Assembly (NCBI RefSeq): GCF_000011085.1
Contig: NC_006396.1
Span: 1-64,000, forward strand
Reading direction: 5' to 3'
DNA length: 64,000 nt
DNA from: Haloarcula marismortui ATCC 43049
GTDB lineage: Archaea > Halobacteriota > Halobacteria > Halobacteriales > Haloarculaceae
Part shown: piece by piece, positions 1-64,000 of the stretch
Position numbering within the stretch: the first letter of the stretch is position 1
Layout of the letters: each line of letters starts with the position of its first letter
Translations under genes and position numbers: made by a program
The notes under the pieces: model-generated
What the model was told of the DNA's origin: nothing
Seen by the model: only the letters and a program-made list of their open reading frames with translations
Databases searched by the model: none

Positions 1-9
1 TCGTTGCGC

Positions 10-957
10 TCACTCCGAAACCGGGCGGAGATGCTCACAGTCCCCCGCTGAAACGACCTCTGTACCGGATGCTGTCTCAATAACGAGCGCGCCCGGGAAC
101 TGTATGTCCACGGCTTCGCCCTCGATAGGGCCTCCCGGTGTCTCGACCCGGACCCGTTTGCCCAGCGTCGTCGCGTACTCCCGCCACGCCTCGACGACGC
201 GCCCCGTATCCTGTCGCAACGCGTCGAATTCTTCTAGCAGTCGCTGCGTGAACAGTCGCCTGTCGAGCGGTTCGCCCCGTTCGGTCGAGAGACTCGTCGG
301 GTTTGCTTCATCGGGCAGGTCTGCTGGGTCGACGTTCGCGTTGACCCCGATGCCCACGACGACCCAGGATACGCGGTCGGCCTCCCCCTCCATCTCGGTG
401 AGGATGCCGACCAGTTTGCGCTCCTCGTCGCCGTGGCGGACGAGTACGTCGTTGGGCCACTTGATGCCGGCCTCGACGCCGGCCTCACGTGCCGCCCGTG
501 TCACCGCGACAGCGGCCGCAAGCGTGAACACCGGTGCGTGGGCCATCGGCACGTCGGGACGGAACAGTACCGAGAGCCAGATTCCGCCGCTCGGCGAGTG
601 CCAATCACGGTCGAGGCGCCCCCGGCCGCCGGTCTGTTCGTCGGCCAGCACCACAGTGTCTGACTCCCCTTCTGCCGCAAGGTCTCTGGCGCGTGCGTTC
701 GTGCTGGGAATGCTGTCGTGGTACTCGACAGAAAACGGCGCATCGAGGCCGTATTCGACCGCGCTCGCCCCGAACTCCGGTACCGAATCGAGGGCGTAGC
801 CCGCGTCGTCGCTACGGATCTCGAACCCCTCGTCACGGAGCGCTTCAACGTGCTTCCAGACCGCGGAGCGAGAGATATCCAGTTCGTCGGCGAGAGTCGG
901 CCCCGAAACAGGACCGTCGGCCAGTGCATCGAGCACCCGGTGGCGTGTGTCGTTCAT
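10..957 (-). CDS. birA: Biotin--[acyl-CoA carboxylase] ligase with N-terminal HTH
   Basis: Attaches biotin, via biotinyl-AMP, to the carrier-domain lysine of biotin-dependent carboxylases; the likely client is the PccA protein encoded directly upstream on the same strand. The 315-residue protein has a winged-helix domain at about 1-60 (SRSAVWKHV), the catalytic loop GRGRLDRDW at 111-119, KWPND at 166-170, a lysine in KLVGIL at 181-186 and GIGVNAN at 202-208, all hallmarks of bifunctional BirA. The HTH suggests it may also repress carboxylase genes, as in bacterial BirA, but that is inference. A TATA-like box lies about 27 bp upstream of the ATG, so the mRNA is probably leaderless. Confidence 0.95.
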   Translation of the reverse strand: MNDTRHRVLDALADGPVSGPTLADELDISRSAVWKHVEALRDEGFEIRSDDAGYALDSVPEFGASAVEYGLDAPFSVEYHDSIPSTNARARDLAAEGESDTVVLADEQTGGRGRLDRDWHSPSGGIWLSVLFRPDVPMAHAPVFTLAAAVAVTRAAREAGVEAGIKWPNDVLVRHGDEERKLVGILTEMEGEADRVSWVVVGIGVNANVDPADLPDEANPTSLSTERGEPLDRRLFTQRLLEEFDALRQDTGRVVEAWREYATTLGKRVRVETPGGPIEGEAVDIQFPGALVIETASGTEVVSAGDCEHLRPVSE

Positions 958-980
958 ATCCGGGGCTTCGACCGGCCGGA

Positions 981-986
981 ATAAAA
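981..986 (-). promoter_or_regulatory. TATA box for birA
   Basis: TTTTAT on the minus strand, centred about 27 bp upstream of the birA ATG (957), the spacing expected for a leaderless haloarchaeal transcript. Confidence 0.5.
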
Positions 987-1018
987 GGCGTCTGCAGTGC
1001 GCGGCGGGCAGGCCGCGC

Positions 1019-2869
1019 TCACCCGATCACAAAGAGCAAGTCGCCCATGTCGACGGATTCGCCCTCGCTGACGGCTACGTCGTTGACAGTGCCGCCGCGT
1101 TCGGCGACAATGTCGTTTTCCATCTTCATCGCTTCGAGCACACAGAGAACGTCGCCGGCCTCGACTTCGTCGCCTTCCTCGACGTTGACCTCCAGAATCG
1201 TCCCCTGCATCTCAGCGGCAACCTCCTGACCCTCGGCGGTGGTGGCACTGCCGCCTCCGCTGTCAGAGCTACTGCCACCCTGTGGCCGCTGTGGCTGGCT
1301 CCCACCGTCGGCGTCTACGTTGCCGACGTTGATTGGGGGTGCGCCGCGCTCTTCGAGGTCGACCTGGAAGCGCTTGCCGTTGACCTCAACGGTAAATTCG
1401 CGTTCGACGACTTCCTCGTCCTCGTCGCCTTCGCCGTCGGATTCGGTGACCGTGCCCCACTGCTCCTGCGCTTCTTCGATGCGCGTCCGGTCGAGGTGCT
1501 CGTCGAGGTACTTTGTGGTGTGTGTCCCGTTGACGAACTTCTCATCGGTGAGCATCAGGCGGTGGAACGGAACGACGGTCGGGATGCCTTCGATGTCGAA
1601 GTCCTTGAGCGCCCGTTTCCCGCGCTCAATACACTCCTCACGGTCCCCGCCGTAGGTGATGAGCTTCGCGATCATCGAGTCATAGTCCGTGACGAGGTCG
1701 TCGCCCTGCCGGAGCGCGTCGTCGAGGCGGACGCCGATACCGCCCGGCGGGTCGTAGGTGTCGAGGCTGCCGCCGGTTGCGGGCGCGAAGTCGTCAGCGG
1801 CGTTCTCGGCGTTGATGCGGAACTCCATCGCGTGGCCCTCGATTTCCACGTCGTCCTGGTCGAAGGTGATCTCCTCGTCCATCGCCACCCGCAGTTGCCA
1901 CTTGACGATGTCGATGTCGGTGATCTCCTCGGTGACGCAGTGCTCGACCTGAATGCGGGTGTTAACCTCGAGGAAATAGAAGTTCGCCTCCTCACCGAGC
2001 AGTTCCCCTTGCTCGCGGTCGGTGTCCTCTTCGACGAGGAACTCGACAGTCCCGGCGTTGTAGTAGTCCGATTCGCGGACGCCGCGTCGGGCAGCGTCGC
2101 CGATCTTCTCGCGGAGCGCATCGTTCAGGGCCGGCGAGGGACCCTCCTCGATAACTTTCTGGTGGCGGCGCTGGAGCGAGCAGTCACGCTCGCCCAGATG
2201 CCGGACGTTGCCGTGGTGGTCGGCGATAATCTGGACCTCGATGTGGCGGGGGTTCTCCAGATAGCGTTCGAGATAGACAGAGTCGTTCGAGAAGTACGCC
2301 TCTCCCTCCCGTTTTGCGCTTTCGAGCTGTTCTTCGGCTTCTTCGGGGTCGTGGACGATTTTCATTCCACGGCCGCCACCACCGCCTTCGGCCTTGATAG
2401 CCACCGGGAACCCATTCTCCTCGCCGAACTCGACGACTTCCTCGGGGTCTTCGACCGGGTCGGTCGTCCCCGGGACGATAGGCACGTCAGCCGACTGCAT
2501 GATCTTGCGAGCCTTCGTCTTCTCGCCCAGTGCCTCCATTGACTCACTCTCGGGGCCGACCCAGGTGACGCCGTCCGTTTCCTGCACGCGCGCGGCGAAG
2601 TCGGCGTTCTCCGCGAGAAAGCCGTACCCCGGGTGAATGGCGTCAGCGTCGGCCTGCTTGGCCGCGTCGATAATCGCTTCCTGGTCGAGATAGGAGTCTG
2701 CGGCACGGGCCGGACCGACGTTGTACGCCTCGTCCGCATACCGGACGTGACCGGCGTGCTTGTCGGCATCAGAGTAGACGGCCACTGTGCCGATGCCCAA
2801 CTCCTCGCATGCGCGCATCACGCGCACCGCTATCTCCCCGCGATTAGCGACGAGCACCTTATCGAACAT
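1019..2869 (-). CDS. pccA: Acetyl-/propionyl-CoA carboxylase alpha subunit (biotin carboxylase + BCCP)
   Basis: ATP-dependent carboxylation of biotin, then carboxyl delivery to PccB to make (methyl)malonyl-CoA. The 616-residue protein has a biotin carboxylase domain at about 1-450 ([12 protein letters not shown] at 6-17; ATP-grasp glycine loop GGGGGRGMK at 162-170; [11 protein letters not shown]) and a C-terminal biotinyl domain with EAMKMEN, the biotinylated lysine being about K582. An acidic Ser/Gly linker precedes the carrier domain. The alpha chain is fused BC-BCCP as in actinobacterial and haloarchaeal enzymes. Its own TATA box lies 28 bp upstream, so it can be transcribed apart from pccB-pccX. 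Substrate preference (acetyl versus propionyl) cannot be read from the sequence; haloarchaea use PCC in propionate metabolism and the methylaspartate cycle. Confidence 0.95.
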
Positions 2870-2893
2870 ACGCCCTCATACTGAGAGTCGGCC

Positions 2894-2900
2894 CATAAAA
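2894..2900 (-). promoter_or_regulatory. TATA box for pccA
   Basis: TTTTATG on the minus strand centred 28 bp upstream of the pccA ATG; predicts a leaderless mRNA and an internal promoter inside the pccB-pccX-pccA-birA cluster. Confidence 0.5.
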
Positions 2901-3008
2901 CTATGCGCAGATAGCGGCCAAATTTACATATATAATCATGTTAGTATAGAACATGACCACAAACCGACTCAGGGTGTCGCCGAGCAACTGACAAAAAACT
3001 GTCTGCGA

Positions 3009-3314
3009 TTAGAACCGTTCGGCGCGGCCGGCAGCGCTCCAGGGGTCGGTCGGCGCGTCCGAGCGAACCCGAACGGACCGCTTCTGCGTGGCTTCAACGC
3101 GCCCGGAGAACGACCACTGTCTGCCGTCCCAGGAGTCACCGTCGTCTGCCGCCGCAGCCGCCGCGGCCGCTGCTGCCGCACGCTGGCGGTCGGTGAGGTG
3201 TGCGCCGATAGCGACGGCGATAGCAGCCGCTTCGGCCGTCGACGCGTCGTCGAGTTGGGCGGCGATTTCTGCGACCAGATCTGCATCGACAGCCGAGTCA
3301 GTGTCAGCCGCCAT
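3009..3314 (-). CDS. pccX: Small carboxylase-associated protein (PccX-like)
   Basis: A 101-residue acidic protein starting 2 nt after the pccB stop, so it is very likely co-translated with it. It has a helical N-terminal part (about 1-45), a run of eleven alanines with flanking acidic residues (about 50-62), then a basic/hydrophobic tail ending [10 protein letters not shown]. Position and size match the third small subunit PccX, reported as needed for propionyl-CoA carboxylase activity in Haloferax mediterranei; methanogen and bacterial decarboxylase small subunits (OadG-like) also have Ala-rich linkers. No catalytic motif is visible. The long GCN run is a possible length-variable repeat. Assignment rests on synteny rather than a sequence signature. 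Confidence 0.75.
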
Positions 3315-3316
3315 CG

Positions 3317-4867
3317 TTACAGTGGGATGTTGCCGTGCTTGCGGTCGGGCTGGTCCTTGCGTTTCCCCCGGAGGAGGTCAAGGTCGTCGATGAGCCGCGG
3401 GCGGGTTTCCTGGGGTTCGATGACATCGTCGACGAACCCGCGCTTGGCTGCGGTGTAGGGGTTCGCGAAGGCGTCGCGGTACTCGTCGATGAGTTGCTGG
3501 CGGCGTGCTTCCACGTCGTCGGCGTCCTCCAGTTCGTCGTCGTAGAGGACGTTGACCGCGCCCTGTGGCCCCATCACGGCGATCTCGGCGGTCGGCCAGG
3601 CGTAGTTCATGTCCGCGCCGATGTGCTTCGACGCCATCACGTCGTAGGCCCCGCCGTACGCCTTCCGCGTGATGACGGTCACCAGCGGCACGGTGGCCTC
3701 GGAGTAGGCGTACAGGAGCTTTGCGCCGTGGTTGATGATGGCGTTGGTCTCCTGGTCCTTGCCGGGCATGAACCCGGGCACGTCGACGAACGTCAGAATC
3801 GGGATGTTGAACGCGTCACAGAACCGGACGAAGCGTGCGCCCTTCCGCGAGGCGTTGATGTCGAGTGTGCCGGCGTTGACTCGCGGCTGGTTGCCAACGA
3901 CACCGACGCTGTGACCGTCCATGCGGGCGAACCCGATGACGATGTTGCGCGCGAAGTCCTCAGCCACCTCGAAGAAGGAGTCCTCGTCGACGATACGCCC
4001 GACGACATCCGTCATGTCGTAGGGTTTCTGTGGCGCGTCGGGAACAGCCGATTTCAGTTCCTCGTCTCGGCGTTCGGGGTCGTCCCAGGGTTTGACCCGC
4101 GGCGGGTCCTCGACGTTGTTCTGCGGGAGATACGAGAGGAGGTAGCGGATGTCGTCCATCGCGTCCTTTTCATCGGCGGCCGTGAAGTGGGCCACCCCGG
4201 ACTCGGAGGCGTGGGTCTTCGCGCCGCCGAGTTCGTCGAAGCCGACCTCCTCGCCGGTCACTGTCTCGATGACGTCGGGCCCGGTGATGAACATGTGGCT
4301 GGTCTCCTCGACCATGTAGACGAAGTCCGTGATCGAGGGGGAGTACACCGCGCCGCCGGCACACGGCCCCATGATGGCCGAAATCTGTGGGACGACACCG
4401 CTGGCTTGCTGATTGCGGTGGAAGATATCGGCATAGCCCGCCAGCGAGTCGATGCCCTCCTGAATCCGCGCGCCGGCGGAGTCGTTCAGCCCGATAATGG
4501 GTGCGCCCGTCTCGATGGCCTTGTCCATCACCTTACAGACCTTCTGGGCGAACGCCTCGCCCAGCGACCCGCCGAAGACGGTGAAGTCGTGGGCGAAGAC
4601 GTACACCCTGCGGCCGTCGACTTTGCCGTAGCCGACGACGACGCCGTCTCCCGGTACTTTCTTGTCGGCCATGTCGAAGTTCGTCGAGCGGTGTTCACGG
4701 AGCGAGTCGATCTCGACGAAGGTGCCGTCGTCGAGGAAGTAATCGATGCGCTCACGCGCGGTGAGTTTCCCGCGGTCGTGTTGCGCCTCGATTCGTTCCT
4801 CGCCACCACCTCGTTCGGCCTCGGCTTTTCGTTCCCGAAGGTCCTCGACACGGTCATCGTGGCTCAC
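3317..4867 (-). CDS. pccB: Acetyl-/propionyl-CoA carboxylase carboxyltransferase subunit
   Basis: Transfers the carboxyl group from carboxybiotin on PccA to acyl-CoA. The 516-residue length is normal for the beta subunit. Crotonase-fold oxyanion motifs are visible: SAGARIQEG and [11 protein letters not shown] in the N-half, and DVPGFMPG plus [10 protein letters not shown] in the C-half; the C-terminus KHGNIPL is the typical ending of this family. It is the first gene of the minus-strand cluster pccB-pccX-pccA-birA, which keeps carboxylase and its biotinylating enzyme together. The start ATG is followed by the usual charged N-terminal helix ([17 protein letters not shown]). Confidence 0.95.
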
Positions 4868-4981
4868 GCGATATCACTTCTCCCGGACCGGAGCATATCC
4901 GACTCCTTGCGGGCATCCGAGAAAAGCGTTATCAAACTTAACCATTATTTCTCGTATTCGATAACGGAAACCGGCGGAGTT

Positions 4982-5632
4982 TTGAGCGACGGCCCGTTGC
5001 TTTCGCGCGTGAAGAACGTCACGGCCCGCCAGCACAACCCCTTTGGCTTCGACGCACCGTGTGAGCCGTTTGTGCCGGGGTACGGCGACGCCAACGCCCA
5101 CTTCCACGTCATCGGTGACCACCCCGGCGTCCACGGTGGCGCAACGTCTGGCATCCCGTTTACCGACAACGCTGCGGCCGAACGCCTCCAGCGGGCGCTC
5201 GTTGAGGCTGGACTGCTCGCCGAGGCCGGCACGCCGCCAACCGTCGAGAAGACCTACCTGTCGTACCTGTATATGTGCGGCGGTGACCCACCGACAGACG
5301 CGGATTACGAAGCTCTGGAGCCGCTGTTCGACACGGAACTCCGGGCCATCACTGCCCACGTCCTCCTGCCTGTCGGCGAGCGGGCCACGCGACACGTGTT
5401 CGCGAACACGACCTCGGAGCCGACCGAGTCCATAGACATGGACGCGCGCCACGCCACGGAGGTCGTCGGGAGTGGCTGGCTCGTCTACCCGATCAAAGAG
5501 CCCGCGGAGTGGAGCGACGACGACGAAGACGCCCTTGTCGACGTCCTGACTGCGCTACTGAAGACCGACTATCGCCGCGAGGCGGACCTCGGGCGGTTCC
5601 TGCCGAACGACGACCCGTATCTGGTCCGGTAG
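4982..5632 (+). CDS. Uracil-DNA glycosylase superfamily protein
   Basis: A 216-residue protein if translation starts at the TTG at 4982; no ATG or GTG is available before the conserved region, so the start is uncertain. Near the N-terminus it shows VPGYGDANAHFHVIGDHPG followed by GIPFTDN, which parallels the UDG superfamily arrangement (GeGp...vGeaPG...G.PF.G), and the C-half has LLPVGERATRHVF, resembling the region around the superfamily's second DNA-contact loop. Only a few cysteines are present, so a family-4 iron-sulfur cluster is not supported. Probable role is removal of deaminated bases from DNA. It diverges from pccB. The function is inferred from motif layout only. Confidence 0.6.
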   Translation: MSDGPLLSRVKNVTARQHNPFGFDAPCEPFVPGYGDANAHFHVIGDHPGVHGGATSGIPFTDNAAAERLQRALVEAGLLAEAGTPPTVEKTYLSYLYMCGGDPPTDADYEALEPLFDTELRAITAHVLLPVGERATRHVFANTTSEPTESIDMDARHATEVVGSGWLVYPIKEPAEWSDDDEDALVDVLTALLKTDYRREADLGRFLPNDDPYLVR

Positions 5633-5678
5633 CGGTTCTATTGATTCTTACAGCGGCTCCGACGATCAGAAACAGTGG

Positions 5679-6470
5679 CTACAGCGCCCACTCGTCGGAG
5701 AGCGGTTCCGCGGACGCCCAGTACGCGTCGAACGCCTCGATAGCCCACTCGCGGACGGCCGGCGCGGTCGTATCGATCGACGCCTGTAGAACGCCGTTGT
5801 CGTCCCGCAACAGCAGATGGACCACGTCGTCGGCGATCATCACCGCAAGTGGCACACCATCGGTTCGCACCCGGACTGACGCGTCCGGTTCGGCACGCAG
5901 CGATTCGAGTCGTTTCCGGAGTCGGTCGTCCGCCGCCAGTGCGTCTATCGCGCCGGGCGAGAACACGCCCGAGAACCGCTGTTCGCCGGCGGTGACCCGT
6001 TCCTGAACGACTCGAATCGCCTGGTCGTTGAACGCATGGGAGAACGTCCGGACTTCCTCGGCATCTCGAAGCAGGTCGAGCAATCGCTGGACCGGCGCGT
6101 TCGGGCGCGTCTGACTTGGAACGGTTATCGTGGCGTCGGCCAGATGTTGCAGGTCGAAGGCCATCGCATCGGTGGGGAGATACTGGACGATGTCGCGCAG
6201 CCGCCGCTCGGTTTCGAGGCTACCGAGGAGGTCGGTGAACCCGTTAGCAACGATGCGGCCCGTCGCCGTGGCGACGTACTCACCCCCTGTTCGGCGAATC
6301 CACGACCGCTCTTCGAAGTCAGCGATGATCCGGCCGAGCGTCGCCTGTGACGCGCCGGTTTCGGCCGCCAGTTCCCCGCGTGAGTGTGGCTCCGTGGCCA
6401 GAAGCCGCAACACCTCGACCCGGTTTGACGAGAGCGCGAGGAACTCGATCTCTTCGAGCGCCGATTCCAT
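5679..6470 (-). CDS. Winged-HTH transcriptional regulator with C-terminal FilR1-like domain
   Basis: A 263-residue regulator with an ArsR/TrmB-like winged helix at about 1-75 (LALSSNRVEVLRLLA, SRGELAAETGASQATLGRII) followed by a roughly 180-residue effector-like domain. The arrangement matches the very abundant haloarchaeal HTH + FilR1 (DUF1724-type) family, in which the C-terminal domain probably senses a ligand. The gene diverges from the EamA exporter across a 224-bp spacer, so that exporter is an obvious candidate target, though this is inference. No DNA-binding target can be read from the sequence. Confidence 0.8.
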   Translation of the reverse strand: MESALEEIEFLALSSNRVEVLRLLATEPHSRGELAAETGASQATLGRIIADFEERSWIRRTGGEYVATATGRIVANGFTDLLGSLETERRLRDIVQYLPTDAMAFDLQHLADATITVPSQTRPNAPVQRLLDLLRDAEEVRTFSHAFNDQAIRVVQERVTAGEQRFSGVFSPGAIDALAADDRLRKRLESLRAEPDASVRVRTDGVPLAVMIADDVVHLLLRDDNGVLQASIDTTAPAVREWAIEAFDAYWASAEPLSDEWAL

Positions 6471-6694
6471 ACCGCCACGTTAGGGAGTCCGTCCTAAATC
6501 GCTTTCGTAGTATGAAATAATTTCACACCGTGCACATCCGCCACGGGTGTTCGGCCGTTTCGCGTTATGTAATATTTTCTAAACGGGCCTATAAGCATCG
6601 ATACCGTACTGTAGAGTACGATGATTCAGGTTTCTCTCCGTGCTCTCTCTGTCGGCTGTGCAGTCGTATCAGAAACTAAATACGAGGTGGCGGT

Positions 6695-7675
6695 ATGATT
6701 TCGCGCCGGACGTTCGCCCTCGCCGCCGTTGCCAGTGTCCTGCTTGGCGGGACCTTCGTCGGCGCGAAGGCCGGACTGTCGTATCTCCCGCCGCTTCTGT
6801 TCGTCGCTCTCCGGTTCGACATCGCCGCTGTCGTGCTCCTTGGGTATGTTGTGGTGACGCGGTCCCGGGATGAACTGCTCCCACGGACCCGTGGCGACGT
6901 GCTTGGGATTCTCTCGACAGGCCTGTTCGCGCTCGGCCTCGCAAACGCGCTGATATTCGTCGGCCAGCAGTCCGCTACCAGCGCGGTTGCCGCTATCATC
7001 TTCAGCCTCAACCCGATACTGACGCCGGTGTTCGCCGCTATCTTGCTCTCCGACGAACGACTCTCGGCCCGCGGCGGTCTCGGGATGGTTATCGGCCTGC
7101 TCGGTGTCGGTCTCGTCGTTAGCCCTGACCCGGCAATGCTCCTGAGCGGGGGCATCGGCAAGCTCATCCTGTTCGCTGGCGCGGCTAGCGCGGCGCTGGG
7201 CAGCGTGCTCATCCGGTGGTCCGGCGGTGGCCTGTCGAGTACGGTCCGAACCGCATGGGCGCTCCCTGTCGCCGCCGCGCTCTGCCATGCGCTGAGCATC
7301 GGTATGGGCGAATCCGCGGCCACGGCGGTGTGGTCGCCGACTGCGATAGCAGCCCTGCTGTACGTCGGCATCTTCGCCGGCGCAATCGCCTACATCGCCT
7401 ACTTCGGCCTGCTCGATGTCACCGGTGCAATTCAGGCCAACCTCATCTTCTACGTGGTCCCCGTCGTGTCAACGCTCGGCGGGTGGGCCTTGCTCGGTGA
7501 GGCAATCACCCCGACCGCAGTGGCGGGCTTCCTGACTATCTTCACGGGGTTCGTAGTACTGGGCAGCGAGTCGGTCGACATCCGGGCACTGCTCCCGGCT
7601 ACTACCGACGAGGGTGACACTGTGTCCGAAAGTCTCGGCATTGCGGACGAACAGCGTGGGTTCGAGTCCGACTGA
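6695..7675 (+). CDS. EamA/DMT-superfamily transporter
   Basis: A 326-residue polytopic membrane protein with about ten hydrophobic segments in two EamA repeats (each about 140 residues): the first begins FALAAVASVLLGGTFVGAKA and the second near LFAGAASAALGSVLIRW. The acidic cytoplasmic tail (residues about 300-326) is typical of haloarchaea. EamA proteins export small metabolites such as amino acids or their derivatives, but the substrate is not predictable. GAGGTGG lies just upstream of the ATG and could act as a ribosome binding site. The divergent HTH gene may control it. Confidence 0.88.
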   Translation: MISRRTFALAAVASVLLGGTFVGAKAGLSYLPPLLFVALRFDIAAVVLLGYVVVTRSRDELLPRTRGDVLGILSTGLFALGLANALIFVGQQSATSAVAAIIFSLNPILTPVFAAILLSDERLSARGGLGMVIGLLGVGLVVSPDPAMLLSGGIGKLILFAGAASAALGSVLIRWSGGGLSSTVRTAWALPVAAALCHALSIGMGESAATAVWSPTAIAALLYVGIFAGAIAYIAYFGLLDVTGAIQANLIFYVVPVVSTLGGWALLGEAITPTAVAGFLTIFTGFVVLGSESVDIRALLPATTDEGDTVSESLGIADEQRGFESD

Positions 7676-7796
7676 GATAGGCCGTTAGGGTGTCATATGC
7701 CTGTTTCGACCTCACTTAGGATAGGGAGTACACTGAGCCCGCCGGCCACAGAGATTCAGCAAAGTATTCACTCCACCGTCATGTATCCCTACGGGC

Positions 7797-8012
7797 ATGA
7801 CTGTCGGTGAAAATACACGCAGTCGACAACTGTTGATACCGATAGGCGGACTGGCGCTAGTGTTTCAGTCGATAGCGTTTGAGGGGACCTTCGGACTTAT
7901 CGAGCATCCCGGTGTTTCCGGGGTCCTCAGAGACGTGCTGAGCGGTGGTCTATTGCTGGTGGCAACGGTCTGTCTCTTCGGTGGCGTGTATCTACGCCTG
8001 CGCAGTTCGTGA
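7797..8012 (+). CDS. Small two-helix membrane protein, unknown function
   Basis: A 71-residue protein with two hydrophobic segments (about 13-30 and 44-66) separated by a short loop with GLIEHPGVSG, ending in a basic tail RLRSS. It stands alone between the EamA gene and the convergent symporter gene. Acidic/neutral composition and GC-ending codons match neighbours. No family recognised; small membrane proteins of this kind are common in haloarchaea. Confidence 0.6.
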   Translation: MTVGENTRSRQLLIPIGGLALVFQSIAFEGTFGLIEHPGVSGVLRDVLSGGLLLVATVCLFGGVYLRLRSS

Positions 8013-8145
8013 GCGACATGCCGCCCTTCTGCACGTGGCTAGGCTGCTACGGCTGGAAAAAACATCTCGCGACGACCGGATACACCGGGCGGTCACTACA
8101 AACCGTCGCGAAGAAGGTCCGCGGGAAACCGAGGCTGTGCGTCGG

Positions 8146-9483
8146 TTATATTGGCGGGATAATCGCGGGGTCCTCAGCGAGGAACAGCGTCTGCAGGCCG
8201 AGGACCAGCGTCAGGAGCACGCCGAGGATAACCACCGTTCGGACCATCCAGAGCCAGGTCGGACCGAATGCCCGGAGCCCACCCGTCCCCTGTCGGAGCT
8301 CGGCAACTGCGTTGGAGGAGAGCACCCAGCCGACGAACACTAGGATGAGCAGCACTGACAGCGGGAGGAACAGCTTGTACGCGAGCGTGTCGAACCAGCC
8401 GAACCACGCCAGGTCCCAGGCTGACGGGAATCCGAGAACGAACAGCACAACTCCGAGCATCGCCGCCAGAGACACTCGTGAGTATGACGTGTTGTCGACG
8501 CCGTAGGAGACTGTAACCTCGAGGAGGCTGATGGCGGAGGAAATTGCAGCGATGAGGACAACGCCGAAGAACACGACACCGAGGAGTCGACCTCCGGGGA
8601 GCTGTGGGAACGCCGACGCCATCGCGACGAAGATGGCCGACGGACCGCTGGTGTCGGGGCTGACGTTGATGGCGAAGAGAATCGGGAACACGACCAGCCC
8701 GGCCAGCACACCAACGAGCGTGTTCGTCACGACGATGATGCCACCATCCACCGGGAGGCTCTCGTCGTCACCGATGTACGAGGAGTAGGTAATCATGGCT
8801 GCCATCCCCAGCGAGAGGGTGAAAAACGCCTGTCCAACTGCGAACGGAATCAGGTCGCCAGCGTTCGCCGCCAGCGTGGAGAAGTCCGGTGAGAGGAAGT
8901 AGCTGTAGCCAGCCCCTGCTCCCTCAAGCGTGGTAACCCAGGCCGCCATCCCGATCATGAGGAGAACGATGCTGGGGACCATCACCTTCGTCGCCTTCTC
9001 GATACCGTCCTCGACACCCACTGCGACGATACCGACACAGATCAGCAGGAACAGTGCCTGTCCGACGACAGCTTCCGGCCCACTGGCGATGGCTCCGAAG
9101 TACTCCGCGGAGTTTCCGAAGTATGCGCCCGTTGCGCTACCGAGGATATATCGCATGACCCACCCGCCGACGACGTTGTAATACGAGAGGATCCAGAAGC
9201 CCGTAAAGACGCCCAGGCCACCGACGACCCGCCACTGCTTGAATCCGAGTTCCCCGAACGCGTCGACGGCATTGCGGTTCGTTCGCCGTCCGATGATGAA
9301 CTCTGCCAGCATTGCCGGAAAGCCGATGAGCAACACGGCGACGAGGTAAAAGACGAGGAACACTGCGCCGCCGTTTGTCGCGGTCTTGAACGGGAACTGC
9401 CAGATGTTTCCGAGACCGACTGCGCTACCAATTGCTGCGAGAAGGAACCCGAGCCGTGAGGCCCACGTTTCTCTGTCACTCAT
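8146..9483 (-). CDS. Sodium-dependent transporter, SNF (neurotransmitter:sodium symporter) family
   Basis: A 445-residue integral membrane protein with the family's signature first helix GSAVGLGNIWQFPF at about 17-30, followed by GGAVFLVFYL, i.e. the unwound TM1 that binds Na+ and substrate in LeuT. Length fits the shorter prokaryotic 11-12 TM type. It probably imports an amino acid or similar solute with Na+. A strong TATA box 29 bp before the ATG predicts a leaderless mRNA. The gene is monocistronic and convergent with the 71-residue membrane protein. Substrate not predictable. Confidence 0.93.
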   Translation of the reverse strand: MSDRETWASRLGFLLAAIGSAVGLGNIWQFPFKTATNGGAVFLVFYLVAVLLIGFPAMLAEFIIGRRTNRNAVDAFGELGFKQWRVVGGLGVFTGFWILSYYNVVGGWVMRYILGSATGAYFGNSAEYFGAIASGPEAVVGQALFLLICVGIVAVGVEDGIEKATKVMVPSIVLLMIGMAAWVTTLEGAGAGYSYFLSPDFSTLAANAGDLIPFAVGQAFFTLSLGMAAMITYSSYIGDDESLPVDGGIIVVTNTLVGVLAGLVVFPILFAINVSPDTSGPSAIFVAMASAFPQLPGGRLLGVVFFGVVLIAAISSAISLLEVTVSYGVDNTSYSRVSLAAMLGVVLFVLGFPSAWDLAWFGWFDTLAYKLFLPLSVLLILVFVGWVLSSNAVAELRQGTGGLRAFGPTWLWMVRTVVILGVLLTLVLGLQTLFLAEDPAIIPPI

Positions 9484-9508
9484 TGTGATGCGGCATATTC
9501 TTTTGGGG

Positions 9509-9516
9509 TATAAAAA
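9509..9516 (-). promoter_or_regulatory. TATA box for the SNF symporter gene
   Basis: TTTTTATA on the minus strand centred about 29 bp upstream of the ATG at 9483; flanked by G/C-rich sequence on the downstream side. Predicts a leaderless transcript. Confidence 0.6.
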
Positions 9517-9706
9517 CCACCGTGATTCCGATTCGCAATACTCCGCCGTAATATCAGGATAAAGACATAATTCCCGAAGCCAAACAACAGCCGAGACGTC
9601 AGCACTGATACCCCCTTGCCGCCGGTTCCTGACAGTGCGGATACGTGACGACGAGAAACGCGGGGCTAAGGCCGGGCGGCAGGCAGGCCAGATACAGCCA
9701 CCAACG

Positions 9707-10417
9707 TCAGACCTCGCCGTACACCGGTACTGCCGCCCCGCTGGTCACGGCTGCGGCGTCAGAACAGAGGAACAACAGTACGTCGGCGATGTCTTTCGGG
9801 TCGACCCACGTCTCGAAATCAGCGTCGGGCACCATCTCCCGGTTCATCGGAGTGTCGATGACGCTGGGCATGACGGCGTTGGCTCGCACGGACCCGAGGT
9901 TCTCCGCCGCGATGGTCTCCGTTAGCAGTCGGACGCCGGCTTTCGACGCTCGGTAGAGGCCGTCGCCTGCACCGCCCTCCAGCGACGACCGCGCGGAGAC
10001 GGAGACGATTGCGCCCTCGCTAGCCCGCAAGTGTGGAATCGCGTGTTTCGACGCCAGAAACATCGTCTTCAGGTTCACGTCGAACAGGAAATCGAACGTG
10101 GCCGCATCCGTCTCGTGGATCGGTGTGTCGCCGCGCCACGTTCCGGCGATGTTCAGCAAGTAGTCCAGTCGCCCGTGCTCGTCGACGACCGCGTCAATGG
10201 TGTCGGCGACGTCGTTCTCGTCGCTGAAGTCCGCCCGGTAGAAGTCCACGCGTTCGGGGTCGGAAAGCAGGAAATCCTCGGTGTTCGGTTCGACGATGTC
10301 ACTACCACAGACGGTCGCCCCGGCCTTGAGAAAGGCGTTTGCGACCGCACTGCCCAGCGCCCCGCCAACGCCCGTGATCAGTACTATCTTACCGTCGAAA
10401 TTATACCCGGTTGACAT
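9707..10417 (-). CDS. Short-chain dehydrogenase/reductase (3-oxoacyl-ACP reductase-like)
   Basis: A 236-residue classical SDR: the NAD(P) glycine motif TGVGGALG lies near the N-terminus, NIAG follows at about 85, and the catalytic SxnYxxxK is present as Ser in SVSARSS then YRASK. The start is placed at the ATG at 10417 (MSTGYNFDGK) rather than the upstream in-frame ATG because a TATA box sits 27 bp before it. It oxidises or reduces a hydroxy/keto substrate; FabG-like annotation is usual but haloarchaea do not use a bacterial fatty acid synthase, so the substrate is unknown. The gene has its own promoter. Confidence 0.88.
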   Translation of the reverse strand: MSTGYNFDGKIVLITGVGGALGSAVANAFLKAGATVCGSDIVEPNTEDFLLSDPERVDFYRADFSDENDVADTIDAVVDEHGRLDYLLNIAGTWRGDTPIHETDAATFDFLFDVNLKTMFLASKHAIPHLRASEGAIVSVSARSSLEGGAGDGLYRASKAGVRLLTETIAAENLGSVRANAVMPSVIDTPMNREMVPDADFETWVDPKDIADVLLFLCSDAAAVTSGAAVPVYGEV

Positions 10418-10440
10418 ACAACTGTCAATGGATAGTAGTA

Positions 10441-10448
10441 ATATAAAA
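10441..10448 (-). promoter_or_regulatory. TATA box for the SDR gene
   Basis: TTTTATAT on the minus strand centred 27 bp upstream of the ATG at 10417. This spacing decides the start codon: transcription would begin at that ATG and exclude the upstream in-frame one at 10459. Confidence 0.65.
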
Positions 10449-10512
10449 GCCCATCTCAAGAAACCCGAGGGTCGAGTCTGTGGACCGACGATAGACGGTA
10501 GCGCCGGTCGGA

Positions 10513-11469
10513 CTACGGCGTGACGACGAGTTTGCCGAGGAAGCTGTCGTTGCGCACGTCGTCGTGAGCGGCCGGGACTTCCGCGAGGTCGTAACGGCGG
10601 GCGACGACCGGCGTCAGTTCGTCGTCGGCCATGAGCGTCGCCAGTCGGGAAAGCACCGCGCCGAACTCGGGCGTGTTGAACATCGAGACGTGGTGGACGC
10701 TGAGGGCCTTAGCCCGGCAGCGCGGGACGTTCTCGAACGTCGCCGCGAGGTCGGTGTTCCCGATGGCGGCGATTCGCGCGCCCTGTGCGGCCACCTCGGC
10801 GTCGAACGCGAGGTAGTCGTCGAGCCGGTGGTCGAGAACCACGTCCGGTGCGCCGGCGTCGACCACCGCGTCGGCGAGGTCGTCCCGACTGTAGTCGAAC
10901 ACGTCGTCCGCACCGAGGTCGGCCAGTTGGTTGTGGTAGGCCGGTGACGCCGTCGTCGTCACCCGCGCTCCGTTCGCCGCAGCCAACTGGACCGCAACGT
11001 GGCCAACACCGCCGCTCCCGCCGTGAATCAGCGCCCGCTCGGCCGGCTCCAGCGAGCAGGCGTCGACGAGCGTCTGCCAGGCGGTGACGCCGACGAGCGC
11101 GACGGCCGCGCCCGCCTCGGCGGACACCCCGTCGGGGAGCCGCGCCAGATGTGATTCGGGAACAGTGACGTACTCCGCGCAGGTTCCCTGGAGCCAGTTG
11201 CCCAGCCCGGTTGCGAACGCCCGGTCGCCTTCGGTGACGGAAGCCACGCGCTCGCCGGTCGCGGCGACGGTCCCGGCACAGTCGGAGCCGGGTATCCAGG
11301 GCAGTTCGCCCGGTTCGTAGTCGCCGGTCCGGAAGTACGTATCGACCGGATTGACCGCCGCTGCCTCGACTTCGAGCAGGACCTCCTCTGGACCTGGCGT
11401 TGGTCGTTCGATGTCGTCGACGCGGAGCACGTCCGTCCCGCCATATTCGTGGAATCGTACAGCACGCAT
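10513..11469 (-). CDS. NADPH:quinone reductase-like / zinc-independent MDR dehydrogenase
   Basis: A 318-residue medium-chain dehydrogenase/reductase beginning MRAVRFHEYGGTDVLR, the usual start of the quinone-oxidoreductase branch. A GroES-like fold precedes a Rossmann domain with HGGSGGVGHVAVQLA (about residues 140-154). Zinc-binding cysteine clusters of true alcohol dehydrogenases are missing, which fits one-electron/two-electron quinone or enone reductases. The start at 11469 was chosen because the longer reading frame has a non-homologous basic extension. It lies directly upstream of the SDR gene on the same strand; the SDR has its own promoter. Confidence 0.88.
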   Translation of the reverse strand: MRAVRFHEYGGTDVLRVDDIERPTPGPEEVLLEVEAAAVNPVDTYFRTGDYEPGELPWIPGSDCAGTVAATGERVASVTEGDRAFATGLGNWLQGTCAEYVTVPESHLARLPDGVSAEAGAAVALVGVTAWQTLVDACSLEPAERALIHGGSGGVGHVAVQLAAANGARVTTTASPAYHNQLADLGADDVFDYSRDDLADAVVDAGAPDVVLDHRLDDYLAFDAEVAAQGARIAAIGNTDLAATFENVPRCRAKALSVHHVSMFNTPEFGAVLSRLATLMADDELTPVVARRYDLAEVPAAHDDVRNDSFLGKLVVTP

Positions 11470-11716
11470 TGCAGTATGCGTCAGGCGGTATCGGCAAAAC
11501 CTTTCCCCACAGTCCGCTCGGCTTCTGATATGGTTTTCATATCGCGGTACGTGCAGCGAAACCGCCGGCAGCGAACGGGTGGGGCCGGTGCCCATCTCTG
11601 CGACTGTAAGGTATATCAGTAGAGCAATAGAACGTTCCACCGGTAGCCGTTCCGAGGCGACGGATTTCTACAGTCGGTTGTGGTGCTTATCATCAGTGAG
11701 AATTGCGTAACAACCC

Positions 11717-11723
11717 TTTATTA
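11717..11723 (+). promoter_or_regulatory. TATA box of the htrII-sopII operon
   Basis: TTTATTA centred 27 bp upstream of the ATG at 11747, which selects that ATG over the overlapping GTG at 11744 and predicts a leaderless phototaxis operon mRNA. Confidence 0.6.
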
Positions 11724-11746
11724 GCAGGTTTGTGTAGAATTGCGTG

Positions 11747-14068
11747 ATGGATTCAAATAGGGACTCGCCGCTCCCGAGCTTTATTGCTGGCAGTTACGCT
11801 GCCAGGCTCGGGGTGGCGCTTTCATTCGCGATACTTGTTATTATCGCTGCTGGAGTCCTGACAAGCGTGCAGGCGTCCGCCACTCTCGAAGAAGACGTGG
11901 CGGACGACATCACCGCGCTGTCAGAGACACAGGCAGTACAGTTAGACGACTGGCTGACGACATCGCGTCGGAACGTCCGGTCGACGTCGCGACTTCCCGT
12001 GTTCACCGACGGAACGGACACGGAGAAACAGCAACGACTGGAGGAGTTACGGTCCAACGAGGAACTACCGCCCGGTGTCGTCGCAGTGCACTACTTTGAC
12101 ACCGAGACAAGCGAGATTCGCGCCAGTTCGAATCAGGACTTCATCGGGGTCAACGCTGCCGAGCAAGGGGCACCGTTCGCTACGGACCCGCCGCAGTTCG
12201 ACGGCCCCGACGACACGCACGTGACGGAGCCGTTCTCTGTCTCGGTCGTCGACCATCCGATAGTGGCCGTCGTTTCGCCGGTCCCCGGTGACGAAGACAG
12301 AGCGCTCGTGTACATGATCGATCTCCGGGAGAAGGCTGACCAGATATCGAGCCACCGCGAAGGGTCATTTACCACGGTTGTCAACACCGACGGGGAGTTC
12401 GTCTCACACCCCAACCACTCGATGATCGGGTCGACGGCACCGATTTCCCAGATGGAATCGGACCCGCTGGGCACGCTCGAACCCGGACAGAGAATGTTCC
12501 ACGAAACAGACAGTATGTTGATGGGGCTGACCCGTCTCGAATCACACGACTGGGTCGTTATGGTCCACTCCGACCGGGAGGCCGCATACGCCCTGAGCGA
12601 TCAGATCAACTCTGACCTCATTGGTCTCATCCTGCTTGCCGTCGTCAACCTTGGACTCATCGGGGTCACGATCGGCGGAAACACGATTGCTTCGCTGCGG
12701 CGGCTTTCAGTAAAGGCTGAAGCGATGGCCGACGGTGAGCTGGATGTCGACCTCGATACGTCCCGGGAAGACGAGTTTGGAACACTGTACGCTGCCTTCG
12801 ATAATATGCGGGCAAACCTCCGGACACAGATATCTGAAGCCGAAACTGCCAAGCAGGAAGCCGAGGCGGCCAAAGAGCAGGCACAGGCTGCCCGTGAGGA
12901 TGTCGAATCCGAACGCAACGAGATGGAGGCGCTGACCGGCCACCTCGAACTCAAGGCACAGCAGTACAGCGACGCCCTCGACGCAGCCGCCAACGGCGAC
13001 CTCACCGCACGGGTGAAAACGGACAGCATGAACGACGCAATGGCGGAGGTCGGCGAGGACATCAACACGACGCTCGATGCGCTCGAAGACACAATCGCCG
13101 ATATGAAAGCGTTCGCGACGAACGTCATCCAGTCCAGCGACCGTGTCAACTCGAACGCGGAGCGGGTCGACCGGGCTAGCAAGCAGGTGTCGAAGTCGAT
13201 CAACGAGATCTTCGAGGGGACGACCGAGCAAAACGAAGGGCTTGAATCGGCGGCCGCAGAGATGCAGAACCTTTCGGCGACCGCACAGCAAGTCGCCTCC
13301 TCCGCCCAGCAGGTCGCCGACACGTCCCAGTCGGCCGCAAAAGTTGGCGAGGACGGCCGCGAAGCCGCACAGGAAGCTATTGCGGAGATGAGCGCTATCG
13401 AGGCCGAGACCGGCGAGACCGTCGAAGAGATCAACGCGCTCGACGATGAACTCGACGAAATCGGTGAGATTGTCGGCGTCATTACGAGTATCGTTGAGCA
13501 GACGAATATGCTGGCGCTGAACGCCTCTATCGAGGCCGCCCACGCTGACGGTGACGGTGAAGGGTTCGCTGTCGTCGCAGACGAGATCAAGGGCCTCGCA
13601 GAGGAGACCAAAGAGGCCGCCGCTGACATCGAAGGGCGCATCGAGGCCATTCAGGAGCAGGCCGGCGACACCGTCGAGACGATGGAATCGACCAGCACCC
13701 GAATCACTGAAGGCGTCTCGACGGTCGAGGAGACCGTCGACGCACTGGAGACCATCGTCGAGTACACCGAAGAGGTCGACACCGGCATTCAGGAGATCGA
13801 CCGGGCGACCGAGGAACAGGCCCGGACCGCACAGGACGTGATGGGGACTATCGACGACTTGACGACGATCAGTCAGCAGACGGCGACGGAGGCGGACACC
13901 GTGGCCGGCGCGGCACAGGACCAGTCCGCGTCCATCGAAGAAGTGTCTGACTCCGCGACGGAACTCAGGCAGCGTGCTGACGATCTCGAATCGCTACTGG
14001 ACCGCTTCACTGTCGAAAACTCCGCCGGGACGGGCACCGACAGCACGGCCGCTGTGGGGGATGACTAA
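11747..14068 (+). CDS. htrII: Sensory rhodopsin II transducer (methyl-accepting chemotaxis protein)
   Basis: Membrane signal relay of blue-light phototaxis; it pairs with SopII encoded 2 nt downstream. The 773-residue protein has TM1 at about 20-42, a large extracellular domain at about 43-288 (Cache-like, so probably also chemosensing as in the serine-responsive Halobacterium HtrII), TM2 at about 291-312, a HAMP region starting [20 protein letters not shown], a second HAMP-like coiled coil, and a cytoplasmic MCP domain containing the conserved hairpin tip [17 protein letters not shown]. Gln/Glu pairs typical of methylation sites flank the tip. The start is set by the TATA spacing. Confidence in pairing comes from the immediately adjacent rhodopsin gene. 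Confidence 0.95.
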
Positions 14069-14070
14069 CA

Positions 14071-14781
14071 ATGGCAACGATAACAACCTGGTTCACGCTG
14101 GGATTACTGGGTGAACTGCTCGGGACGGCGGTGCTGGCGTACGGCTACACGCTTGTCCCCGAAGAGACGCGGAAGCGGTATCTGCTGCTGATCGCGATTC
14201 CGGGTATCGCCATCGTTGCCTACGCGCTGATGGCGCTTGGCTTCGGGTCGATACAGAGCGAGGGGCACGCGGTGTACGTGGTCCGTTACGTCGACTGGCT
14301 GTTAACGACGCCGCTCAACGTCTGGTTCCTGGCGCTGCTCGCTGGCGCAAGCCGGGAGGACACGGTGAAACTCGTCGTCCTGCAGGCGTTGACTATCGTC
14401 TTCGGATTCGCCGGCGCGGTCACTCCATCACCGGTTAGCTACGCGTTGTTCGCAGTCGGTGGAGCGCTGTTCGGCGGCGTCATCTATCTCCTCTACCGGA
14501 ACATCGCAGTGGCTGCGAAGTCGACCCTGTCCGACATAGAGGTCAGCCTGTACCGCACACTCCGGAACTTCGTTGTCGTCCTCTGGCTTGTGTATCCGGT
14601 CGTCTGGCTACTCGGTGCGGCAGGAGTGGGCCTCATGGATGTCGAGACCGCGACGCTCGTGGTCGTTTACCTCGACGTGGTCACGAAAGTCGGCTTCGGC
14701 GTCATTGCCTTGCTGGCGATGATCGACCTCGGCTCAGCCGGGGAGACCGCCGAGGAGCCGACAGCGGTTGCAGGGGACTAG
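14071..14781 (+). CDS. sopII: Sensory rhodopsin II (phoborhodopsin)
   Basis: Seven-helix retinal protein of 236 residues that senses blue-green light for repellent phototaxis. The retinal Schiff-base lysine is K206 in YLDVVTKVGFG, the counterion D75 lies in RYVDWLLTTPL (R72, Y73, D75, W76), and the signalling-relevant Y175 and T205 correspond to Y174/T204 of Natronomonas SRII. D193 of that protein aligns with an alanine here. Asp at the bacteriorhodopsin proton-donor position (D96) is replaced (F86-A88 region lacks it), as in sensory types. It is translated right after HtrII (2-nt gap), as expected for a stoichiometric complex. Followed at once by GC-rich hairpins. Confidence 0.95.
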   Translation: MATITTWFTLGLLGELLGTAVLAYGYTLVPEETRKRYLLLIAIPGIAIVAYALMALGFGSIQSEGHAVYVVRYVDWLLTTPLNVWFLALLAGASREDTVKLVVLQALTIVFGFAGAVTPSPVSYALFAVGGALFGGVIYLLYRNIAVAAKSTLSDIEVSLYRTLRNFVVVLWLVYPVVWLLGAAGVGLMDVETATLVVVYLDVVTKVGFGVIALLAMIDLGSAGETAEEPTAVAGD

Positions 14782-14808
14782 CGAGGGGCAAGCGAAGCGC
14801 GCCCCTCG
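14782..14808. repeat. GC-rich inverted repeat directly after sopII
   Basis: Perfect 8-bp arms CGAGGGGC / GCCCCTCG with an 11-nt spacer, starting at the base after the sopII stop codon. A very similar palindromic element lies at 25713-25737 before fumC. It may act as a transcription end or mRNA stabilising hairpin, or be a dispersed intergenic repeat. Confidence 0.6.
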
Positions 14809-14813
14809 AAAAT

Positions 14814-14841
14814 GCGAACGGCGACGAAAGGAGCCGTTCGC
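14814..14841. terminator. Second hairpin downstream of sopII
   Basis: Perfect 9-bp arms GCGAACGGC / GCCGTTCGC with a 10-nt A/G-rich loop, 5 nt after the previous palindrome. Two strong tandem hairpins after a stop codon suggest a 3'-end stabiliser or terminator of the htrII-sopII mRNA; no long T-run follows, so classical intrinsic termination is not shown. Confidence 0.4.
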
Positions 14842-14919
14842 AGGGAGCGACCTTCGTTGCTGTGAAGTCCAGTTTTGTATGAGGCACTACACGCATATAC
14901 GACGACACTCAACGGCCAG

Positions 14920-15252
14920 TCAGGACTGCTCTTCACTGGCAGTCCCAGTGGTCTCTGTCTCGTCAGTCGCGCCGGCCGCTTCAGTCCCGTCCACGGTATC
15001 GAGTGCGTCTGGAAGCTGATCTTGGATCAGCCAGAACGTCAGCCGGTAGACGCCATACCCGAGCAGGACGAATAACACAAGGTCGATAAGATACAGTTCG
15101 ACGAATTCGAGGAGCGAAATTTCGTTGAGCGCGAGGTTGCCGGACAGGATGAGAAACTCAAGGGTGGCGAGGACAAACAGCGCGGGTGCAAAGAGGACCA
15201 CCAGTCCGATGACGAGAAGTGCGACCCGTTTCTGTGAGGGGGAAACAGACAT
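14920..15252 (-). CDS. Two-helix membrane protein with acidic C-terminal tail
   Basis: A 110-residue protein: two hydrophobic segments at about 9-37 and 51-75, then an amphipathic stretch LTFWLIQDQLP and a Thr/Glu/Ala-rich acidic tail (about 86-110). It faces the end of the phototaxis operon. No recognised family or catalytic residue; most likely a small cytoplasmic-membrane protein of unknown function conserved only in haloarchaea. Confidence 0.6.
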   Translation of the reverse strand: MSVSPSQKRVALLVIGLVVLFAPALFVLATLEFLILSGNLALNEISLLEFVELYLIDLVLFVLLGYGVYRLTFWLIQDQLPDALDTVDGTEAAGATDETETTGTASEEQS

Positions 15253-15395
15253 ACCGCTAGTTCGCTGCCCAGACAGATAGCTCTACACGTTGCTTGTTAC
15301 CAATCCTGTACCGACCGCCCACGCTATGCTATAGCTGACAGTGACTGAAGTGAACGGCGGACAGCGAGGGTATCGAATAAAGAGAAGCGCGCCAG

Positions 15396-16355
15396 TCAGT
15401 GGATGCCCATCGCTTCGATCTGCTCCTGATACCGGTTCCGGATGGTGACTTCTGTCACCTGAGCCACGTCAGCGACCTCGCGCTGGGTCTTCTTTTCGTT
15501 ACACAGCAGCGAAGCGGCGTAGATGGCTGCGGCGGCGTAGCCAGTGGGTGATTTCCCCGAGAGCAGCCCTTGCTCGGCGGTGGTGTCGATGATTTCGTTG
15601 GCCTTCGACTGGACTTCCTCAGAAAGTTCCAGTTCGGAGGCAAACCGCGGGACGTACTGCTTGGGGTCGACCGGTTCCATCTTCAGTTCGAGTTCCTGAG
15701 CGACGTAGCGATACGTCCGGCCGATCTCCTTCTGTTCGACCCGGGAGACATCCGAAACTTCCTCTAGACTGCGGGGGATGCCTTCCTGTCGACAGGCCGC
15801 ATACAGGCAGGCGGTGGCGACGCCCTCGATGGAGCGACCGCGGATGAGGTCCTCGTTGAGCGCCCGTCGATAGATGACCGAGGCGACTTCCCGGACCGAC
15901 CGGGGGACACCGAGTGCGCTCGCCATGCGGTCGATCTCCGACAGTGCGAACTGCAGGTTCCGTTCGCCGGCGTCCTTGGTTCGGATGCGCTCCTGCCACT
16001 TTCGAAGGCGGTGCATCTGACTCCGCTTCTCCGAGGAGAGTGACCGACCGTAGGCGTCCTTGTCCTTCCAGTCGATCTGTGTGGTCAGCCCCTTGTCGTG
16101 CATCGTCTGGGTCGTGGGGGCTCCGACGCGTGACTTGGACTGGCGTTCGGAGTGATTGAACGCCCGCCACTCCGGCCCGCGGTCGATGTTCTCGTCCTCG
16201 ATGACGAGGCCACAGTCCTCGCAGACGAGTTCACCACCGCCGTCGCTAGATATGGACTCCGACTCACACTCGGGGCAGGTCTGCTGGCCCGTGCTCTCGG
16301 ACTCCTCCTCGCGTTCCTCCTGTTCAGAATCCCGCTGGCGCGTCGGCCGTTCCAT
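15396..16355 (-). CDS. tfb: Transcription initiation factor IIB
   Basis: Recruits RNA polymerase to TBP-bound promoters. The 319-residue length is standard for archaeal TFB. An acidic N-terminal leader (about 1-25) precedes the zinc ribbon CPECES...CEDCG (about 27-47), the B-finger/reader region with GPEWRAF, and two cyclin-like repeats (about 125-215 and 220-315), each with the typical SLEEVS.../TQREVAD... helix-turn-helix. Haloarchaea carry many TFB paralogues, so which TFB this is cannot be decided from the sequence. A TATA box lies about 33 bp upstream of the ATG. Confidence 0.95.
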
Positions 16356-16385
16356 GTGTTCTTTTACGGAGAAAAGCCAATCACG

Positions 16386-16391
16386 TATAAA
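16386..16391 (-). promoter_or_regulatory. TATA box for tfb
   Basis: TTTATA on the minus strand centred about 33 bp before the tfb ATG, implying a very short leader of about 6-8 nt. Confidence 0.5.
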
Positions 16392-16620
16392 TGTTTGGGC
16401 GAGTCCGACAGTTTTGCCTGGTTTGGACGCGGTCTGTGAATCCTAAATGGAACAATTATGTTAAATTTACCTAGAGCTGTCTATGTTTCGAGCAAGCGAT
16501 GGGTGTAATCGGCTGGCACACCTCGTTCTCACTCCGCGATGACGGTGGAGCGCGGACGGGCCGACACTGTTCGCCCCGCATATCGCGCTCTTTTAGTCCG
16601 GGACTCACCCACTTTGAGGT

Positions 16621-17145
16621 ATGAGCAAGGTCAATATCGGGCTTCGGGGCTGGCGCTTCAACGAGGACGTGCTTGGGTCGGACGGGCGGGTCCGCCCGCT
16701 CAAGACCATGGAGCCGGAAACTCGCCAGCGGTTACTGGTGCTTGCAGAACGGGTTGTCGACCCCTGTGACGCCTGCTGGCTTATTCACGGCGACGAAGAC
16801 ATCGAACAGTGCAACGTCGCGGATGCTATCTACGGCGAGCCGATGGGCGAGGTAGTCGTCTGTTCGGACCACGAGACGGACTTCATCTACTGGTTCCGTG
16901 AGGAAGACGGCGAGGCCTACGCCGGTGATACTGACCTGGCCTCGGCCTTCCACGAGTGGTTCCTTGACGGGAACCGCGCCCCGGAGGGGTACGTCGGTCT
17001 TGAACACGTCGATGAAGACCCGACAGCGCTGCCAGAGGCCCCCGACAGGGACGAAGCGATTCCGGGACTCAAAGAGGAAGTCGAGCAGATGGACGAGGAG
17101 GACCTCGACACAATCGATATGGACCTCAGCGACCTGGACGTATGA
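16621..17145 (+). CDS. Conserved haloarchaeal protein with Cys/His motif, unknown function
   Basis: A 174-residue very acidic protein overlapping trmJ by 4 nt (ATGA). It contains DPCDACWLIHGDED, then a Cys in EQCNVAD and VVCSDHETDF, i.e. four cysteines and nearby histidines that could bind zinc, followed by an acidic C-terminal tail with alternating Asp/Leu. GAGGT just before the ATG could be a ribosome binding site. The translational coupling to a tRNA methyltransferase hints at an RNA-related role, but I do not recognise a characterised family. Confidence 0.8.
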   Translation: MSKVNIGLRGWRFNEDVLGSDGRVRPLKTMEPETRQRLLVLAERVVDPCDACWLIHGDEDIEQCNVADAIYGEPMGEVVVCSDHETDFIYWFREEDGEAYAGDTDLASAFHEWFLDGNRAPEGYVGLEHVDEDPTALPEAPDRDEAIPGLKEEVEQMDEEDLDTIDMDLSDLDV

Positions 17146-17867
17146 TATCGGTCGCCGTCGTCGACGCGGAGACGCCGGGCAACGTCGGCACCATCGCCCG
17201 GTCGATGAAGAACTTCGGCCTGTCGGAACTGCTGCTCGTCGACCCGCCGGAGCTAGACCCAGACGGCGAAGCGTATGGCTTTGCTGGCCAGGCCCGTGAC
17301 GACATCCTGCCGAACGCCCGGACGGTGACGTTCGACGACATCGTCGAGAACTACCACACCGTCGCCTGCACGGCGACGACGAACGAGGACCCCGCCAACC
17401 ACGTCCGGTATCCAGCGACGACGCCGGCCGACCTTGCCGACTCGCTTCAGGATGTCGAGGGCGACATCTGCGTCGTCTTCGGCCGCGAACGGGTCGGGCT
17501 CTCGAACGACGAACTCGCACGGCTGGACGTCATCTGCTCTATCCCGGCCAGCGCGTCGTATCCGGTGTTGAACCTCGGTCAGGCGGCCACCATCGTGCTC
17601 TACGAACTCCGCGAGCTAACTGTCGACGAGACCCAGCACCCCGAACAGCTGCACACGCTCGCCGAGACGCCGGCCGTCGAGGGGCTACACGAGGAGTTCG
17701 ACCGATTCCTCGGCGCTATCGGTCACCCCGAAGAGAAACAACACAAGGCCCGGCGGCTGTTCCGGCGGGTGCTCGGGCGTGCGCAACCGACCGGCCGGGA
17801 GACGAAGACGCTTCGCGGTCTGTTTCGGCAAGCCCGACAGCGAATCGAGCGTGCCGAAGACGACTGA
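17142..17867 (+). CDS. trmJ: tRNA (cytidine/uridine-2'-O-)-methyltransferase TrmJ (SPOUT family)
   Basis: Methylates the 2'-OH of nucleotide 32 in tRNA anticodon loops using SAM. The 241-residue protein carries the TrmH/SpoU motifs: N-terminal VDAETPGNVGTIARSMKNFG, GRERVGLSNDEL (motif II) and ASYPVLNLGQAATIVLYEL (motif III, knot), followed by a C-terminal helical extension (about 160-241) as in TrmJ rather than TrmL. Overlaps the preceding gene by 4 nt, so the two are co-translated. Archaeal TrmJ proteins studied so far modify C32. Confidence 0.9.
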   Translation: MISVAVVDAETPGNVGTIARSMKNFGLSELLLVDPPELDPDGEAYGFAGQARDDILPNARTVTFDDIVENYHTVACTATTNEDPANHVRYPATTPADLADSLQDVEGDICVVFGRERVGLSNDELARLDVICSIPASASYPVLNLGQAATIVLYELRELTVDETQHPEQLHTLAETPAVEGLHEEFDRFLGAIGHPEEKQHKARRLFRRVLGRAQPTGRETKTLRGLFRQARQRIERAEDD

Positions 17868-17870
17868 GGG

Positions 17871-20345
17871 TCAGTCGAGCTTTTCAGACCCAGTGTCGGA
17901 GTCGAACAGCGAACCGATGACGGCGTCGTGGGCCTTCCGCAACCGGTAGTGTAAGGTCGGCGCGGAAATGTCGAGTGTCGCAGCCAGTTCCTCCGCGGAA
18001 CTCCCTCGCGGCCAGTCGTAGTAGCCGCGCGCATAGGCAGTCTTGAGCGCGGCGGCCTGTTTCGGCGTTAGCCGGTCGCGTATCCGTGTCTGGAAGTCAG
18101 TGGCCGTCGAGACCGGCTGGTCGACGTACTGCTTGCTCCGTAGTTCTGTCCCGGGCGTTCCCTCCTGAATCGCCTCAACAACGGCACGGACGTTGATATC
18201 CGGCGCCATCTCCGCTGTGAACCGCAGATCGCCGTCCGCTGCGACGGCCTGCTGAACGGCCCCGCCGTAATCTGCGAGCGTGTCAAGCGGCGATGTGGAT
18301 ATCTCATCAAGCGTGACTTCGAACAGGGGCGCTCGGTTCTCCGCCGCCGTTTCCACGACGGCACAGGACTCGACTGACGGCGTCTCAGTGAGCGCCTGAC
18401 ACACCCGGTCACTGTCCACACCCTTGGCGCGAACATAGTGGATACAGTTCCCGGAGCTGATCGGAACGCGCCGTTCGAGCGTGAATGAACAGTCGAGCAT
18501 CGCGGAGAGGCCGGCGAAGATATCGTCGGAATCCGGCGTCAGGAACTCCAGTTCGACGGTCGTCGCCGCCAGCAATGACTGCTGACTGTGGACGCGCTGG
18601 ATAGAAAGCGCGATAAGTCGCCCCAGATCAGCCAGGATGTCCGACTCACGGCAGCCAATCGTCGCTCCAGTCGATGCGTACACCATCAGTACGCCGTATG
18701 TAGTCTCGCCAGTTGTCAGGGGAACTGCCGCGACGGAGCAATGGTCTTCGATTAGTGGGCAGTCGATCTTGGTGTCCGAAGGCGTCGACACGCTGGCGAT
18801 GTCCTCGACGACCTGTACCTCACCGGTGTCGATGGCGTCGATGGCGAGGCTGTGCTCGCCGGACGAAAGCTGCTCCGATGTCGCCGTGTCTATCCCAGCA
18901 GCGGCACCCAGTGTTATGCTCGTGGCACTCCCGCGGCTCCCGGTCCAGACGGCCTGGTACAGGTCCGATTCAGTGAGATGTGCACACACTGCCGATTCGA
19001 TTCCCTCACGTGTCTGTGTGTCCTGTAACGCCTTCGCGATCTCTCTGCCCAGCACGTTGAGCCGCTGTGCCTGCTTGAGCTTGTCACGCTGTCGTTCGAG
19101 CTCGGTCTGGCGGTGCTTATGAGCGGTGATATCTCGCGCGACGAAAATGACAGTGTCGGGGTCGTACGCGCGACTTTCCAGCGGTGCGACCCGTGCCTCG
19201 AACCACCGCTTGTCACTGGGTACCTGCAGTTTGTACTCCACGGACTGGAACGACCCGGTCCGCAGGGCTGCACGAACGGCCGCCAGTAGCGAATCAGCGG
19301 TATCGTGAGGGAAGAACTCGTGTAGCGTCTGGCCGACAAGCGTGTCCGTATCGTCTACCGTCAGCATCGTCTCCGGGTCGGTCAGACAGTCGAGAAATCG
19401 CCCTTCCGCGTCGATAATGAAACTGGGGTCGGGAAAGGCAGTGTTCAACGCGTCCCGCTGTTCCGAGTGGCGCTGTCGTTCGAGTTCGTAGCCGGCCCAG
19501 TCGGAGAGCAACCGGACGAACGTCAGGTCCCACTGCGTGAACTCCGCTGTGCGCGGCTCCAGTCCGTAGAAGCAGAACGTCCCGTACACGGCTCCATCGA
19601 CGACGACGGGCGCGCCGATGTAGTTCACAATGCCCCACTCCGGGTCAGCGAGGTCCGGCGCGTCCGCCTCAACGTCCCTGATCGCGAGCGGTTCGCGGTG
19701 TTCGACGACGTGTCTGCAGTTCGGGAGGTCCTCGATGCTGGTCGTTCGGCCGGCTTCGAGGTCGGCAGTCGTCGGTGCAGTGACTGCCTCGAACACGTAC
19801 TCGTCGCCGTGGACCCGAGAGAGCGTCCCAAACGACGAACCGAGCGTCTCACAGCCGAGTTCTAACAGCGCGTTGAGCTGTTCTGTGAACGTCCGGCTTG
19901 AGTCGGTGCAGATGTCGTAGGCCGCTTCGAGCACCGACTCCCGTTGCTTCCGGGCCGTGATGTCGATATGTGCGATAGATGCGAACGTCTCCCCATCAAT
20001 GGTGAACGGAGCAGCGTACAACCGGAACCACCGCTTCGCTGACTGGGTGTGACACGGGTATTCGAGTTCGAACGAGGATTGCTCGCCGGCGAGGACGGCC
20101 CTGATCCCCTCGGCTGCCTGTTGCCCAGTCGTGTCGTCAGCCATGTCAGCGACACCGAGGTAGTTCACGCCGAGCGTATTCGGTGTCACCTCTGTTCCGT
20201 TTGCCCGGCCGAACTCGCTCCATGTCTCGTTCGTCGAGAGAATCATCCCGGACGCATCTACGATCGCAAACATGAGGGGTAGTGTATCGATGGCTGGCCC
20301 GTACAGAGCGGGAACATCGTGGCCATCCATGACACTCGGGACCAT
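17871..20345 (-). CDS. PAS/GAF sensor protein with bacterio-opsin-activator HTH-10 domain
   Basis: An 824-residue one-component regulator of the Bat type. Reading order: PAS at about 15-130 (LPLMFAIVDASGMILSTNE), GAF at about 150-295, PAS at about 300-430 (DPSFIIDAEGRFLD), GAF at about 440-600, a bacterio-opsin-activator-associated domain at about 610-750, and the HTH_10 domain at about 762-815 (LTPKQAAALKTAYARGYYDW, then LHYRLRKAHD). PAS and GAF domains suggest redox, light or small-molecule sensing with direct transcriptional output. A TATA box 27 bp upstream of the first ATG (20345) supports that start over the internal one at 20330. Targets unknown; it lies 3 kb from the phototaxis operon and tail-to-tail with trmJ. 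Confidence 0.88.
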   Translation of the reverse strand: MVPSVMDGHDVPALYGPAIDTLPLMFAIVDASGMILSTNETWSEFGRANGTEVTPNTLGVNYLGVADMADDTTGQQAAEGIRAVLAGEQSSFELEYPCHTQSAKRWFRLYAAPFTIDGETFASIAHIDITARKQRESVLEAAYDICTDSSRTFTEQLNALLELGCETLGSSFGTLSRVHGDEYVFEAVTAPTTADLEAGRTTSIEDLPNCRHVVEHREPLAIRDVEADAPDLADPEWGIVNYIGAPVVVDGAVYGTFCFYGLEPRTAEFTQWDLTFVRLLSDWAGYELERQRHSEQRDALNTAFPDPSFIIDAEGRFLDCLTDPETMLTVDDTDTLVGQTLHEFFPHDTADSLLAAVRAALRTGSFQSVEYKLQVPSDKRWFEARVAPLESRAYDPDTVIFVARDITAHKHRQTELERQRDKLKQAQRLNVLGREIAKALQDTQTREGIESAVCAHLTESDLYQAVWTGSRGSATSITLGAAAGIDTATSEQLSSGEHSLAIDAIDTGEVQVVEDIASVSTPSDTKIDCPLIEDHCSVAAVPLTTGETTYGVLMVYASTGATIGCRESDILADLGRLIALSIQRVHSQQSLLAATTVELEFLTPDSDDIFAGLSAMLDCSFTLERRVPISSGNCIHYVRAKGVDSDRVCQALTETPSVESCAVVETAAENRAPLFEVTLDEISTSPLDTLADYGGAVQQAVAADGDLRFTAEMAPDINVRAVVEAIQEGTPGTELRSKQYVDQPVSTATDFQTRIRDRLTPKQAAALKTAYARGYYDWPRGSSAEELAATLDISAPTLHYRLRKAHDAVIGSLFDSDTGSEKLD

Positions 20346-20647
20346 GCGTTCAGTGTGGCGGCGAGCTACTTAAGGCCCGGTGTCTGGTTAGAACATTAAT
20401 ATTTCAGCCACGCTCATACCGGTGATGAATATAACCCCGAATTAGGGCTATAGCGGACTTTTGAGGGACCACATTCAAACGAAGCCCTGACATACCAACC
20501 ACAAAATAGTCACATATTAACCAATTATCGACCGGCCCGGATATATCAGACATGACTCCGTTTCGCCCCGATTTATTCTAGGGACCTAGAGAGAGTGTTT
20601 AGGATGGTTACCACTGTAGCGACCCACAGGATACTCACTGCCTCACT
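20346..20647. other. Divergent AT-rich intergenic region
   Basis: About 300 bp between the HTH-10 regulator gene and the HTH-63-like gene. It is clearly richer in A/T than its surroundings, with a TATA-like CCTTAAGT (minus strand) serving the regulator. I see no ORF or strong hairpin; it is probably two back-to-back promoters with regulator binding sites. Confidence 0.4.
20368..20375 (-). promoter_or_regulatory. TATA-like box for the HTH-10 regulator gene
   Basis: CCTTAAGT on the minus strand, centred about 27 bp upstream of the ATG at 20345, supporting that start and a leaderless mRNA. Confidence 0.4.
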
Positions 20648-21136
20648 ATGGATTCCACTGCTAATCCAGTTCGCGTCGAACTGTTCGTCCGGTCCCTGTG
20701 TCCGGAAGCTGCAACGCAACAACAGAACTACGTGCTTGACCGGTTACAGGCTCTTGAGGACGCTGGCTGTATCGAGGACCTGTCGATACTGATCTGGGGA
20801 CGCCGGATCGAACCGCGACTCGCACAGCGGACTGCGGAGGGACGACACCTGCTGGAACGGCTTTCCATGTTCGAACAGTGGGAACGGGACTCCGATGTCT
20901 CGCTTGACGCCTTCGACTGGCAGCACCCGGTGACAAACATGGTTTCCGACGAGTCGGTCAACGTCATCACGCTGCCGTCGCTTGCCCTCGCTGAGTACGT
21001 TGACGATGACCTCCAGCACGTCGCCCCCTGCACGCGGGATGGCACGGTCTACCGCGTCACCGATCGTGTCAGCCACCTCGCGGATACTGCAGACATAGCC
21101 GACGAAGTTGGGCATGAGCGTACTGTGGTACAATAG
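20648..21136 (+). CDS. Small HTH-domain protein (haloarchaeal HTH-63-like)
   Basis: A 162-residue acidic protein beginning with RVELFVRSLCPEAATQQQNY, then a helical stretch DRLQALEDAGCIEDLSILIWG. This start resembles a large haloarchaea-specific family (HTH_63 type) of small putative regulators. The C-terminal half contains a conserved-looking THMVSDES/VITLPSLALAEY-like segment, of unknown role. It is followed 61 nt later by a second small HTH protein, suggesting a two-gene regulatory unit. No target known. Confidence 0.7.
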   Translation: MDSTANPVRVELFVRSLCPEAATQQQNYVLDRLQALEDAGCIEDLSILIWGRRIEPRLAQRTAEGRHLLERLSMFEQWERDSDVSLDAFDWQHPVTNMVSDESVNVITLPSLALAEYVDDDLQHVAPCTRDGTVYRVTDRVSHLADTADIADEVGHERTVVQ

Positions 21137-21197
21137 CGTTCGAACCGTCCAAACCTGACACGCGAACCGTCCAGATCCCAGCACCATACCAGGTAAC

Positions 21198-21617
21198 ATG
21201 AATACGAAACAAACCGAGATACCGGATTCGCTTCCAGTGGACGACCGGCTGTCGCTCCTGTCATCGCACTACCGGCGGTACCTCCTGTACGGGCTTTCAC
21301 AGTACACGACACCGGTTTCACTGGCTGTGCTCACGGACACGGTGACCGAATTCGAACACGGGACACCAGCCGAACAGTACCGTGACGAGCGGCTCACGAT
21401 TTACACGGCCCTCTACCACAACCACCTGCCGCGGCTGGTCGATGCCGGTGTCGTCCAGTACAACCAATCGGAAGACATGGTCGACATCGGGCCGAACGCG
21501 CCAGCCCTCGTTCCGCTACTCGAGTCGACGATAGAACACGACCTGTCGGCGAGCGGTAACGGGCTGTCATCGACCGCCGTCGATATCGCTTCCTTACAGC
21601 CTGAACGAAGCAATTAA
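21198..21617 (+). CDS. Winged-helix protein (DUF7344-like)
   Basis: A 139-residue protein with a winged-helix layout over about 15-95: LLSSHYRRYLLYGLS, a recognition-type segment, RLTIYTALYHNHLPRLVDAGVV and the wing VQYNQSEDMVDIG. This is the typical haloarchaeal DUF7344 arrangement. The tail (about 105-139) is Ser/Asp-rich. It probably binds DNA as a small regulator together with the preceding gene's product. Its last 4 nt overlap tail-to-tail with the gatE stop. Confidence 0.75.
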   Translation: MNTKQTEIPDSLPVDDRLSLLSSHYRRYLLYGLSQYTTPVSLAVLTDTVTEFEHGTPAEQYRDERLTIYTALYHNHLPRLVDAGVVQYNQSEDMVDIGPNAPALVPLLESTIEHDLSASGNGLSSTAVDIASLQPERSN

Positions 21618-23485
21618 GCCCGCTTCTGTATCTCTGAGCGCAACACGTCGCTCACCGTATCGCCGTCGGCTTTGCCACGGAGTGCGCCCATGCACTCGCC
21701 CATCAGCGCCGAGAACGCGCCCATGCCTTCCTCGGCGACCTGGTCCTCGTGGCGTTCGACGACTTCGGCAACGGCGTCACGGACTTCCGACTCGTCGACG
21801 CCGCCCAGCCCCTCCTGCTCGACAGCTTCCTCGGCCGTCAGTGACGGGTTCTCGGCGAGTGCCGTCAGGAGGTCTTCCATCCCCTCACGCGGCACGTCTC
21901 CGCCGTCGACCAGCAGAATTGCGCCCTGCAGGTGTTTGTCGGTGAGGTTCTCGACGGGCACGTCGTCGCGGCGGAGTTCGGTCAGCGTCGACTCCAGCGT
22001 GCCGGCGGCCAGCGTCGGATCGACGCCTTCGCCCGCCACCAGTGCCTCGAACAGGGGCCATCGCTGGCCGTAGGCGACCTGCTCAGCGAGGCCGGAGCCG
22101 AGGTCGAACTCACTCTCGTATCGGTCGACCTTCTCTGTGAGCAGTTCCGGGGTCTCGACTTCGGTTACGTCGGGTTCGACGGGTGGCACATCCGTCTCGG
22201 GGTACATCCGCGCTGCGCCGGGGAGCGGGCGGAGGTACCGCGACGTAGCGTCCTCGTTCGCGTCGCGGGTCTCCTCCGGGACGCCTGCAAGCGCCGTCTC
22301 AGCGCGCTCCGCAACGGCGTCGATGGCCAGCTCGGCGGTCTCCGGGTCATCAGCGACAATAGCGACAGCGTCCTCCGAGCCGGCCCCAACAGCGTCCCGT
22401 AGCGCCTCGACTTCCGCCTCGGTGACGCCGTAGGCCGGGAGTTCGTCTGTGTGGAAGATGCCGCCAGCGCCGTGGCGCTTAGCGTGGTCGGACAGTTCGG
22501 TTCCGAGCCGGCGGTCAGGCTGAATCTCGCGGCCCACGAGCCCGTCGAAGCCAGACAGCAGGAGGCCCTGTACTTTGCCGCCCGAGGAGAGCGCCCCCTC
22601 GATGACGCCCGAATCCGTGTCCTCGAACACCTCGGTCACGTCCTGTGGTTCGCCGACGGTGGCGCCGCGCTCGGCGAGCTCCTCGGCGATGTCCAGCAGT
22701 TCGACCTGCCGACGGACCTCGTTACGGACGAGGTCGTCGATGTCATCGAGGCTCTGGACGCCTTTCAGCTCGATCCGTGCGCCCTCCTCGATGGAGACGT
22801 TCACGTCCTGACGGATGGTTCCGAGGCCGCGCTTGACTTTCCCGGTCGAACGGAGGAGCATTCCGATGCGCTCGGCGGCTTCACGGGCCTGCTCGGGCGA
22901 ACTGATGTCCGGCTTCGTGCCGATTTCGACCAGCGGGATGCCGAGACGGTCGAGCGAAAAGCGGACGCCGTCCTCAGTCTCCTCGATGCGCTGGCAGGAC
23001 TCCTCCTCAAGCAGCATATCCTCGACACCGACCGGGCCGGCGCTCGTCTCGATGGCCCCGTCGTTTGCGACCAGCATCGAGCGCTGGAACCCCGTGGTGT
23101 TCGAGCCGTCGACGACGATTTTCCGCATGATGTTCACTTGGTCGGCGACGGACATATCCAGTAGCTGGGCGATTTCGAGCGTCGTCTCCATCGCTTCGCG
23201 GTCGACGCGGTGCGGTGGCTCGTCGTCCTCCTCGACGAGACAGGTCGTGTCGTAGGCCAGATACTCGAACTCCCGGTCAACCATGCTCTCCTCCAGCGCC
23301 GCCTCGTCGATCTCCCCGAGTTCGCTCTTTGTCGGGTGCAGATAGCGGGTAAAGGAGCGGTCGCTCTCTTCGGGTTCGCGGATCGTCGTCGGACAGTCAC
23401 AGAACAGTTTCGTCGCAGTATCGAGTTGCTGGTGAATCTCTAGGCCAGCGACGAGCCCCAGCTCCTCGTAGTCGTACTCGGTCAT
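21614..23485 (-). CDS. gatE: Glutamyl-tRNA(Gln) amidotransferase subunit E
   Basis: The archaea-specific GatDE enzyme converts Glu-tRNA(Gln) to Gln-tRNA(Gln). The 623-residue protein starts at MTEYDYEELGLVAGLEIHQQ; the GatB/E cradle domain follows with LFCDCPT and the kinase-like fold, an AspRS-like GAD insert in the middle (about 290-400) that distinguishes GatE from GatB, and a C-terminal YqeY-like tail domain that binds tRNA (about 510-623). The upstream in-frame ATG (23650) was rejected because the added 55 residues are basic and outside the family. The partner GatD is not in this window. Confidence 0.95.
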   Translation of the reverse strand: MTEYDYEELGLVAGLEIHQQLDTATKLFCDCPTTIREPEESDRSFTRYLHPTKSELGEIDEAALEESMVDREFEYLAYDTTCLVEEDDEPPHRVDREAMETTLEIAQLLDMSVADQVNIMRKIVVDGSNTTGFQRSMLVANDGAIETSAGPVGVEDMLLEEESCQRIEETEDGVRFSLDRLGIPLVEIGTKPDISSPEQAREAAERIGMLLRSTGKVKRGLGTIRQDVNVSIEEGARIELKGVQSLDDIDDLVRNEVRRQVELLDIAEELAERGATVGEPQDVTEVFEDTDSGVIEGALSSGGKVQGLLLSGFDGLVGREIQPDRRLGTELSDHAKRHGAGGIFHTDELPAYGVTEAEVEALRDAVGAGSEDAVAIVADDPETAELAIDAVAERAETALAGVPEETRDANEDATSRYLRPLPGAARMYPETDVPPVEPDVTEVETPELLTEKVDRYESEFDLGSGLAEQVAYGQRWPLFEALVAGEGVDPTLAAGTLESTLTELRRDDVPVENLTDKHLQGAILLVDGGDVPREGMEDLLTALAENPSLTAEEAVEQEGLGGVDESEVRDAVAEVVERHEDQVAEEGMGAFSALMGECMGALRGKADGDTVSDVLRSEIQKRA

Positions 23486-23573
23486 TGTCGAGGTGTCCGG
23501 GACCGGGGGCCAAAAAACGCACCCTTCCCGCGCTCGCCGCCGCCCTTTTGGCTGTCTCGCCCTCACTGTCAGT

Positions 23574-24368
23574 ATGCGCTGGCTGTCGACAGCCGCGGTG
23601 GTCGTTGTTCTCCTGACAGCCGGCTGTAACGCCTTCGTCGGCGCTGACACTGCTGCTCAGCGAACTGTCACGCCCGCCCCGGTCCCAACAGCAGCCGAGT
23701 CGGACACGGCAACGTCGCTGGACCCGCCGCCCGGCGTTACCACGGAGCGCCTCGAAAACGTCGCCCTCCTTGCGGCTGCCCACCGGCAGGCGCTCAACGG
23801 CACTACCTACACCCTGCACGAACGCTACAGCGAGTTCACAATCGGGAACGACAGCAGTTCCGTCCGGCGCGAAGAGACTGTCGCCGTCGAATCACCGACG
23901 CGGTACCGCGACGAGATGGTCAGAATGACGACTGACTCGAACGGGGCCGTCGAGCGGTACGAACAGTCGACCTACGCCGACGGCACCAACTGGTATGAGC
24001 GCCGTGACAACGGCACCGTCGAGCGCCAGCGCGGCGAGGTCCGGTTCAGCCGTGATAAGTACGCCTACCGGACCGCGTTCTACCTGAATCGCTACGCCGT
24101 GGTCAACCAGAGTGCCACGGCAGTCATTACACGGGACGGCGGCCGAGTCTACCGGATTCGCGGTTCCGGCGGCGAGATTCCAGCCGCGGAACGGCTAGAA
24201 GAGTTTCGTGTCGAACTGCTGGTCGAATCAAATAGCCTCGTCCGCCAATTTAGCGTCTGGTACCGTACCGAGGACCGTATCGTCGAATACAGTTTCTGGT
24301 ACGAGGATATCGGCGAAACGACAGCGGAGCGGCCGGCGTGGCTCAACGAATCAACACCGGCGAATTGA
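23574..24368 (+). CDS. Secreted lipoprotein, haloarchaeal family of unknown function
   Basis: A 264-residue protein with an N-terminal signal MRWLSTAAVVVVLLTAGC, i.e. a hydrophobic segment ending in the lipobox LTAGC, so the mature protein probably starts at Cys18 and is lipid-anchored outside the membrane. A Thr/Pro/Ala linker (about 25-55) leads to a beta-rich domain with NGTTYTLHERYSEF and several N-x-T/S sequons that could be glycosylated. It resembles haloarchaeal lipoproteins grouped as DUF7537. No catalytic residues recognised. The start is the ATG at 23574; the longer frame has a basic non-signal leader. Confidence 0.8.
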   Translation: MRWLSTAAVVVVLLTAGCNAFVGADTAAQRTVTPAPVPTAAESDTATSLDPPPGVTTERLENVALLAAAHRQALNGTTYTLHERYSEFTIGNDSSSVRREETVAVESPTRYRDEMVRMTTDSNGAVERYEQSTYADGTNWYERRDNGTVERQRGEVRFSRDKYAYRTAFYLNRYAVVNQSATAVITRDGGRVYRIRGSGGEIPAAERLEEFRVELLVESNSLVRQFSVWYRTEDRIVEYSFWYEDIGETTAERPAWLNESTPAN

Positions 24369-24402
24369 GTGAGGTCGGCACGCGGCACCGCACGCAAAGC
24401 GG

Positions 24403-24699
24403 CTACAGACGGTCTGTCTCGGTTCGAACTTCGTCAGTTCCGGACGTGCTTCCTGCTCGGTCGTCGTAGTATTTCCGGCCGATAAAGTCGTCGTCGAGAT
24501 TCCCGACCAGAGAGTTATACAGCCCCTCTGCGGACTGGTACGTGGCCTCACTGGTTCGGGCCAATACCTCACTCATTTCGACCGAGTCACCGTTCTGAGC
24601 GGCCAGTTCGATATCGCCGAGTTGCTGGACGACAGTGGCGTGCTCAGCGGGAAACTCACAGGCCTGATCGAACAGCTGCAACGTTTCTGAGTAACGCAT
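24403..24699 (-). CDS. Small acidic protein (DUF5789-like)
   Basis: A 98-residue soluble acidic protein with LFDQACEFPAEHATVV, EVLARTSEATYQSAEGLYNSL and a terminal IGRKYYDDRAG motif. The IGRK(F/Y)YDDR ending resembles a widespread small haloarchaeal family (DUF5789). Upstream A/T-rich sequence could hold its promoter. Function unknown. Confidence 0.65.
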   Translation of the reverse strand: MRYSETLQLFDQACEFPAEHATVVQQLGDIELAAQNGDSVEMSEVLARTSEATYQSAEGLYNSLVGNLDDDFIGRKYYDDRAGSTSGTDEVRTETDRL

Positions 24700-24857
24700 C
24701 TATACAACACCTCTATATTCCTAATCAAAAAATATTATGAATTCTGTTTGTCCGGTGATGGGCTTCGCCGACCAGATCCGGTCGGTGGGGTGAGACCTAC
24801 TATTTCGCTCCACTTGGCGCGGGAAAACATTTCACAGGTCGTGACATATATGTTCAT

Positions 24858-25361
24858 ATGACAATCCGATTGGCAATTCCGGACGACGTAACGGCCATCA
24901 ATCAGGTGGCGACGGCGGCCTGGGAGACGGATTACCCGGACATCCTCTCTCGCGAGACAGCTGAGGACGGCGTTCGCGACTGGTACGCGCCCGAACAACT
25001 CGAATCAGAACTGGTCGAATCACAGACGCTCCTGCTCGTCGCCGAGCGCGAGGAGCACGTCGTCGGGTTCGCACACGCGACGTGGCATGAGACTGACCAG
25101 GAAGGCTATATTCTCCGGTTGTACGTCCATCCAGACTACAGGCGCGAGGGAATCGGCCGGTCACTGTTAGAACAGACCTGCGAGGAACTGTTCGAGCACG
25201 ATATCCACCGGATCAACGCAATGGTCCTCTCGGCGAACGAACCGGGAGCCGAGTTCTACGAGGGATTCGGATTCGAATTCGCCGACGAGAGCGAAACCGA
25301 AATCGGCGGCGAACGCTACCCTGAGAGCCGCTACGTCCTCGCAGACGAGTCGCGGGTCTAG
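24858..25361 (+). CDS. GNAT-family N-acetyltransferase
   Basis: A 167-residue single-domain acetyltransferase. The acetyl-CoA binding motif A is visible as LYVHPDYRREGIGRSLLEQ (about 96-114), followed by motif B with NAMVLSANEPGAEFYEGFGF (about 125-144). Motif A uses R-x-x-G-I-G-R, the canonical pyrophosphate loop. The substrate (amine, amino acid or protein N-terminus) is not predictable. The gene is monocistronic and followed by a clear hairpin. Confidence 0.9.
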   Translation: MTIRLAIPDDVTAINQVATAAWETDYPDILSRETAEDGVRDWYAPEQLESELVESQTLLLVAEREEHVVGFAHATWHETDQEGYILRLYVHPDYRREGIGRSLLEQTCEELFEHDIHRINAMVLSANEPGAEFYEGFGFEFADESETEIGGERYPESRYVLADESRV

Positions 25362-25362
25362 A

Positions 25363-25388
25363 AGCATCGGTCGCAGTGGCCCGATGCT
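25363..25388 (+). terminator. Hairpin after the acetyltransferase gene
   Basis: Perfect 8-bp arms AGCATCGG / CCGATGCT separated by 10 nt, beginning right after the stop codon; followed by a short mixed T-containing stretch. Likely a transcript 3'-end structure. Confidence 0.45.
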
Positions 25389-25551
25389 GTTTACCTGCAA
25401 TGGCGGCTGCCCGTCGGCACAGAACCGACCAGAAAACAGGGACACAGCAGGGGTCGTGCCACCCCGCGGCTCTGTCAGTCGTTCCTCGCGTTTCGGGGAC
25501 CGGGACCCTCACAGCGCCGTTCCGGTATGAGAAATCTCACACCGTTCGGCC

Positions 25552-25690
25552 GCTCGCTACTCACGGGTCACTCTGTTCCCCGTCGTCGGGCGGCGATACC
25601 GCCCGACTGCTTGCGGGACCGAAGGTCCCGCTCCGCTCGCATTTCCGAGGCAGCTCCTTGTGGTCGTTCCCTCGCTACTCGCGGGTCGCT
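25552..25690. repeat. Two copies of a 20-nt direct repeat
   Basis: CTCGCTACTCRCGGGTCRCT occurs at 25552-25571 and 25671-25690 with two A/G differences; a third partial copy (CTCGCTACTC) overlaps the fumC stop codon at 25735-25744. The copies are spaced about 119 bp apart. Confidence 0.6.
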
Positions 25691-25712
25691 ATCGCTCTCC
25701 GCTCGCACTAAT

Positions 25713-25737
25713 GAGGGCCGCGCTTCGCGCGCCCCTC
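25713..25737. repeat. GC-rich palindromic element before fumC
   Basis: GAGGG...CCCTC arms enclosing a GCGC-rich, CTTCG-containing core. On the complementary strand it reads GAGGGGC, then GCGAAGCGCG, then CCCTC, closely matching the element after sopII (14782-14808), so the two appear to be copies of one dispersed intergenic repeat. Confidence 0.5.
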
Positions 25738-25738
25738 G

Positions 25739-27145
25739 CTACTCCTCGCCTAGAATGCCACGCTTCGTCATCTTCTCGGGGTCGAGCACGTCGTCGACCT
25801 CGTCTTCGTCGAGATAGCCCTCTTCGAGGACAACCTCGCGGATGGTCTTTTCATCAGCAAGCGCCTTCTTCGCGACCTTGCTCGCCTTGTCATAGCCGAT
25901 GGCGGGGTTGAGTGCTGTTGCCAGCGCCATGCTCTGCTCGACGCGCTCGGCACAGTGGTCTGCGTCGGCTTCGAGTTTGGCGACGAACTTCTCGCCGAAC
26001 ACCGCGCTGCTGTTGGCGATGAGCTTGGCCGATTGCAGGAAGTTCGAAGCCAGCACGGGCTTGTAGAGATTCAGGTCGATCTGGCCCTCTGCAGCGCCAG
26101 CTGAGACGGCGGCGTCGTTACCGACGACCTGCTTGTGGACCTGATTGACCGCTTCGGCGACAACGGGGTTGATTTTCCCGGGCATGATCGAGGAGCCGGG
26201 CTGGTTCTCCGGCTGGTCGATCTCGCCGAGACCGTTGCGGGGCCCGGACGCGAGCAGTCGGAGGTCGTTTGCGATCTTGTTCAGTGAGCCGGCGACCGTC
26301 CGGAGCGCGCCGTGGGCTTCCGACATCGCGTCGTGGGCGGCCTGCGCCTCGAAGTGGTTGTCCGCCTCGCGGAAGTTGAGGTCGGTCTCCTCGCTGATGT
26401 ACGTCGCGGCTTTTTCGGGGAATTCGGGGTGGGTGTTCAGGCCGGTCCCGACTGCGGTTCCACCGAGCGCGAGCTCGGAGAGGCGACCGTGAACGTCCTG
26501 AACACGGGAGATACCCTTCTCGACCTGCGTGCGGTACCCGGAGAATTCCTGCCCCAGTGTCACCGGCGTCGCGTCCTGCAGGTGGGTTCGTCCGGTCTTG
26601 ACGACGGTGTCGAACTCGTCTTCTTTGGCTTCGAGTTCATCACGCAGCGTCTTCAGGCCCGGAATCACGTCCTTCTCGACCGCTTCGAGAGAGGCGACGT
26701 GCATTGCCGTCGGAATCACGTCGTTGCTGGACTGGCCGAAGTTGACGTGGTCGTTCGGGTGGATCTCGCGGGTCCCGATGTCACCGCCGTACAGCTCCGT
26801 GGCGCGGTTGGAGATGACCTCGTTGGCGTTCATGTTCGACGACGTGCCCGACCCGGTCTGGAACACGTCGACGGGGAACTGGTCGTCGTGTTCGCCGGCG
26901 ATGACTTCGTCGGCGGCTTCGACGATACAGTCCGCCTTGTCTTCCGGAATCGTTTCGAGGTCGCGGTTCGCCTGCGCGGCCGCCTTCTTGACGACGCCGA
27001 GCGCTCGGATGAACCGCCGCCCGAAGGTTACGTCGCTGATCGGGAAGTTCTCGACGGCGCGTTGCGTCTGTGCGCCCCAGTACGCGTCGGCTGGCACCTG
27101 CATCTCACCGAGGCTATCCTGCTCTGTCCGGTACTCGTCGGTCAT
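25739..27145 (-). CDS. fumC: Class II fumarate hydratase
   Basis: Reversibly hydrates fumarate to L-malate in the TCA cycle. The 468-residue length fits class II fumarases. The superfamily signature GSSIMPGKINP is present (active-site loop), with GTSSNMNANEVI, THLQDATPVTLGQ and the N-terminal start TEQDSLGEMQVPADAYWGAQT. No iron-sulfur cysteines, so it is the heat-stable Fe-independent class. The start at 27145 is chosen because the family begins there; the upstream ATG adds a basic leader. Its stop codon lies inside a dispersed repeat motif. Confidence 0.95.
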   Translation of the reverse strand: MTDEYRTEQDSLGEMQVPADAYWGAQTQRAVENFPISDVTFGRRFIRALGVVKKAAAQANRDLETIPEDKADCIVEAADEVIAGEHDDQFPVDVFQTGSGTSSNMNANEVISNRATELYGGDIGTREIHPNDHVNFGQSSNDVIPTAMHVASLEAVEKDVIPGLKTLRDELEAKEDEFDTVVKTGRTHLQDATPVTLGQEFSGYRTQVEKGISRVQDVHGRLSELALGGTAVGTGLNTHPEFPEKAATYISEETDLNFREADNHFEAQAAHDAMSEAHGALRTVAGSLNKIANDLRLLASGPRNGLGEIDQPENQPGSSIMPGKINPVVAEAVNQVHKQVVGNDAAVSAGAAEGQIDLNLYKPVLASNFLQSAKLIANSSAVFGEKFVAKLEADADHCAERVEQSMALATALNPAIGYDKASKVAKKALADEKTIREVVLEEGYLDEDEVDDVLDPEKMTKRGILGEE

Positions 27146-27323
27146 ACGTCCGGGGGGTGGTCCGCCCGGTCGTAAAACCCACCGGTACGAGTCGGGACAC
27201 CACTCGGCACAGCCCTGCAACTGCCGGGACAGTCGTTCACTGGCCACCACAACTCTGCAGTTGGAGAGCGGAGACCGTGGGACTCAGAACCCGTGACCTG
27301 GATAAACGTGTATTATCATTCGG

Positions 27324-27332
27324 AAATATTAA
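27324..27332 (+). promoter_or_regulatory. TATA box of the ABC importer operon
   Basis: AAATATTAA centred 27 bp upstream of the ATG at 27355. The spacing predicts transcription starting exactly at a 9-codon mini-ORF rather than at a normal gene. Confidence 0.55.
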
Positions 27333-27354
27333 GTAGAATCTCTCTCCACTTACC

Positions 27355-27384
27355 ATGAGTTCGACGCCACAGAGACGTTCATGA
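27355..27384 (+). CDS. Leaderless 9-codon leader ORF
   Basis: ATG-started reading frame MSSTPQRRS ending in TGA, positioned 27 bp after a TATA box, so it would form the very 5' end of the transcript. Its stop overlaps the ATG of the next ORF (27381) as ATGA. It may be a regulatory leader peptide, or the relic of the start of a lost secreted binding protein (the RR pair recalls a Tat signal). No direct evidence of translation. Confidence 0.35.
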   Translation: MSSTPQRRS

Positions 27385-27701
27385 CTGATGCCCCCACAAT
27401 ATCCGGTGACGGCGGTGTGTTGCTGCCGTCGTCGGCTGTTGGGGCCCGATGGGACACCGACGGACGTGACACATCGCGAACGCTCGCAGCCGGTGTACCC
27501 GCCGCGTTGCAATCGCTCGCTCGGCACGACGACGGGATGGCACACCCGTCATCCGGCGTATCCACGCCGCCCGCCAGCCTGTGTTGGTGCGACAGGTGGG
27601 CGGGTCGCGTGGTCTACGTGCGTGCTGGCTGGCGAGTCTATGTGACTGACGACACATCCGTCGGAACGATGGACGGCGAACTCACGTCGGCGAACCACTG
27701 A
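27381..27701 (+). CDS. Uncharacterised ORF preceding the ABC permeases
   Basis: A 106-residue reading frame overlapping the leader mini-ORF by 4 nt and ending 6 nt before the first permease ATG, which argues for translation. Codons are mostly G/C-ending. The protein has Asp/Thr-rich N- and C-terminal parts, a CWCDRW motif near 68-73 and VVYVRAGWRVYV; no signal peptide or membrane segment. I do not recognise a family. It occupies the place where the solute-binding protein gene is usually found, but is far too short for one. Confidence 0.45.
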   Translation: MTDAPTISGDGGVLLPSSAVGARWDTDGRDTSRTLAAGVPAALQSLARHDDGMAHPSSGVSTPPASLCWCDRWAGRVVYVRAGWRVYVTDDTSVGTMDGELTSANH

Positions 27702-27707
27702 CCAACC

Positions 27708-28772
27708 ATGCGCGAGATACTCAGTAGACTCCTCGCCACCGGGGGTAGGCTCCGGTCGGCGGTATCGAGAGACGAATCGGACGGCGACCAACTGGCAACA
27801 GACGGCGGGGCGACGGTGAAGACGACCCGAGGCGATTCGCTTCGCAACTCGCTTCCGGTCGAATGGGAACTCATCGAATCCGCCCCGTTCTGGCTGCCGC
27901 CAGTCCTGCTTGCAGGTTTTTTTGTGTACGGCGCCATCGCCTGGAACTTCCTGTTGTCACTGACTGAGTACAACGGACTCGGCGGGGCCCAGTACGAGAG
28001 CTTCGACCTCAGTATGTACAGCCGCATGCTGAGCGACGGGGCGTTCTGGCAGGCAGCACAGAACACGGTGGTGTTACTTGTCGTGTTTACCGTCCTCTGT
28101 CTGGCGCTTGGCCTGTTCGTGGCCATCCTCATCGACCAGCAGATACGTTTCGAGAACACGTTCCGGACCATCTACCTGCTCCCGATGAGCCTCTCGTTCG
28201 TCGTGACGGCGACGATGTGGGCCTGGGTGTACAACGCCCGCAACGGCGTTCTCAATCAGTTCTTCCGAGTGTTCAATCTCGAAGGAGCCATCGTGGGACT
28301 ACTCCGGCCGGCCGGAGTCAACGCTGAGGTCATTCAGTGGCTCTCCTGGAACACGACCGCACTGGCGGCGGTCATCTTCGCGCTCATCTGGCAGTTCAGC
28401 GGCTACGCGATGGTCGTCTTCCTCGCGGGCCTCCGGGCGATCCCGACCGAACACTACGAGGCTGCGCGGGTCGACGGCGCGTCGACGGTTCGGATGTACG
28501 CACGGGTAATCATCCCGCAACTCCGCGCTTCCGCGGTGTCCGCGTCGGTGGTGCTGATGGTGTTTGCGCTGAAAGCGTTCGACTTCATCTACGCGCTCCG
28601 TGGCTCACAGCCGGGGGCGAACATGGATATTCTGGCGACGATGATGTATCGGGTCGCGTTCGACAGCCTCCAGTGGGCGTACGGGTCAGCCGTCGCTATC
28701 GTGCTGTTTGCCCTCGCACTGCTGGTCATTGGTCCGTACCTCTACAGCGAATACCGACGGGGTGAACTATGA
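27708..28772 (+). CDS. ABC sugar importer, permease (MalF/UgpA type)
   Basis: A 354-residue membrane protein: an approximately 60-residue acidic cytoplasmic N-terminus, then about six membrane segments. The EAA loop that docks on the ATPase is visible as YEAARVDGASTVRMYARVIIPQL (about 246-268). FSGYAMVVFLAGL and the family order match binding-protein-dependent carbohydrate permeases. It overlaps the second permease by 4 nt (ATGA), so the two are co-translated as a heterodimer. The substrate (sugar or polyol) is inferred from family only. Confidence 0.92.
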   Translation: MREILSRLLATGGRLRSAVSRDESDGDQLATDGGATVKTTRGDSLRNSLPVEWELIESAPFWLPPVLLAGFFVYGAIAWNFLLSLTEYNGLGGAQYESFDLSMYSRMLSDGAFWQAAQNTVVLLVVFTVLCLALGLFVAILIDQQIRFENTFRTIYLLPMSLSFVVTATMWAWVYNARNGVLNQFFRVFNLEGAIVGLLRPAGVNAEVIQWLSWNTTALAAVIFALIWQFSGYAMVVFLAGLRAIPTEHYEAARVDGASTVRMYARVIIPQLRASAVSASVVLMVFALKAFDFIYALRGSQPGANMDILATMMYRVAFDSLQWAYGSAVAIVLFALALLVIGPYLYSEYRRGEL

Positions 28773-29698
28773 GTATCAGAGACGGCGGTTTCATCGACGA
28801 ACTTCGCAGTACAGAGAACAGCCGTATCGGCCTGTATGCCCTCCTGCTGGCGGGCATTGCCTTCTACCTCTTCCCGGTAGAGACGGCCGTGATGACGATG
28901 TTCAAGACCGAGAGCGCGTTCGCTCGGACGCTCCCGTTCGCGCCGCCGGGCACTGACGGCTTCACGCTCGACGCGCTCACCACCGCCTGGAACACGCTCC
29001 GTCCGGGACTGGTGAACTCGCTGCTGATGGCGATTCCCGCGACGATTGTGTCGGCGCTGCTGGGCAGTATGACCGCCTACGGTCTGACGACGATTAGCTG
29101 GCGCGGGCAGGTCGGCGTGGTCGTCCTTATTATCGCGGGCATCTTCATCCCCTATCAGGCCGTGCTGGTCCCGCTGGCACAGTTCTGGTTTCAGGTGCTT
29201 CCGGGGCTGCTCAACGGCTTCGTCAACACCGTCTTTGGGTTCATCACGGGCGGCAACTGGCAGTATCCGAGCCGTAACGGATACGTGCAGTTGCTGCAGC
29301 TGTCGATCACCCACGCCGCGTACGGGATTCCGATCTGTACGCTGCTGTTCCGGTCGTATTACCAGAGCATCTCCGACGAGATGATCGAGGCCGCTCGCCT
29401 CGACGGCGCGAGCGCGTTCAGCATCTACCGCAACATCATCCTCCCGCTGTCGCTGCCGATGTTTGCGGTGACGCTCATCTACCAGTTCACGCAGGTCTAC
29501 AACGACCTGTTGTTCGCGCTCGTACTCGTCAACGAACCGGCTTCGCAGGTGGCGACCCAGCGTCTCGCGGCGCTCACTGGTGGGGTCGTCCAGTCGTTTA
29601 ACACCACGATGGCAGGGGCCATCGTCGCAGCACTTCCGACGCTGCTCGTCTACATCATGTTCGGCGAACAGTTTGCGAAAGGCGTCGCTGGAGAATAA
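28769..29698 (+). CDS. ABC sugar importer, permease (MalG/UgpE type)
   Basis: A 309-residue permease with six predicted membrane segments, starting after a short cytoplasmic N-terminus. Its EAA loop is IEAARLDGASAFSIYRNIILP (about 207-227). The end KGVAGE is the standard C-terminus of MalG-type permeases. It forms the second half of the pore with the preceding gene product, with which it overlaps by 4 nt; the ATPase gene follows 17 nt later. Confidence 0.93.
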   Translation: MSIRDGGFIDELRSTENSRIGLYALLLAGIAFYLFPVETAVMTMFKTESAFARTLPFAPPGTDGFTLDALTTAWNTLRPGLVNSLLMAIPATIVSALLGSMTAYGLTTISWRGQVGVVVLIIAGIFIPYQAVLVPLAQFWFQVLPGLLNGFVNTVFGFITGGNWQYPSRNGYVQLLQLSITHAAYGIPICTLLFRSYYQSISDEMIEAARLDGASAFSIYRNIILPLSLPMFAVTLIYQFTQVYNDLLFALVLVNEPASQVATQRLAALTGGVVQSFNTTMAGAIVAALPTLLVYIMFGEQFAKGVAGE

Positions 29699-29702
29699 TC
29701 AC

Positions 29703-29707
29703 GGAGG
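29703..29707 (+). promoter_or_regulatory. Shine-Dalgarno for the ABC ATPase gene
   Basis: GGAGG 8 nt upstream of the ATG at 29716, as expected for an internal, leadered cistron of this operon. Confidence 0.6.
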
Positions 29708-29715
29708 TATTCACA

Positions 29716-30855
29716 ATGGCACAACTCACACTGGACGAGGTAACGAAGACGTTCCAAGACGACGACGGCGAAATCATCGCAGTTGACGAGGTCTCGGTCG
29801 ACATCGAGGACGGGGAGTTCCTCTGTGTCGTCGGCCCATCGGGCTGTGGGAAATCGACGACGCTCCGGATGATTGCCGGGCTCGAAGACATCACGCGCGG
29901 CGAAATCCGACTGGACGGCCAGATAATCAACGACCAGCCGCCGGCCCGTCGGAACGTGGCCATGGTGTTCCAGTCCTACGCCCTGTACCCACACATGACC
30001 GTGCGGGAGAACATGGCGTTCGGGCTGGAGGAATCGACGGATATGCCCGACGACGAGATCAACGAGCGCGTCGAGAAGGCGTGCAAGGATATGGGCATCT
30101 TCGAGCTCATCGACCGCAAGCCCGGCGAACTTTCCGGCGGGCAGCAACAGCGCGTGGCGCTTGGCCGCGCTATCGTCCGGGACCCCGAAGTGTTCCTGAT
30201 GGACGAGCCGCTTGCGAACCTGGATGCGAAGCTCAAAGCCGAGATGCGGACCGAACTTCAGGAGCTCCAGCAAGACCTGGACGTGACAACGGTGTACGTC
30301 ACCCACGACCAGACGGAGGCGATGACGATGAGCGACCGCATCGCCATCCTCAACGACGGCGTCCTCCAGCAATGCGCGACGCCGCTTGAGTGCTACCACG
30401 AGCCGAACAACCTCTTTGTCGCTGGCTTCATCGGCGAACCGTCGATGAACTTCTTCCCGACGACGCTGGAGGGGTCGACGCTCAAAGGTGAGTGGTTCGA
30501 GTATGAACTCAGCGACGAGACGGTCGCCGCCGTCGAGGGCACGAGCGACATCACGCTCGGCATCAGGCCCGAAGACATCGAATTCGTTCAGAGCGACGTC
30601 GGTCCGAACGTGTTTGATTCGACGGTCCACGTCGTCGAGCCACGCGGGAACGAGAACACGGCGCACCTGCAGTTCGACGAATCGATGGACGACCAGTTTA
30701 TCGCGACGGTTGGCGGGATGAAACAGCTCAAAGCCGGCCAGCACGTCAAAATCCGGTTCCCCGAAAACGCCATCCACCTCTTCGACACGAGCAGCGGATC
30801 GGCCATCCGGAACCGCACGCTCGACGAGATCGAAACGGTCGAATCTGTCGTCTGA
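29716..30855 (+). CDS. ABC sugar importer, ATP-binding subunit (MalK/UgpC type)
   Basis: Energises the permease pair. The 379-residue protein has a nucleotide-binding domain at about 1-240 with Walker A GPSGCGKST, Q-loop in VFQSYALYPHMTV, signature LSGGQQQRVALGRA and Walker B VFLMDEPLANLD, then the switch His in VTHDQTEAM. The C-terminal MOP/TOBE-type regulatory domain (about 245-375, GIRPEDIEF) is typical of CUT1 carbohydrate importers. The gene ends the operon and converges on fen1. Confidence 0.95.
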   Translation: MAQLTLDEVTKTFQDDDGEIIAVDEVSVDIEDGEFLCVVGPSGCGKSTTLRMIAGLEDITRGEIRLDGQIINDQPPARRNVAMVFQSYALYPHMTVRENMAFGLEESTDMPDDEINERVEKACKDMGIFELIDRKPGELSGGQQQRVALGRAIVRDPEVFLMDEPLANLDAKLKAEMRTELQELQQDLDVTTVYVTHDQTEAMTMSDRIAILNDGVLQQCATPLECYHEPNNLFVAGFIGEPSMNFFPTTLEGSTLKGEWFEYELSDETVAAVEGTSDITLGIRPEDIEFVQSDVGPNVFDSTVHVVEPRGNENTAHLQFDESMDDQFIATVGGMKQLKAGQHVKIRFPENAIHLFDTSSGSAIRNRTLDEIETVESVV

Positions 30856-30912
30856 GCTGAAACGGTCGTATCCGTCCTTATTCCGCTGTTGGTCGGTCGT
30901 GAGCCTCTGCTT

Positions 30913-31893
30913 TCACGCCCAACGGTCGAGTCCGGTCTGGACGACTGAGTCGTCAATGCGTTCGAACCCGCGAGCGACCTCGTCAGCATCGACCTCCCAC
31001 TGGTCGGTGACGAACGTGCGAGCGGCATCGATGTCTGGCTCGATGCTGTCCGGAATTTCGTAGTCATCGGTGGCCGCGGGGTCGAGAAACAGGTCCCGAA
31101 TGCGGTCGGCATGGTCGATGTGTTCGCCGCGGGCCGCAAGCACCGTGTAGAGGTCGCCGTGCTCGTGGAGGTCTTTGACGGCTGTTTTGGGGCCGATACC
31201 TGAGATGCCCTCGTTGAAGTCCGTCCCCATCAGAATCGCCGCGTCGACCAGTTGTTCCCAGGTAAGGTCGTGGTGCTCGAGTGTGGCCGCAAAATCCATC
31301 AGTTCGGGGTCGCCCTTCGACGTGATCTGCCGGAGCGTCATCGGCGCGCCGAACAGCAGCGCATCGTAGTCCTCCGTTCCGACGTAGTCTACGTCGCCAC
31401 GCCGGGCCATCACCGACGCCTGCCCCTCACCTTCTGCCGGGGCGTCGACGATAGGCACGTCGAGGAGTTCCAGCAGGTCCCGCGTCGTGTCGACGATAGT
31501 GTCGGTCAACCGCTGCGTGCGGGAGTCAAGCTTGGCGACGCGGGTGCTGTCGCCCGCTTCCCGGGCTGCCTCCAGTTCGGACTCGTATTTCTGGCGTTGC
31601 TCGCGGCGCTTCTCGACCTCGTCGTCTTTGAGGTCCGTGACTGCGCCATCAAAAACGAACACCGGCGTCATGTCGTGCTCGAAAAACTTCGGTAAGCCCT
31701 GAACGACTCCAATGAGGTTCGCCACCTCCTCGCCGTTGCTGGTGGTGTACTTCGACTCGCTGGTGAACTTCACCGTCGTCGTCAGATAGCGATAGAGCCA
31801 GTTGTGGGCGTCCACGGCGACGACGCTCCCGCCGAGGTCGTCGAACGACACGTCCGACAGGGCCGCGAGCGACCGCAAATCAGCGTTTCCCAT
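30913..31893 (-). CDS. fen1: Flap endonuclease 1
   Basis: Removes 5' flaps during Okazaki fragment maturation and repair. The 326-residue archaeal FEN1/XPG-family nuclease shows the metal-binding acidic motifs VVAVDAHNW (N domain), [33 protein letters not shown] and MGTDFNEG, followed by the helix-hairpin-helix [10 protein letters not shown]. The C-terminus QTGLDRWA is a PIP box for PCNA docking but has Ala instead of the usual second aromatic residue. Upstream lies a 88-bp gap from an acetyltransferase gene on the same strand. Confidence 0.94.
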
Positions 31894-31981
31894 TGGCAGG
31901 CCTTTGGCCGACAGCCGTTTGAATCTCTCGGAGACGACGTGCTACTCCGTGATGGCACACAGTCAGCGGCGGTTGAGCGGC

Positions 31982-32530
31982 TCAGTCGGTCCGTGCGGAC
32001 GGCTGCTCGGCCCACTCGTTGAGGACCGTCGGCGGGTCGGCGTCGGCCTTCGCTGCGAGAAACGACTCCTCATCGGGTGAGAGGTCGCGCTCCCGAAACA
32101 GGTCCAGCCCGGCCTGATACCGTTCGGTACTGCGGTCGCCTGGCCAGACGAGGTCGAGTTCGGCCATCCCCGATTCCGCGCCGCTAAAGCAGAACCCGGC
32201 CCGGTAGGCAGCTTGGTATGAAAAGGGGTTGTTGACGCCGATGGACACGTGTTCGAAGCCCCGTTCCGTGGCCCGCTCCCGAACGAATCGGAGGAGTCGG
32301 GCACCGAGTCGGTCGCCCTGTCGGTCCTGCCGAACGGTGATATACCGGACACAGAGGGTGTCCGGGTCTGTCCGGTCGGCGTCGAACGCAGCCGCGGCCA
32401 CGACGCCGTCGTCCCCGATGACAGCCTTCCCGGTCGAGGTCATGACGAACTTGCCCGCGTACGCGAACTGCTTGTAGTCCAGCCGGAGCCGGTGGCCGTC
32501 CTCGGGCCAGCCGAGCAGCGTGAACTCCAT
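31982..32530 (-). CDS. GNAT-family N-acetyltransferase
   Basis: A 182-residue acetyltransferase: acetyl-CoA motif A VRYITVRQDRQGDRLGARLL (about 83-102) and motif B VSIGVNNPFSYQAAYRAGF (about 119-137). The C-terminal portion contains ERDLSPDEESFLAAKADADPP, characteristic of a haloarchaeal subgroup. Upstream of fen1 on the same strand with an 88-bp gap, so co-transcription is possible. Substrate unknown. Confidence 0.88.
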   Translation of the reverse strand: MEFTLLGWPEDGHRLRLDYKQFAYAGKFVMTSTGKAVIGDDGVVAAAAFDADRTDPDTLCVRYITVRQDRQGDRLGARLLRFVRERATERGFEHVSIGVNNPFSYQAAYRAGFCFSGAESGMAELDLVWPGDRSTERYQAGLDLFRERDLSPDEESFLAAKADADPPTVLNEWAEQPSARTD

Positions 32531-32641
32531 AGTTCAGCTGAACGGGCCGCCGACTGTAATCAGTACTGGTCGCTGTTTCAGGGCACCAACCGTTGTCGTC
32601 AAATCCGAGGGAGGGAAGTGCCCGGAGTCAGAACTCTCTGT

Positions 32642-33055
32642 ATGAGCGTCTCGACGGTGGGGAACGGTCGTATCGAACTGTCCGCTCGGACGGCGCTGGT
32701 CGCCGTCGGTGACCTGCTGGCGATTGCCCTGTTCGTCGGTGTCGGTGAGTTGACCCACGGTATTAATCCGATACTCAGTCCGGGTCGGTTTGCCGGGACG
32801 CTGACGCCGTTTTATATCGGCTGGCTCCTCGTCGCAGGGCTTGGAGGACTGTACACCGCCGCCGCGACCGCAACGGTTCGGGCGGCTCTCGGTCGCACTC
32901 TCGTGGGATGGGTACTGGCAGTTGGGATCGCACAGGGACTTCGGTCAACGGCGATGTTCCCCGGCAGTGCGGCGCTGACATTCGCACTCGTCTCCGTGCT
33001 TGTCGGGGGCACGCTGCTGTTGCTCTGGCGCGGCGTGATTGCAGTCGCAAAATAG
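32642..33055 (+). CDS. DUF3054-like membrane protein
   Basis: A 137-residue protein with four hydrophobic segments (about 16-36, 56-76, 84-104, 110-132) and the loop GELTHGINPILSPGRFAGTLTPF that is characteristic of the DUF3054 family; the second half has GRTLVGWVLAVGIAQGLRS. The start was set at the ATG at 32642, because the longer reading frame overlaps the acetyltransferase antisense. Integral cytoplasmic-membrane protein of unknown function. Confidence 0.85.
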   Translation: MSVSTVGNGRIELSARTALVAVGDLLAIALFVGVGELTHGINPILSPGRFAGTLTPFYIGWLLVAGLGGLYTAAATATVRAALGRTLVGWVLAVGIAQGLRSTAMFPGSAALTFALVSVLVGGTLLLLWRGVIAVAK

Positions 33056-33091
33056 AGCGGCCTGTAGCAGGGATGCGGTGTCGATGACGGA

Positions 33092-33259
33092 CTATCGCAG
33101 GTTGGCGACTTCAAGCGACTCTGTCGACTGAATCCATGCCTGGTGGTTCTCCCGGTCGTAAATTACGAACTCCTCGTCCCCGATGTTCAGTTCGGCGTAT
33201 CGTCGTTCTTGGTCGTCGGTCGCGGCGTCCGTCGTGTTGTCCGTTGCGTTCGTGCTCAT
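33092..33259 (-). CDS. 55-residue acidic protein, haloarchaeal family
   Basis: Starts MSTNATDNTTDAATDD and continues AELNIGDEEFVIYDRENHQAWIQS; the VIYDREN-x-x-AWIQS segment is a recurring motif of small haloarchaeal proteins (resembles DUF7331). The ATG at 33259 is preferred; the upstream extension to 33373 is hydrophobic/Cys-rich and not family-like. Function unknown. Confidence 0.7.
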   Translation of the reverse strand: MSTNATDNTTDAATDDQERRYAELNIGDEEFVIYDRENHQAWIQSTESLEVANLR

Positions 33260-33561
33260 TGTCTCGTTTGGAATCGGCGTTCCGTTTTTCTCCGGTTCAA
33301 CGTATCTTGGCGTACCTAATAAGCACATGGACCCAGTTATCATCGGAGAAAATAGGCAGCATGACCACACCATGAATAACCTAATCTAGTTCTCAAATTC
33401 TGAAAATGGGCGCATAGCTGGGTCCTATCCCGAGAAACAAATAGTCGTTACGCACCCATCGTATAGCGGTTGGTAAACACTGTATTCCGGCTTTGTAGTA
33501 ATACCACACACCATGCGCGTGGCCGCGGGCCAGGAATACCGGGTCGTCCCTGTCCTTATAT

Positions 33562-33576
33562 TGTGAACAATTCACA
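33562..33576. promoter_or_regulatory. Dyad next to a TATA-like box
   Basis: TGTGAA-CAA-TTCACA, a perfect 6-3-6 inverted repeat directly abutting CTTATATT (33555-33562). Size and position fit an operator for a dimeric wHTH protein. Confidence 0.4.
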
Positions 33577-33631
33577 GGAATAGAGACATATTAAGCTTTC
33601 CCCTATATCCAACCCATAACTTATGAGATTG

Positions 33632-33653
33632 TTACTCAGCGGGTACTGAGTAA
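33632..33653. repeat. 8-bp inverted repeat in the AT-rich spacer
   Basis: Perfect arms TTACTCAG / CTGAGTAA with a 6-nt loop CGGGTA, followed by A/T-rich sequence. Could be an RNA hairpin/terminator or an operator. Confidence 0.45.
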
Positions 33654-33735
33654 ATTTGTAGGGGCCATTGAGTGTATTATGCCGTATTTTAGGGAAACAT
33701 TCATATACCACACTGCCGTAGGATAATTCATACTT

Positions 33736-33966
33736 ATGACGGGTTATTACGACATCATTCTCGGACTCATTCCGCTCGCCATGGCCGGCATCACCGCCTC
33801 TCTGTTCGTTGTCGGCTTCGAACTGACGACAGCGATTCCGATGGCTTCTGTCGTGACGGTCGGCCTTATCGGCCATGCGATGTTTGTCCGTGCCCCCGTT
33901 GACCCGGTTCCAAGCGACACGTCAGCCCAGAGCGCGCAGTCGGAGCCGGTCCAGACCGCGGATTAG
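33736..33966 (+). CDS. Small two-helix membrane protein
   Basis: A 76-residue protein starting MTGYYDIILGLIPLAMAGI, with two hydrophobic segments (about 7-28 and 33-52) and a hydrophilic Ser/Gln/Pro-rich tail. A TATA-like TCATATACC lies about 31 bp before the ATG. The YYDxxLGLIP start recurs in small haloarchaeal membrane proteins, but the function is unknown. The long AT-rich region with dyads directly upstream suggests regulated expression. Confidence 0.7.
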   Translation: MTGYYDIILGLIPLAMAGITASLFVVGFELTTAIPMASVVTVGLIGHAMFVRAPVDPVPSDTSAQSAQSEPVQTAD

Positions 33967-34083
33967 GCGCTGTCCCACCCGTCACTTCTCCTGTCTTCGA
34001 TAGACCTTCCGTGACTGTGTACCCGGTCGAACAGATTGGCCACCGCCGGGCAGTATAAGAGTCGGTCGCCCAAACGACGGAGT

Positions 34084-35091
34084 ATGACAACAGATGCGAC
34101 AGCGCTGTTCTTGCAGAGTGACGAGGTCGCTGACCTCGCTGAACCCGCCGAGTACGTTGACGCCGTCCGGGAGGGGTATCGCCAGCGTGGCGAGGGGGCC
34201 CCGGCGACTCCCAGAACAACGCTGTTTTCGGACGAGCCTGCGGGCATGTTGACGGGCTATCTCGCGATTCTCCCCGACACCGGCGCGATGGGTGGATACA
34301 CCTACGCAGCCGGTTTTAGCGGACGGGACGCACACTTCACGCTCCCGATTTTTGACGCCGACAGCGGCGACCCGCTCGCTGTCCTCGACGGTGCGAGCAT
34401 GAACCCTCACAAGACTGGCGCGGCCGGGGCTGTCGGTGTCGACGCACTGGCTCGCCGTGACGCCAGCGACCTCGCAATCATCGGCAGCGGCGCACAGGCC
34501 CGCGGCCAGGTCCGTGCCACGGCGACGGTCCGTGATTTCGACCGCATTGAGGTGTACTCGCCGACAGCCGACAACCGGGAGTCTTTCGCTGCGGAGATGA
34601 ACGACGCGCTGGACCCGACAGTCGCAGCCGTCGCGTCCCCGGCCGCAGCAATCGAAGGGGCCGATGTCGTTATCACGGCGACTAGCGCGAGCGAACCGGT
34701 GTTCGACGGTGACCTGCTCGAACCGGGCACCCACGTGACCGCGATGGGCCAGTACCATCCCGAGAAGAACGAGCTAGACGCGACGACAATCGAACGCGCC
34801 ACGTACGTTCCGGACCTGCGCGAGCGGGTGACACAGGACGCCGGGTCGTTCATCAACGCCCTCGATGCGGGCGTCGTCGATGAGGACCACGTCCACGCGG
34901 AACTGGGTGATATTGTCGCTGGAAACGCCTCCGGGCGGCAGTCTCCCGAGGAGATTACAGTCTTTGACTCCGGCGGCACAGCCATCGAAACCGTCGCTGC
35001 GGGCCATATGCTGTACGAACGGGCGAAGGCAGACGGTCGCGGCGAGGAGATCGACTTCGCGCCCGCGAGCAAAGCCCTGACCGGCCGATAG
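34084..35091 (+). CDS. Ornithine cyclodeaminase / mu-crystallin family dehydrogenase
   Basis: A 335-residue NAD(P)-dependent enzyme of the OCD/mu-crystallin family, which includes ornithine cyclodeaminase and archaeal alanine dehydrogenase. Seen: substrate-domain residues GMLTGYLAILPDTGAMGGY, then HKTGAAGAVGVDALAR, the nucleotide motif IIGSGAQARGQ (about 137-147), and VITATSASEPVF. The exact reaction (ornithine to proline, or alanine/pyruvate, or other imino acid) cannot be told. The start at 34084 is preferred over the upstream ATG, whose extra 16 residues are basic. Monocistronic, tail-to-tail with the presenilin-like gene. Confidence 0.88.
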   Translation: MTTDATALFLQSDEVADLAEPAEYVDAVREGYRQRGEGAPATPRTTLFSDEPAGMLTGYLAILPDTGAMGGYTYAAGFSGRDAHFTLPIFDADSGDPLAVLDGASMNPHKTGAAGAVGVDALARRDASDLAIIGSGAQARGQVRATATVRDFDRIEVYSPTADNRESFAAEMNDALDPTVAAVASPAAAIEGADVVITATSASEPVFDGDLLEPGTHVTAMGQYHPEKNELDATTIERATYVPDLRERVTQDAGSFINALDAGVVDEDHVHAELGDIVAGNASGRQSPEEITVFDSGGTAIETVAAGHMLYERAKADGRGEEIDFAPASKALTGR

Positions 35092-35109
35092 CTGTCGCGA
35101 GAACGCAGT

Positions 35110-36141
35110 TTAGAGGTACGGACCGAGACCGAGGGCGTCGACCAGACTGATGCCCGCGGCGAGTGCACCGACGATGTAGCCGGCGATGGTCCCACCGTTT
35201 AAAAGCGGAAGTCCTGCGTGCGCGCGTCCCTTCAGCACCATCCAGAGCAGTATGGTCAGGCCGACGTAGGATCCGACCATCGCGGTCAGCGCTGGCAACG
35301 GAACGCCGAACACTGACAGTACGTCCGATGAGGCGAAGAACGCGGCGCTGGCGACGAGTATCGACGGAATAATCGCGTCACCGAGGCCGATAAACAGTGC
35401 GTCGCGCTCCAGTGGGTCGGCGTGAACGTCGTCACTTTCGTCCGCTTCGCCAGTGCCCGTCGTCGCCTCAGTGTCGTCGTTCGCCGCCGCCGAGTCATCG
35501 CTCGTCTCGTCTTCCGCTGTTGGGTTCGGCGTCGTCGCGTCGAGATAAGAGTACGACAGCGTCATCGGAATCACGAGGACGACAGGGACCCTGAGATCCA
35601 TCACACCGGAGGCCAGCGTGAGCATATGTTCGGTCCCGTAGACACTGATCGCATCGTATACTGCGAGCACAGTCAACAGGACGAGCGCTGGCAATACGCC
35701 GAAACTGATACCGAACAGGCCGGCAGCGGCAGCCCCCATCACCGCACCGGCGCTGTCGATGACGTACCACTCGGGATAGACCAGCAGCGCCGTCCCCAGA
35801 CCCAGCGCTAACAGGACGGCGCCGACGTTGAGGCCGGCGTACGTGAACACCGGCGGCACAAGTACCTGAAACACGTACAGAGAGAGCCAGGCCGCCGAGA
35901 AGACGATGAGCCCGCGAATGAGCTGATCGACATCGTAGCGGAAGGCAAGCAACATAACTGCCGTGGCAACCAGAATCGCCCCGATGTACATGAGGCTGTT
36001 CGTGGGGTCAGACGGGTCCTCGACAGCCTGGTAGCCAGCCGATTCGAAGGGCTGGACCAGCGCTAGCGCGCCGAGTTGGACGAACAGGAAGATACCAGCG
36101 ATAAGGCCACAGCCGCCGAGGATTCGCCACCGTCGCTCCAT
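35110..36141 (-). CDS. Presenilin-like intramembrane aspartyl protease (family A22)
   Basis: A 343-residue polytopic protein with about nine hydrophobic segments. The two catalytic aspartates of the presenilin/signal-peptide-peptidase family are visible: YD in LAVYDAISVYGTEHM (Asp about 163) and GxGD in IGLGDAIIPSIL (Asp about 255); the PAL-type motif appears as GLPLLNGG near the C-terminus. A 40-residue acidic Thr/Glu/Asp loop separates the two halves, as in other haloarchaeal homologues. It would cut membrane-spanning peptides. The ATG at 36141 is chosen over a GTG two codons upstream. Confidence 0.9.
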   Translation of the reverse strand: MERRWRILGGCGLIAGIFLFVQLGALALVQPFESAGYQAVEDPSDPTNSLMYIGAILVATAVMLLAFRYDVDQLIRGLIVFSAAWLSLYVFQVLVPPVFTYAGLNVGAVLLALGLGTALLVYPEWYVIDSAGAVMGAAAAGLFGISFGVLPALVLLTVLAVYDAISVYGTEHMLTLASGVMDLRVPVVLVIPMTLSYSYLDATTPNPTAEDETSDDSAAANDDTEATTGTGEADESDDVHADPLERDALFIGLGDAIIPSILVASAAFFASSDVLSVFGVPLPALTAMVGSYVGLTILLWMVLKGRAHAGLPLLNGGTIAGYIVGALAAGISLVDALGLGPYL

Positions 36142-36215
36142 GCACACACGTCCTGCAGGAACCGGTTTGAGCGTTACGAAGCAGGTGCGGACAGGCCTCG
36201 GCGGTTGGCGGGCTG

Positions 36216-36443
36216 TTACCGCGCGTAGAGGACCGCACCGACCAGCGCTGGGAGATGCACGGTGTCGCTCGGCGAGACTGCGAGGTACGGGCGCTCGACC
36301 GGACCGAACACGTCGACGACGGAGCCAACCGTCTGGAGCTCCTCGTCGACCACGGTGGTTCCCACTGACGCGTACTCGTCGTCAGGTGCCCGGACGACGG
36401 CCAGTCCCTGTGCGACCCGCGAGACAGTGCCGATGCGTTTCAT
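36216..36443 (-). CDS. gar1: H/ACA RNA-protein complex component Gar1
   Basis: A 75-residue Gar1/Naf1-fold protein ([20 protein letters not shown], then [18 protein letters not shown]), the compact archaeal form without RGG tails. Gar1 binds Cbf5 in H/ACA guide complexes that direct pseudouridylation of rRNA. Its ATG overlaps the srp19 stop by ATGA, so the two small RNA-binding proteins are co-translated, a conserved archaeal pairing. Confidence 0.93.
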
Positions 36444-36718
36444 TCACGGAGCGCCTGCATGTAGGCCGCTACGGCCCCGAGCAGGTCGCTTTTCGTCGCA
36501 TCGTCTGCGTCCTTGACGACGACTCGCCCGCGGCCTTCGTACTCGCGTGGATACGTCTTGTCCCGTTCGATGACCGCGTCGTAACCGACCTGCTGGACGG
36601 CTTTGGCGATCTCGTCGACAGTCGGGTTCTCGACGGCTAGATCCAGTGACACACGACGCCCGTCGCTTCGCGAACGGTTGGCGTCGAGCGCCGCCGGCCA
36701 GATAACGTTCTCGACCAT
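36440..36718 (-). CDS. srp19: Signal recognition particle subunit SRP19
   Basis: A 92-residue SRP19: starts [20 protein letters not shown], the conserved N-terminal RNA-contact segment, followed by [22 protein letters not shown] and [13 protein letters not shown]. It binds 7S RNA helices 6 and 8 to let SRP54 join. The ATG at 36718 is used; the upstream extension to 36808 is hydrophobic and non-homologous. Overlaps gar1 by 4 nt. Confidence 0.95.
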
Positions 36719-36840
36719 ACCGGCAGTGGCCGCCCGTGGCATATATGGGTTATCGTCACCGTCGACAGTCGGGAACATGAAAATCAGATTAAGTATATGA
36801 AGAATCAAGCTTACATACCTCTGTAATCTATCCGTCGTAT

Positions 36841-37602
36841 ATGGTAAAGAAAGGGTTACTCGCTATCGCCGCTGTGGTGCTCCTCGTGGTCTTGGGGACG
36901 GGAGTGCTTGTCGGAGCACAGTTCGCAGGCGGGACAGCGGATACGACGACACAGACAACCGATTCACAGAGCGGCGATGGCGGCGGTAATGACGATAGTT
37001 CAACGGCGACGGCGACAGCGGGCAATAGTACGACGCCGACACCAACGGCGGAAACAAACGGAACAGCGACCCCGCAGCAGGAGTCGATTCCGGCGCGTGA
37101 GTTCAACGAACAGAACGTCTCGGACTACGTCCGGCAGTTCCTTAACGAGGAACGCGAGGCCGCGGGTGTTCCGCCGTTCGAATCGGGACTTCGGACAGAA
37201 GAAGGCCTCAACGAGATGGCAAAAAGTCACAGTGAACAGATGGCCATCGAAGGGAAGGCGATTCACAAGATCGACGGCGTCTCCAGTAAGGACCGATACG
37301 AAGACACCGGCCTCTACGACCGGTGTACGTTCGAATCTGCAGAAGGCGAGTACATCGAGCAACCGGACCGAAACCGATTCGAAGCGGTTGAGAAGACAGT
37401 CGCCGGACAACCATATGAGGAGGGCGGCGAGGAGCGATTCCACGCCACCGACAAGGAAGTCGCCAGAAAAATTGTGGATGACTGGATGGCGTGGCCGGAC
37501 TACCGCGAACGACTTACGCTCCGCAACGCCAATATCGTCGGCATCGGCGTGGAGATCACTGACACTGGCAACGTGTACGCGACTGCCAACATCTGCGGCT
37601 AA
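36841..37602 (+). CDS. Secreted/membrane-anchored CAP (SCP) domain protein
   Basis: A 253-residue protein with an N-terminal hydrophobic segment (about 5-27) acting as signal or anchor, a Thr/Ser/Gly/Asn-rich linker (about 33-80) probably O/N-glycosylated outside the cell, and a CAP/SCP domain (about 90-253) with [30 protein letters not shown] and a C-terminal [24 protein letters not shown] domains occur in secreted proteins of diverse, often unknown, roles. Divergent from srp19 with a 122-bp shared promoter region. Confidence 0.85.
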
Positions 37603-38050
37603 CGGTAGCGGGCCGGCTCCAGCCGTCGTTCCATCAGCCAACTGCTTGCGAGCGTCGTCGTCTCTGCTATATTCTGTGGTATTTAGCGCTTAGCGCGCCG
37701 ACTGTCTGGACAAGCGCTCGTCACTATCGGCCCCGATAGGTGACAGACCGGCTTTCAGTCTGTTCTGAGACTGTGCTGAATTGCTGGCAAATGCAATGGT
37801 GTCGCACATACCATTCACAATCCTCCAGACTCTGCTGGCTGTGACGAGCCGTGATAGCTTCGGAGGGCAGCGTCGTAGCGTAGCTGACTCACAACACCTC
37901 GCTTGTACGCGTCGACTCAGAACCTTCCTGAACGGTCCTTATCGTCGAGCCTCTAGAGCGAGAACTGAAGCTGTACTAGTTGGCTCATTGCAATACGATA
38001 CGAACTGAATCGTCAGCCAGCGTGGAAAAAAGAACGTGTCAGCGTCCGCG
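37603..38050. other. Gene-free region with hairpins between CAP gene and coxB
   Basis: About 450 bp without a believable gene; reading frames here are basic and lack haloarchaeal composition. Contains two adjacent inverted repeats: CTATCGG/CCGATAG at 37724-37739 and ACAGAC/GTCTGT at 37743-37763. The second half (37780-38000) has mixed base composition unlike its neighbours and could be decayed sequence or a small RNA gene; I could not identify it. Confidence 0.45.
37724..37763. repeat. Pair of adjacent hairpins
   Basis: CTATCGG-CC-CCGATAG (37724-37739) followed after 3 nt by ACAGAC-9nt-GTCTGT (37743-37763). About 120 bp after the CAP gene stop; probable 3'-end structure or part of a non-coding RNA. 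Confidence 0.4.
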
Positions 38051-38812
38051 CTACTCGCTGCTGCCTTCGGAGTCGCCGCCGCTTTTCTGCTCTGCCAGCC
38101 AGTCCTCGTACTCGTCCTGCGGGACGACCTCGACGGTCCCGAGCATCTGTGAGTGGCCAGAGCCACAGTACTCGGCACAGTAGAGCTGGTACGTGCCGGT
38201 GTTACCCGCGTTGGTTCGGAGGCGGTTGTACTGGCCGGGGAACGCGTCGGATTTCAGTCCGAGTCCGGGCACGTGGAATGCGTGCAGCCAGTCCCTTGAT
38301 GTCACGCGGAAGGCTACGTCTTGATTGGCCGGTATCTTCAGGTCCGTTCGAGTGGTTACTTCTGCCTGCCCGTCCCAACTCGATTCGTTGTAGTAGAACG
38401 TCCAGCCGTATCGCTGGGCTTCGACGGTAATGAGTTCAGTGTCCTGTTCCTGCAGGGCGGCCTGGTCACCGGCCTCGGCGGTGACGTACGGGCTCGCCAT
38501 TACCTGGTAAGAGGCGACGCCGACAAACAGGAGAATAATCGCCGTCGCGATAGTCCAGGTCACTTCGAGTCGACGGTTCTCCTGCGTGGGGAGTGCCTCT
38601 TCCTGATTACGGAACCGCCAGACGGTGTAGATCAGAATCCCTTCGACGAGGACCGTAATCGGGATAGCGACGTACAGGAGGTTCATGTTTAGCCCCCAGA
38701 TGAGGCTATCCGTCGTCGAGTCCTGAATCTGTGCGGCGGCGGCCGGCTCGACGGCGAGCGCGAGCAGCGCAGCACCGAACAGAGCGACCAGGCCGGCGCG
38801 TTTCCGGGTCAT
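38051..38812 (-). CDS. coxB: Heme-copper oxidase subunit II (cytochrome c oxidase type)
   Basis: Electron-entry subunit of a terminal oxidase. The 253-residue protein has a signal-like N-terminus, two membrane helices (about 40-62 and 83-106) and an extracellular cupredoxin domain. The binuclear CuA site is intact: the first His lies in HAFHVPGLGLK and CAEYCGSGHSQM supplies C212, C216, H220 and M223. So it accepts electrons from a copper protein or cytochrome rather than quinol. No subunit I gene is in the window. It diverges from the heme-synthase gene, consistent with one oxidase biogenesis locus. Confidence 0.95.
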   Translation of the reverse strand: MTRKRAGLVALFGAALLALAVEPAAAAQIQDSTTDSLIWGLNMNLLYVAIPITVLVEGILIYTVWRFRNQEEALPTQENRRLEVTWTIATAIILLFVGVASYQVMASPYVTAEAGDQAALQEQDTELITVEAQRYGWTFYYNESSWDGQAEVTTRTDLKIPANQDVAFRVTSRDWLHAFHVPGLGLKSDAFPGQYNRLRTNAGNTGTYQLYCAEYCGSGHSQMLGTVEVVPQDEYEDWLAEQKSGGDSEGSSE

Positions 38813-38954
38813 GAATGCGGCTTAGGATTTCGGGGATAAATAACTGCTGTCTTCGCCACAGGCCCCCGATTTGCAGCGATAGGACAGCAGAACCGTTCCG
38901 GATAGAGACAGCGGAATCGCGGGGTCTAAGTGGCCTCCATCGAAGGTTACAACA

Positions 38955-40346
38955 ATGGCAGAGAGCCGGACCTTCACCGGGCTGCTCGCCGCGACCGCTG
39001 TTGGCGTGTACTTGCTAGTCCTCGCCGGCGCGACAACAACGCTCACGGATGCGGCAGCAGCCTGTACTACCTGGCCGCTGTGTGACGGACCGGTCGACGT
39101 GACGAACACGGCCCTGCTGGTCGCCTGGGGGCATCGACTCGTCGCCGCCGCCGTTGGACTCCTCGTGGTGGCTATGGCCGTCGTCGGGCTCCGATCCGGC
39201 TGTCGCGGCCGTGTCAAAGCAGCTATCATTATTGGGGCTGTGCTGTATCCGGTCCAGATAGCGCTCGGCGCTATCGTTGCGACGAGTGCCGAGACAGCTC
39301 TTCCCGGCGCCCACCTCGCGCTGGGGATGGGCATCTTCGGCTCATTCGTGCTGGCCCTGGCGTGGCACCTCGAAGCTGAGACGGGGAGTGATGACGAAAC
39401 CCCGGTAAAGAATCCGACGCCTGCACCAGAACCGGCCGGAGACGACACCCCCGACCGGACCCCAGCGCTTACGTTCCGCGAACGGCTCGTCGGGACCGCG
39501 TCAGCGTACTTCCGCCTGATGAAACCCCGGCTCATGTGGCTCCTGTGTCTAGTCGCCGCAGCCGGGATGGCACTCGCCGCCGGGCAGACGCTCACTGTCC
39601 GGACGGTGCTGCTTACCCTCGGGGGCGGCGTCCTCTCTATCGGCGCATCGGGGACGTTCAACCACGTCCTTGAACGTGATATCGACAAGCGGATGGACCG
39701 GACCTCGGACCGTCCCATCGCAACCCACCAGATTCCGGTCCGGAATGCGCTGGCCTTCGGCCTGCTGCTTTCGTTTGCGTCACTCTGGCTGTTCTGGCAG
39801 GTGAACGCACTCGTAGCGGTCCTCGGGCTGACTGCGATTGTGTTCTACAGCGTCATCTACACGCTCGTGTTGAAGCCCAACACCGTCCAGAACACTGTCC
39901 TCGGCGGGGCCGCTGGCGCACTACCGGCGCTTATTGGCTGGGTCGCCGCCGACGGGTCGGTCGGCCTCCCGGGCGTCGTCCTTGCCGTCATCATCTTCCT
40001 CTGGACGCCGGCACACTTCTATAATCTCGCGCTCGCGTACAAGGACGACTACGAGGCGGGCGGCTTCCCGATGATGCCGGTCGTCCGTGGTGAAACGGAG
40101 ACGCGCAAGCACATCGTCTACTACCTCGGAGCGACACTCATCGCTTCGGGTATTCTGGGCGTGCTCACGCCGCTTGGGTGGCTGTACGCCGTCACGTCGG
40201 TGTTGCTGGGTGCGGTGTTCCTCTGGGCTGTCGTCTTGCTCCACCGCGAACAGACCGAAGCGGCGGCGTTCCGGGCGTTCCACGCGTCGAACGCATACCT
40301 TGGAGCGGTCCTGATTGCCATCGTCGTCGACGCACTGGCACTATGA
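38955..40346 (+). CDS. ctaB: Heme O synthase fused to an N-terminal CtaA-like half
   Basis: A 463-residue fusion. Residues 1-140 form a four-helix half of the heme A synthase fold (COX15/CtaA): cysteine pair C37/C43 in CTTWPLC, and histidines H60 (WGHRL) and H120 (GAHLALG) at the spacing of the first-half heme ligands of CtaA. After an acidic Pro-rich linker (about 128-175) comes a UbiA-type prenyltransferase (about 180-463) with NHVLERDIDKRMDRT and the second Asp-rich loop YKDDYEAGGFPMMP, which farnesylates heme B to heme O. It thus supplies heme for the oxidase of divergent coxB. Followed by an overlapping membrane protein gene. Confidence 0.93.
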   Translation: MAESRTFTGLLAATAVGVYLLVLAGATTTLTDAAAACTTWPLCDGPVDVTNTALLVAWGHRLVAAAVGLLVVAMAVVGLRSGCRGRVKAAIIIGAVLYPVQIALGAIVATSAETALPGAHLALGMGIFGSFVLALAWHLEAETGSDDETPVKNPTPAPEPAGDDTPDRTPALTFRERLVGTASAYFRLMKPRLMWLLCLVAAAGMALAAGQTLTVRTVLLTLGGGVLSIGASGTFNHVLERDIDKRMDRTSDRPIATHQIPVRNALAFGLLLSFASLWLFWQVNALVAVLGLTAIVFYSVIYTLVLKPNTVQNTVLGGAAGALPALIGWVAADGSVGLPGVVLAVIIFLWTPAHFYNLALAYKDDYEAGGFPMMPVVRGETETRKHIVYYLGATLIASGILGVLTPLGWLYAVTSVLLGAVFLWAVVLLHREQTEAAAFRAFHASNAYLGAVLIAIVVDALAL

Positions 40347-41044
40347 GCACCACGACAGCGACTCTCAGAGACGCGATACCAGACACGCGCTCGCTGGTAA
40401 CCTGGGCAGCCGTATTGAACGCAGAGTTCATCCTTATTTTGGGCTACGTCGTCAACACGGCCCAGCCCGCAACGGACCCGTTTCTGCTGGTGTTCCCGTT
40501 CATCTGGCTCAACATCGCGGGTCTCGTTGCCCTGCGAGTGCGACCGGAACTGCCCAGCCGCCGTCGGACGATCGGCAGTGTGGTTATCGCTCTCGGCTAT
40601 CTGCTTGTGTTGGGGTACGTCGGCGGCGTGTACGGCACGGGCGGTCAGGGAACTGGTCTCCGGCTAGTCACGCAGGCCCCGCCCGGGTTCTCGCCGACGG
40701 TCGTGTTCAGCGGCGCGACCCTGAGCGTAGTGCTCATCCCGTGGAAGGTCGCCGGCTATCTGGCGCTCTCGTATCTGGTGTTCGTGACTGCTGTCGATGC
40801 GAGCGGCGGCGCGGTGGGCGGCATTGTCGGTCTCTTTTCATGTGTCTCCTGTGTCCTCCCGATTCTTGCGTCGATACTGGGCGGGTTCGTGGGTGTCGGG
40901 GCAACGCTATCACAGGCGGCCCTGTCCCAGTCATACGGGCTCTCGACGGTGGTGTTTGTCACCTCGGTTGGACTGTTGTACGGCGTCCATCGGTTCGACG
41001 TGACGCTCGTCGGTCGGCTCCAAGCACTGGTCGACCGGCCATAG
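40343..41044 (+). CDS. Polytopic membrane protein coupled to ctaB (DUF7546-like)
   Basis: A 233-residue protein whose ATG overlaps the ctaB stop by 4 nt. About six hydrophobic segments; in one near 155-180 is LFSCVSCVLPILASILGGF, a CxxC followed by Pro inside a hydrophobic stretch, recalling the thiol- or metal-handling helices of CcdA-like and copper-assembly proteins. Obligate coupling to heme O synthase suggests a role in oxidase maturation. No experimentally characterised family recognised. Confidence 0.8.
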   Translation: MSTTTATLRDAIPDTRSLVTWAAVLNAEFILILGYVVNTAQPATDPFLLVFPFIWLNIAGLVALRVRPELPSRRRTIGSVVIALGYLLVLGYVGGVYGTGGQGTGLRLVTQAPPGFSPTVVFSGATLSVVLIPWKVAGYLALSYLVFVTAVDASGGAVGGIVGLFSCVSCVLPILASILGGFVGVGATLSQAALSQSYGLSTVVFVTSVGLLYGVHRFDVTLVGRLQALVDRP

Positions 41045-41075
41045 CGCTTTCAGGCTGACAGGCGTAAAGTCGAGT

Positions 41076-41315
41076 ATGAGTCACGTCGAAATCGAATACT
41101 GTGTCCCATGTGGGTTTCGTGAGCGAGCAGTACACGTCCAGCAGGCGATTTTATCCGGACTGGAGCGGGAACTTGACAGCGTCCGACTGGTCATGGGTGA
41201 CCACGGCGTGTTCAGGGTTAGTGTGGACGACGAGACTGTCTACGACAAGGCCGAGGCCGCCGACGAACTCAACGCAGACGCTATCGTGCGCGAGATCCGG
41301 TCGCACGTCAGGTAG
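41076..41315 (+). CDS. SelW/Rdx-family thioredoxin-like protein
   Basis: A 79-residue protein with MSHVEIEYCVPCGFRERA, i.e. CxxC at C9/C12 after a first beta strand, and a second half VFRVSVDDETVYDKAEAADELNADAIV typical of the SelT/SelW/SelH (Rdx) fold. These are small thiol redox proteins; here the selenocysteine position is Cys. Lies 31 nt after the membrane protein gene, so likely in the same operon as the heme synthase. A role in copper or heme delivery to the oxidase is inference. Confidence 0.85.
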   Translation: MSHVEIEYCVPCGFRERAVHVQQAILSGLERELDSVRLVMGDHGVFRVSVDDETVYDKAEAADELNADAIVREIRSHVR

Positions 41316-41392
41316 CAGGCCGCAGTGCTACGGTTACCCGAACACTGTGGCGAAGCTACCCTCGGTTTGTGACGGCCTACTGCACAACAAAC

Positions 41393-41400
41393 TATTTATT
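41393..41400 (+). promoter_or_regulatory. TATA box for the zinc-ribbon microprotein
   Basis: TATTTATT centred 28 bp upstream of the ATG at 41425; supports a separate leaderless transcript for the 35-residue gene. Confidence 0.55.
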
Positions 41401-41424
41401 GTTCTGGTGTGACACTTTCGGCAA

Positions 41425-41532
41425 ATGGCGACGAAAACCGAATTCTGTGACCACTGTGAAGACACCCAACCAGTCGTCACGGACAAGCCGTGGCTTCCGG
41501 CCGTCTGTCTGAGATGTGGCCGTAACGTGTAA
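41425..41532 (+). CDS. 35-residue zinc-ribbon microprotein
   Basis: Short gene not reaching usual ORF length limits. Protein: MATKTEFCDHCEDTQPVV, then a linker with TDKPWLPAVCLRCGRNV. Two CxxC knuckles (C8/C11 and C28/C31) separated by 16 residues form a classic zinc ribbon. A TATA box 28 bp before the ATG gives a leaderless start, and codons are normal for the genome. Haloarchaea make many zinc-finger microproteins with regulatory or unknown roles. It lies between the SelW-like gene and an ABC exporter operon in the oxidase-assembly region. Confidence 0.75.
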   Translation: MATKTEFCDHCEDTQPVVTDKPWLPAVCLRCGRNV

Positions 41533-41587
41533 CCGATAGTCGCGCGAGAACGGAACTGCTTTCGGCCACCCGACCGGACGAAGGCGC

Positions 41588-42529
41588 ATGGACGAGGTAC
41601 TGGTCGCATCAGATGTCGGGCGGCGCTACGGCGATACGGTCGCACTTGACGGCGTTTCGCTGACGGCGACCACCGGAGAGGTGCTCGCGCTGGTCGGTCC
41701 CAACGGGGCTGGCAAGACGACGCTGGTGCGGGCGTTGACCGGAACGACAGATGCGACTGGCGAGGTAACCCTGTTCGGCCAATCGCCCAGAACGGTCGCT
41801 CGCGACCGAATCGGTCTCCTGCCCCAGTCGTTTGCGCCCCACGAGCGACTGACGGCACGGGAACTGCTCGAGTACTACGCCGGTCTGTACGACGACACTC
41901 GCGATGTTGAGGCTGTTCTCGACGATGTTGGGCTGGCCGACACTGCCAGCACAACGTACGAGAATCTCTCGGGTGGGCAGCAGCGGCGGACCTGCGTTGC
42001 GACGGCGCTGATTAACGACCCGGACCTTCTCGTGCTGGACGAACCGACGACCGGTATCGACCCGGCTGGTCGGCGTGACCTCTGGCGATTGCTGGAGGGA
42101 CTTGCTGACCGCGGCGTAACGATTCTGGTCACGACACACTATATGGAGGAAGCCCAGCGTCTCGCAGACCGCGTCGGCCTCCTCGCCGACGGGACGCTCA
42201 TCGCACTCGACTCCCCGGACCAGCTCGTGGCCGAACACGGCGGCGACAGCCAGCTCATCGTGGACGGGTCCTTCGACGAAGCTGCCGTCTCAGCCATCGA
42301 CTACCCGGCGGAGACGGCGCTTCGGAACGGCCGGCTGGTCGTCTACGGCATCCGGCCGGAGTCTATCGGCAACATCACTGAGCAACTGGGGCAGGCCGGC
42401 ATCGAGTACGACAGCCTGACCTGGAAACAGCCGGACCTGGAGGATGTGTACCTCGAACTCACCGGGACGGCTGTCGGCCAGCGCGGTGAACCACAACAGA
42501 CGGAGCCGGTCGCGGGTGGTGCCCAATGA
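41588..42529 (+). CDS. ABC-2 type transporter, ATP-binding protein
   Basis: A 313-residue ATPase with Walker A GPNGAGKTT, signature LSGGQQRRTCVATAL, Walker B LLVLDEPTTGIDPAG and the switch His in VTTHYMEEAQRL; the C-terminal extension (about 220-300) is typical of drug/heme/Nos-type exporters (DrrA, NosF, CcmA branch). It overlaps the permease gene by 4 nt. Its position after the heme O synthase/SelW genes suggests export or assembly work for the oxidase, but substrate is unknown. Confidence 0.93.
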   Translation: MDEVLVASDVGRRYGDTVALDGVSLTATTGEVLALVGPNGAGKTTLVRALTGTTDATGEVTLFGQSPRTVARDRIGLLPQSFAPHERLTARELLEYYAGLYDDTRDVEAVLDDVGLADTASTTYENLSGGQQRRTCVATALINDPDLLVLDEPTTGIDPAGRRDLWRLLEGLADRGVTILVTTHYMEEAQRLADRVGLLADGTLIALDSPDQLVAEHGGDSQLIVDGSFDEAAVSAIDYPAETALRNGRLVVYGIRPESIGNITEQLGQAGIEYDSLTWKQPDLEDVYLELTGTAVGQRGEPQQTEPVAGGAQ

Positions 42530-43266
42530 GCCGGCTGGGGCGACTCACAGCGGAGACGCGCGCGGCGTCGCTGGCCTTCCTCCGGCGACGGACAGCCGTC
42601 TTCTTCACCTTCTTCTTCCCGGTCATCATTGTCGTCATCTTCGGCGTGCTAGTCCAGACCCAGCCGGGCGGCGGCGGGCTGTTCACGGAGCCCCCGAGCT
42701 TCTACGCACCGGGCTATCTGGCCGTCGTTGTCTTGTTTACGCCGCTCTCCCGTGTCGGGAGCGAGGTGGCGCGACACCGGGATGGAAACCGCTTCGAGAA
42801 ACTGGCGACGACACCGCTGACCCGGACTGAGTGGCTACTGGCGCAGACGCTCGTCAACGTCGTCATCATCGGCATCGCCGGTCTCCTGATCCTGGGTCTG
42901 ATGGTGTGGCTCACCGGCGCGACAATCCGCCCGTCAGGGCTGTTGCTCCCCTTTGTCGGCCTCGGCGTCGCGCTGTTCTGTGCTGTCGGGGCGATGCTAG
43001 GCAGTCTCGCGGACTCACAGGACGGCGTCATCGCGGCGAGCAACGGCCTCGCGCTCCCGCTGCTCTTTCTCTCGGAGACGTTCGTCCCACAGACACTTCT
43101 GCCCGCGTGGCTGCCGACGTGGCTCTCGCCGCTGACATACTTTTCGCGTGGCGTCCGTGCGGCGACGACCGGCACTGGTGATGCGCTCGGCCCACTGGCT
43201 GTCCTCACAGTCTGTGCCGTCGTCGGTTTTGCGATCGGTGCGCGGCTGCTCCCACGGACGGACTGA
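42526..43266 (+). CDS. ABC-2 type transporter permease
   Basis: A 246-residue six-helix permease. The N-terminal amphipathic helix TRAASLAFLRRRTAVFFTFFF and the loop FEKLATTPLTRTEWLLAQ mark the ABC-2 family. Partner of the overlapping ATPase gene; together they form an exporter. Ends before a convergent phosphatase gene. Confidence 0.9.
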   Translation: MSRLGRLTAETRAASLAFLRRRTAVFFTFFFPVIIVVIFGVLVQTQPGGGGLFTEPPSFYAPGYLAVVVLFTPLSRVGSEVARHRDGNRFEKLATTPLTRTEWLLAQTLVNVVIIGIAGLLILGLMVWLTGATIRPSGLLLPFVGLGVALFCAVGAMLGSLADSQDGVIAASNGLALPLLFLSETFVPQTLLPAWLPTWLSPLTYFSRGVRAATTGTGDALGPLAVLTVCAVVGFAIGARLLPRTD

Positions 43267-43284
43267 GCGCCGACGGAAAGTTTT

Positions 43285-43824
43285 CTACAGGCGCGCGACT
43301 GACGACAGCAGGTCGGACAGCTCCGCTTCAGTCGCGTTCCCCGCTTCGATAGCGTCTCTGGGGTCACGACCCATCTCCTGCACGGTCTCGATGGCGTGGT
43401 CGGGGCCGTAGTCGTAATGATACACCAGCCACGCGGCGAGCACCTGTCCGGTGCGGCCGATGCCGGCCAGGCAATGAACGACGACCCGCTCTTCTGTCTC
43501 ACAGGCGTCAACCAGGAACGGCAGGATATCGTCGTGGAGGCGGTCTTGGGCGATAAGTCGGTGGTCGGGAACCGGTACGTGGCGGACTGATGACGCTCCG
43601 AAGGCCTCCCGATAACGCCGGAGGTTGGCCCCAGCGTCGTCGAGCTGTTGCCCGGGAAGCAGACAGCAGACCCGTTCGATGTCGTGTGCCTGCATATGTG
43701 CGATCCAATCATCGAGCGCGTCCTGATGCGTGGCGGCCGTATGCCAGCCCGGCGCACAGGACCCGTAGACGTACTCTTCGTTGGAGGCTGCAGGCGCGAA
43801 GCGGTGTGGATTCACGATGGGCAT
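43285..43824 (-). CDS. Dual-specificity-type protein phosphatase
   Basis: A 179-residue cysteine phosphatase. The P-loop HCLAGIGRTG (nucleophile about C118, arginine 6 residues later) matches the HCx5R(T/S) signature, and VPVPDHRL upstream may carry the general acid Asp. Start at the ATG at 43824 (MPIVNPHRFAPA) because upstream sequence is basic. It may dephosphorylate proteins or small phosphorylated metabolites. Single gene, convergent with the ABC-2 operon. Confidence 0.85.
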   Translation of the reverse strand: MPIVNPHRFAPAASNEEYVYGSCAPGWHTAATHQDALDDWIAHMQAHDIERVCCLLPGQQLDDAGANLRRYREAFGASSVRHVPVPDHRLIAQDRLHDDILPFLVDACETEERVVVHCLAGIGRTGQVLAAWLVYHYDYGPDHAIETVQEMGRDPRDAIEAGNATEAELSDLLSSVARL

Positions 43825-43954
43825 AGCACCCGTTACCCTGCCTATCCTACCGATACCCTTCACTCTACCCACCCAGTTCTCAGCTGTGATTCTCTGAATA
43901 GAACACTGTCTCCGCCAGACTGCTTTCCAGCTCTGACCAGTTTCAGTGGCCACG

Positions 43955-43960
43955 TTTATA
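43955..43960 (+). promoter_or_regulatory. TATA box of the cofD operon
   Basis: TTTATA centred about 28 bp upstream of the cofD ATG at 43986; predicts a leaderless operon mRNA. Confidence 0.6.
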
Positions 43961-43985
43961 CTGTCAGTTCCCCCTACGTCGAGAC

Positions 43986-44978
43986 ATGGTGACGTTTCTT
44001 GCCGGCGGGACGGGAACGCCGAAGCTCCTCGCCGGTGCCGACGACGTGTTTTCGCCGGCGGCGACGACTGTCGTCGCCAACACCGGCGACGATATCGAAC
44101 TGGGAGGCCATCTCGTGTGCCCGGACCTCGACACCGTGCTGTTTCTGGACGGGGAGGTCCTCGACCGGGAGACGTGGTGGGGTATCGCCGACGACACCGC
44201 CGAGACACACACGGAACTGACACGGCTTGCCGATGCCGCCGGGCTTGACGGCGGACCACGATACCTTCCCGACGATGCGCAGACTGCGGGGCGAGACATC
44301 GCACGTTGGCGGCGCTTCTCCGGTGTCGCGGAGTTCATGCACATCGGCGACCGGGACCGCGCAGTTCACGTCACGCGCACCTCGCTGCTTGACGAGGGCC
44401 GATCACTGACAGCCGTGACGCGGACGCTCGCCGATGCATTCGGGCTGGAACGAACGCTGTTACCGATGAGCGATGACCCCGTCGCTTCAATTATCCACAC
44501 GCCGAGCGGTCCGATGCACTTTCAGGAGTGGTGGGTCGGTCGGAACGGGGAGCCACCGGTCGAAGATGTTGAGTTCAGGGGCGCAGAACGGGCCAGCGCG
44601 ACGGACGCCGTCCTGACCGCACTCGACGATACTGTTGTCATCGGTCCGTCGAACCCTGTGACTTCGCTCGGGCCGATGCTTGCCATCGACGACATCCAAC
44701 GGGCACTACACGAGACAACGGTCGTCGCCGTCTCGCCGTTCATTGAGGACACGGTGTTCTCGGGGCCGGCGGCGGACCTAATGGCCGGTGTGGGGCTGGA
44801 GCCAAGCACTGCCGGCGTGGCTGAGGCCTACCCCTTCGCTGATTCGTTCGTGCTGGACGAGGAGGATTCGACGCCACTTGACGTGCCGGTTGTCCGAACC
44901 GACACGACCCTCAACGATGCGGCTGACGCTGAACGGGTGAACCGTGCCGTCGAAACAGCCCTCTCGGAGGTGGCCTGA
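43986..44978 (+). CDS. cofD: 2-phospho-L-lactate transferase (F420 biosynthesis)
   Basis: Joins a lactyl (or enolpyruvyl) phosphoguanosine donor to the deazaflavin Fo to give F420-0. The 330-residue protein has the CofD Rossmann-like motifs [27 protein letters not shown] and further on [13 protein letters not shown], with [15 protein letters not shown] before. First gene of a four-gene overlapping operon (cofD, DUS-like, CitG-like, DUF447) with a leaderless promoter. Other F420 genes (cofC, cofE, cofGH) are not in this window. Confidence 0.95.
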
Positions 44979-45724
44979 TGTTCGAACCGCGCGTCGCCCT
45001 CGCAAGTCTCAGCGGTGAGGCTGACGCCTCGTGGGCCCGTGCGGTCGAGTCTCACGTCGGGTGTGCGTTCCTCGGCGGTATTGCGCTCGACGACCGGACC
45101 CGCGAGGCCGCCCGAGCGATGACGGACCGCGACCGCTCCGAGTTCCTGCCCGACGACCCGGTCGCGTTCGTTGACGACCAGTTGGCTGCGCTTGCGGACG
45201 CACCGCTATGCCCGGCGTTCAACGTCCGGAGCGCGACGCTTGGCCCTGTCGAGCGTGCCGCCGCCGTCTGTCAGCGCCACGACGCTATCATCGAAATCAA
45301 CGCTCACTGCCGGCAGGACGAGATGTGCGCTGCGGGTGCCGGGGAGTCGCTGCTTCGGGAGCCGGACCGACTGGCGGCGTTCGTGGAAGCAGCAGCGTCG
45401 ACAGGGGCGACTGTTTCGGTGAAGGGGCGTGCTGAACTCGACGGCGTCTCGCTCCCGGCCGTTGCACAGGCCATCGAAGACGCCGGTGGTGATGTATTCC
45501 ACGTCGACGCGATGGACTCGGAGTCAGTCATCGCCGACGTGGCCGACGCCACCGACCTGTTCGTCGTGGCGAACAACGGCGTTCGCGGGACGGCGACCAC
45601 ACGGGAGTATCTCTCGTATGGCGCTGACGCCGTCAGCGTCGGTCGTGCAAGCGACAAGCCGGAAACACTCGATACGGTCCGGGAAGCGACAGTAGAGTGG
45701 TTCGCCTCGGAGGTGTCACCGTGA
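44978..45724 (+). CDS. Dihydrouridine-synthase-like TIM-barrel protein
   Basis: A 248-residue TIM-barrel protein related to tRNA-dihydrouridine synthases but shorter: it has the barrel and IEINAHCRQDEMCAAGAGESLL, with VSVKGRAELDGV and VANNGVRGTATTREYLSYGADAVSVGRAS near the C-terminus (phosphate-binding loop for FMN). The tRNA-binding helical domain of true Dus enzymes is missing, so it is probably an FMN enzyme acting on a small molecule. The start overlaps the cofD stop (TGATG). Archaeal homologues occur in methanogens. Confidence 0.85.
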   Translation: MFEPRVALASLSGEADASWARAVESHVGCAFLGGIALDDRTREAARAMTDRDRSEFLPDDPVAFVDDQLAALADAPLCPAFNVRSATLGPVERAAAVCQRHDAIIEINAHCRQDEMCAAGAGESLLREPDRLAAFVEAAASTGATVSVKGRAELDGVSLPAVAQAIEDAGGDVFHVDAMDSESVIADVADATDLFVVANNGVRGTATTREYLSYGADAVSVGRASDKPETLDTVREATVEWFASEVSP

Positions 45725-46560
45725 GCGAGCGGTCGGTTGCACAGAACGCGCAGTTGGCGTTGCTGCTGGAAGTCACTGGGACGCCGAAACCCGGCAACGT
45801 CGACCGCAAACGGGAGTACGACGACCTCCGGTTCGAGCACTTCATGGCCGGCGCTGTGGGCGCACGGAGGGGGCTTGACCGCGCGGCCGCGGGCGACCCT
45901 CTCGGTCCTGCGTTCGAGACCGCCGTCGAGGGGATGGCCGGCCAATCCGGTGGGAACACCCAGTTCGGGGCGCTGTTGGTGCTCACACCGCTGGCGGCCG
46001 CGGCGAGTGATGGCCGACTGTCGCCTTCCGGTGTCGATGCCGTGGTTCGTGGAACGACGGTCGAAGACGCCGCGGCGTTCTACCGCGCCTTCGAGCACGT
46101 CGATGTGGCTGTCGACGACCCGCCAGACGGGCTGGAACCGCTCGATGTCCGCCGCGGGAGTGACGCAATTCCGGAACTCCGGGCGCGCGAGACGACGCTG
46201 TTCGACGTGATGGAGTCTAGCGCCGATATCGACGGCGTAGCTGCGGAGTGGGTCTCCGGCTTCGAACGCGTGTTCAAGGCCAGCGAGTGGTTACTGGATG
46301 GGTCTGGCCCGGTCGCTGACCGCGCGTCCGAGGTCTTCCTCGAACTCCTTGCGGCGGAGCCGGACACCTTTGTCGCCACGCGACAGGACCGCGAAACCGC
46401 TGTGGAAGTTCAAGAGCGGGCACAGGCCGTTCTCGACGGTGCGGAAACCGCAACCGGTCTCGCTGAGGAGTTCGTCAGGCGCGATATCAATCCCGGAACG
46501 ACTGCCGACCTCGTTTCGGGGTCGCTGTTCGCCGCGCTCGAACGGGGGCTCGAAGTATGA
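45721..46560 (+). CDS. CitG/MdcB-like triphosphoribosyl-dephospho-CoA synthase family protein
   Basis: A 279-residue helical protein with TGTPKPGNVDRKREYDDLRFEHFM near the N-terminus and GQSGGNTQFGALLVLTPLAAAA in the middle, the nucleotide/Mg-binding motifs of the CitG family. In bacteria CitG makes the prosthetic group of citrate lyase, but no citrate lyase is here; homologues in methanogens and methylotrophs lie in methanopterin/methanofuran gene clusters. The GTG at 45721 is taken as start because it overlaps the previous stop as GTGA, the same coupling used along the operon. Confidence 0.85.
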   Translation: MSERSVAQNAQLALLLEVTGTPKPGNVDRKREYDDLRFEHFMAGAVGARRGLDRAAAGDPLGPAFETAVEGMAGQSGGNTQFGALLVLTPLAAAASDGRLSPSGVDAVVRGTTVEDAAAFYRAFEHVDVAVDDPPDGLEPLDVRRGSDAIPELRARETTLFDVMESSADIDGVAAEWVSGFERVFKASEWLLDGSGPVADRASEVFLELLAAEPDTFVATRQDRETAVEVQERAQAVLDGAETATGLAEEFVRRDINPGTTADLVSGSLFAALERGLEV

Positions 46561-47183
46561 CCGGTGGCCCTTCGGCAGACAATGGTCCGGAATCCGGTGA
46601 TTCCGAGACACAGTGGCCTGTCACGCTCGCTGGCGTCTCCGAGACAGTCGTCACCACGCTGGGGCCGAACGAGCGCTGGAACGTCGCTGCACTTGGTGTC
46701 CATGCACCGGATGGTGATGGGCCGGCCACGGCGACAACGTGGGGCCGGACCCGGACCTGGCGGAACTTTCGGGAGCGTGGTAGCGGCTACGTCCAGTTCA
46801 CGCGCGACCCGGTTGACTTCGCCGAGGCGGCGCTGTCGGTCCGCGAGGAAGACGACCCTGTTATCGACAGCGCGGACGCTTGGGTAACGGTCGATGTCGA
46901 ACGGCGTGACTCCGGGAATGAGGGGGACACGCAGTGGGTCGAGTGGGCGCTCAACCCCGTCGACAGCACCGTCGAGCGCCGGGTCGTTCCGACGACGAAC
47001 CGTGGCCACGCCGCCGTCGTCGAAGCGACTGTCGCAGCCTCGCGGCTGGATGTGCCGAGCTACGACCGTGAAACGCTGCTGGACCGTCTCGCGTACTTCG
47101 AGTCAGTGGTTGAAACGGCTGGCGGTGAGCGCGAGCGGGCGGCCTTCGAGCGAGTGTGTGACCTGGTCGACGCCGACTGGTAG
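46557..47183 (+). CDS. DUF447 family protein (predicted flavin-binding split barrel)
   Basis: A 208-residue protein, last of the cofD operon, overlapping the CitG-like gene by 4 nt. Motifs GVSETVVTTLGPNERWNVAALGVHA and VQFTRDPVDFAEAAL fit DUF447 (FMN-binding split-barrel, flavin-reductase-like), which is conserved in methanogens and methylotrophic bacteria next to tetrahydromethanopterin genes. C-terminal region is a helical bundle (TVAASRLDVPSYDRE...). Enzymatic role unknown. Confidence 0.85.
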   Translation: MTGGPSADNGPESGDSETQWPVTLAGVSETVVTTLGPNERWNVAALGVHAPDGDGPATATTWGRTRTWRNFRERGSGYVQFTRDPVDFAEAALSVREEDDPVIDSADAWVTVDVERRDSGNEGDTQWVEWALNPVDSTVERRVVPTTNRGHAAVVEATVAASRLDVPSYDRETLLDRLAYFESVVETAGGERERAAFERVCDLVDADW

Positions 47184-47374
47184 GGTACTCAGCACAGAAT
47201 CTGGGGCAAGCAGGCGACACACGACGGCCCGAGACAGGCTGTGTCGCACTCCTGCGGGACCTGCCACGGCGGCGATCAGCGCATAGCTTTGGGTCGTCCC
47301 GCCCCTACTGATAAACATTCGCGTGCGTGGTCCGTTCCGAACCCTTTTTGAGTGCGACCAAGCAAGTAGCGCGC

Positions 47375-47566
47375 ATGGCAATCAAACCCGCCTACGTCAA
47401 GAAGACCGGGACGCTCCTCATGGAGCGATACCCTGACGCCTTCGGTGCAGACTTCGAACACAACAAAGACGTCGTCGAGGAACTGACCAACATCGAATCC
47501 AAGGGTGTCCGCAACCGCATCGCCGGCTACGTCACCCGGAAGATGAACAACCCGGTCGAAGCGTAA
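47375..47566 (+). CDS. rps17e: 30S ribosomal protein S17e
   Basis: A 63-residue archaeal S17e: [20 protein letters not shown] followed by [11 protein letters not shown] and [14 protein letters not shown], typical RNA-contact segments. The start at 47375 corresponds to the family N-terminus; longer in-frame sequence upstream is not conserved-like. Stands alone, convergent with mrp. Confidence 0.95.
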
Positions 47567-47628
47567 CTCGGTTCTTTCTCTCTGTCTCCCGCGGCACGTG
47601 AGCTACTGCTTTCTTCAGTCACAGCCCG

Positions 47629-48690
47629 CTACTGTTCGGGCTGGGCACGCTGGCTGTCGCTCTGGCGCTTCCGGTGGATGATGCCCTGCATGTTGGCGGT
47701 GCGGGCGGCGATGTCGCGGAACGATTCGCCAACGTCGCTGTCCTCGTCGAGCACGAGCGGTTCGCCAGTGGCACCGCCTTCTCTGACTTCGGGGTCGAGC
47801 GGAATCTCGCCGAGGAACGGCATCTCCGTCTCGTCGGCGAACTCGCGGCCGCCGCCGCTGCCGAAGATGTCGTGTGTGCCGCCACAGTCCGGACAGACGA
47901 ACGACGACATGTTCTCGACGATGCCAAGCACTGGCGTCTCGTGGCGACCGAACATCCGGAGCCCCTTTCGGGCATCGTCAAGAGCGACTTCCTCCGGCGT
48001 GGTGACGATGACGGCCCCGGAGACGGGCACCTGCTGGAGCATCGTCAGCTGCGTGTCGCCGGTCCCCGGCGGCAGGTCCACGACCATGTAGTCGAGTTCG
48101 CCCCAGAGCACATCATCCCACAGTTGCGTGAGGACGTTGTCGACCATCGGGCCGCGGAAGATAACTGGGTCGTCCTTGCCGACGAGGAAATCCATGCTCA
48201 TCAGCCGCATTCCGTGTTTCTCGACGGGAATTATCTCTTCGTCTTCTGTCGCCTGTGGCTGCTCGTCAGCGTCGAGCATCCGCGGAACGTTCGGCCCGTA
48301 CACGTCAGCATCGAACAGGCCGACGCGAGCACCGAGCCGTGAGAGGCCGGCGGCGAGGTTCACCGCAACGGTTGACTTGCCGACCCCGCCTTTCCCCGAA
48401 GCGACTGCGATGACGTTCTTGACTTTCGGCAGTGGGTCTTCCGCTTCCGGGACGCCGCGGTCGACGCTCGCCGAGAGGTCGATCTCGCGGTCAAGGTCGC
48501 CTAGCGCCTCGCGGACCTCGTTCGCGATACCCGTCTCCGTTGGCGAGTACGGCGCACCGAGCGCCAGGTCGATGCTGACCTCGTCGTCGGTCACGTCAAT
48601 GCTGTTGATAAGCCCGAGCGAGACAATGTCGTCTCCAAGGTCCGGGTCCTCGACCATTCGCAGGCGCTCGCGTACGTCGTCTATATTCAT
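47629..48690 (-). CDS. apbC: Iron-sulfur carrier P-loop ATPase (Mrp/ApbC/NBP35 family)
   Basis: A 353-residue Fe-S scaffold/carrier ATPase. N-terminal MIP18/DUF59-like domain (about 1-85, LGLINSIDV) followed by a deviant Walker A AVASGKGGVGKSTVAVNLA (about 95-113), FDADVYGPN, DLPPGTGD and the cluster-binding CPDCGG at about 278. The MIP18-Mrp fusion layout is the archaeal form. It transfers Fe-S clusters to apo-enzymes. TATA-like sequence 28 bp upstream supports the ATG at 48690. A hairpin and a tandem repeat lie just upstream of the promoter. Confidence 0.94.
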   Translation of the reverse strand: MNIDDVRERLRMVEDPDLGDDIVSLGLINSIDVTDDEVSIDLALGAPYSPTETGIANEVREALGDLDREIDLSASVDRGVPEAEDPLPKVKNVIAVASGKGGVGKSTVAVNLAAGLSRLGARVGLFDADVYGPNVPRMLDADEQPQATEDEEIIPVEKHGMRLMSMDFLVGKDDPVIFRGPMVDNVLTQLWDDVLWGELDYMVVDLPPGTGDTQLTMLQQVPVSGAVIVTTPEEVALDDARKGLRMFGRHETPVLGIVENMSSFVCPDCGGTHDIFGSGGGREFADETEMPFLGEIPLDPEVREGGATGEPLVLDEDSDVGESFRDIAARTANMQGIIHRKRQSDSQRAQPEQ

Positions 48691-48713
48691 GCACACGGGT
48701 AGGTTCTGGAGAT

Positions 48714-48722
48714 GCGATAAGG
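48714..48722 (-). promoter_or_regulatory. TATA-like box for apbC
   Basis: CCTTATCGC on the minus strand, centred about 28 bp before the ATG at 48690. Confidence 0.45.
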
Positions 48723-48731
48723 ATTGTGACA

Positions 48732-48747
48732 CTGCCGAACACGGCAG
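48732..48747. repeat. Hairpin upstream of the apbC promoter
   Basis: CTGCCG-AACA-CGGCAG: perfect 6-bp arms with a 4-nt loop, 10 bp beyond the TATA box. Position fits an activator or repressor site. Confidence 0.45.
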
Positions 48748-48755
48748 CAATCGAT

Positions 48756-48807
48756 CGGACGACGCAGCGATGCGCCGGCATCGTTCGACGTAGCGATGTG
48801 TCGGCCT
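48756..48807. repeat. Tandem 26-bp imperfect direct repeat
   Basis: Two adjacent 26-bp copies (48756-48781 and 48782-48807) share CGACGYAGCGATGYGYCGGC with 6 mismatches in total, mostly C/T changes. They lie 65-115 bp upstream of the apbC start. Confidence 0.55.
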
Positions 48808-48888
48808 TATGTCGTTCAGACTAATTAGTACCTTCGCGTACGCAGGCGAACGAGATGGAGAAAGCAAGATTGAGTAGCCGTGTCGGAC

Positions 48889-49188
48889 TCAGGGTCGTCG
48901 GAACACGTAGACGCTCTCACCGTCCAGTTCGGCGCGTAGCTCGCCGTCCTCATGATTGAACACGAGTCGCTCTGGCGTCCCAGCAAACGAGTGGAGTGGC
49001 ATGCCGGTGTCTATCGCGCCATCAGGAGCTACCGCAACGTGTGTTCGGCCACTGAATTCAGCCCGGAGTGCCCCGTCTTCTGCCTCGGTAACAGCAGAAG
49101 GTCCCGCGAACCGTTCCAGATGGTTACGGACCGCCGTTCGGTTGGTCGGGTCGACGCTGCTCCCGCCGTCGGTGATGTGCCGCCGCAT
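48889..49188 (-). CDS. Small acidic protein, unknown
   Basis: A 99-residue protein with a beta-rich look: ALRAEFSGRTHVAVAPDGAIDTGMPLHS, then RLVFNHEDGELRAELDGESVYVFRRP, probably a small sheet domain. No membrane segment, signal or Cys. Composition is typically haloarchaeal. I do not recognise the family. It lies between apbC and the ribosomal operon on the minus strand. Confidence 0.65.
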   Translation of the reverse strand: MRRHITDGGSSVDPTNRTAVRNHLERFAGPSAVTEAEDGALRAEFSGRTHVAVAPDGAIDTGMPLHSFAGTPERLVFNHEDGELRAELDGESVYVFRRP

Positions 49189-49310
49189 GTGTTGATGTGT
49201 GTTCCCAGTGATGAATGTATTGTGCTGGCCTAATCAATGACCCTGTGGCTTGCCACTTCATGTCTCAGTGGGTATGCCTTGCAGTCACGCGGCCGGCCCC
49301 CTTCGTTGCG

Positions 49311-49318
49311 TTTAAATA
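49311..49318 (+). promoter_or_regulatory. TATA box of the tRNA-Ser/ribosomal operon
   Basis: TTTAAATA about 95 bp upstream of tRNA-Ser, preceded by G/C-rich sequence. Predicts a start near 49340 and a transcribed leader processed at the tRNA. Confidence 0.6.
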
Positions 49319-49405
49319 CAACCCCGGAATAGAATCGGATAGACTCGTGTAGGGGGACCCGCCCCCGAGTCCGCGTGCTGCGGGCGCGAGTGTCATAGAA
49401 CGCGT

Positions 49406-49490
49406 GTCGTGGTAGCCAAGCCTGGCCCAAGGCGCAGGGTTGCTAACTCTGTGGCGTACAGCCTCCGGGGTTCGAATCCCCGCCACGACG
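49406..49490 (+). tRNA. tRNA-Ser (anticodon GCU)
   Basis: Complete 85-nt class II tRNA. Acceptor GTCGTGG pairs with CCACGAC, anticodon arm CAGGG-TTGCTAA-CTCTG gives anticodon GCT, a long variable arm follows, and the T arm is CGGGG-TTCGAAT-CCCCG; discriminator G. No intron, no encoded CCA. It heads the S13 operon and ends 21 nt before its ATG, as in other haloarchaea. Confidence 0.97.
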
Positions 49491-49511
49491 CTCACCCATC
49501 AGTACCTACAT

Positions 49512-50045
49512 ATGAGTGCAGAAGACCCCAACGCGGGCGAGGACGCGGATGCCGAAGAGGAGGAGGACATCCGCTATTTCGTCCGTATCGGACAGACAGA
49601 CCTCGACGGGACGAAATCCGTCGAGCGAGCACTGACAGAACTGAACGGTATCGGCCACCGGGCCGCCCGAATTATCGCCCAGAAGGCGGACGTCGACCGG
49701 CGCGCTGTCTTCGGCAAGCTCGACGACGACGTCATCGAGCGCGTCGTCGAGCGCGTCGAGAACTTCGCCGACGATGTGCCTGAGTGGATGACCAACCACC
49801 AGAAGGACTACTTCACTGGTGAGACCACCCACGAGACCGGCAACGACCTCCAGCTTACCCGCCGGCAGGACATCAACCGCATGAAGATGATCGATTCCTA
49901 CCGCGGTGTCCGCCACAAGCGCGGCCAGAAGGTCCGTGGACAGCGTACCAAGTCCACCGGCCGGACGGAGGGGACCATCGGCGTCAACGTCGAGGCGATC
50001 AAGGAAGAGCAGGCTGAAGATGCCGCCGCGGAGGATGACGAATAA
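49512..50045 (+). CDS. rps13: 30S ribosomal protein S13
   Basis: A 177-residue archaeal S13. An acidic N-terminal extension (about 1-18) precedes YFVRIGQTDLDGTKSVERAL, GIGHRAARIIA, and the tRNA-contact tail YRGVRHKRGQKVRGQRTKSTG; the C-terminus is again acidic. Sits in the 30S head near the P site. Start at ATG 49512, right after the processed tRNA-Ser. The stop overlaps the rps4 start by one base (TAATG). Confidence 0.96.
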   Translation: MSAEDPNAGEDADAEEEEDIRYFVRIGQTDLDGTKSVERALTELNGIGHRAARIIAQKADVDRRAVFGKLDDDVIERVVERVENFADDVPEWMTNHQKDYFTGETTHETGNDLQLTRRQDINRMKMIDSYRGVRHKRGQKVRGQRTKSTGRTEGTIGVNVEAIKEEQAEDAAAEDDE

Positions 50046-50560
50046 TGGCGCTTGGTTCAAACACGAAGTTCTACGAGACGCCGAATCATCCCTTCCAGGG
50101 CGAACGCATCGCCGACGAGGCCAACCTCATCGGCCGCTACGGCCTGAAGAACAAAGAAGAGCTCTGGCGCGCACAGTCCGAGCTTCGTGGCTACCGCCGT
50201 GAGGCACGGAAGCTGCTGGGCAGCGCCGGCGAGCACGAGACCGAGTCCGAGGAGTTCCTCGCTCGACTCAAGCGCTACGGCATCCTCAACGAGCAGGACC
50301 AGCTCGACGACGTGCTGTCGCTTGACGTGACCGACGTGCTGGAACGCCGCCTGCAGACGGTCGTTTACCGCAAGGGCTACGCAAACACGCCCGAGCAGGC
50401 CCGTCAGTTCATCGTCCACGGACACATCGTGCTGGACGACGCTCGCGTCACCCGACCCGGCATGACGGTGGAAACCGCCGTCGAGAGCTCGGTCGGCTTC
50501 GATGAGCACAGCTCGCTGTCGGACGAACTCCATCCTGAGCGCGCGGAGGCCCAAGAATGA
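50045..50560 (+). CDS. rps4: 30S ribosomal protein S4
   Basis: A 171-residue archaeal S4, a primary 16S rRNA binding protein. The S4 RNA-binding domain is visible in [15 protein letters not shown] and [21 protein letters not shown] (about 103-140). N-terminal half contains [20 protein letters not shown]. Overlaps S13 by 1 nt and S11 by 4 nt, a strict translational chain. Confidence 0.96.
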
Positions 50561-50946
50561 GCGAAGAAACCGAAGACATCTGGGGCATCGCCCACGTGCA
50601 CGCATCGTTCAACAACACGATCATCACCATCACCGACCAGACCGGCGCGGAAACGCTCGCAAAGAGCTCCGGCGGGACGGTTGTCAAGCAGAACCGCGAC
50701 GAAGCGTCGCCGTACGCGGCGATGCAGATGGCCGAGGTCGTTGCCGAAAAGGCCCTCGACCGTGGCGTCGAAGGCGTCGATGTTCGGGTCCGTGGTCCCG
50801 GCGGCAACCTCCAGACCTCGCCCGGTCCGGGTGCGCAGGCGACGATTCGCGCACTCGCCCGAGCGGGTCTGGAGATCGGTCGCATCGAGGACGTCACGCC
50901 GACCCCGCACGACGGCACTCGTGCACCCAAGAACTCCGGATTCTAA
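50557..50946 (+). CDS. rps11: 30S ribosomal protein S11
   Basis: A 129-residue S11: [40 protein letters not shown]-like region and the conserved RVRGPGGN, then ending in [20 protein letters not shown], the universal C-terminus that contacts the mRNA path. Overlaps rps4 by 4 nt and is followed by rpoD after 3 nt. Confidence 0.96.
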
Positions 50947-50949
50947 CCA

Positions 50950-51729
50950 ATGACACAGGACTACGAGGTTGAGTTCGTCGAACGTGGCGAGCGCGAGGCG
51001 CGGATCCTCGTGCGCGGCATCACGCCGGCCTTCGCCAACGGCATCCGGCGAGCGATGGTCGCGGACGTACCGACGTTCAGTATCGACACCGTCCGCGTCA
51101 TCGAGAACACCAGCGTGATGTTCAACGAGCAGATCGGTCTCCGACTGGGACTGGTCCCGCTGACGACCGACCTCGACGACTTCGAGATCGGCGATGAGGT
51201 GACGCTGTCGCTGTCCGTCGACGGACCGAGCACGGCCTACTCCAGCGACCTCGTCTCCTCGGACCCGATGGTCGAGGCCGCCGACGACAACATCCCGATC
51301 ATCGACCTCAAGGAAGGCCAACGTCTCGAAGTCGAGGCAGACGCCGTCCTCGATACTGGTCGGGAGCACGCCAAACATCAGGGTGGCGTGGCCGTCGGCT
51401 ACCGACACCTCCAGCAGGTGGAGGTCGTTGGCGACCTTGGCGAGTTCGAGGACGACGACCCGAACATCCTGCGTGGCGTCATCGAAGAGCAGGCGGCCGA
51501 ACACGCCGCCGGCGACGCCACCAACGGCGAACTCGTCGCGACAGACGAGTTCGACAACGACCTTCGGAACCGCTACCCCGGCAAGGACGTCGAGGTATCG
51601 GACGTGCCGAACGCGTTCGTGTTCCACGTCGAGACGGACGGGTCGTTCACCACCGAGGAACTGGTCCTGCGCGCGGTCGAGACGCTGCGTGACCGCGCGA
51701 CCGAACTGAAAGACGCAGTCCAGCTGTAA
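50950..51729 (+). CDS. rpoD: DNA-directed RNA polymerase subunit D
   Basis: A 259-residue archaeal RNAP subunit (Rpb3/alpha-like) that nucleates assembly with subunit L. Seen: [50 protein letters not shown], and the second domain around [16 protein letters not shown]. The Fe-S-type cysteine insert of some archaea (ferredoxin-like D3 domain) lacks cysteines here. Co-transcribed with S11 and followed by tRNA-Leu. Confidence 0.95.
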
Positions 51730-51833
51730 CGATACAATGCCCCGACATACCCCACCACTACCGATGACCGCCCGCTCCCCGAGCGCGAGGACCGAAAGGG
51801 GTTTTACGGGGCACGCAAAACGAACAATCGCGC

Positions 51834-51918
51834 GCAGGGATAGCCAAGTTTGGCCAACGGCGCAGCGTTCAGGGCGCTGTCCCGTAGGGGTCCGCAGGTT
51901 CAAATCCTGCTCCCTGCA
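51834..51918 (+). tRNA. tRNA-Leu (anticodon CAG)
   Basis: 85-nt class II tRNA: acceptor GCAGGGA/TCCCTGC, anticodon arm CAGCG-TTCAGGG-CGCTG with anticodon CAG, long variable arm, T arm GCAGG-TTCAAAT-CCTGC, discriminator A. No intron, no encoded CCA. Lies between rpoD and rpl18e within the ribosomal operon, so it must be excised from the mRNA or driven by an internal promoter (TTTTACG about 25 bp upstream). Confidence 0.97.
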
Positions 51919-51931
51919 CTTTTCCCACAAC

Positions 51932-51936
51932 GGAGG
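51932..51936 (+). promoter_or_regulatory. Shine-Dalgarno for rpl18e
   Basis: GGAGG 6 nt before the rpl18e ATG at 51943, fitting a start that follows a tRNA-processing site rather than a leaderless end. Confidence 0.6.
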
Positions 51937-51942
51937 AATCAT

Positions 51943-52293
51943 ATGAGTAAGACGAACCCGAGACTCAGTAGTCTCATCGCCGACCTGAAGTCAGCCGCCC
52001 GCAGTTCGGGCGGTGCTGTCTGGGGCGACGTCGCCGAGCGCTTAGAAAAGCCACGGCGCACACACGCGGAAGTCAACCTCGGCCGTATCGAACGATACGC
52101 CCAGGAAGACGAAACCGTCGTTGTGCCCGGCAAGGTGCTTGGCTCCGGTGTCCTGCAGAAGGACGTCACCGTCGCCGCTGTCGACTTCTCCGGAACCGCC
52201 GAGACGAAGATCGACCAGGTTGGAGAGGCTGTATCACTCGAACAGGCAATTGAAAACAACCCAGAAGGCTCCCACGTCCGGGTGATCCGATGA
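51943..52293 (+). CDS. rpl18e: 50S ribosomal protein L18e
   Basis: A 116-residue L18e (L15-related fold): [39 protein letters not shown] and [19 protein letters not shown]. Binds 23S rRNA in the large subunit. Start at 51943 by Shine-Dalgarno; overlaps rpl13 by 4 nt. Confidence 0.95.
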
Positions 52294-52727
52294 GCGTCGC
52301 AGAATTCGACGCGGATGTCATCGTTGACGCCCGCGACTGTATCATGGGCCGCGTCGCATCACAGGTCGCCGAACAGGCTCTCGATGGCGAGACGGTCGCC
52401 GTCGTCAACGCCGAACGCGCCGTGATTACCGGCCGAGAGGAGCAGATCGTAGAGAAGTACGAGAAACGTGTCGACATCGGTAACGACAACGGGTACTTCT
52501 ACCCCAAGCGACCGGACGGCATCTTCAAACGCACCATCCGCGGCATGCTGCCCCACAAGAAGCAGCGTGGCCGCGAAGCGTTCGAGAGCGTCCGTGTCTA
52601 CCTCGGCAACCCGTACGACGAGGACGGCGAGGTTCTAGACGGCACGTCGCTTGACCGACTGTCGAACATCAAGTTCGTCACGCTGGGCGAGATCAGCGAA
52701 ACGCTTGGAGCGAACAAGACATGGTAA
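52290..52727 (+). CDS. rpl13: 50S ribosomal protein L13
   Basis: A 145-residue L13: [20 protein letters not shown], then [13 protein letters not shown], and [21 protein letters not shown], the conserved rRNA-binding region. Part of the tightly overlapping chain rpl18e-rpl13-rps9 (4-nt and 7-nt overlaps). Confidence 0.96.
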
Positions 52728-53119
52728 CGAACACGTCTGGCAAGAAGAAGACCGCCGTCGCCCGCGCGACCGTTCGTGAGGGCGAGGGCCGTGTGCGTAT
52801 CGACTCGCAGCCGGTCGAACTCGTCGACCCCGAGCTGGCGCAGCTCAAGATGCTGGAACCGTTCCGCATTGCCGAGGACGACCTCCGCGGCGAGGTCGAC
52901 GTGGAAGTGTCCGTCGAAGGTGGCGGCGTCATGGGGCAGGCAGACGCCGCCCGAACCGCCATCGCTCGCGGACTTGTCGACCACACCAACGACGCCGAAC
53001 TCCGTGATGCGTTCATGGAGTTCGACCGCTCGCTGCTGGTCAACGATGTTCGCCAGTCCGAACCCAAGAAGTGGGGCGGCCCCGGTGCGCGGGCCCGCTA
53101 CCAGAAATCGTACCGCTAA
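52721..53119 (+). CDS. rps9: 30S ribosomal protein S9
   Basis: A 132-residue S9 with [21 protein letters not shown] at the N-terminus and the tail [14 protein letters not shown], whose last arginine contacts P-site tRNA. Overlaps rpl13 by 7 nt; RpoN gene follows after 12 nt. Confidence 0.96.
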
Positions 53120-53131
53120 GGTGATTCAGGT

Positions 53132-53332
53132 ATGATGGTACCGGTTCGGTGTTTCACGTGCGGTAACGTCGTCGGCGAGCACTGGGAAGAGTTCAAAGCA
53201 CGCACCCGCGAGGCCGAGGAGCCTGAGGACCCGGAGAAGGTCCTTGATGAACTCGGCGTCGAGCGGCACTGCTGTCGCCGGATGCTCGTCTCGCACAAGG
53301 ACCTCGTCGACATCGTCTCACCCTACCAATGA
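53132..53332 (+). CDS. rpoN: DNA-directed RNA polymerase subunit N (Rpb10-like)
   Basis: A 66-residue RNAP subunit with the RpoN zinc site: CFTCGNVVG near the N-terminus and [16 protein letters not shown] in the second half. Two consecutive ATGs (53132 and 53135) could both start it; a Met-Met start is used here. Its stop overlaps the rpoK ATG (ATGA). Confidence 0.96.
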
Positions 53333-53502
53333 ACGCACAGGAAAGCCGCTACGAGAAGGCCCGCAAACTCGGCGCACGAGCGCTGCAGTTGGCCCACGGT
53401 GCTCCCGTGCTCATCGAGACGGAACACACCCAGCCGATACTCATCGCCGCCGAGGAGTACGACGCTGGCGTCCTACCGTTTACGGTCAACAGGAGTGATT
53501 AA
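53329..53502 (+). CDS. rpoK: DNA-directed RNA polymerase subunit K (Rpb6-like)
   Basis: A 57-residue subunit: [20 protein letters not shown], then [20 protein letters not shown], ending [13 protein letters not shown]. This is the compact archaeal RpoK that clamps the largest subunit. Overlaps rpoN by 4 nt, and enolase starts 2 nt after its stop. Short enough to be missed by ORF callers with a 60-codon limit. Confidence 0.95.
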
Positions 53503-53504
53503 CG

Positions 53505-54710
53505 ATGACGCTCATCACTGACATCCGACTCCGCCGCGTCCTCGACTCCCGCGGGAACGCGACTGTCGAGGCCGACGTTCTCACCGAGAGTGGGGGCTTC
53601 GGTCGTGGCAAGGCACCGAGCGGCGCAAGCACGGGCGAGTACGAGGCCATCGAACTCCCCGCCAACGAGGCCATCGCCAAGGCCCGCGAGGAGGCACTCC
53701 CGCGACTCATCGGTGAGGTCCACGCCGGGAACCAGCGTGACGTCGACGCGGCGCTGCACGCCGCCGACGGCACCGACGACTTCTCCGGCATCGGAGCCAA
53801 CAGCGCCGTCGCCATCTCGATGGCGGCCGCAAAGGCCGGTGCTGACGTGCTGGGCGCACCGCTGTACCAGCATCTCGGCGGTACGTTCCGGGGCAACGAG
53901 TACCCAACGCCGCTGGGCAATATCATCGGCGGCGGCGAGCACGCCGCGGATGCAACCAATATCCAAGAGTTCCTCGCAGCCCCCGTCGGCGCACCGAGCG
54001 TCGAAGAGGCTGTCTTCGCCAACGCCGCGGTCCATCAGGAGGTCCACGACATCCTGGCCGACCGCGACCTGCCAGCGGGCAAGGGCGACGAGGGAGCCTG
54101 GGCACCGTCCGTTTCGGACGACGAAGCGTTCGAGATTATGGACGAGGCTGTTGAGACCGTCGCCGACGACTTCGGCTTCGCTATCTCTTTCGGCCTCGAT
54201 GTTGCTGGCGCGGAACTCTACGATGACGAGGCGGACGGCTACGTCTATGACGACGGCGTCAAGTCCACCGAAGAGCAGATAGAGTACATCGCCGGGAAGG
54301 TTGAGGAGTACGACCTCGTCTACGTCGAGGACCCACTCGACGAGAACGATTACGAGGCCTTCGCGGACCTGACCGCACAGGTCGGTGACCAGACGCTTGT
54401 CTGCGGCGACGACCTGTTCGTCACCAACGTCGAGCGCCTGCAGGCCGGTATCAACGCCGACGCCGGGAACTCCATCCTGATCAAGCCGAACCAGATCGGG
54501 ACGCTTACCGACGCTGTCGACGCCATCGAACTGGCGACGGCAAGCGGCTACGAGTCCGTCGTCTCCCACCGCAGCGGCGAGACGGAAGACACGACGATCG
54601 CACACCTCGCTGTCGCCACTGACGCACCGTTCATCAAGACCGGCGCGGTCGGCGGCGAGCGCACAGCCAAGCTGAACGAACTAATCCGTATCGAGGACAA
54701 CGCAGTATGA
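53505..54710 (+). CDS. eno: Enolase
   Basis: Interconverts 2-phosphoglycerate and phosphoenolpyruvate. The 401-residue protein has [36 protein letters not shown] with the mobile loop, metal ligands around [10 protein letters not shown] and [12 protein letters not shown], and [15 protein letters not shown] at the end. Archaeal genomes commonly keep eno inside this RNAP/ribosomal operon next to S2. It overlaps rps2 by 4 nt. Confidence 0.96.
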
Positions 54711-55510
54711 GCGGCAACGAAAAAGAAGGTCTCGACGCGTCCGATTCCGACTTCGACCCGTCCGACGAGGACGACGAAGCGGTCGACGCGGAGACCGAAA
54801 CGGAAGCCGAACAGCCCGCCGACGACGCCGAAGAGGCGACAGAGGCCGAACCAACTGACGATGAAAGCGAGGCCGACGAGGCCGCCGGCCCACAGCTGGA
54901 CGAGGACGTCATGCCCGACGAGCAGTCGGAAGCTGACCTCCTCATCCCCGTCGAGGACTACCTCGGCGCCGGTGTCCACATCGGGACCCAGCAGAAGACC
55001 CAGGACATGGAGCGGTTCATCCACCGCGTCCGGACCGACGGGCTCTACGTGCTGGACGTCTCGATGACTGACGAGCGTATCCGCACCGCCGCGGACTTCC
55101 TGTCCAACTACGAGCCGGAGCAGATCCTGGCCGCATCGTCGCGCCAGTACGGCCGGTTCCCGGCCGAGAAGTTCGCCGAAGCGATCGGCGCGCGCGTCCG
55201 CACCGGCCGGTTCATCCCCGGCACGCTGACCAACCCCGACTACGACGGCTACATCGAGCCTGACATCGTGGTCGTCACCGACCCGATCGGTGATGCCCAG
55301 GCTGTCAAGGAGGCCATCACGGTCGGCATCCCAGTCATCGCGATGTGTGACTCCAACAACACCACGTCGAACGTCGACCTGGTCGTCCCGACGAACAACA
55401 AGGGGCGCAAGGCGCTGTCGGTCGTCTACTGGCTGCTGGCCAACGAGACGCTCGACCGCCGCGGTGCCGAGCCGACGTACGGACTCGACGACTTCGAGTC
55501 CGACATCTAA
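54707..55510 (+). CDS. rps2: 30S ribosomal protein S2
   Basis: A 267-residue S2 with a long acidic N-terminal tail (about 1-65, Glu/Asp/Ala repeats) typical of halophiles, then [61 protein letters not shown] and [20 protein letters not shown]. Last ribosomal gene of the operon; overlaps eno by 4 nt. Confidence 0.95.
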
Positions 55511-55609
55511 CGTCGCTGAACCGTTCGTTTTCTCGCTGTCGAAGTGCGAGTGGCGATGCCAGTATCGCCAACACAAGACCTACCACAAGCCCCGGAGTAG
55601 GGCTGGCAA

Positions 55610-55993
55610 ATGGCAGAGGGAGACACGTTCGTCAACGCCGTCATCGGTGCCGTCGCAACCGCTCTGCTGAGTGGATTCGTCCCGCTTGCGCCGCTACTCG
55701 GTGGTGGCATCGCCGGCTATCTCGAAGGCGGCGAGCGAGACGACGGCGTCCGTGTCGGATTGCTGTCCGGCGTCGTCGGGCTGGCGATATCGCTGGTCTT
55801 CTTCGTGGTCGTGTTCGTCTTTCTGGCCGCATTTCTGGCATTTGTGCCCGAAGCACTGGGCGTGTTCGGCGCGGTGGGACTGCTCGTGCTCGTCCTCGGA
55901 ACAGTCATGACGGCTGCGTATTTCCTCGGCTTGAGCGCGCTCGGCGGCTGGCTGGGTAACTACGTCAAGCACGACACAACCATCGGCAATTGA
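55610..55993 (+). CDS. DUF5518-like membrane protein
   Basis: A 127-residue protein with four hydrophobic segments, a GLxGGGIAGYLEGGERDDGVRVG motif (about 29-50) typical of the DUF5518 family of haloarchaea, and a C-terminal GGWLGNYVKHD. Function unknown. A second member follows immediately at 56052, suggesting a duplication. Confidence 0.8.
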   Translation: MAEGDTFVNAVIGAVATALLSGFVPLAPLLGGGIAGYLEGGERDDGVRVGLLSGVVGLAISLVFFVVVFVFLAAFLAFVPEALGVFGAVGLLVLVLGTVMTAAYFLGLSALGGWLGNYVKHDTTIGN

Positions 55994-56051
55994 CCGGCTA
56001 GCCGCGCCGGCGGTAACTACATCACGGGGGACGCCACTACTGAGAACGCAT

Positions 56052-56432
56052 ATGCGTGAGTCGGTGACCAACGCCGGTATCGGGGCGCTCGTCACGGTTG
56101 CGCTGTCGTTCGTTCCCTTTTCGTCGGTGGCTGGGGGTGCCGTGGCCGCGGCGAACCACGGCGGCAGCTACCGAACCGGGCTCTGGTTGGGGACGCTGGC
56201 TGGCGCTTGTGCGATGGTCCCTTTGCTCGCCCTCTTCATCCCGGCGCTGTACATCGCCGGCCTCCTCGGGTTCGGGATTCCGCCCGGCGCACCGGGGTAC
56301 GACTTGTTTCTGGCGCTCGTGTTCGCGTTCTTTCTGTTGTACACTGTCGGTCTCAGCGCTCTCGGTGGTCTCGGCGGCGTCTGGATATCGGCACACACCG
56401 ACTGGGACCTAGACGCCAACCGCTGGCTCTGA
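56052..56432 (+). CDS. DUF5518-like membrane protein, second copy
   Basis: A 126-residue four-helix membrane protein with the same layout as its neighbour: VAGGAVAAANHGGSYRTGLWLGTLAG, a long hydrophobic second half with GLSALGGLGGVWI, and an Asp-containing tail. Separated from the first copy by 58 nt. Sequence has diverged, so the duplication is not recent. Function unknown. Confidence 0.78.
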   Translation: MRESVTNAGIGALVTVALSFVPFSSVAGGAVAAANHGGSYRTGLWLGTLAGACAMVPLLALFIPALYIAGLLGFGIPPGAPGYDLFLALVFAFFLLYTVGLSALGGLGGVWISAHTDWDLDANRWL

Positions 56433-56502
56433 ATGCACGTGAACCGCCCGCTGCCCGACATTTGGCATACCATTCAAGCGTGTCCGACACCAACAGTAGT
56501 CG

Positions 56503-57840
56503 ATGTCAAAGACGCCGCCCGGACCGAAGGGCGAACCGCTGTTCGGCAGTAGTCGCACGTACGCTCGGGACCCGTTCCGGTTCATCTCGGCACTGGAACG
56601 GGCCTACGGCGACGTCGCTCGATTCGATATGGGGCCGATGGACACGGTCATGCTGTGTGACCCGACGGCAATCGAGCGCGTGCTGGTCTCGGAGGCAGAC
56701 CGGTTCCGCAAGCCCGACTTTCAGGGAGATGCGCTCGGGGATCTGCTGGGTGACGGACTGCTGTTGAGCGAAGGCGAGACGTGGGAGCAGCAGCGAAAGC
56801 TCGCAAACCCTGCGTTCTCGATGGCGCGACTGTCGGGGATGGCCGACCGCATCACCGGCCACGCGGAGGACCGCATCGCCGACTGGTCCCACGGCGATGT
56901 CATAGACGCCGAGCAGTCGATGACTAGGGTCACGCTGGACGTAATTCTGGACCTGATGATGGGCGTCGAACTCTCCGAACAGCGAGTCCAGACCATCGAG
57001 GAGCAACTGCTGCCGCTGGGCCAGCGGTTCGAACCGGACCCGATCCGGTTTGCTATGCCACAGTGGATGCCGATGCCGGACGACGCCGAGTTCAACCGCG
57101 CCGTGCGGACGCTGGACGAGGTGCTGGACGACATTATCGAGGTCCGCGAGGACTCGCTCGGGACGGATGAGGACGGTCCGATGGACTTCCTGTCGGTACT
57201 CTTGCGTGCCCGTGACGATGGGAACCAGTCGCCCGAGCAACTGCGTGATGAGATGATGACGATGCTGCTTGCGGGCCACGACACGACGGCGTTGACGCTG
57301 ACCTACACCTGGTTCCTGCTGTCGGAACACCCCGAGGTCGAACAGCGAGTCCACGAGGAACTGGACGACGTCATTGGCGACGACCGGCCGGGGATGGAAC
57401 ACGTCCGTGAACTGGACTACCTCGAATGGGTGATTCAGGAAGCGATGCGGCTCTACCCGCCGGTGTACACCATCTTCCGGGAGCCGACCGAAGACGTGAC
57501 GCTGTCAGGCTACGAGGTCGAGGCGGGAACGACGCTGATGGTCCCACAGTGGGGTGTTCACCGCTCCGAGCGGTTCTACGACGACCCCGAGACGTTCGAC
57601 CCGGAGCGCTGGAAGCCCGAGCGAGCGAGCGAGCGGCCCCGGTTCGCCTACTTCCCGTTCGGGGGTGGCCCGCGCCACTGTATCGGGAAGCATCTTGCCA
57701 TGCTTGAGGCGCAACTCATCACTGCAACGACGGCCAGCCAGTACCGACTGGAGTTCCAGGGAGAGACGCCACTTGAGCTGTTGCCGTCGTTGACCGCCCA
57801 TCCCCGACAGAAAATGTCCATGCGCGTGCAGGAACGGTAA
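56503..57840 (+). CDS. Cytochrome P450 (CYP174-like)
   Basis: A 445-residue soluble P450. The heme-thiolate loop FGGGPRHCIGKHLA is intact (Cys about 393), the I-helix oxygen-activation motif is AGHDTT, the ExxR is in EAMRLYPP and the meander PERW follows. No N-terminal membrane anchor is obvious; it starts PPGPKGEPLFGSSRTY, like the haloarchaeal CYP174 family. Substrate unknown; lipids or isoprenoids are possible given neighbouring isoprenoid kinase genes, but this is speculation. Likely single gene. Confidence 0.92.
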   Translation: MSKTPPGPKGEPLFGSSRTYARDPFRFISALERAYGDVARFDMGPMDTVMLCDPTAIERVLVSEADRFRKPDFQGDALGDLLGDGLLLSEGETWEQQRKLANPAFSMARLSGMADRITGHAEDRIADWSHGDVIDAEQSMTRVTLDVILDLMMGVELSEQRVQTIEEQLLPLGQRFEPDPIRFAMPQWMPMPDDAEFNRAVRTLDEVLDDIIEVREDSLGTDEDGPMDFLSVLLRARDDGNQSPEQLRDEMMTMLLAGHDTTALTLTYTWFLLSEHPEVEQRVHEELDDVIGDDRPGMEHVRELDYLEWVIQEAMRLYPPVYTIFREPTEDVTLSGYEVEAGTTLMVPQWGVHRSERFYDDPETFDPERWKPERASERPRFAYFPFGGGPRHCIGKHLAMLEAQLITATTASQYRLEFQGETPLELLPSLTAHPRQKMSMRVQER

Positions 57841-58214
57841 CACGCACGCCGACACGATCGCTCCGGCGTCGTTGCCGGTTGCTACAGAGTAAGTTCGGCG
57901 TGCCAGTTGATTTGGTCACCAGCTATTTACTGCAGAGTCCCGTGTAAGCGTGCAAGAACAGCGGCCCTGCACGTCGCACTGGTGACCGATTTCGGCCTCG
58001 GTCACTACGGGAAGACCACGACCGCAACTAATTACCTACCCATCATGACACTGCTGCAGACAATCTCTGGCGACAACCGTCACACGCTGTTTGCAGTCGT
58101 CCTGCGCCCGGCCCTGTCTATAGACCGTTCACAGAGCTACATCGCTCCGGTAATCCTTGGTCGGTGGAGTGACATCTATCCCGGCGCAACCACCGGACTT
58201 GAACGGGATGCCGA
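57841..58214. other. Spacer between P450 and LOV kinase with a strong dyad
   Basis: About 374 bp. Contains a 10-bp (one G-U) inverted repeat TGGTGACCGA/TCGGTCACTA with an 8-nt loop at 57980-58007, and a further TGGTCACCA at 57912-57920 complementary to its left arm. An ORF covering much of it is basic and not convincing. Possible P450 terminator and/or kinase operator. Confidence 0.45.
57980..58007. repeat. Inverted repeat upstream of LOV kinase
   Basis: Arms TGGTGACCGA / TCGGTCACTA, 8 perfect central pairs plus a G-U and an A-T, loop TTTCGGCC. Confidence 0.5.
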
Positions 58215-60395
58215 ATGACGCCTGAAACCGCTGGCGTCGGGGACGCCAGGGTCCGGGTCCTCTACGTTGGCACCGATTCGGACGACACCGAGACGCTGTC
58301 GACGGCTCTCGAACGCGAGAACAACCGCTTCACCGTCGAAACGGCTCGCACCGTCGACGAGGCTATGGCAAGGTTGGCTGCCGAGCCTGTCGACTGTCTC
58401 GTTTCCGACTACCGCCTGTCCAATGGGAACGGCATCGAGCTTCTGGAAACGGTCCGCGACGAGTACCCGGCCCTGCCGTTTATTATTTACACCGCACAGG
58501 GGAGCGAGGCAGTCGCCAGCGAGGCAATTTCGGCCGGTGTGACGGACTACCTCAGGAAAGAGCCGGGTGCCAAACAGTATGCCGGGCTGGCGAACCGAAT
58601 CAGTGACGCCGTCGACCACTCCCGCTCACAGCAGGCGGTCAGCGAGCGGAACCGAGCGCTCCAGAGCTACGAGCGGATGGTCAACTCCATGCAGGAGGCT
58701 GCCTGTATTTACGATGCCGAAGACCGGTTCGAAATCGTCAACGAGACCATCGCAGAGTGGTACGACACGACGCGCAATGAGCTCGAAGGACAGACCAGTA
58801 GACTCGTTCCGCGTATTCGAGCCGAGGGTGAGACAGACTGTTATCAGGAACTGCTCGACGGAACGCGGGAGAAACTTAGCGGCGAAATCGAAACGGAGTT
58901 CCCCGGCCACGGACACGCGGTGGTCGCGTACCAACTAACGCCGCTGGTCGTCGATGGTACTATCGACGGCATCGTCGGCGTAGCTCGTGATGTTACCGAG
59001 CAGAAAGAGCGCGAACGGGAGCTACTCCGGAACAAGCGCGCGATAGACGAGGCCCCGGTCGGCGTCACCATCACTGACCCCAACCAGCCGGACAACCCGC
59101 TGATCTACGCTAACGACCACTACCGCGAGCTGACTGGCTACTCGCTCCCGGAGCTGCTCGGGAAGAACTGCCGAATACTTCAGGGCGAGAACACCGACCC
59201 GGAGCCTGTCGATGCACTACGGGACGCTATCGACGCAGGGGAGCAGGTGTCGGTCGAACTCCGGAACTACCGAAAAGACGGGACCGAGTTCTGGAACCGG
59301 GTTCGGATCGCGCCAGTTCGCGACGACGACGGCACAGTCGTCAACTACGTCGGGTTCCAGCAGGATACCACCGAGCGGAAGCGCCGCGAGAAACGATTAG
59401 AGGAAACGTCATCGCGGCTCGAAGCCCTCTTCGAGAACTCGCCTGATATGATCGATGTGCTCGACGCCGACGGAACGATTTGCGAGGTGAACCAGCGATT
59501 CTGCGCGGAACTGGGGTACGACGAAAGCGAGGTGCTTGGACGGTCGATCTGGGAGTTCGACCTGATGTTCGACGCCGAGGACGTGCAGACCCAGCTTTCC
59601 GGGTTCAGTGTCGACGAGCGCCGCAAGTTCGAAGGCCTGTACGAACGCCGCGACGGGTCGACGATGTCGGTCGAAGTGCATTTGCTTCGATTCAATCTCG
59701 AAGGAGAGGATCGCTTCCTGGCGATCAGTCGAGACATCACGGAGCGAAAGGAGCGCGAGCAGGAACTCGAACAGCAAAATGAACAGCTCGAACAGTTCGC
59801 CAGCGTCGTTAGTCACGACCTGCGGAACCCGTTGACCGTTGCACGCGGACAGCTCGAACTCCTACGTGAGGAATCTGACAGCGAGCATATCGACGCTATC
59901 GACACTGCACACCAGCGCATGGATACGCTCATCGATGACTTGCTTACGCTCGCACGCGATGGTGCGTCACCCGCTTCGCCCGTCGTGGTTGACCTCGAAC
60001 AGTTTGTCCAGACGTGCTGGCAAAACGTCGATACGAAAGCCGCGACGCTCCGCACTGACATAGACCGGCCCATCCGCGCCGACGAAAGTCGCCTCCGTCA
60101 ACTGTTCGAGAATCTCGTCCGCAATGCGGTCGAACACGGCGGTGACGACGTGAGCGTGACGGTCGGCGAACTGGCTGACGGCTTCTACGTTGAGGACAAC
60201 GGTGCCGGTATTCCAGAGCCCGAGCGCGGGGACGTGTTTTCAGCCGGCTACTCGACCGCGGTAGAGGGAACCGGATTCGGCCTGAGCATCGTGAAACAGG
60301 TCGCCGACGCCCACGGCTGGACGGTCCGAGTCGTCAGCGGGGCTGACGGCGGCGCGCGGTTCGAATTTACCGACGTTGACGCCGTGTCCGAATAG
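58215..60395 (+). CDS. Receiver-PAS-LOV-PAS hybrid sensor histidine kinase
   Basis: A 726-residue soluble kinase. Order: receiver domain about 12-125 with phospho-acceptor D65 (LVSDYRLSNG); PAS about 148-262; a LOV-type PAS about 275-388 with the photo-adduct cysteine C319 in GKNCRILQG, and flavin-contacting N351, N361 and Q382 in the expected places (NYRKDG, FWNRV, GFQQD); PAS about 400-512; HisKA with H534 (VVSHDLRNPL); HATPase about 625-722 (NLVRNAVEHGGDD, VEDNGAGIP, GTGFGLSIVKQ). It should sense blue light by flavin and autophosphorylate; no cognate response regulator gene is adjacent. Start ATG overlaps an upstream dubious ORF as ATGA. Confidence 0.93.
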   Translation: MTPETAGVGDARVRVLYVGTDSDDTETLSTALERENNRFTVETARTVDEAMARLAAEPVDCLVSDYRLSNGNGIELLETVRDEYPALPFIIYTAQGSEAVASEAISAGVTDYLRKEPGAKQYAGLANRISDAVDHSRSQQAVSERNRALQSYERMVNSMQEAACIYDAEDRFEIVNETIAEWYDTTRNELEGQTSRLVPRIRAEGETDCYQELLDGTREKLSGEIETEFPGHGHAVVAYQLTPLVVDGTIDGIVGVARDVTEQKERERELLRNKRAIDEAPVGVTITDPNQPDNPLIYANDHYRELTGYSLPELLGKNCRILQGENTDPEPVDALRDAIDAGEQVSVELRNYRKDGTEFWNRVRIAPVRDDDGTVVNYVGFQQDTTERKRREKRLEETSSRLEALFENSPDMIDVLDADGTICEVNQRFCAELGYDESEVLGRSIWEFDLMFDAEDVQTQLSGFSVDERRKFEGLYERRDGSTMSVEVHLLRFNLEGEDRFLAISRDITERKEREQELEQQNEQLEQFASVVSHDLRNPLTVARGQLELLREESDSEHIDAIDTAHQRMDTLIDDLLTLARDGASPASPVVVDLEQFVQTCWQNVDTKAATLRTDIDRPIRADESRLRQLFENLVRNAVEHGGDDVSVTVGELADGFYVEDNGAGIPEPERGDVFSAGYSTAVEGTGFGLSIVKQVADAHGWTVRVVSGADGGARFEFTDVDAVSE

Positions 60396-60462
60396 GACTT
60401 CGATGGTCATCCTGACCGTCGACTCCGAAAACGCCTAACGCCCTGGGTGCACACGGGCGGGT

Positions 60463-61446
60463 ATGGTCACGTCGAGCGCTCCCGGGAAAGTGTACCTGTT
60501 TGGGGAGCACGCGGTCGTCTACGGCGAGCCGGCGGTGCCCTGCGCCATTGAGCGGCGGGTGCACGTGACGGCAACCGAGATCGACGAGGGATTACGTATT
60601 CACGCGAACGACTTGCAACTGGATGGCTTTACTGTCGAGTACTCCGGTGACGGGGAGAGCCATCCGGACGTGGATGTCGCCGAATCGCTCGTCGAAGCTG
60701 GGATGGGATACGTCAACGAAGCGGTCGCACAGGCCCGTGACGCGGCCGATGCCCCTGAAGCAGGCTTCGAGATATCTGTGGAAGGCGACATCCCGCTTGG
60801 GGCGGGGCTGGGCTCGTCGGCCGCGCTCGTCGTCGCGGCGATAGACGCGGCGACCAGAGAACTCGGCGTCGAACTGTCAGCGAGCGATATTGCCGACCGC
60901 GCCTATCAGGTTGAACACGCAGTTCAGGACGGGCAAGCCTCGCGGGCGGACACGTTTTGCTCGGCGATGGGCGGGGCGGTCCGCGTGGAAGGCGACGACT
61001 GCCGGCGGCTGGAGGGCATCGACACCCTCCCCTTCGTCATCGGCTACGACGGCGGGGCCGGCGATACTGGGGCGTTGGTCGCCGGCGTCCGGGACCTCCG
61101 TGGAAAGTACGATTTCGCCGCCGACACCGTCGCAGCAATCGGCGACATCGTCCGCGAGGGCGAGTCAGTACTGGGAACGGGCGACTACGAACGGCTCGGG
61201 GAGCTGATGGATTTCAACCACGGACTGCTCTCGGCGCTGGGCGTCTCCTCGCGGTCGCTGGACTCGATGGTGTGGGCGGCCCGCGACGCCGACGCCCACG
61301 GCGCGAAACTCACCGGGGCCGGCGGCGGCGGCTGTATCGTCGCACTGGACGAAACGGACGACGCGCTCACCGCGCTGAAGTACACGCCGGGGTGTGAGGA
61401 TGTCTTCCGGGCCGAGCTGGACACCGACGGAGTCCGGCAGGAATGA
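60463..61446 (+). CDS. mvk: Mevalonate kinase
   Basis: Phosphorylates mevalonate in archaeal isoprenoid (lipid) synthesis. The 327-residue GHMP kinase has SAPGKVYLFGEHAVVYGEPA, the ATP loop PLGAGLGSSAALVVA (about 109-123), the catalytic region DGQASRADTFCSAMGG, and LTGAGGGGCIVAL near the end. Overlaps ipk by 4 nt, forming a two-gene isoprenoid operon. In many haloarchaea these genes follow rps2 directly; here 5 kb separate them. Confidence 0.95.
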   Translation: MVTSSAPGKVYLFGEHAVVYGEPAVPCAIERRVHVTATEIDEGLRIHANDLQLDGFTVEYSGDGESHPDVDVAESLVEAGMGYVNEAVAQARDAADAPEAGFEISVEGDIPLGAGLGSSAALVVAAIDAATRELGVELSASDIADRAYQVEHAVQDGQASRADTFCSAMGGAVRVEGDDCRRLEGIDTLPFVIGYDGGAGDTGALVAGVRDLRGKYDFAADTVAAIGDIVREGESVLGTGDYERLGELMDFNHGLLSALGVSSRSLDSMVWAARDADAHGAKLTGAGGGGCIVALDETDDALTALKYTPGCEDVFRAELDTDGVRQE

Positions 61447-62195
61447 CGGTCGTCCTCAAACTCGGCGGGAGCGTCATCACGGATAAAGACGACCCTGAGA
61501 CGGTCGACCGGGCTGCGTTGTCGGCCGCGGTGTCAGCTATCGCCGAATCGCCGGTCGGCGAGGATATCGTCATCGTGCACGGCGGCGGGAGCTTCGGCCA
61601 TCACCACGCCGCCGACTACGGCGTCAGCACGACCGAGGGGACCCACGATGTCGACGGCGTGCAGGCCATCCACGGTGCGATGTGCCGCCTCAACGCCGCC
61701 GTCGTAGATGCGCTCTCCGGGGCAGGCGTTCCGGCTGTTCCGGTCCACCCGTTCTCGGCGGCCACACGCGACGCCGACAGTGACCTTTCGCTGCCGACGG
61801 CGCAGGTCACGACGCTGCTCGACGAGGGGTTTGTCCCGGTCCTCCACGGCGACCTCGTCGCACACGCCGGTGCGGGCGCGACGGTTCTGAGCGGCGACGA
61901 ACTGGTCGTCGAACTCGCGCCCGCTGTCGACGCCGACCGCGTCGGCGTCTGCTCGACCGTTCCCGGCGTTCTCGATGAAGACGGGGTCGTCATCGACCGC
62001 ATCGAGGCATTCGAGGCTGTAGCACCGGCCCTTGGTGGGAGCGACGCGACGGACGTGTCGGGCGGGATGGCCGGCAAGGTCCGTGCGCTGCTCGCACTCT
62101 CGGCCCCTGCGCTCGTGTTCGGCCCTGACGCGCTCTCCGCGTTTCTCGCCGGTGAGAGTCCGGGGACGACTATCGCTGGTGATGACGCCGATTGA
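61443..62195 (+). CDS. ipk: Isopentenyl phosphate kinase
   Basis: Makes isopentenyl diphosphate from isopentenyl phosphate, the last step of the archaeal alternative mevalonate pathway. The 250-residue amino-acid-kinase-fold protein has VVLKLGGSVITDKD and VHGGGSFGHHHAADYGV, whose histidine is the IPK-specific catalytic residue, plus LSGDELVVELA and VTGGMAGK-like C-terminal loop (DVSGGMAGKVRALL). Overlaps mvk by ATGA. A phosphomevalonate decarboxylase partner is not in the window. Confidence 0.93.
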   Translation: MTVVLKLGGSVITDKDDPETVDRAALSAAVSAIAESPVGEDIVIVHGGGSFGHHHAADYGVSTTEGTHDVDGVQAIHGAMCRLNAAVVDALSGAGVPAVPVHPFSAATRDADSDLSLPTAQVTTLLDEGFVPVLHGDLVAHAGAGATVLSGDELVVELAPAVDADRVGVCSTVPGVLDEDGVVIDRIEAFEAVAPALGGSDATDVSGGMAGKVRALLALSAPALVFGPDALSAFLAGESPGTTIAGDDAD

Positions 62196-62308
62196 TGGGA
62201 CTGCCAGTCCTGTCGTCAGTGAATTCTGCTCAGAGCACGATTACTCGAAGTCAAGCCCAAACTGACTGATGGAGCGGTATCACTGCTTGCTCTCGACGGA
62301 CAGGTAGC

Positions 62309-62315
62309 TTAAATA
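62309..62315 (+). promoter_or_regulatory. TATA box for the acidic membrane protein
   Basis: TTAAATA; predicted transcription start near 62338-62342, giving a roughly 30-nt leader before the ATG at 62369 or a leaderless TTG start at 62342. Confidence 0.45.
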
Positions 62316-62368
62316 TCACTTCACCGGCCGTCGTAACATATTTGTTCTCTGTTATCAATTATGCGACT

Positions 62369-63859
62369 ATGTCTGCAGTAGGTCTGACCGACGTCTATCG
62401 ATACGGAACGAGGTTTCTCGGGACATTACTTGTCGTCGCCGGCGTCGGTGGCGGCCTCATCGCTGCAGGGTACGTGCTGATACAGAACGGCTCGTTCAGT
62501 TCGCTCTCGGGGAACGCGGGCTATCGTGCGGTACTCGGCATCGTCGTCGGCGCGCTCGGTGGCCTCCTGTTGCTCTCCGGCTTGCTTGGCCTGACTCACA
62601 AGCTCATCGCCGACGCGACGATGGCGGGCACGCTCGCGGCCCAGACGGCACAGCCTGATGCGAGCGATGTGGCAGCTGGGAGTCCTCCGGCAAGTGACCA
62701 GACAGCGACTGACACTGCCGATGGTAGCGCTGCATCCGCTACCGAACCGGCTTCGAAGTCCGATGACCCGATGCCGGAGTCGACCGAGCCTGAGCCCGCT
62801 GTTTCCCGGGATACCGAGCCGGCTGCTGACCCGGCGGCTGCCGAGCCGGCGACCGGCGAGTCCGACGTGTCGGAACCGGTCGCTGACTCCGAGCCGAACA
62901 CTGACTCGGCCGGTGACTCGGGAATCCACGCGCCCGCACAGCAACACTCCGACCCATCCGACGCGGCAGCGCCGTCTGCTGCCTCCGACACTGCGACGGC
63001 CGGGACTGACGGCGCTCCGGTGACGGCAGCCGACGAAGACCCGCTGGCGGATGCTGACTCGGCGACAGCTGATGACCCGGTGGCAGACGATGTCCCAGCG
63101 ACAGATACGGGCCGCTTGGACGCCGACGACGCTTCAAAACCACCGACTGCTGACGAGACGATGGCCCCAGCGACAGCCGAAGACGCAGTGGAGACAGCGG
63201 CGGCCCAAGACGAACCGCTATCGGAGCAACAGCCGGCTGAAAACGTTGCCGGACCGGAACCTGAAACCGTGGACGACACCACTGCGGAGCCATCCCCGGC
63301 GGATCTCGCCGGCGACTCGGAAACGGTAGAACCCCGGTCCGAACCCAGCGAGCAGTCGGACCGCGACCTGCTCGCTGAGGACGCCGCTGAAGAACCAGAG
63401 CCGAGTACGGAACCACAGGAATGGACGCCGCCGGACCCTGCGGAGTTCGACACGGGGAGCGAGGAACCCACGGCGGCTGACGACTGGGAAGCAGATGAGC
63501 AAGCACCAGCCGACGACTGGGAGACCGAACCTGACGCCGATACCGAACCGACTGGTGTCGGCTCACTCGATGCTGACGAGGCGGACCAGCACGACGCCGT
63601 GACTCAGGACACCCGATTACTCGACGAATCTGGTGCGGCAGACACGTCTGGGGGCCCGCGAACGACGGACGACCTGTTTGGCGGCACTGATGACGACCAA
63701 CCCGGACCCGAGGTTGACGAGAGCATGCAGGACGAGTCGGAGTCTCAGGACGCTGAGACACCTGCTGACGAGGACTCGACGCTTGCAGATGACGGTGTCA
63801 CTGGCTTCGATGTTTCAGGTGACGACGACCCCCTCTCCGACCCCTTAGACGACGAGTAG
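62369..63859 (+). CDS. Membrane-anchored, highly acidic low-complexity protein
   Basis: A 496-residue protein. Two hydrophobic segments at about 17-38 and 58-80 are followed by about 400 residues dominated by Asp, Glu, Ser, Thr, Pro and Ala with short repeats such as TEPxPA, SDDPxPES, ADDPVADD and DDWE; the end is acidic (GDDDPLSDPLDDE). No catalytic motif. It is probably an intrinsically disordered cytoplasmic or surface tail anchored by an N-terminal hairpin. The start ATG at 62369 is chosen; an in-frame TTG lies nine codons upstream. Similar long acidic tails are found in haloarchaea but function is unknown. Confidence 0.7.
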   Translation: MSAVGLTDVYRYGTRFLGTLLVVAGVGGGLIAAGYVLIQNGSFSSLSGNAGYRAVLGIVVGALGGLLLLSGLLGLTHKLIADATMAGTLAAQTAQPDASDVAAGSPPASDQTATDTADGSAASATEPASKSDDPMPESTEPEPAVSRDTEPAADPAAAEPATGESDVSEPVADSEPNTDSAGDSGIHAPAQQHSDPSDAAAPSAASDTATAGTDGAPVTAADEDPLADADSATADDPVADDVPATDTGRLDADDASKPPTADETMAPATAEDAVETAAAQDEPLSEQQPAENVAGPEPETVDDTTAEPSPADLAGDSETVEPRSEPSEQSDRDLLAEDAAEEPEPSTEPQEWTPPDPAEFDTGSEEPTAADDWEADEQAPADDWETEPDADTEPTGVGSLDADEADQHDAVTQDTRLLDESGAADTSGGPRTTDDLFGGTDDDQPGPEVDESMQDESESQDAETPADEDSTLADDGVTGFDVSGDDDPLSDPLDDE

Positions 63860-63874
63860 GGACGAACCCACACC

Positions 63875-63882
63875 GTTTTAAG
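63875..63882 (+). promoter_or_regulatory. TATA-like box before structured RNA
   Basis: GTTTTAAG about 27 bp upstream of the sequence that begins a strongly structured non-coding segment. Confidence 0.4.
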
Positions 63883-63902
63883 AAGCGCCGTTGTAGACCG
63901 AA

Positions 63903-64000
63903 GTAACCGAGCGCACGGCCGCCCGTGGACTGCGGTTTGGCGGCCGGCAGACGGCGGATGTAAGTTGCGGGACGGAAGTCCCTCCCACTGCGGTTGCACA
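63903..64000 (+). ncRNA. rnpB: 5' part of a structured RNA gene, possibly RNase P RNA (cut by window end)
   Basis: Non-coding segment after a TATA-like box. It has a perfect 8-bp hairpin (CGGCCGCC at 63916-63923 with GGCGGCCG at 63939-63946) followed by GGGACGGAAGTCCCTCCCAC at 63969-63988. Order (promoter, P1/P2-like strands, P3-like hairpin, then a GA-GGAAGUCC element) resembles the 5' region of archaeal RNase P RNA including conserved region I. GGAA could alternatively be the GNRA loop of a small hairpin in another RNA such as 7S RNA. The rest lies beyond the window, so the call is tentative. Confidence 0.42.

Follow-up and report, generated by a model that had tools for sequence, protein, structure and literature searches.

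A LOV histidine kinase with a fixed LOV-to-histidine spacing and a degenerate receiver in Haloarcula marismortui

The gene at 58215..60395 of the 64-kb window (the stretch of 64,000 nucleotides of Haloarcula marismortui DNA analysed here, from an assembly of 4.27 Mb in 9 contigs) encodes a protein that is, by its sequence and predicted fold, a bona fide LOV histidine kinase. In our estimate the chances are about three in four that it works as a soluble dimeric histidine kinase regulated by blue light via its LOV domain.

Domain structure and identification of the LOV domain

The gene is a single ORF with an ATG start and without internal stops, and the encoded protein has the order receiver, PAS, LOV, PAS, HisKA, HATPase. 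Pfam matches cover Response_reg (residues 18-116), PAS_9 (281-387, corresponding to the LOV domain), PAS_4 (406-513), HisKA (525-582) and HATPase_c (623-719), while the first PAS domain gives only a weak match to PAS_7 (156-267). With the domain bounds as adopted here, the features are:

56503..57840, + strand: cytochrome P450, conserved upstream neighbour (Pfam; synteny)
58215..60395, + strand: LOV histidine kinase gene, 726 aa (ORF/translation, Pfam, 10 same-locus Haloarcula genes 77-100% identical)
58254..58604, + strand: degenerate receiver (REC), aa 14-130 (Pfam Response_reg; G19/T20 replace the acidic pair; D65, T93, K115 kept; dN/dS 0.31)
58656..59009, + strand: first PAS domain (PAS1), aa 148-265 (weak PAS_7 match; 58% identity to same-locus G023)
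59034..59381, + strand: LOV domain, aa 274-389 (Pfam, structure alignments; model pLDDT mostly >90)
59169..59171, + strand: C319, presumed adduct-forming cysteine (NCRILQ; 10/10 orthologs, 21/21 of the wider family alignment)
59265-59267, 59295-59297 and 59358-59360, + strand: presumed flavin-contact residues N351, N361 and Q382 (10/10 orthologs, 21/21 of the wider alignment)
59370..59435, + strand: predicted continuous helix from LOV to PAS3, aa 386-407 (AlphaFold2 model helix 119-140; start of the 3bwl construct)
59400..59750, + strand: third PAS domain (PAS3), aa 396-512, corresponding to PDB 3bwl (phmmer, Foldseek title)
59778..59963, + strand: HisKA/DHp, aa 522-583 (Pfam; dN/dS 0.06)
59814-59816, + strand: H534 (His in 10/10 orthologs)
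60012..60380, + strand: ATPase domain (CA), aa 600-722, with N box and G boxes (Pfam HATPase_c)
60424..60438, + strand: putative promoter-like element TCCGAAAACRCCTAA shortly upstream of the GHMP kinase gene (exact in 29/30 Haloarcula mvk loci)
60463..61446, + strand: GHMP kinase, by position and family mevalonate kinase (mvk), conserved downstream neighbour (Pfam; 59/60 genomes)

The His box of HisKA and the N and G boxes of the ATPase domain are all present, as in HisKA-type histidine kinases. The residues that mark a canonical LOV domain are found in their usual surroundings, the cysteine in a GXNCRFLQ-type motif (C319, GKNCRILQ) and the Asn, Asn and Gln contacts in LRNYRKDG (N351), EFWNR (N361) and VGFQQD (Q382), within a LOV/PAS fold. 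All four are kept in the ten same-locus Haloarcula orthologs. They are also invariant in the 21-row wider family alignment, whose rows were chosen by the NCR motif and a LOV-to-His spacing of 152 residues and which thus cannot show how frequent the LOV cysteine is. The LOV stretch ranks third of 93 PAS_9 matches genome-wide, matches solved LOV structures with E-values down to 4e-34, and is the only one of the three places fitting N.R.[LV]Q in the six-frame window at which a PAS domain is present. Therefore, the LOV assignment is not a chance match. The NCBIfam model for blue-light-activated histidine kinases (NF052306) gave 169.8 of 450 bits, below its cut-off, with the LOV domain as the best stretch. 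The LOV domain ends in a conserved D-I-T, which in the H. marismortui protein alone reads D-T-T (residue 385); the other nine orthologs have isoleucine. The initial annotation had named the same four residues as those of a canonical LOV photosensor in a histidine kinase with an N-terminal receiver and no adjacent output regulator. Residues and layout are as it described, and no response-regulator gene was found beside the kinase gene, whose neighbours are the P450 and GHMP kinase genes.

Occurrence of LOV domains and receiver kinases

Among 242 Halobacteria genomes with a completeness of at least 90%, for each of which 18 candidates were scored, 216 (68 of the 74 genera) contain a match to the H. 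marismortui LOV domain at E <= 1e-30, the cysteine being disregarded, and LOV-like domains are thus near-universal in Halobacteria. In the H. marismortui genome alone, the cysteine is present in three LOV domains and missing from two LOV-like domains, and six opsins are encoded as well. The first of the cysteine-bearing domains (C8:59031) belongs to the kinase described here, and the second (C8:733901, NCRFLQ) to a receiver-PAS-LOV-GAF-kinase. The third (C9:143227, NCRFLQ) lies together with a LOV domain having proline instead of cysteine (C9:145636, NPRFLQ) in a frame of 2318 aa that has numerous PAS_9 matches (L059, G000:C9:141679-147033, minus strand), and in which a HATPase_c match reads through a TGA. 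The remaining LOV-like domain is found in a 193-aa frame (L060, G000:C7:166239-166553, minus strand), where leucine replaces the cysteine (ENLRLLQ) and the WNY, RFRN and LGVQ contexts are kept. The window itself does hold, besides the LOV kinase, a second photosensor, an opsin gene (Bac_rhodopsin, 14071-14781) directly downstream of the gene for its transducer, a HAMP/MCPsignal protein (11744-14068). The two blue-light sensors counted for the organism in the initial annotation, which took this pair for SopII/HtrII, are however an undercount, given the LOV domains and opsins in the rest of the genome. A Bat-like regulator (PAS-GAF-BAT-HTH_10, 17871-20345, minus strand) is encoded 3.1 kb from the opsin gene, and the window-wide scan did not find a LOV motif in it.

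The kinase had also been called unusual for its N-terminal receiver, which cannot be maintained: 18 of the 62 HATPase_c matches of the genome above cut-offs have a receiver N-terminal in the same frame (pairs counted by eye, one further pair lying below the cut-offs), and RR/PAS/LOV kinases have been published (PMC4844311). Because LOV domains are widespread in Halobacteria and kinases with N-terminal receivers are ordinary in this genome, the gene encodes a typical haloarchaeal sensor kinase.

Selection across orthologs and the degenerate receiver

A search of 60 relatives gave ten full-length genes of 77-100% identity, including that of H. marismortui, each of them flanked by the same P450 and mvk genes. 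The median pairwise dN/dS values (45 pairs) are 0.308 for REC, 0.180 for PAS1, 0.156 for LOV, 0.094 for PAS3, 0.062 for DHp, 0.161 for CA and 0.176 for the whole gene. The LOV domain of one ortholog (G005, L022) is nearly identical to those of two others (G006, L021; G012, L023), yet the mvk+ipk tree groups this genome with H. marismortui (G000), and it is likely that the kinase gene has recombined between Haloarcula species.

The receiver is the fastest-evolving domain. By the usual alignment its acidic pair, D/E-D in functional receivers, is replaced by G19 and T20, while D65, T93 and K115 remain. The pair reads G-T or G-I in 10/10 orthologs, so that both metal-binding acidic residues are absent throughout. 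In addition, D65 is changed to Glu and K115 to Arg in G028 and G017, and T93 to Ala in G028. Outside Haloarcula, 14 of the 15 relatives in the family with the 152-residue spacing keep both acidic residues, and the fifteenth (L110) has D-A. Based on the definition of Bourret et al. 2025 (PMC12632262), by which a receiver without any one of the five residues is a pseudo-receiver, the Haloarcula domain is, from its alignment, a pseudo-receiver in all ten orthologs. The suggestion that the receiver modulates the kinase as an input is not supported: with the acidic pair gone from every ortholog and the domain evolving fastest, a modulation by receiver phosphorylation is doubtful. Some residual phosphorylation might occur, as most orthologs retain D65, T93 and K115, and D21 could in part stand in for the acidic pair.

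Coupling of the LOV domain to the kinase core

The distance from Q382 to H534 is 152 residues in all ten same-locus orthologs. The same LOV-to-His spacing was found in 20 of the 24 measurable proteins from named genomes, and these 20, five of which come from Haloarcula species also represented in the set of relatives, are all those with a PAS3-like domain (47% identity or more to PAS3). They belong to Haloarcula, Halobacterium, Halospeciosus, Halorubrum, Natrinema, Haloferax and Halobellus. The four exceptions (L108, L113, L116, L150) have other domain orders. In one of these, L116 of Haloarcula salina, a receiver-LOV-kinase of 598 aa, the LOV domain directly precedes the kinase and the Gln-to-His spacing is 29 residues. 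A length that stays constant over about 50% sequence divergence would fit a rigid mechanical coupler.

The AlphaFold2 model (aa 268-590, monomer, alignment of 21 sequences) has a mean pLDDT of 86.6 and a pTM of 0.50, and the relative placement of the domains in this monomer is therefore unreliable. Besides the helix joining LOV and PAS3, the model contains a single long helix, predicted for residues 509-553, that runs from PAS3 into DHp and bears H534. Foldseek ranked the LOV-PAS and LOV-PAS-HK structures from Brucella first, followed by 3bwl. The LOV fold of the model superposes on the LOV chains of Brucella LOV-HK (e.g. 6ph2) with 0.8 A over 114-116 residues at 39% identity. PAS3 is identical to 3bwl in 123 of 124 residues (phmmer), 3bwl being the domain of this same protein.

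Mechanism and alternative inputs

In the reading that we favour, blue light would excite a flavin bound to the LOV domain, and C319 would form a reversible cysteinyl-flavin adduct. Q382 on the I-beta strand may then pass the change into the helix 386-407, which would shift PAS3, and from there the signal would reach the dimerisation/His domain along the continuous helix 509-553. Autophosphorylation of H534 would change, followed by phosphotransfer to response regulators that are presumably encoded elsewhere, and a physiological output would follow from these. The fixed spacing counts for this mechanism because it is expected of a rigid coupler. The retained LOV residues, the dN/dS of LOV and DHp, the complete set of kinase motifs, the resemblance of the model to Brucella LOV-HK and the photoactive ALovD-1 (see below) speak for it as well. 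The receiver-like N-terminus seems to have given up its role as a phospho-switch in the Haloarcula lineage and probably contributes contacts only.

The input could, however, enter at another point. PAS3 has a dN/dS of 0.094, the lowest among the PAS domains and below the 0.156 of LOV, so that the main input could be a ligand bound there. PAS3 would then be the domain that chiefly senses an indole-like metabolite, and LOV would only modulate it. 3bwl was crystallised with 1H-indole-3-carbaldehyde (PMC3726324, PMC3949515), and two Asp side chains hold this ligand in place (PMC3726324). A candidate ligand pair is given by D449, present in 21/21 sequences of the wider alignment, and D414, present in 6/21 and only in Haloarcula members. 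The same account of the structure describes the ligand as fortuitously trapped (PMC3726324), and the strong constraint may reflect dimer contacts alone, so that we regard a leading role of PAS3 as unlikely. It is also conceivable that the LOV domain binds flavin but answers to its redox state, through flavin reduction, or to some other signal, with any light response incidental. Signalling by a Cys-less LOV domain through flavin photoreduction has been published (PMC4682037), and in two LOV-like domains of the H. marismortui genome the Cys is indeed replaced by Pro or Leu. A purely redox role would not need C319, which is nevertheless invariant in the ten orthologs, and this makes the redox input quite improbable. 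A combination of inputs in the H. marismortui group is conceivable too, with light at LOV, an indole-type tryptophan (photo)product at PAS3, where the Haloarcula-specific D414 accompanies the invariant D449, and the receiver unused. Both signals would converge ahead of H534 on a single rigid helix whose length is fixed. One protein would then read light plus the chemistry of light damage, but we consider this very unlikely. The solved structure of PAS3 is a head start for functional work.

Evolution of the locus

A kinase gene, ten times of the LOV type and once without LOV (G023), lies directly upstream of mvk at 11 of the 30 Haloarcula loci examined, and the P450 is on the opposite side in the 11/11 cases read at length (the window and ten regions). 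All eleven loci fall into one clade of the mvk+ipk tree (support 0.984), which also includes three genomes with an empty site (G021, G019, G027). G019 and G027 group together with 0.998, and G021 is inside a clade with 0.992, its exact place having 0.198. From this tree as well as from scar alignments, the kinase has probably been lost in these three. A 42-nt block has an in-register identity to kinase 3' ends of 0.71 in G021, 0.62 in G019 and 0.74 in G027, compared with 0.29-0.43 in 14/14 tested genomes that do not belong to the kinase-bearing set (G002 and G008, both among the 30 loci, did not form part of this comparison); a shifted control likewise reached 0.71-0.74, the spacers being of unequal length. 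With 200 shuffles each, G021 scored 40 against a maximum of 33. G019 scored only 36 against 35 and did not pass when aligned to the whole gene (36 against 40), and in G027 the best alignment was located elsewhere (44 against 41; 44 against 49 with the whole gene). A deletion scar, meaning a remnant of the kinase 3' end, is accordingly probable for G021 and weak for G019 and G027.

The G023 protein aligns end to end with L108 of Haloglomus halophilum (REC-PAS1-LOV-PASb-PASc-HK; 73% identity in PASb and 70% in PASc) except for one missing block, the LOV domain, which sits between a pair of DIT motifs. An exchange of LOV and PAS3 for unrelated PAS domains (27% and 26% identity) had been considered for G023 and was dropped, as only the LOV module is missing in comparison to L108. 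LOV has either been removed from G023 or was never inserted. The kinase half of G023 is closest to the LOV kinases (75%) and its receiver is closer to other proteins, so recombination in its history is likely. To judge from these alignments, the LOV domain acts as a removable module. Light input is thus dispensable, considering the probable losses in three clade members and the LOV-less relative. Conversely, the locus makes the role of light testable, because between the same two neighbours ten genomes keep the gene, three have probably lost it and one has the version without LOV.

The conserved neighbourhood could be taken to mean that the kinase serves the adjacent isoprenoid and P450 genes, controlling by light the supply of carotenoid or retinal precursors. 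However, the element upstream of mvk is present in 30/30 loci with or without the LOV kinase (exact in 29, with one change in G008), and in genomes outside the kinase-carrying clade, too, P450 and mvk lie side by side or close together. For the distant LOV-PAS3 relatives G015 and G054, P450 or mvk matches were not found within 19-kb regions. An operon with mevalonate kinase was rejected as strong evidence on function because the mvk element is independent of the presence of the kinase, and a role in isoprenoid supply is most improbable. That the gene is decaying and without function, for which the degenerate receiver and the probable losses could be cited, is hardly credible given the whole-gene dN/dS of 0.176, the 0.062 of DHp and intact frames in 10/10 orthologs.

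Comparison with known systems

The LOV-HK of Brucella abortus is not known to have an N-terminal receiver or an extra PAS domain, and its kinase is of the HWE type. It shares the LOV-PAS-kinase order with the H. marismortui protein and provides the best structural matches to the model (6pps, 6ph2, 6ph3, 6ph4), while NF052306 matches the sensory stretch of the H. marismortui protein only. YtvA is not known to contain a kinase, and YF1, an engineered fusion, has a single LOV domain and is not known to carry PAS3 or a receiver. Their LOV domains are 45-47% identical in structural alignments (2pr5, 2mwg, 4gcz), and YF1 (4gcz) is, like the H. marismortui protein, a LOV histidine kinase. In the comparison to YtvA by NF052652, the H. 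marismortui protein reaches 185.8 of 250 bits.

Archaeal LOV kinases, including RR/PAS/LOV kinases, have been catalogued by Losi et al. 2014 (PMC4844311, section 2.3), and Valle et al. 2025 (PMC12202551) list 28 archaeal LOV sequences, some with REC modules. LOV, RR and PAS modules ahead of a histidine kinase are thus shared with other proteins of Halobacteria described there. A parallel is ALovD-1, which likewise comes second among the three PAS domains of its kinase. A Halonotius homologue of that kinase also has 726 aa, and ALovD-1 forms a slow-cycling LOV390 adduct and works up to 3 M salt (PMC12202551). In the H. marismortui LOV domain an R follows FWN, a feature given for group A in the same paper. 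In the open-access literature searched, we found neither a functional study of the H. marismortui gene nor a function reported for any archaeal LOV kinase. LOV-like domains occur in most Halobacteria, yet ALovD-1 is the only archaeal LOV domain that we found measured there. This kind of protein is thus already described in archaea, and photoactivity has been shown in 2025 for another archaeal LOV domain. A degenerate receiver, a fixed spacing and the history of the locus are not among the features described in the relevant parts of PMC4844311 and PMC12202551, and the discussion of 3bwl in PMC3726324 and PMC3949515, where PAS3 was solved alone, does not mention the adjoining LOV domain. The points added here are the 152-residue LOV-to-His spacing, the degenerate receiver, the ligand-bearing structure of the PAS3 domain next to LOV, and, at one and the same locus, a LOV-less variant together with probable losses in three other genomes.
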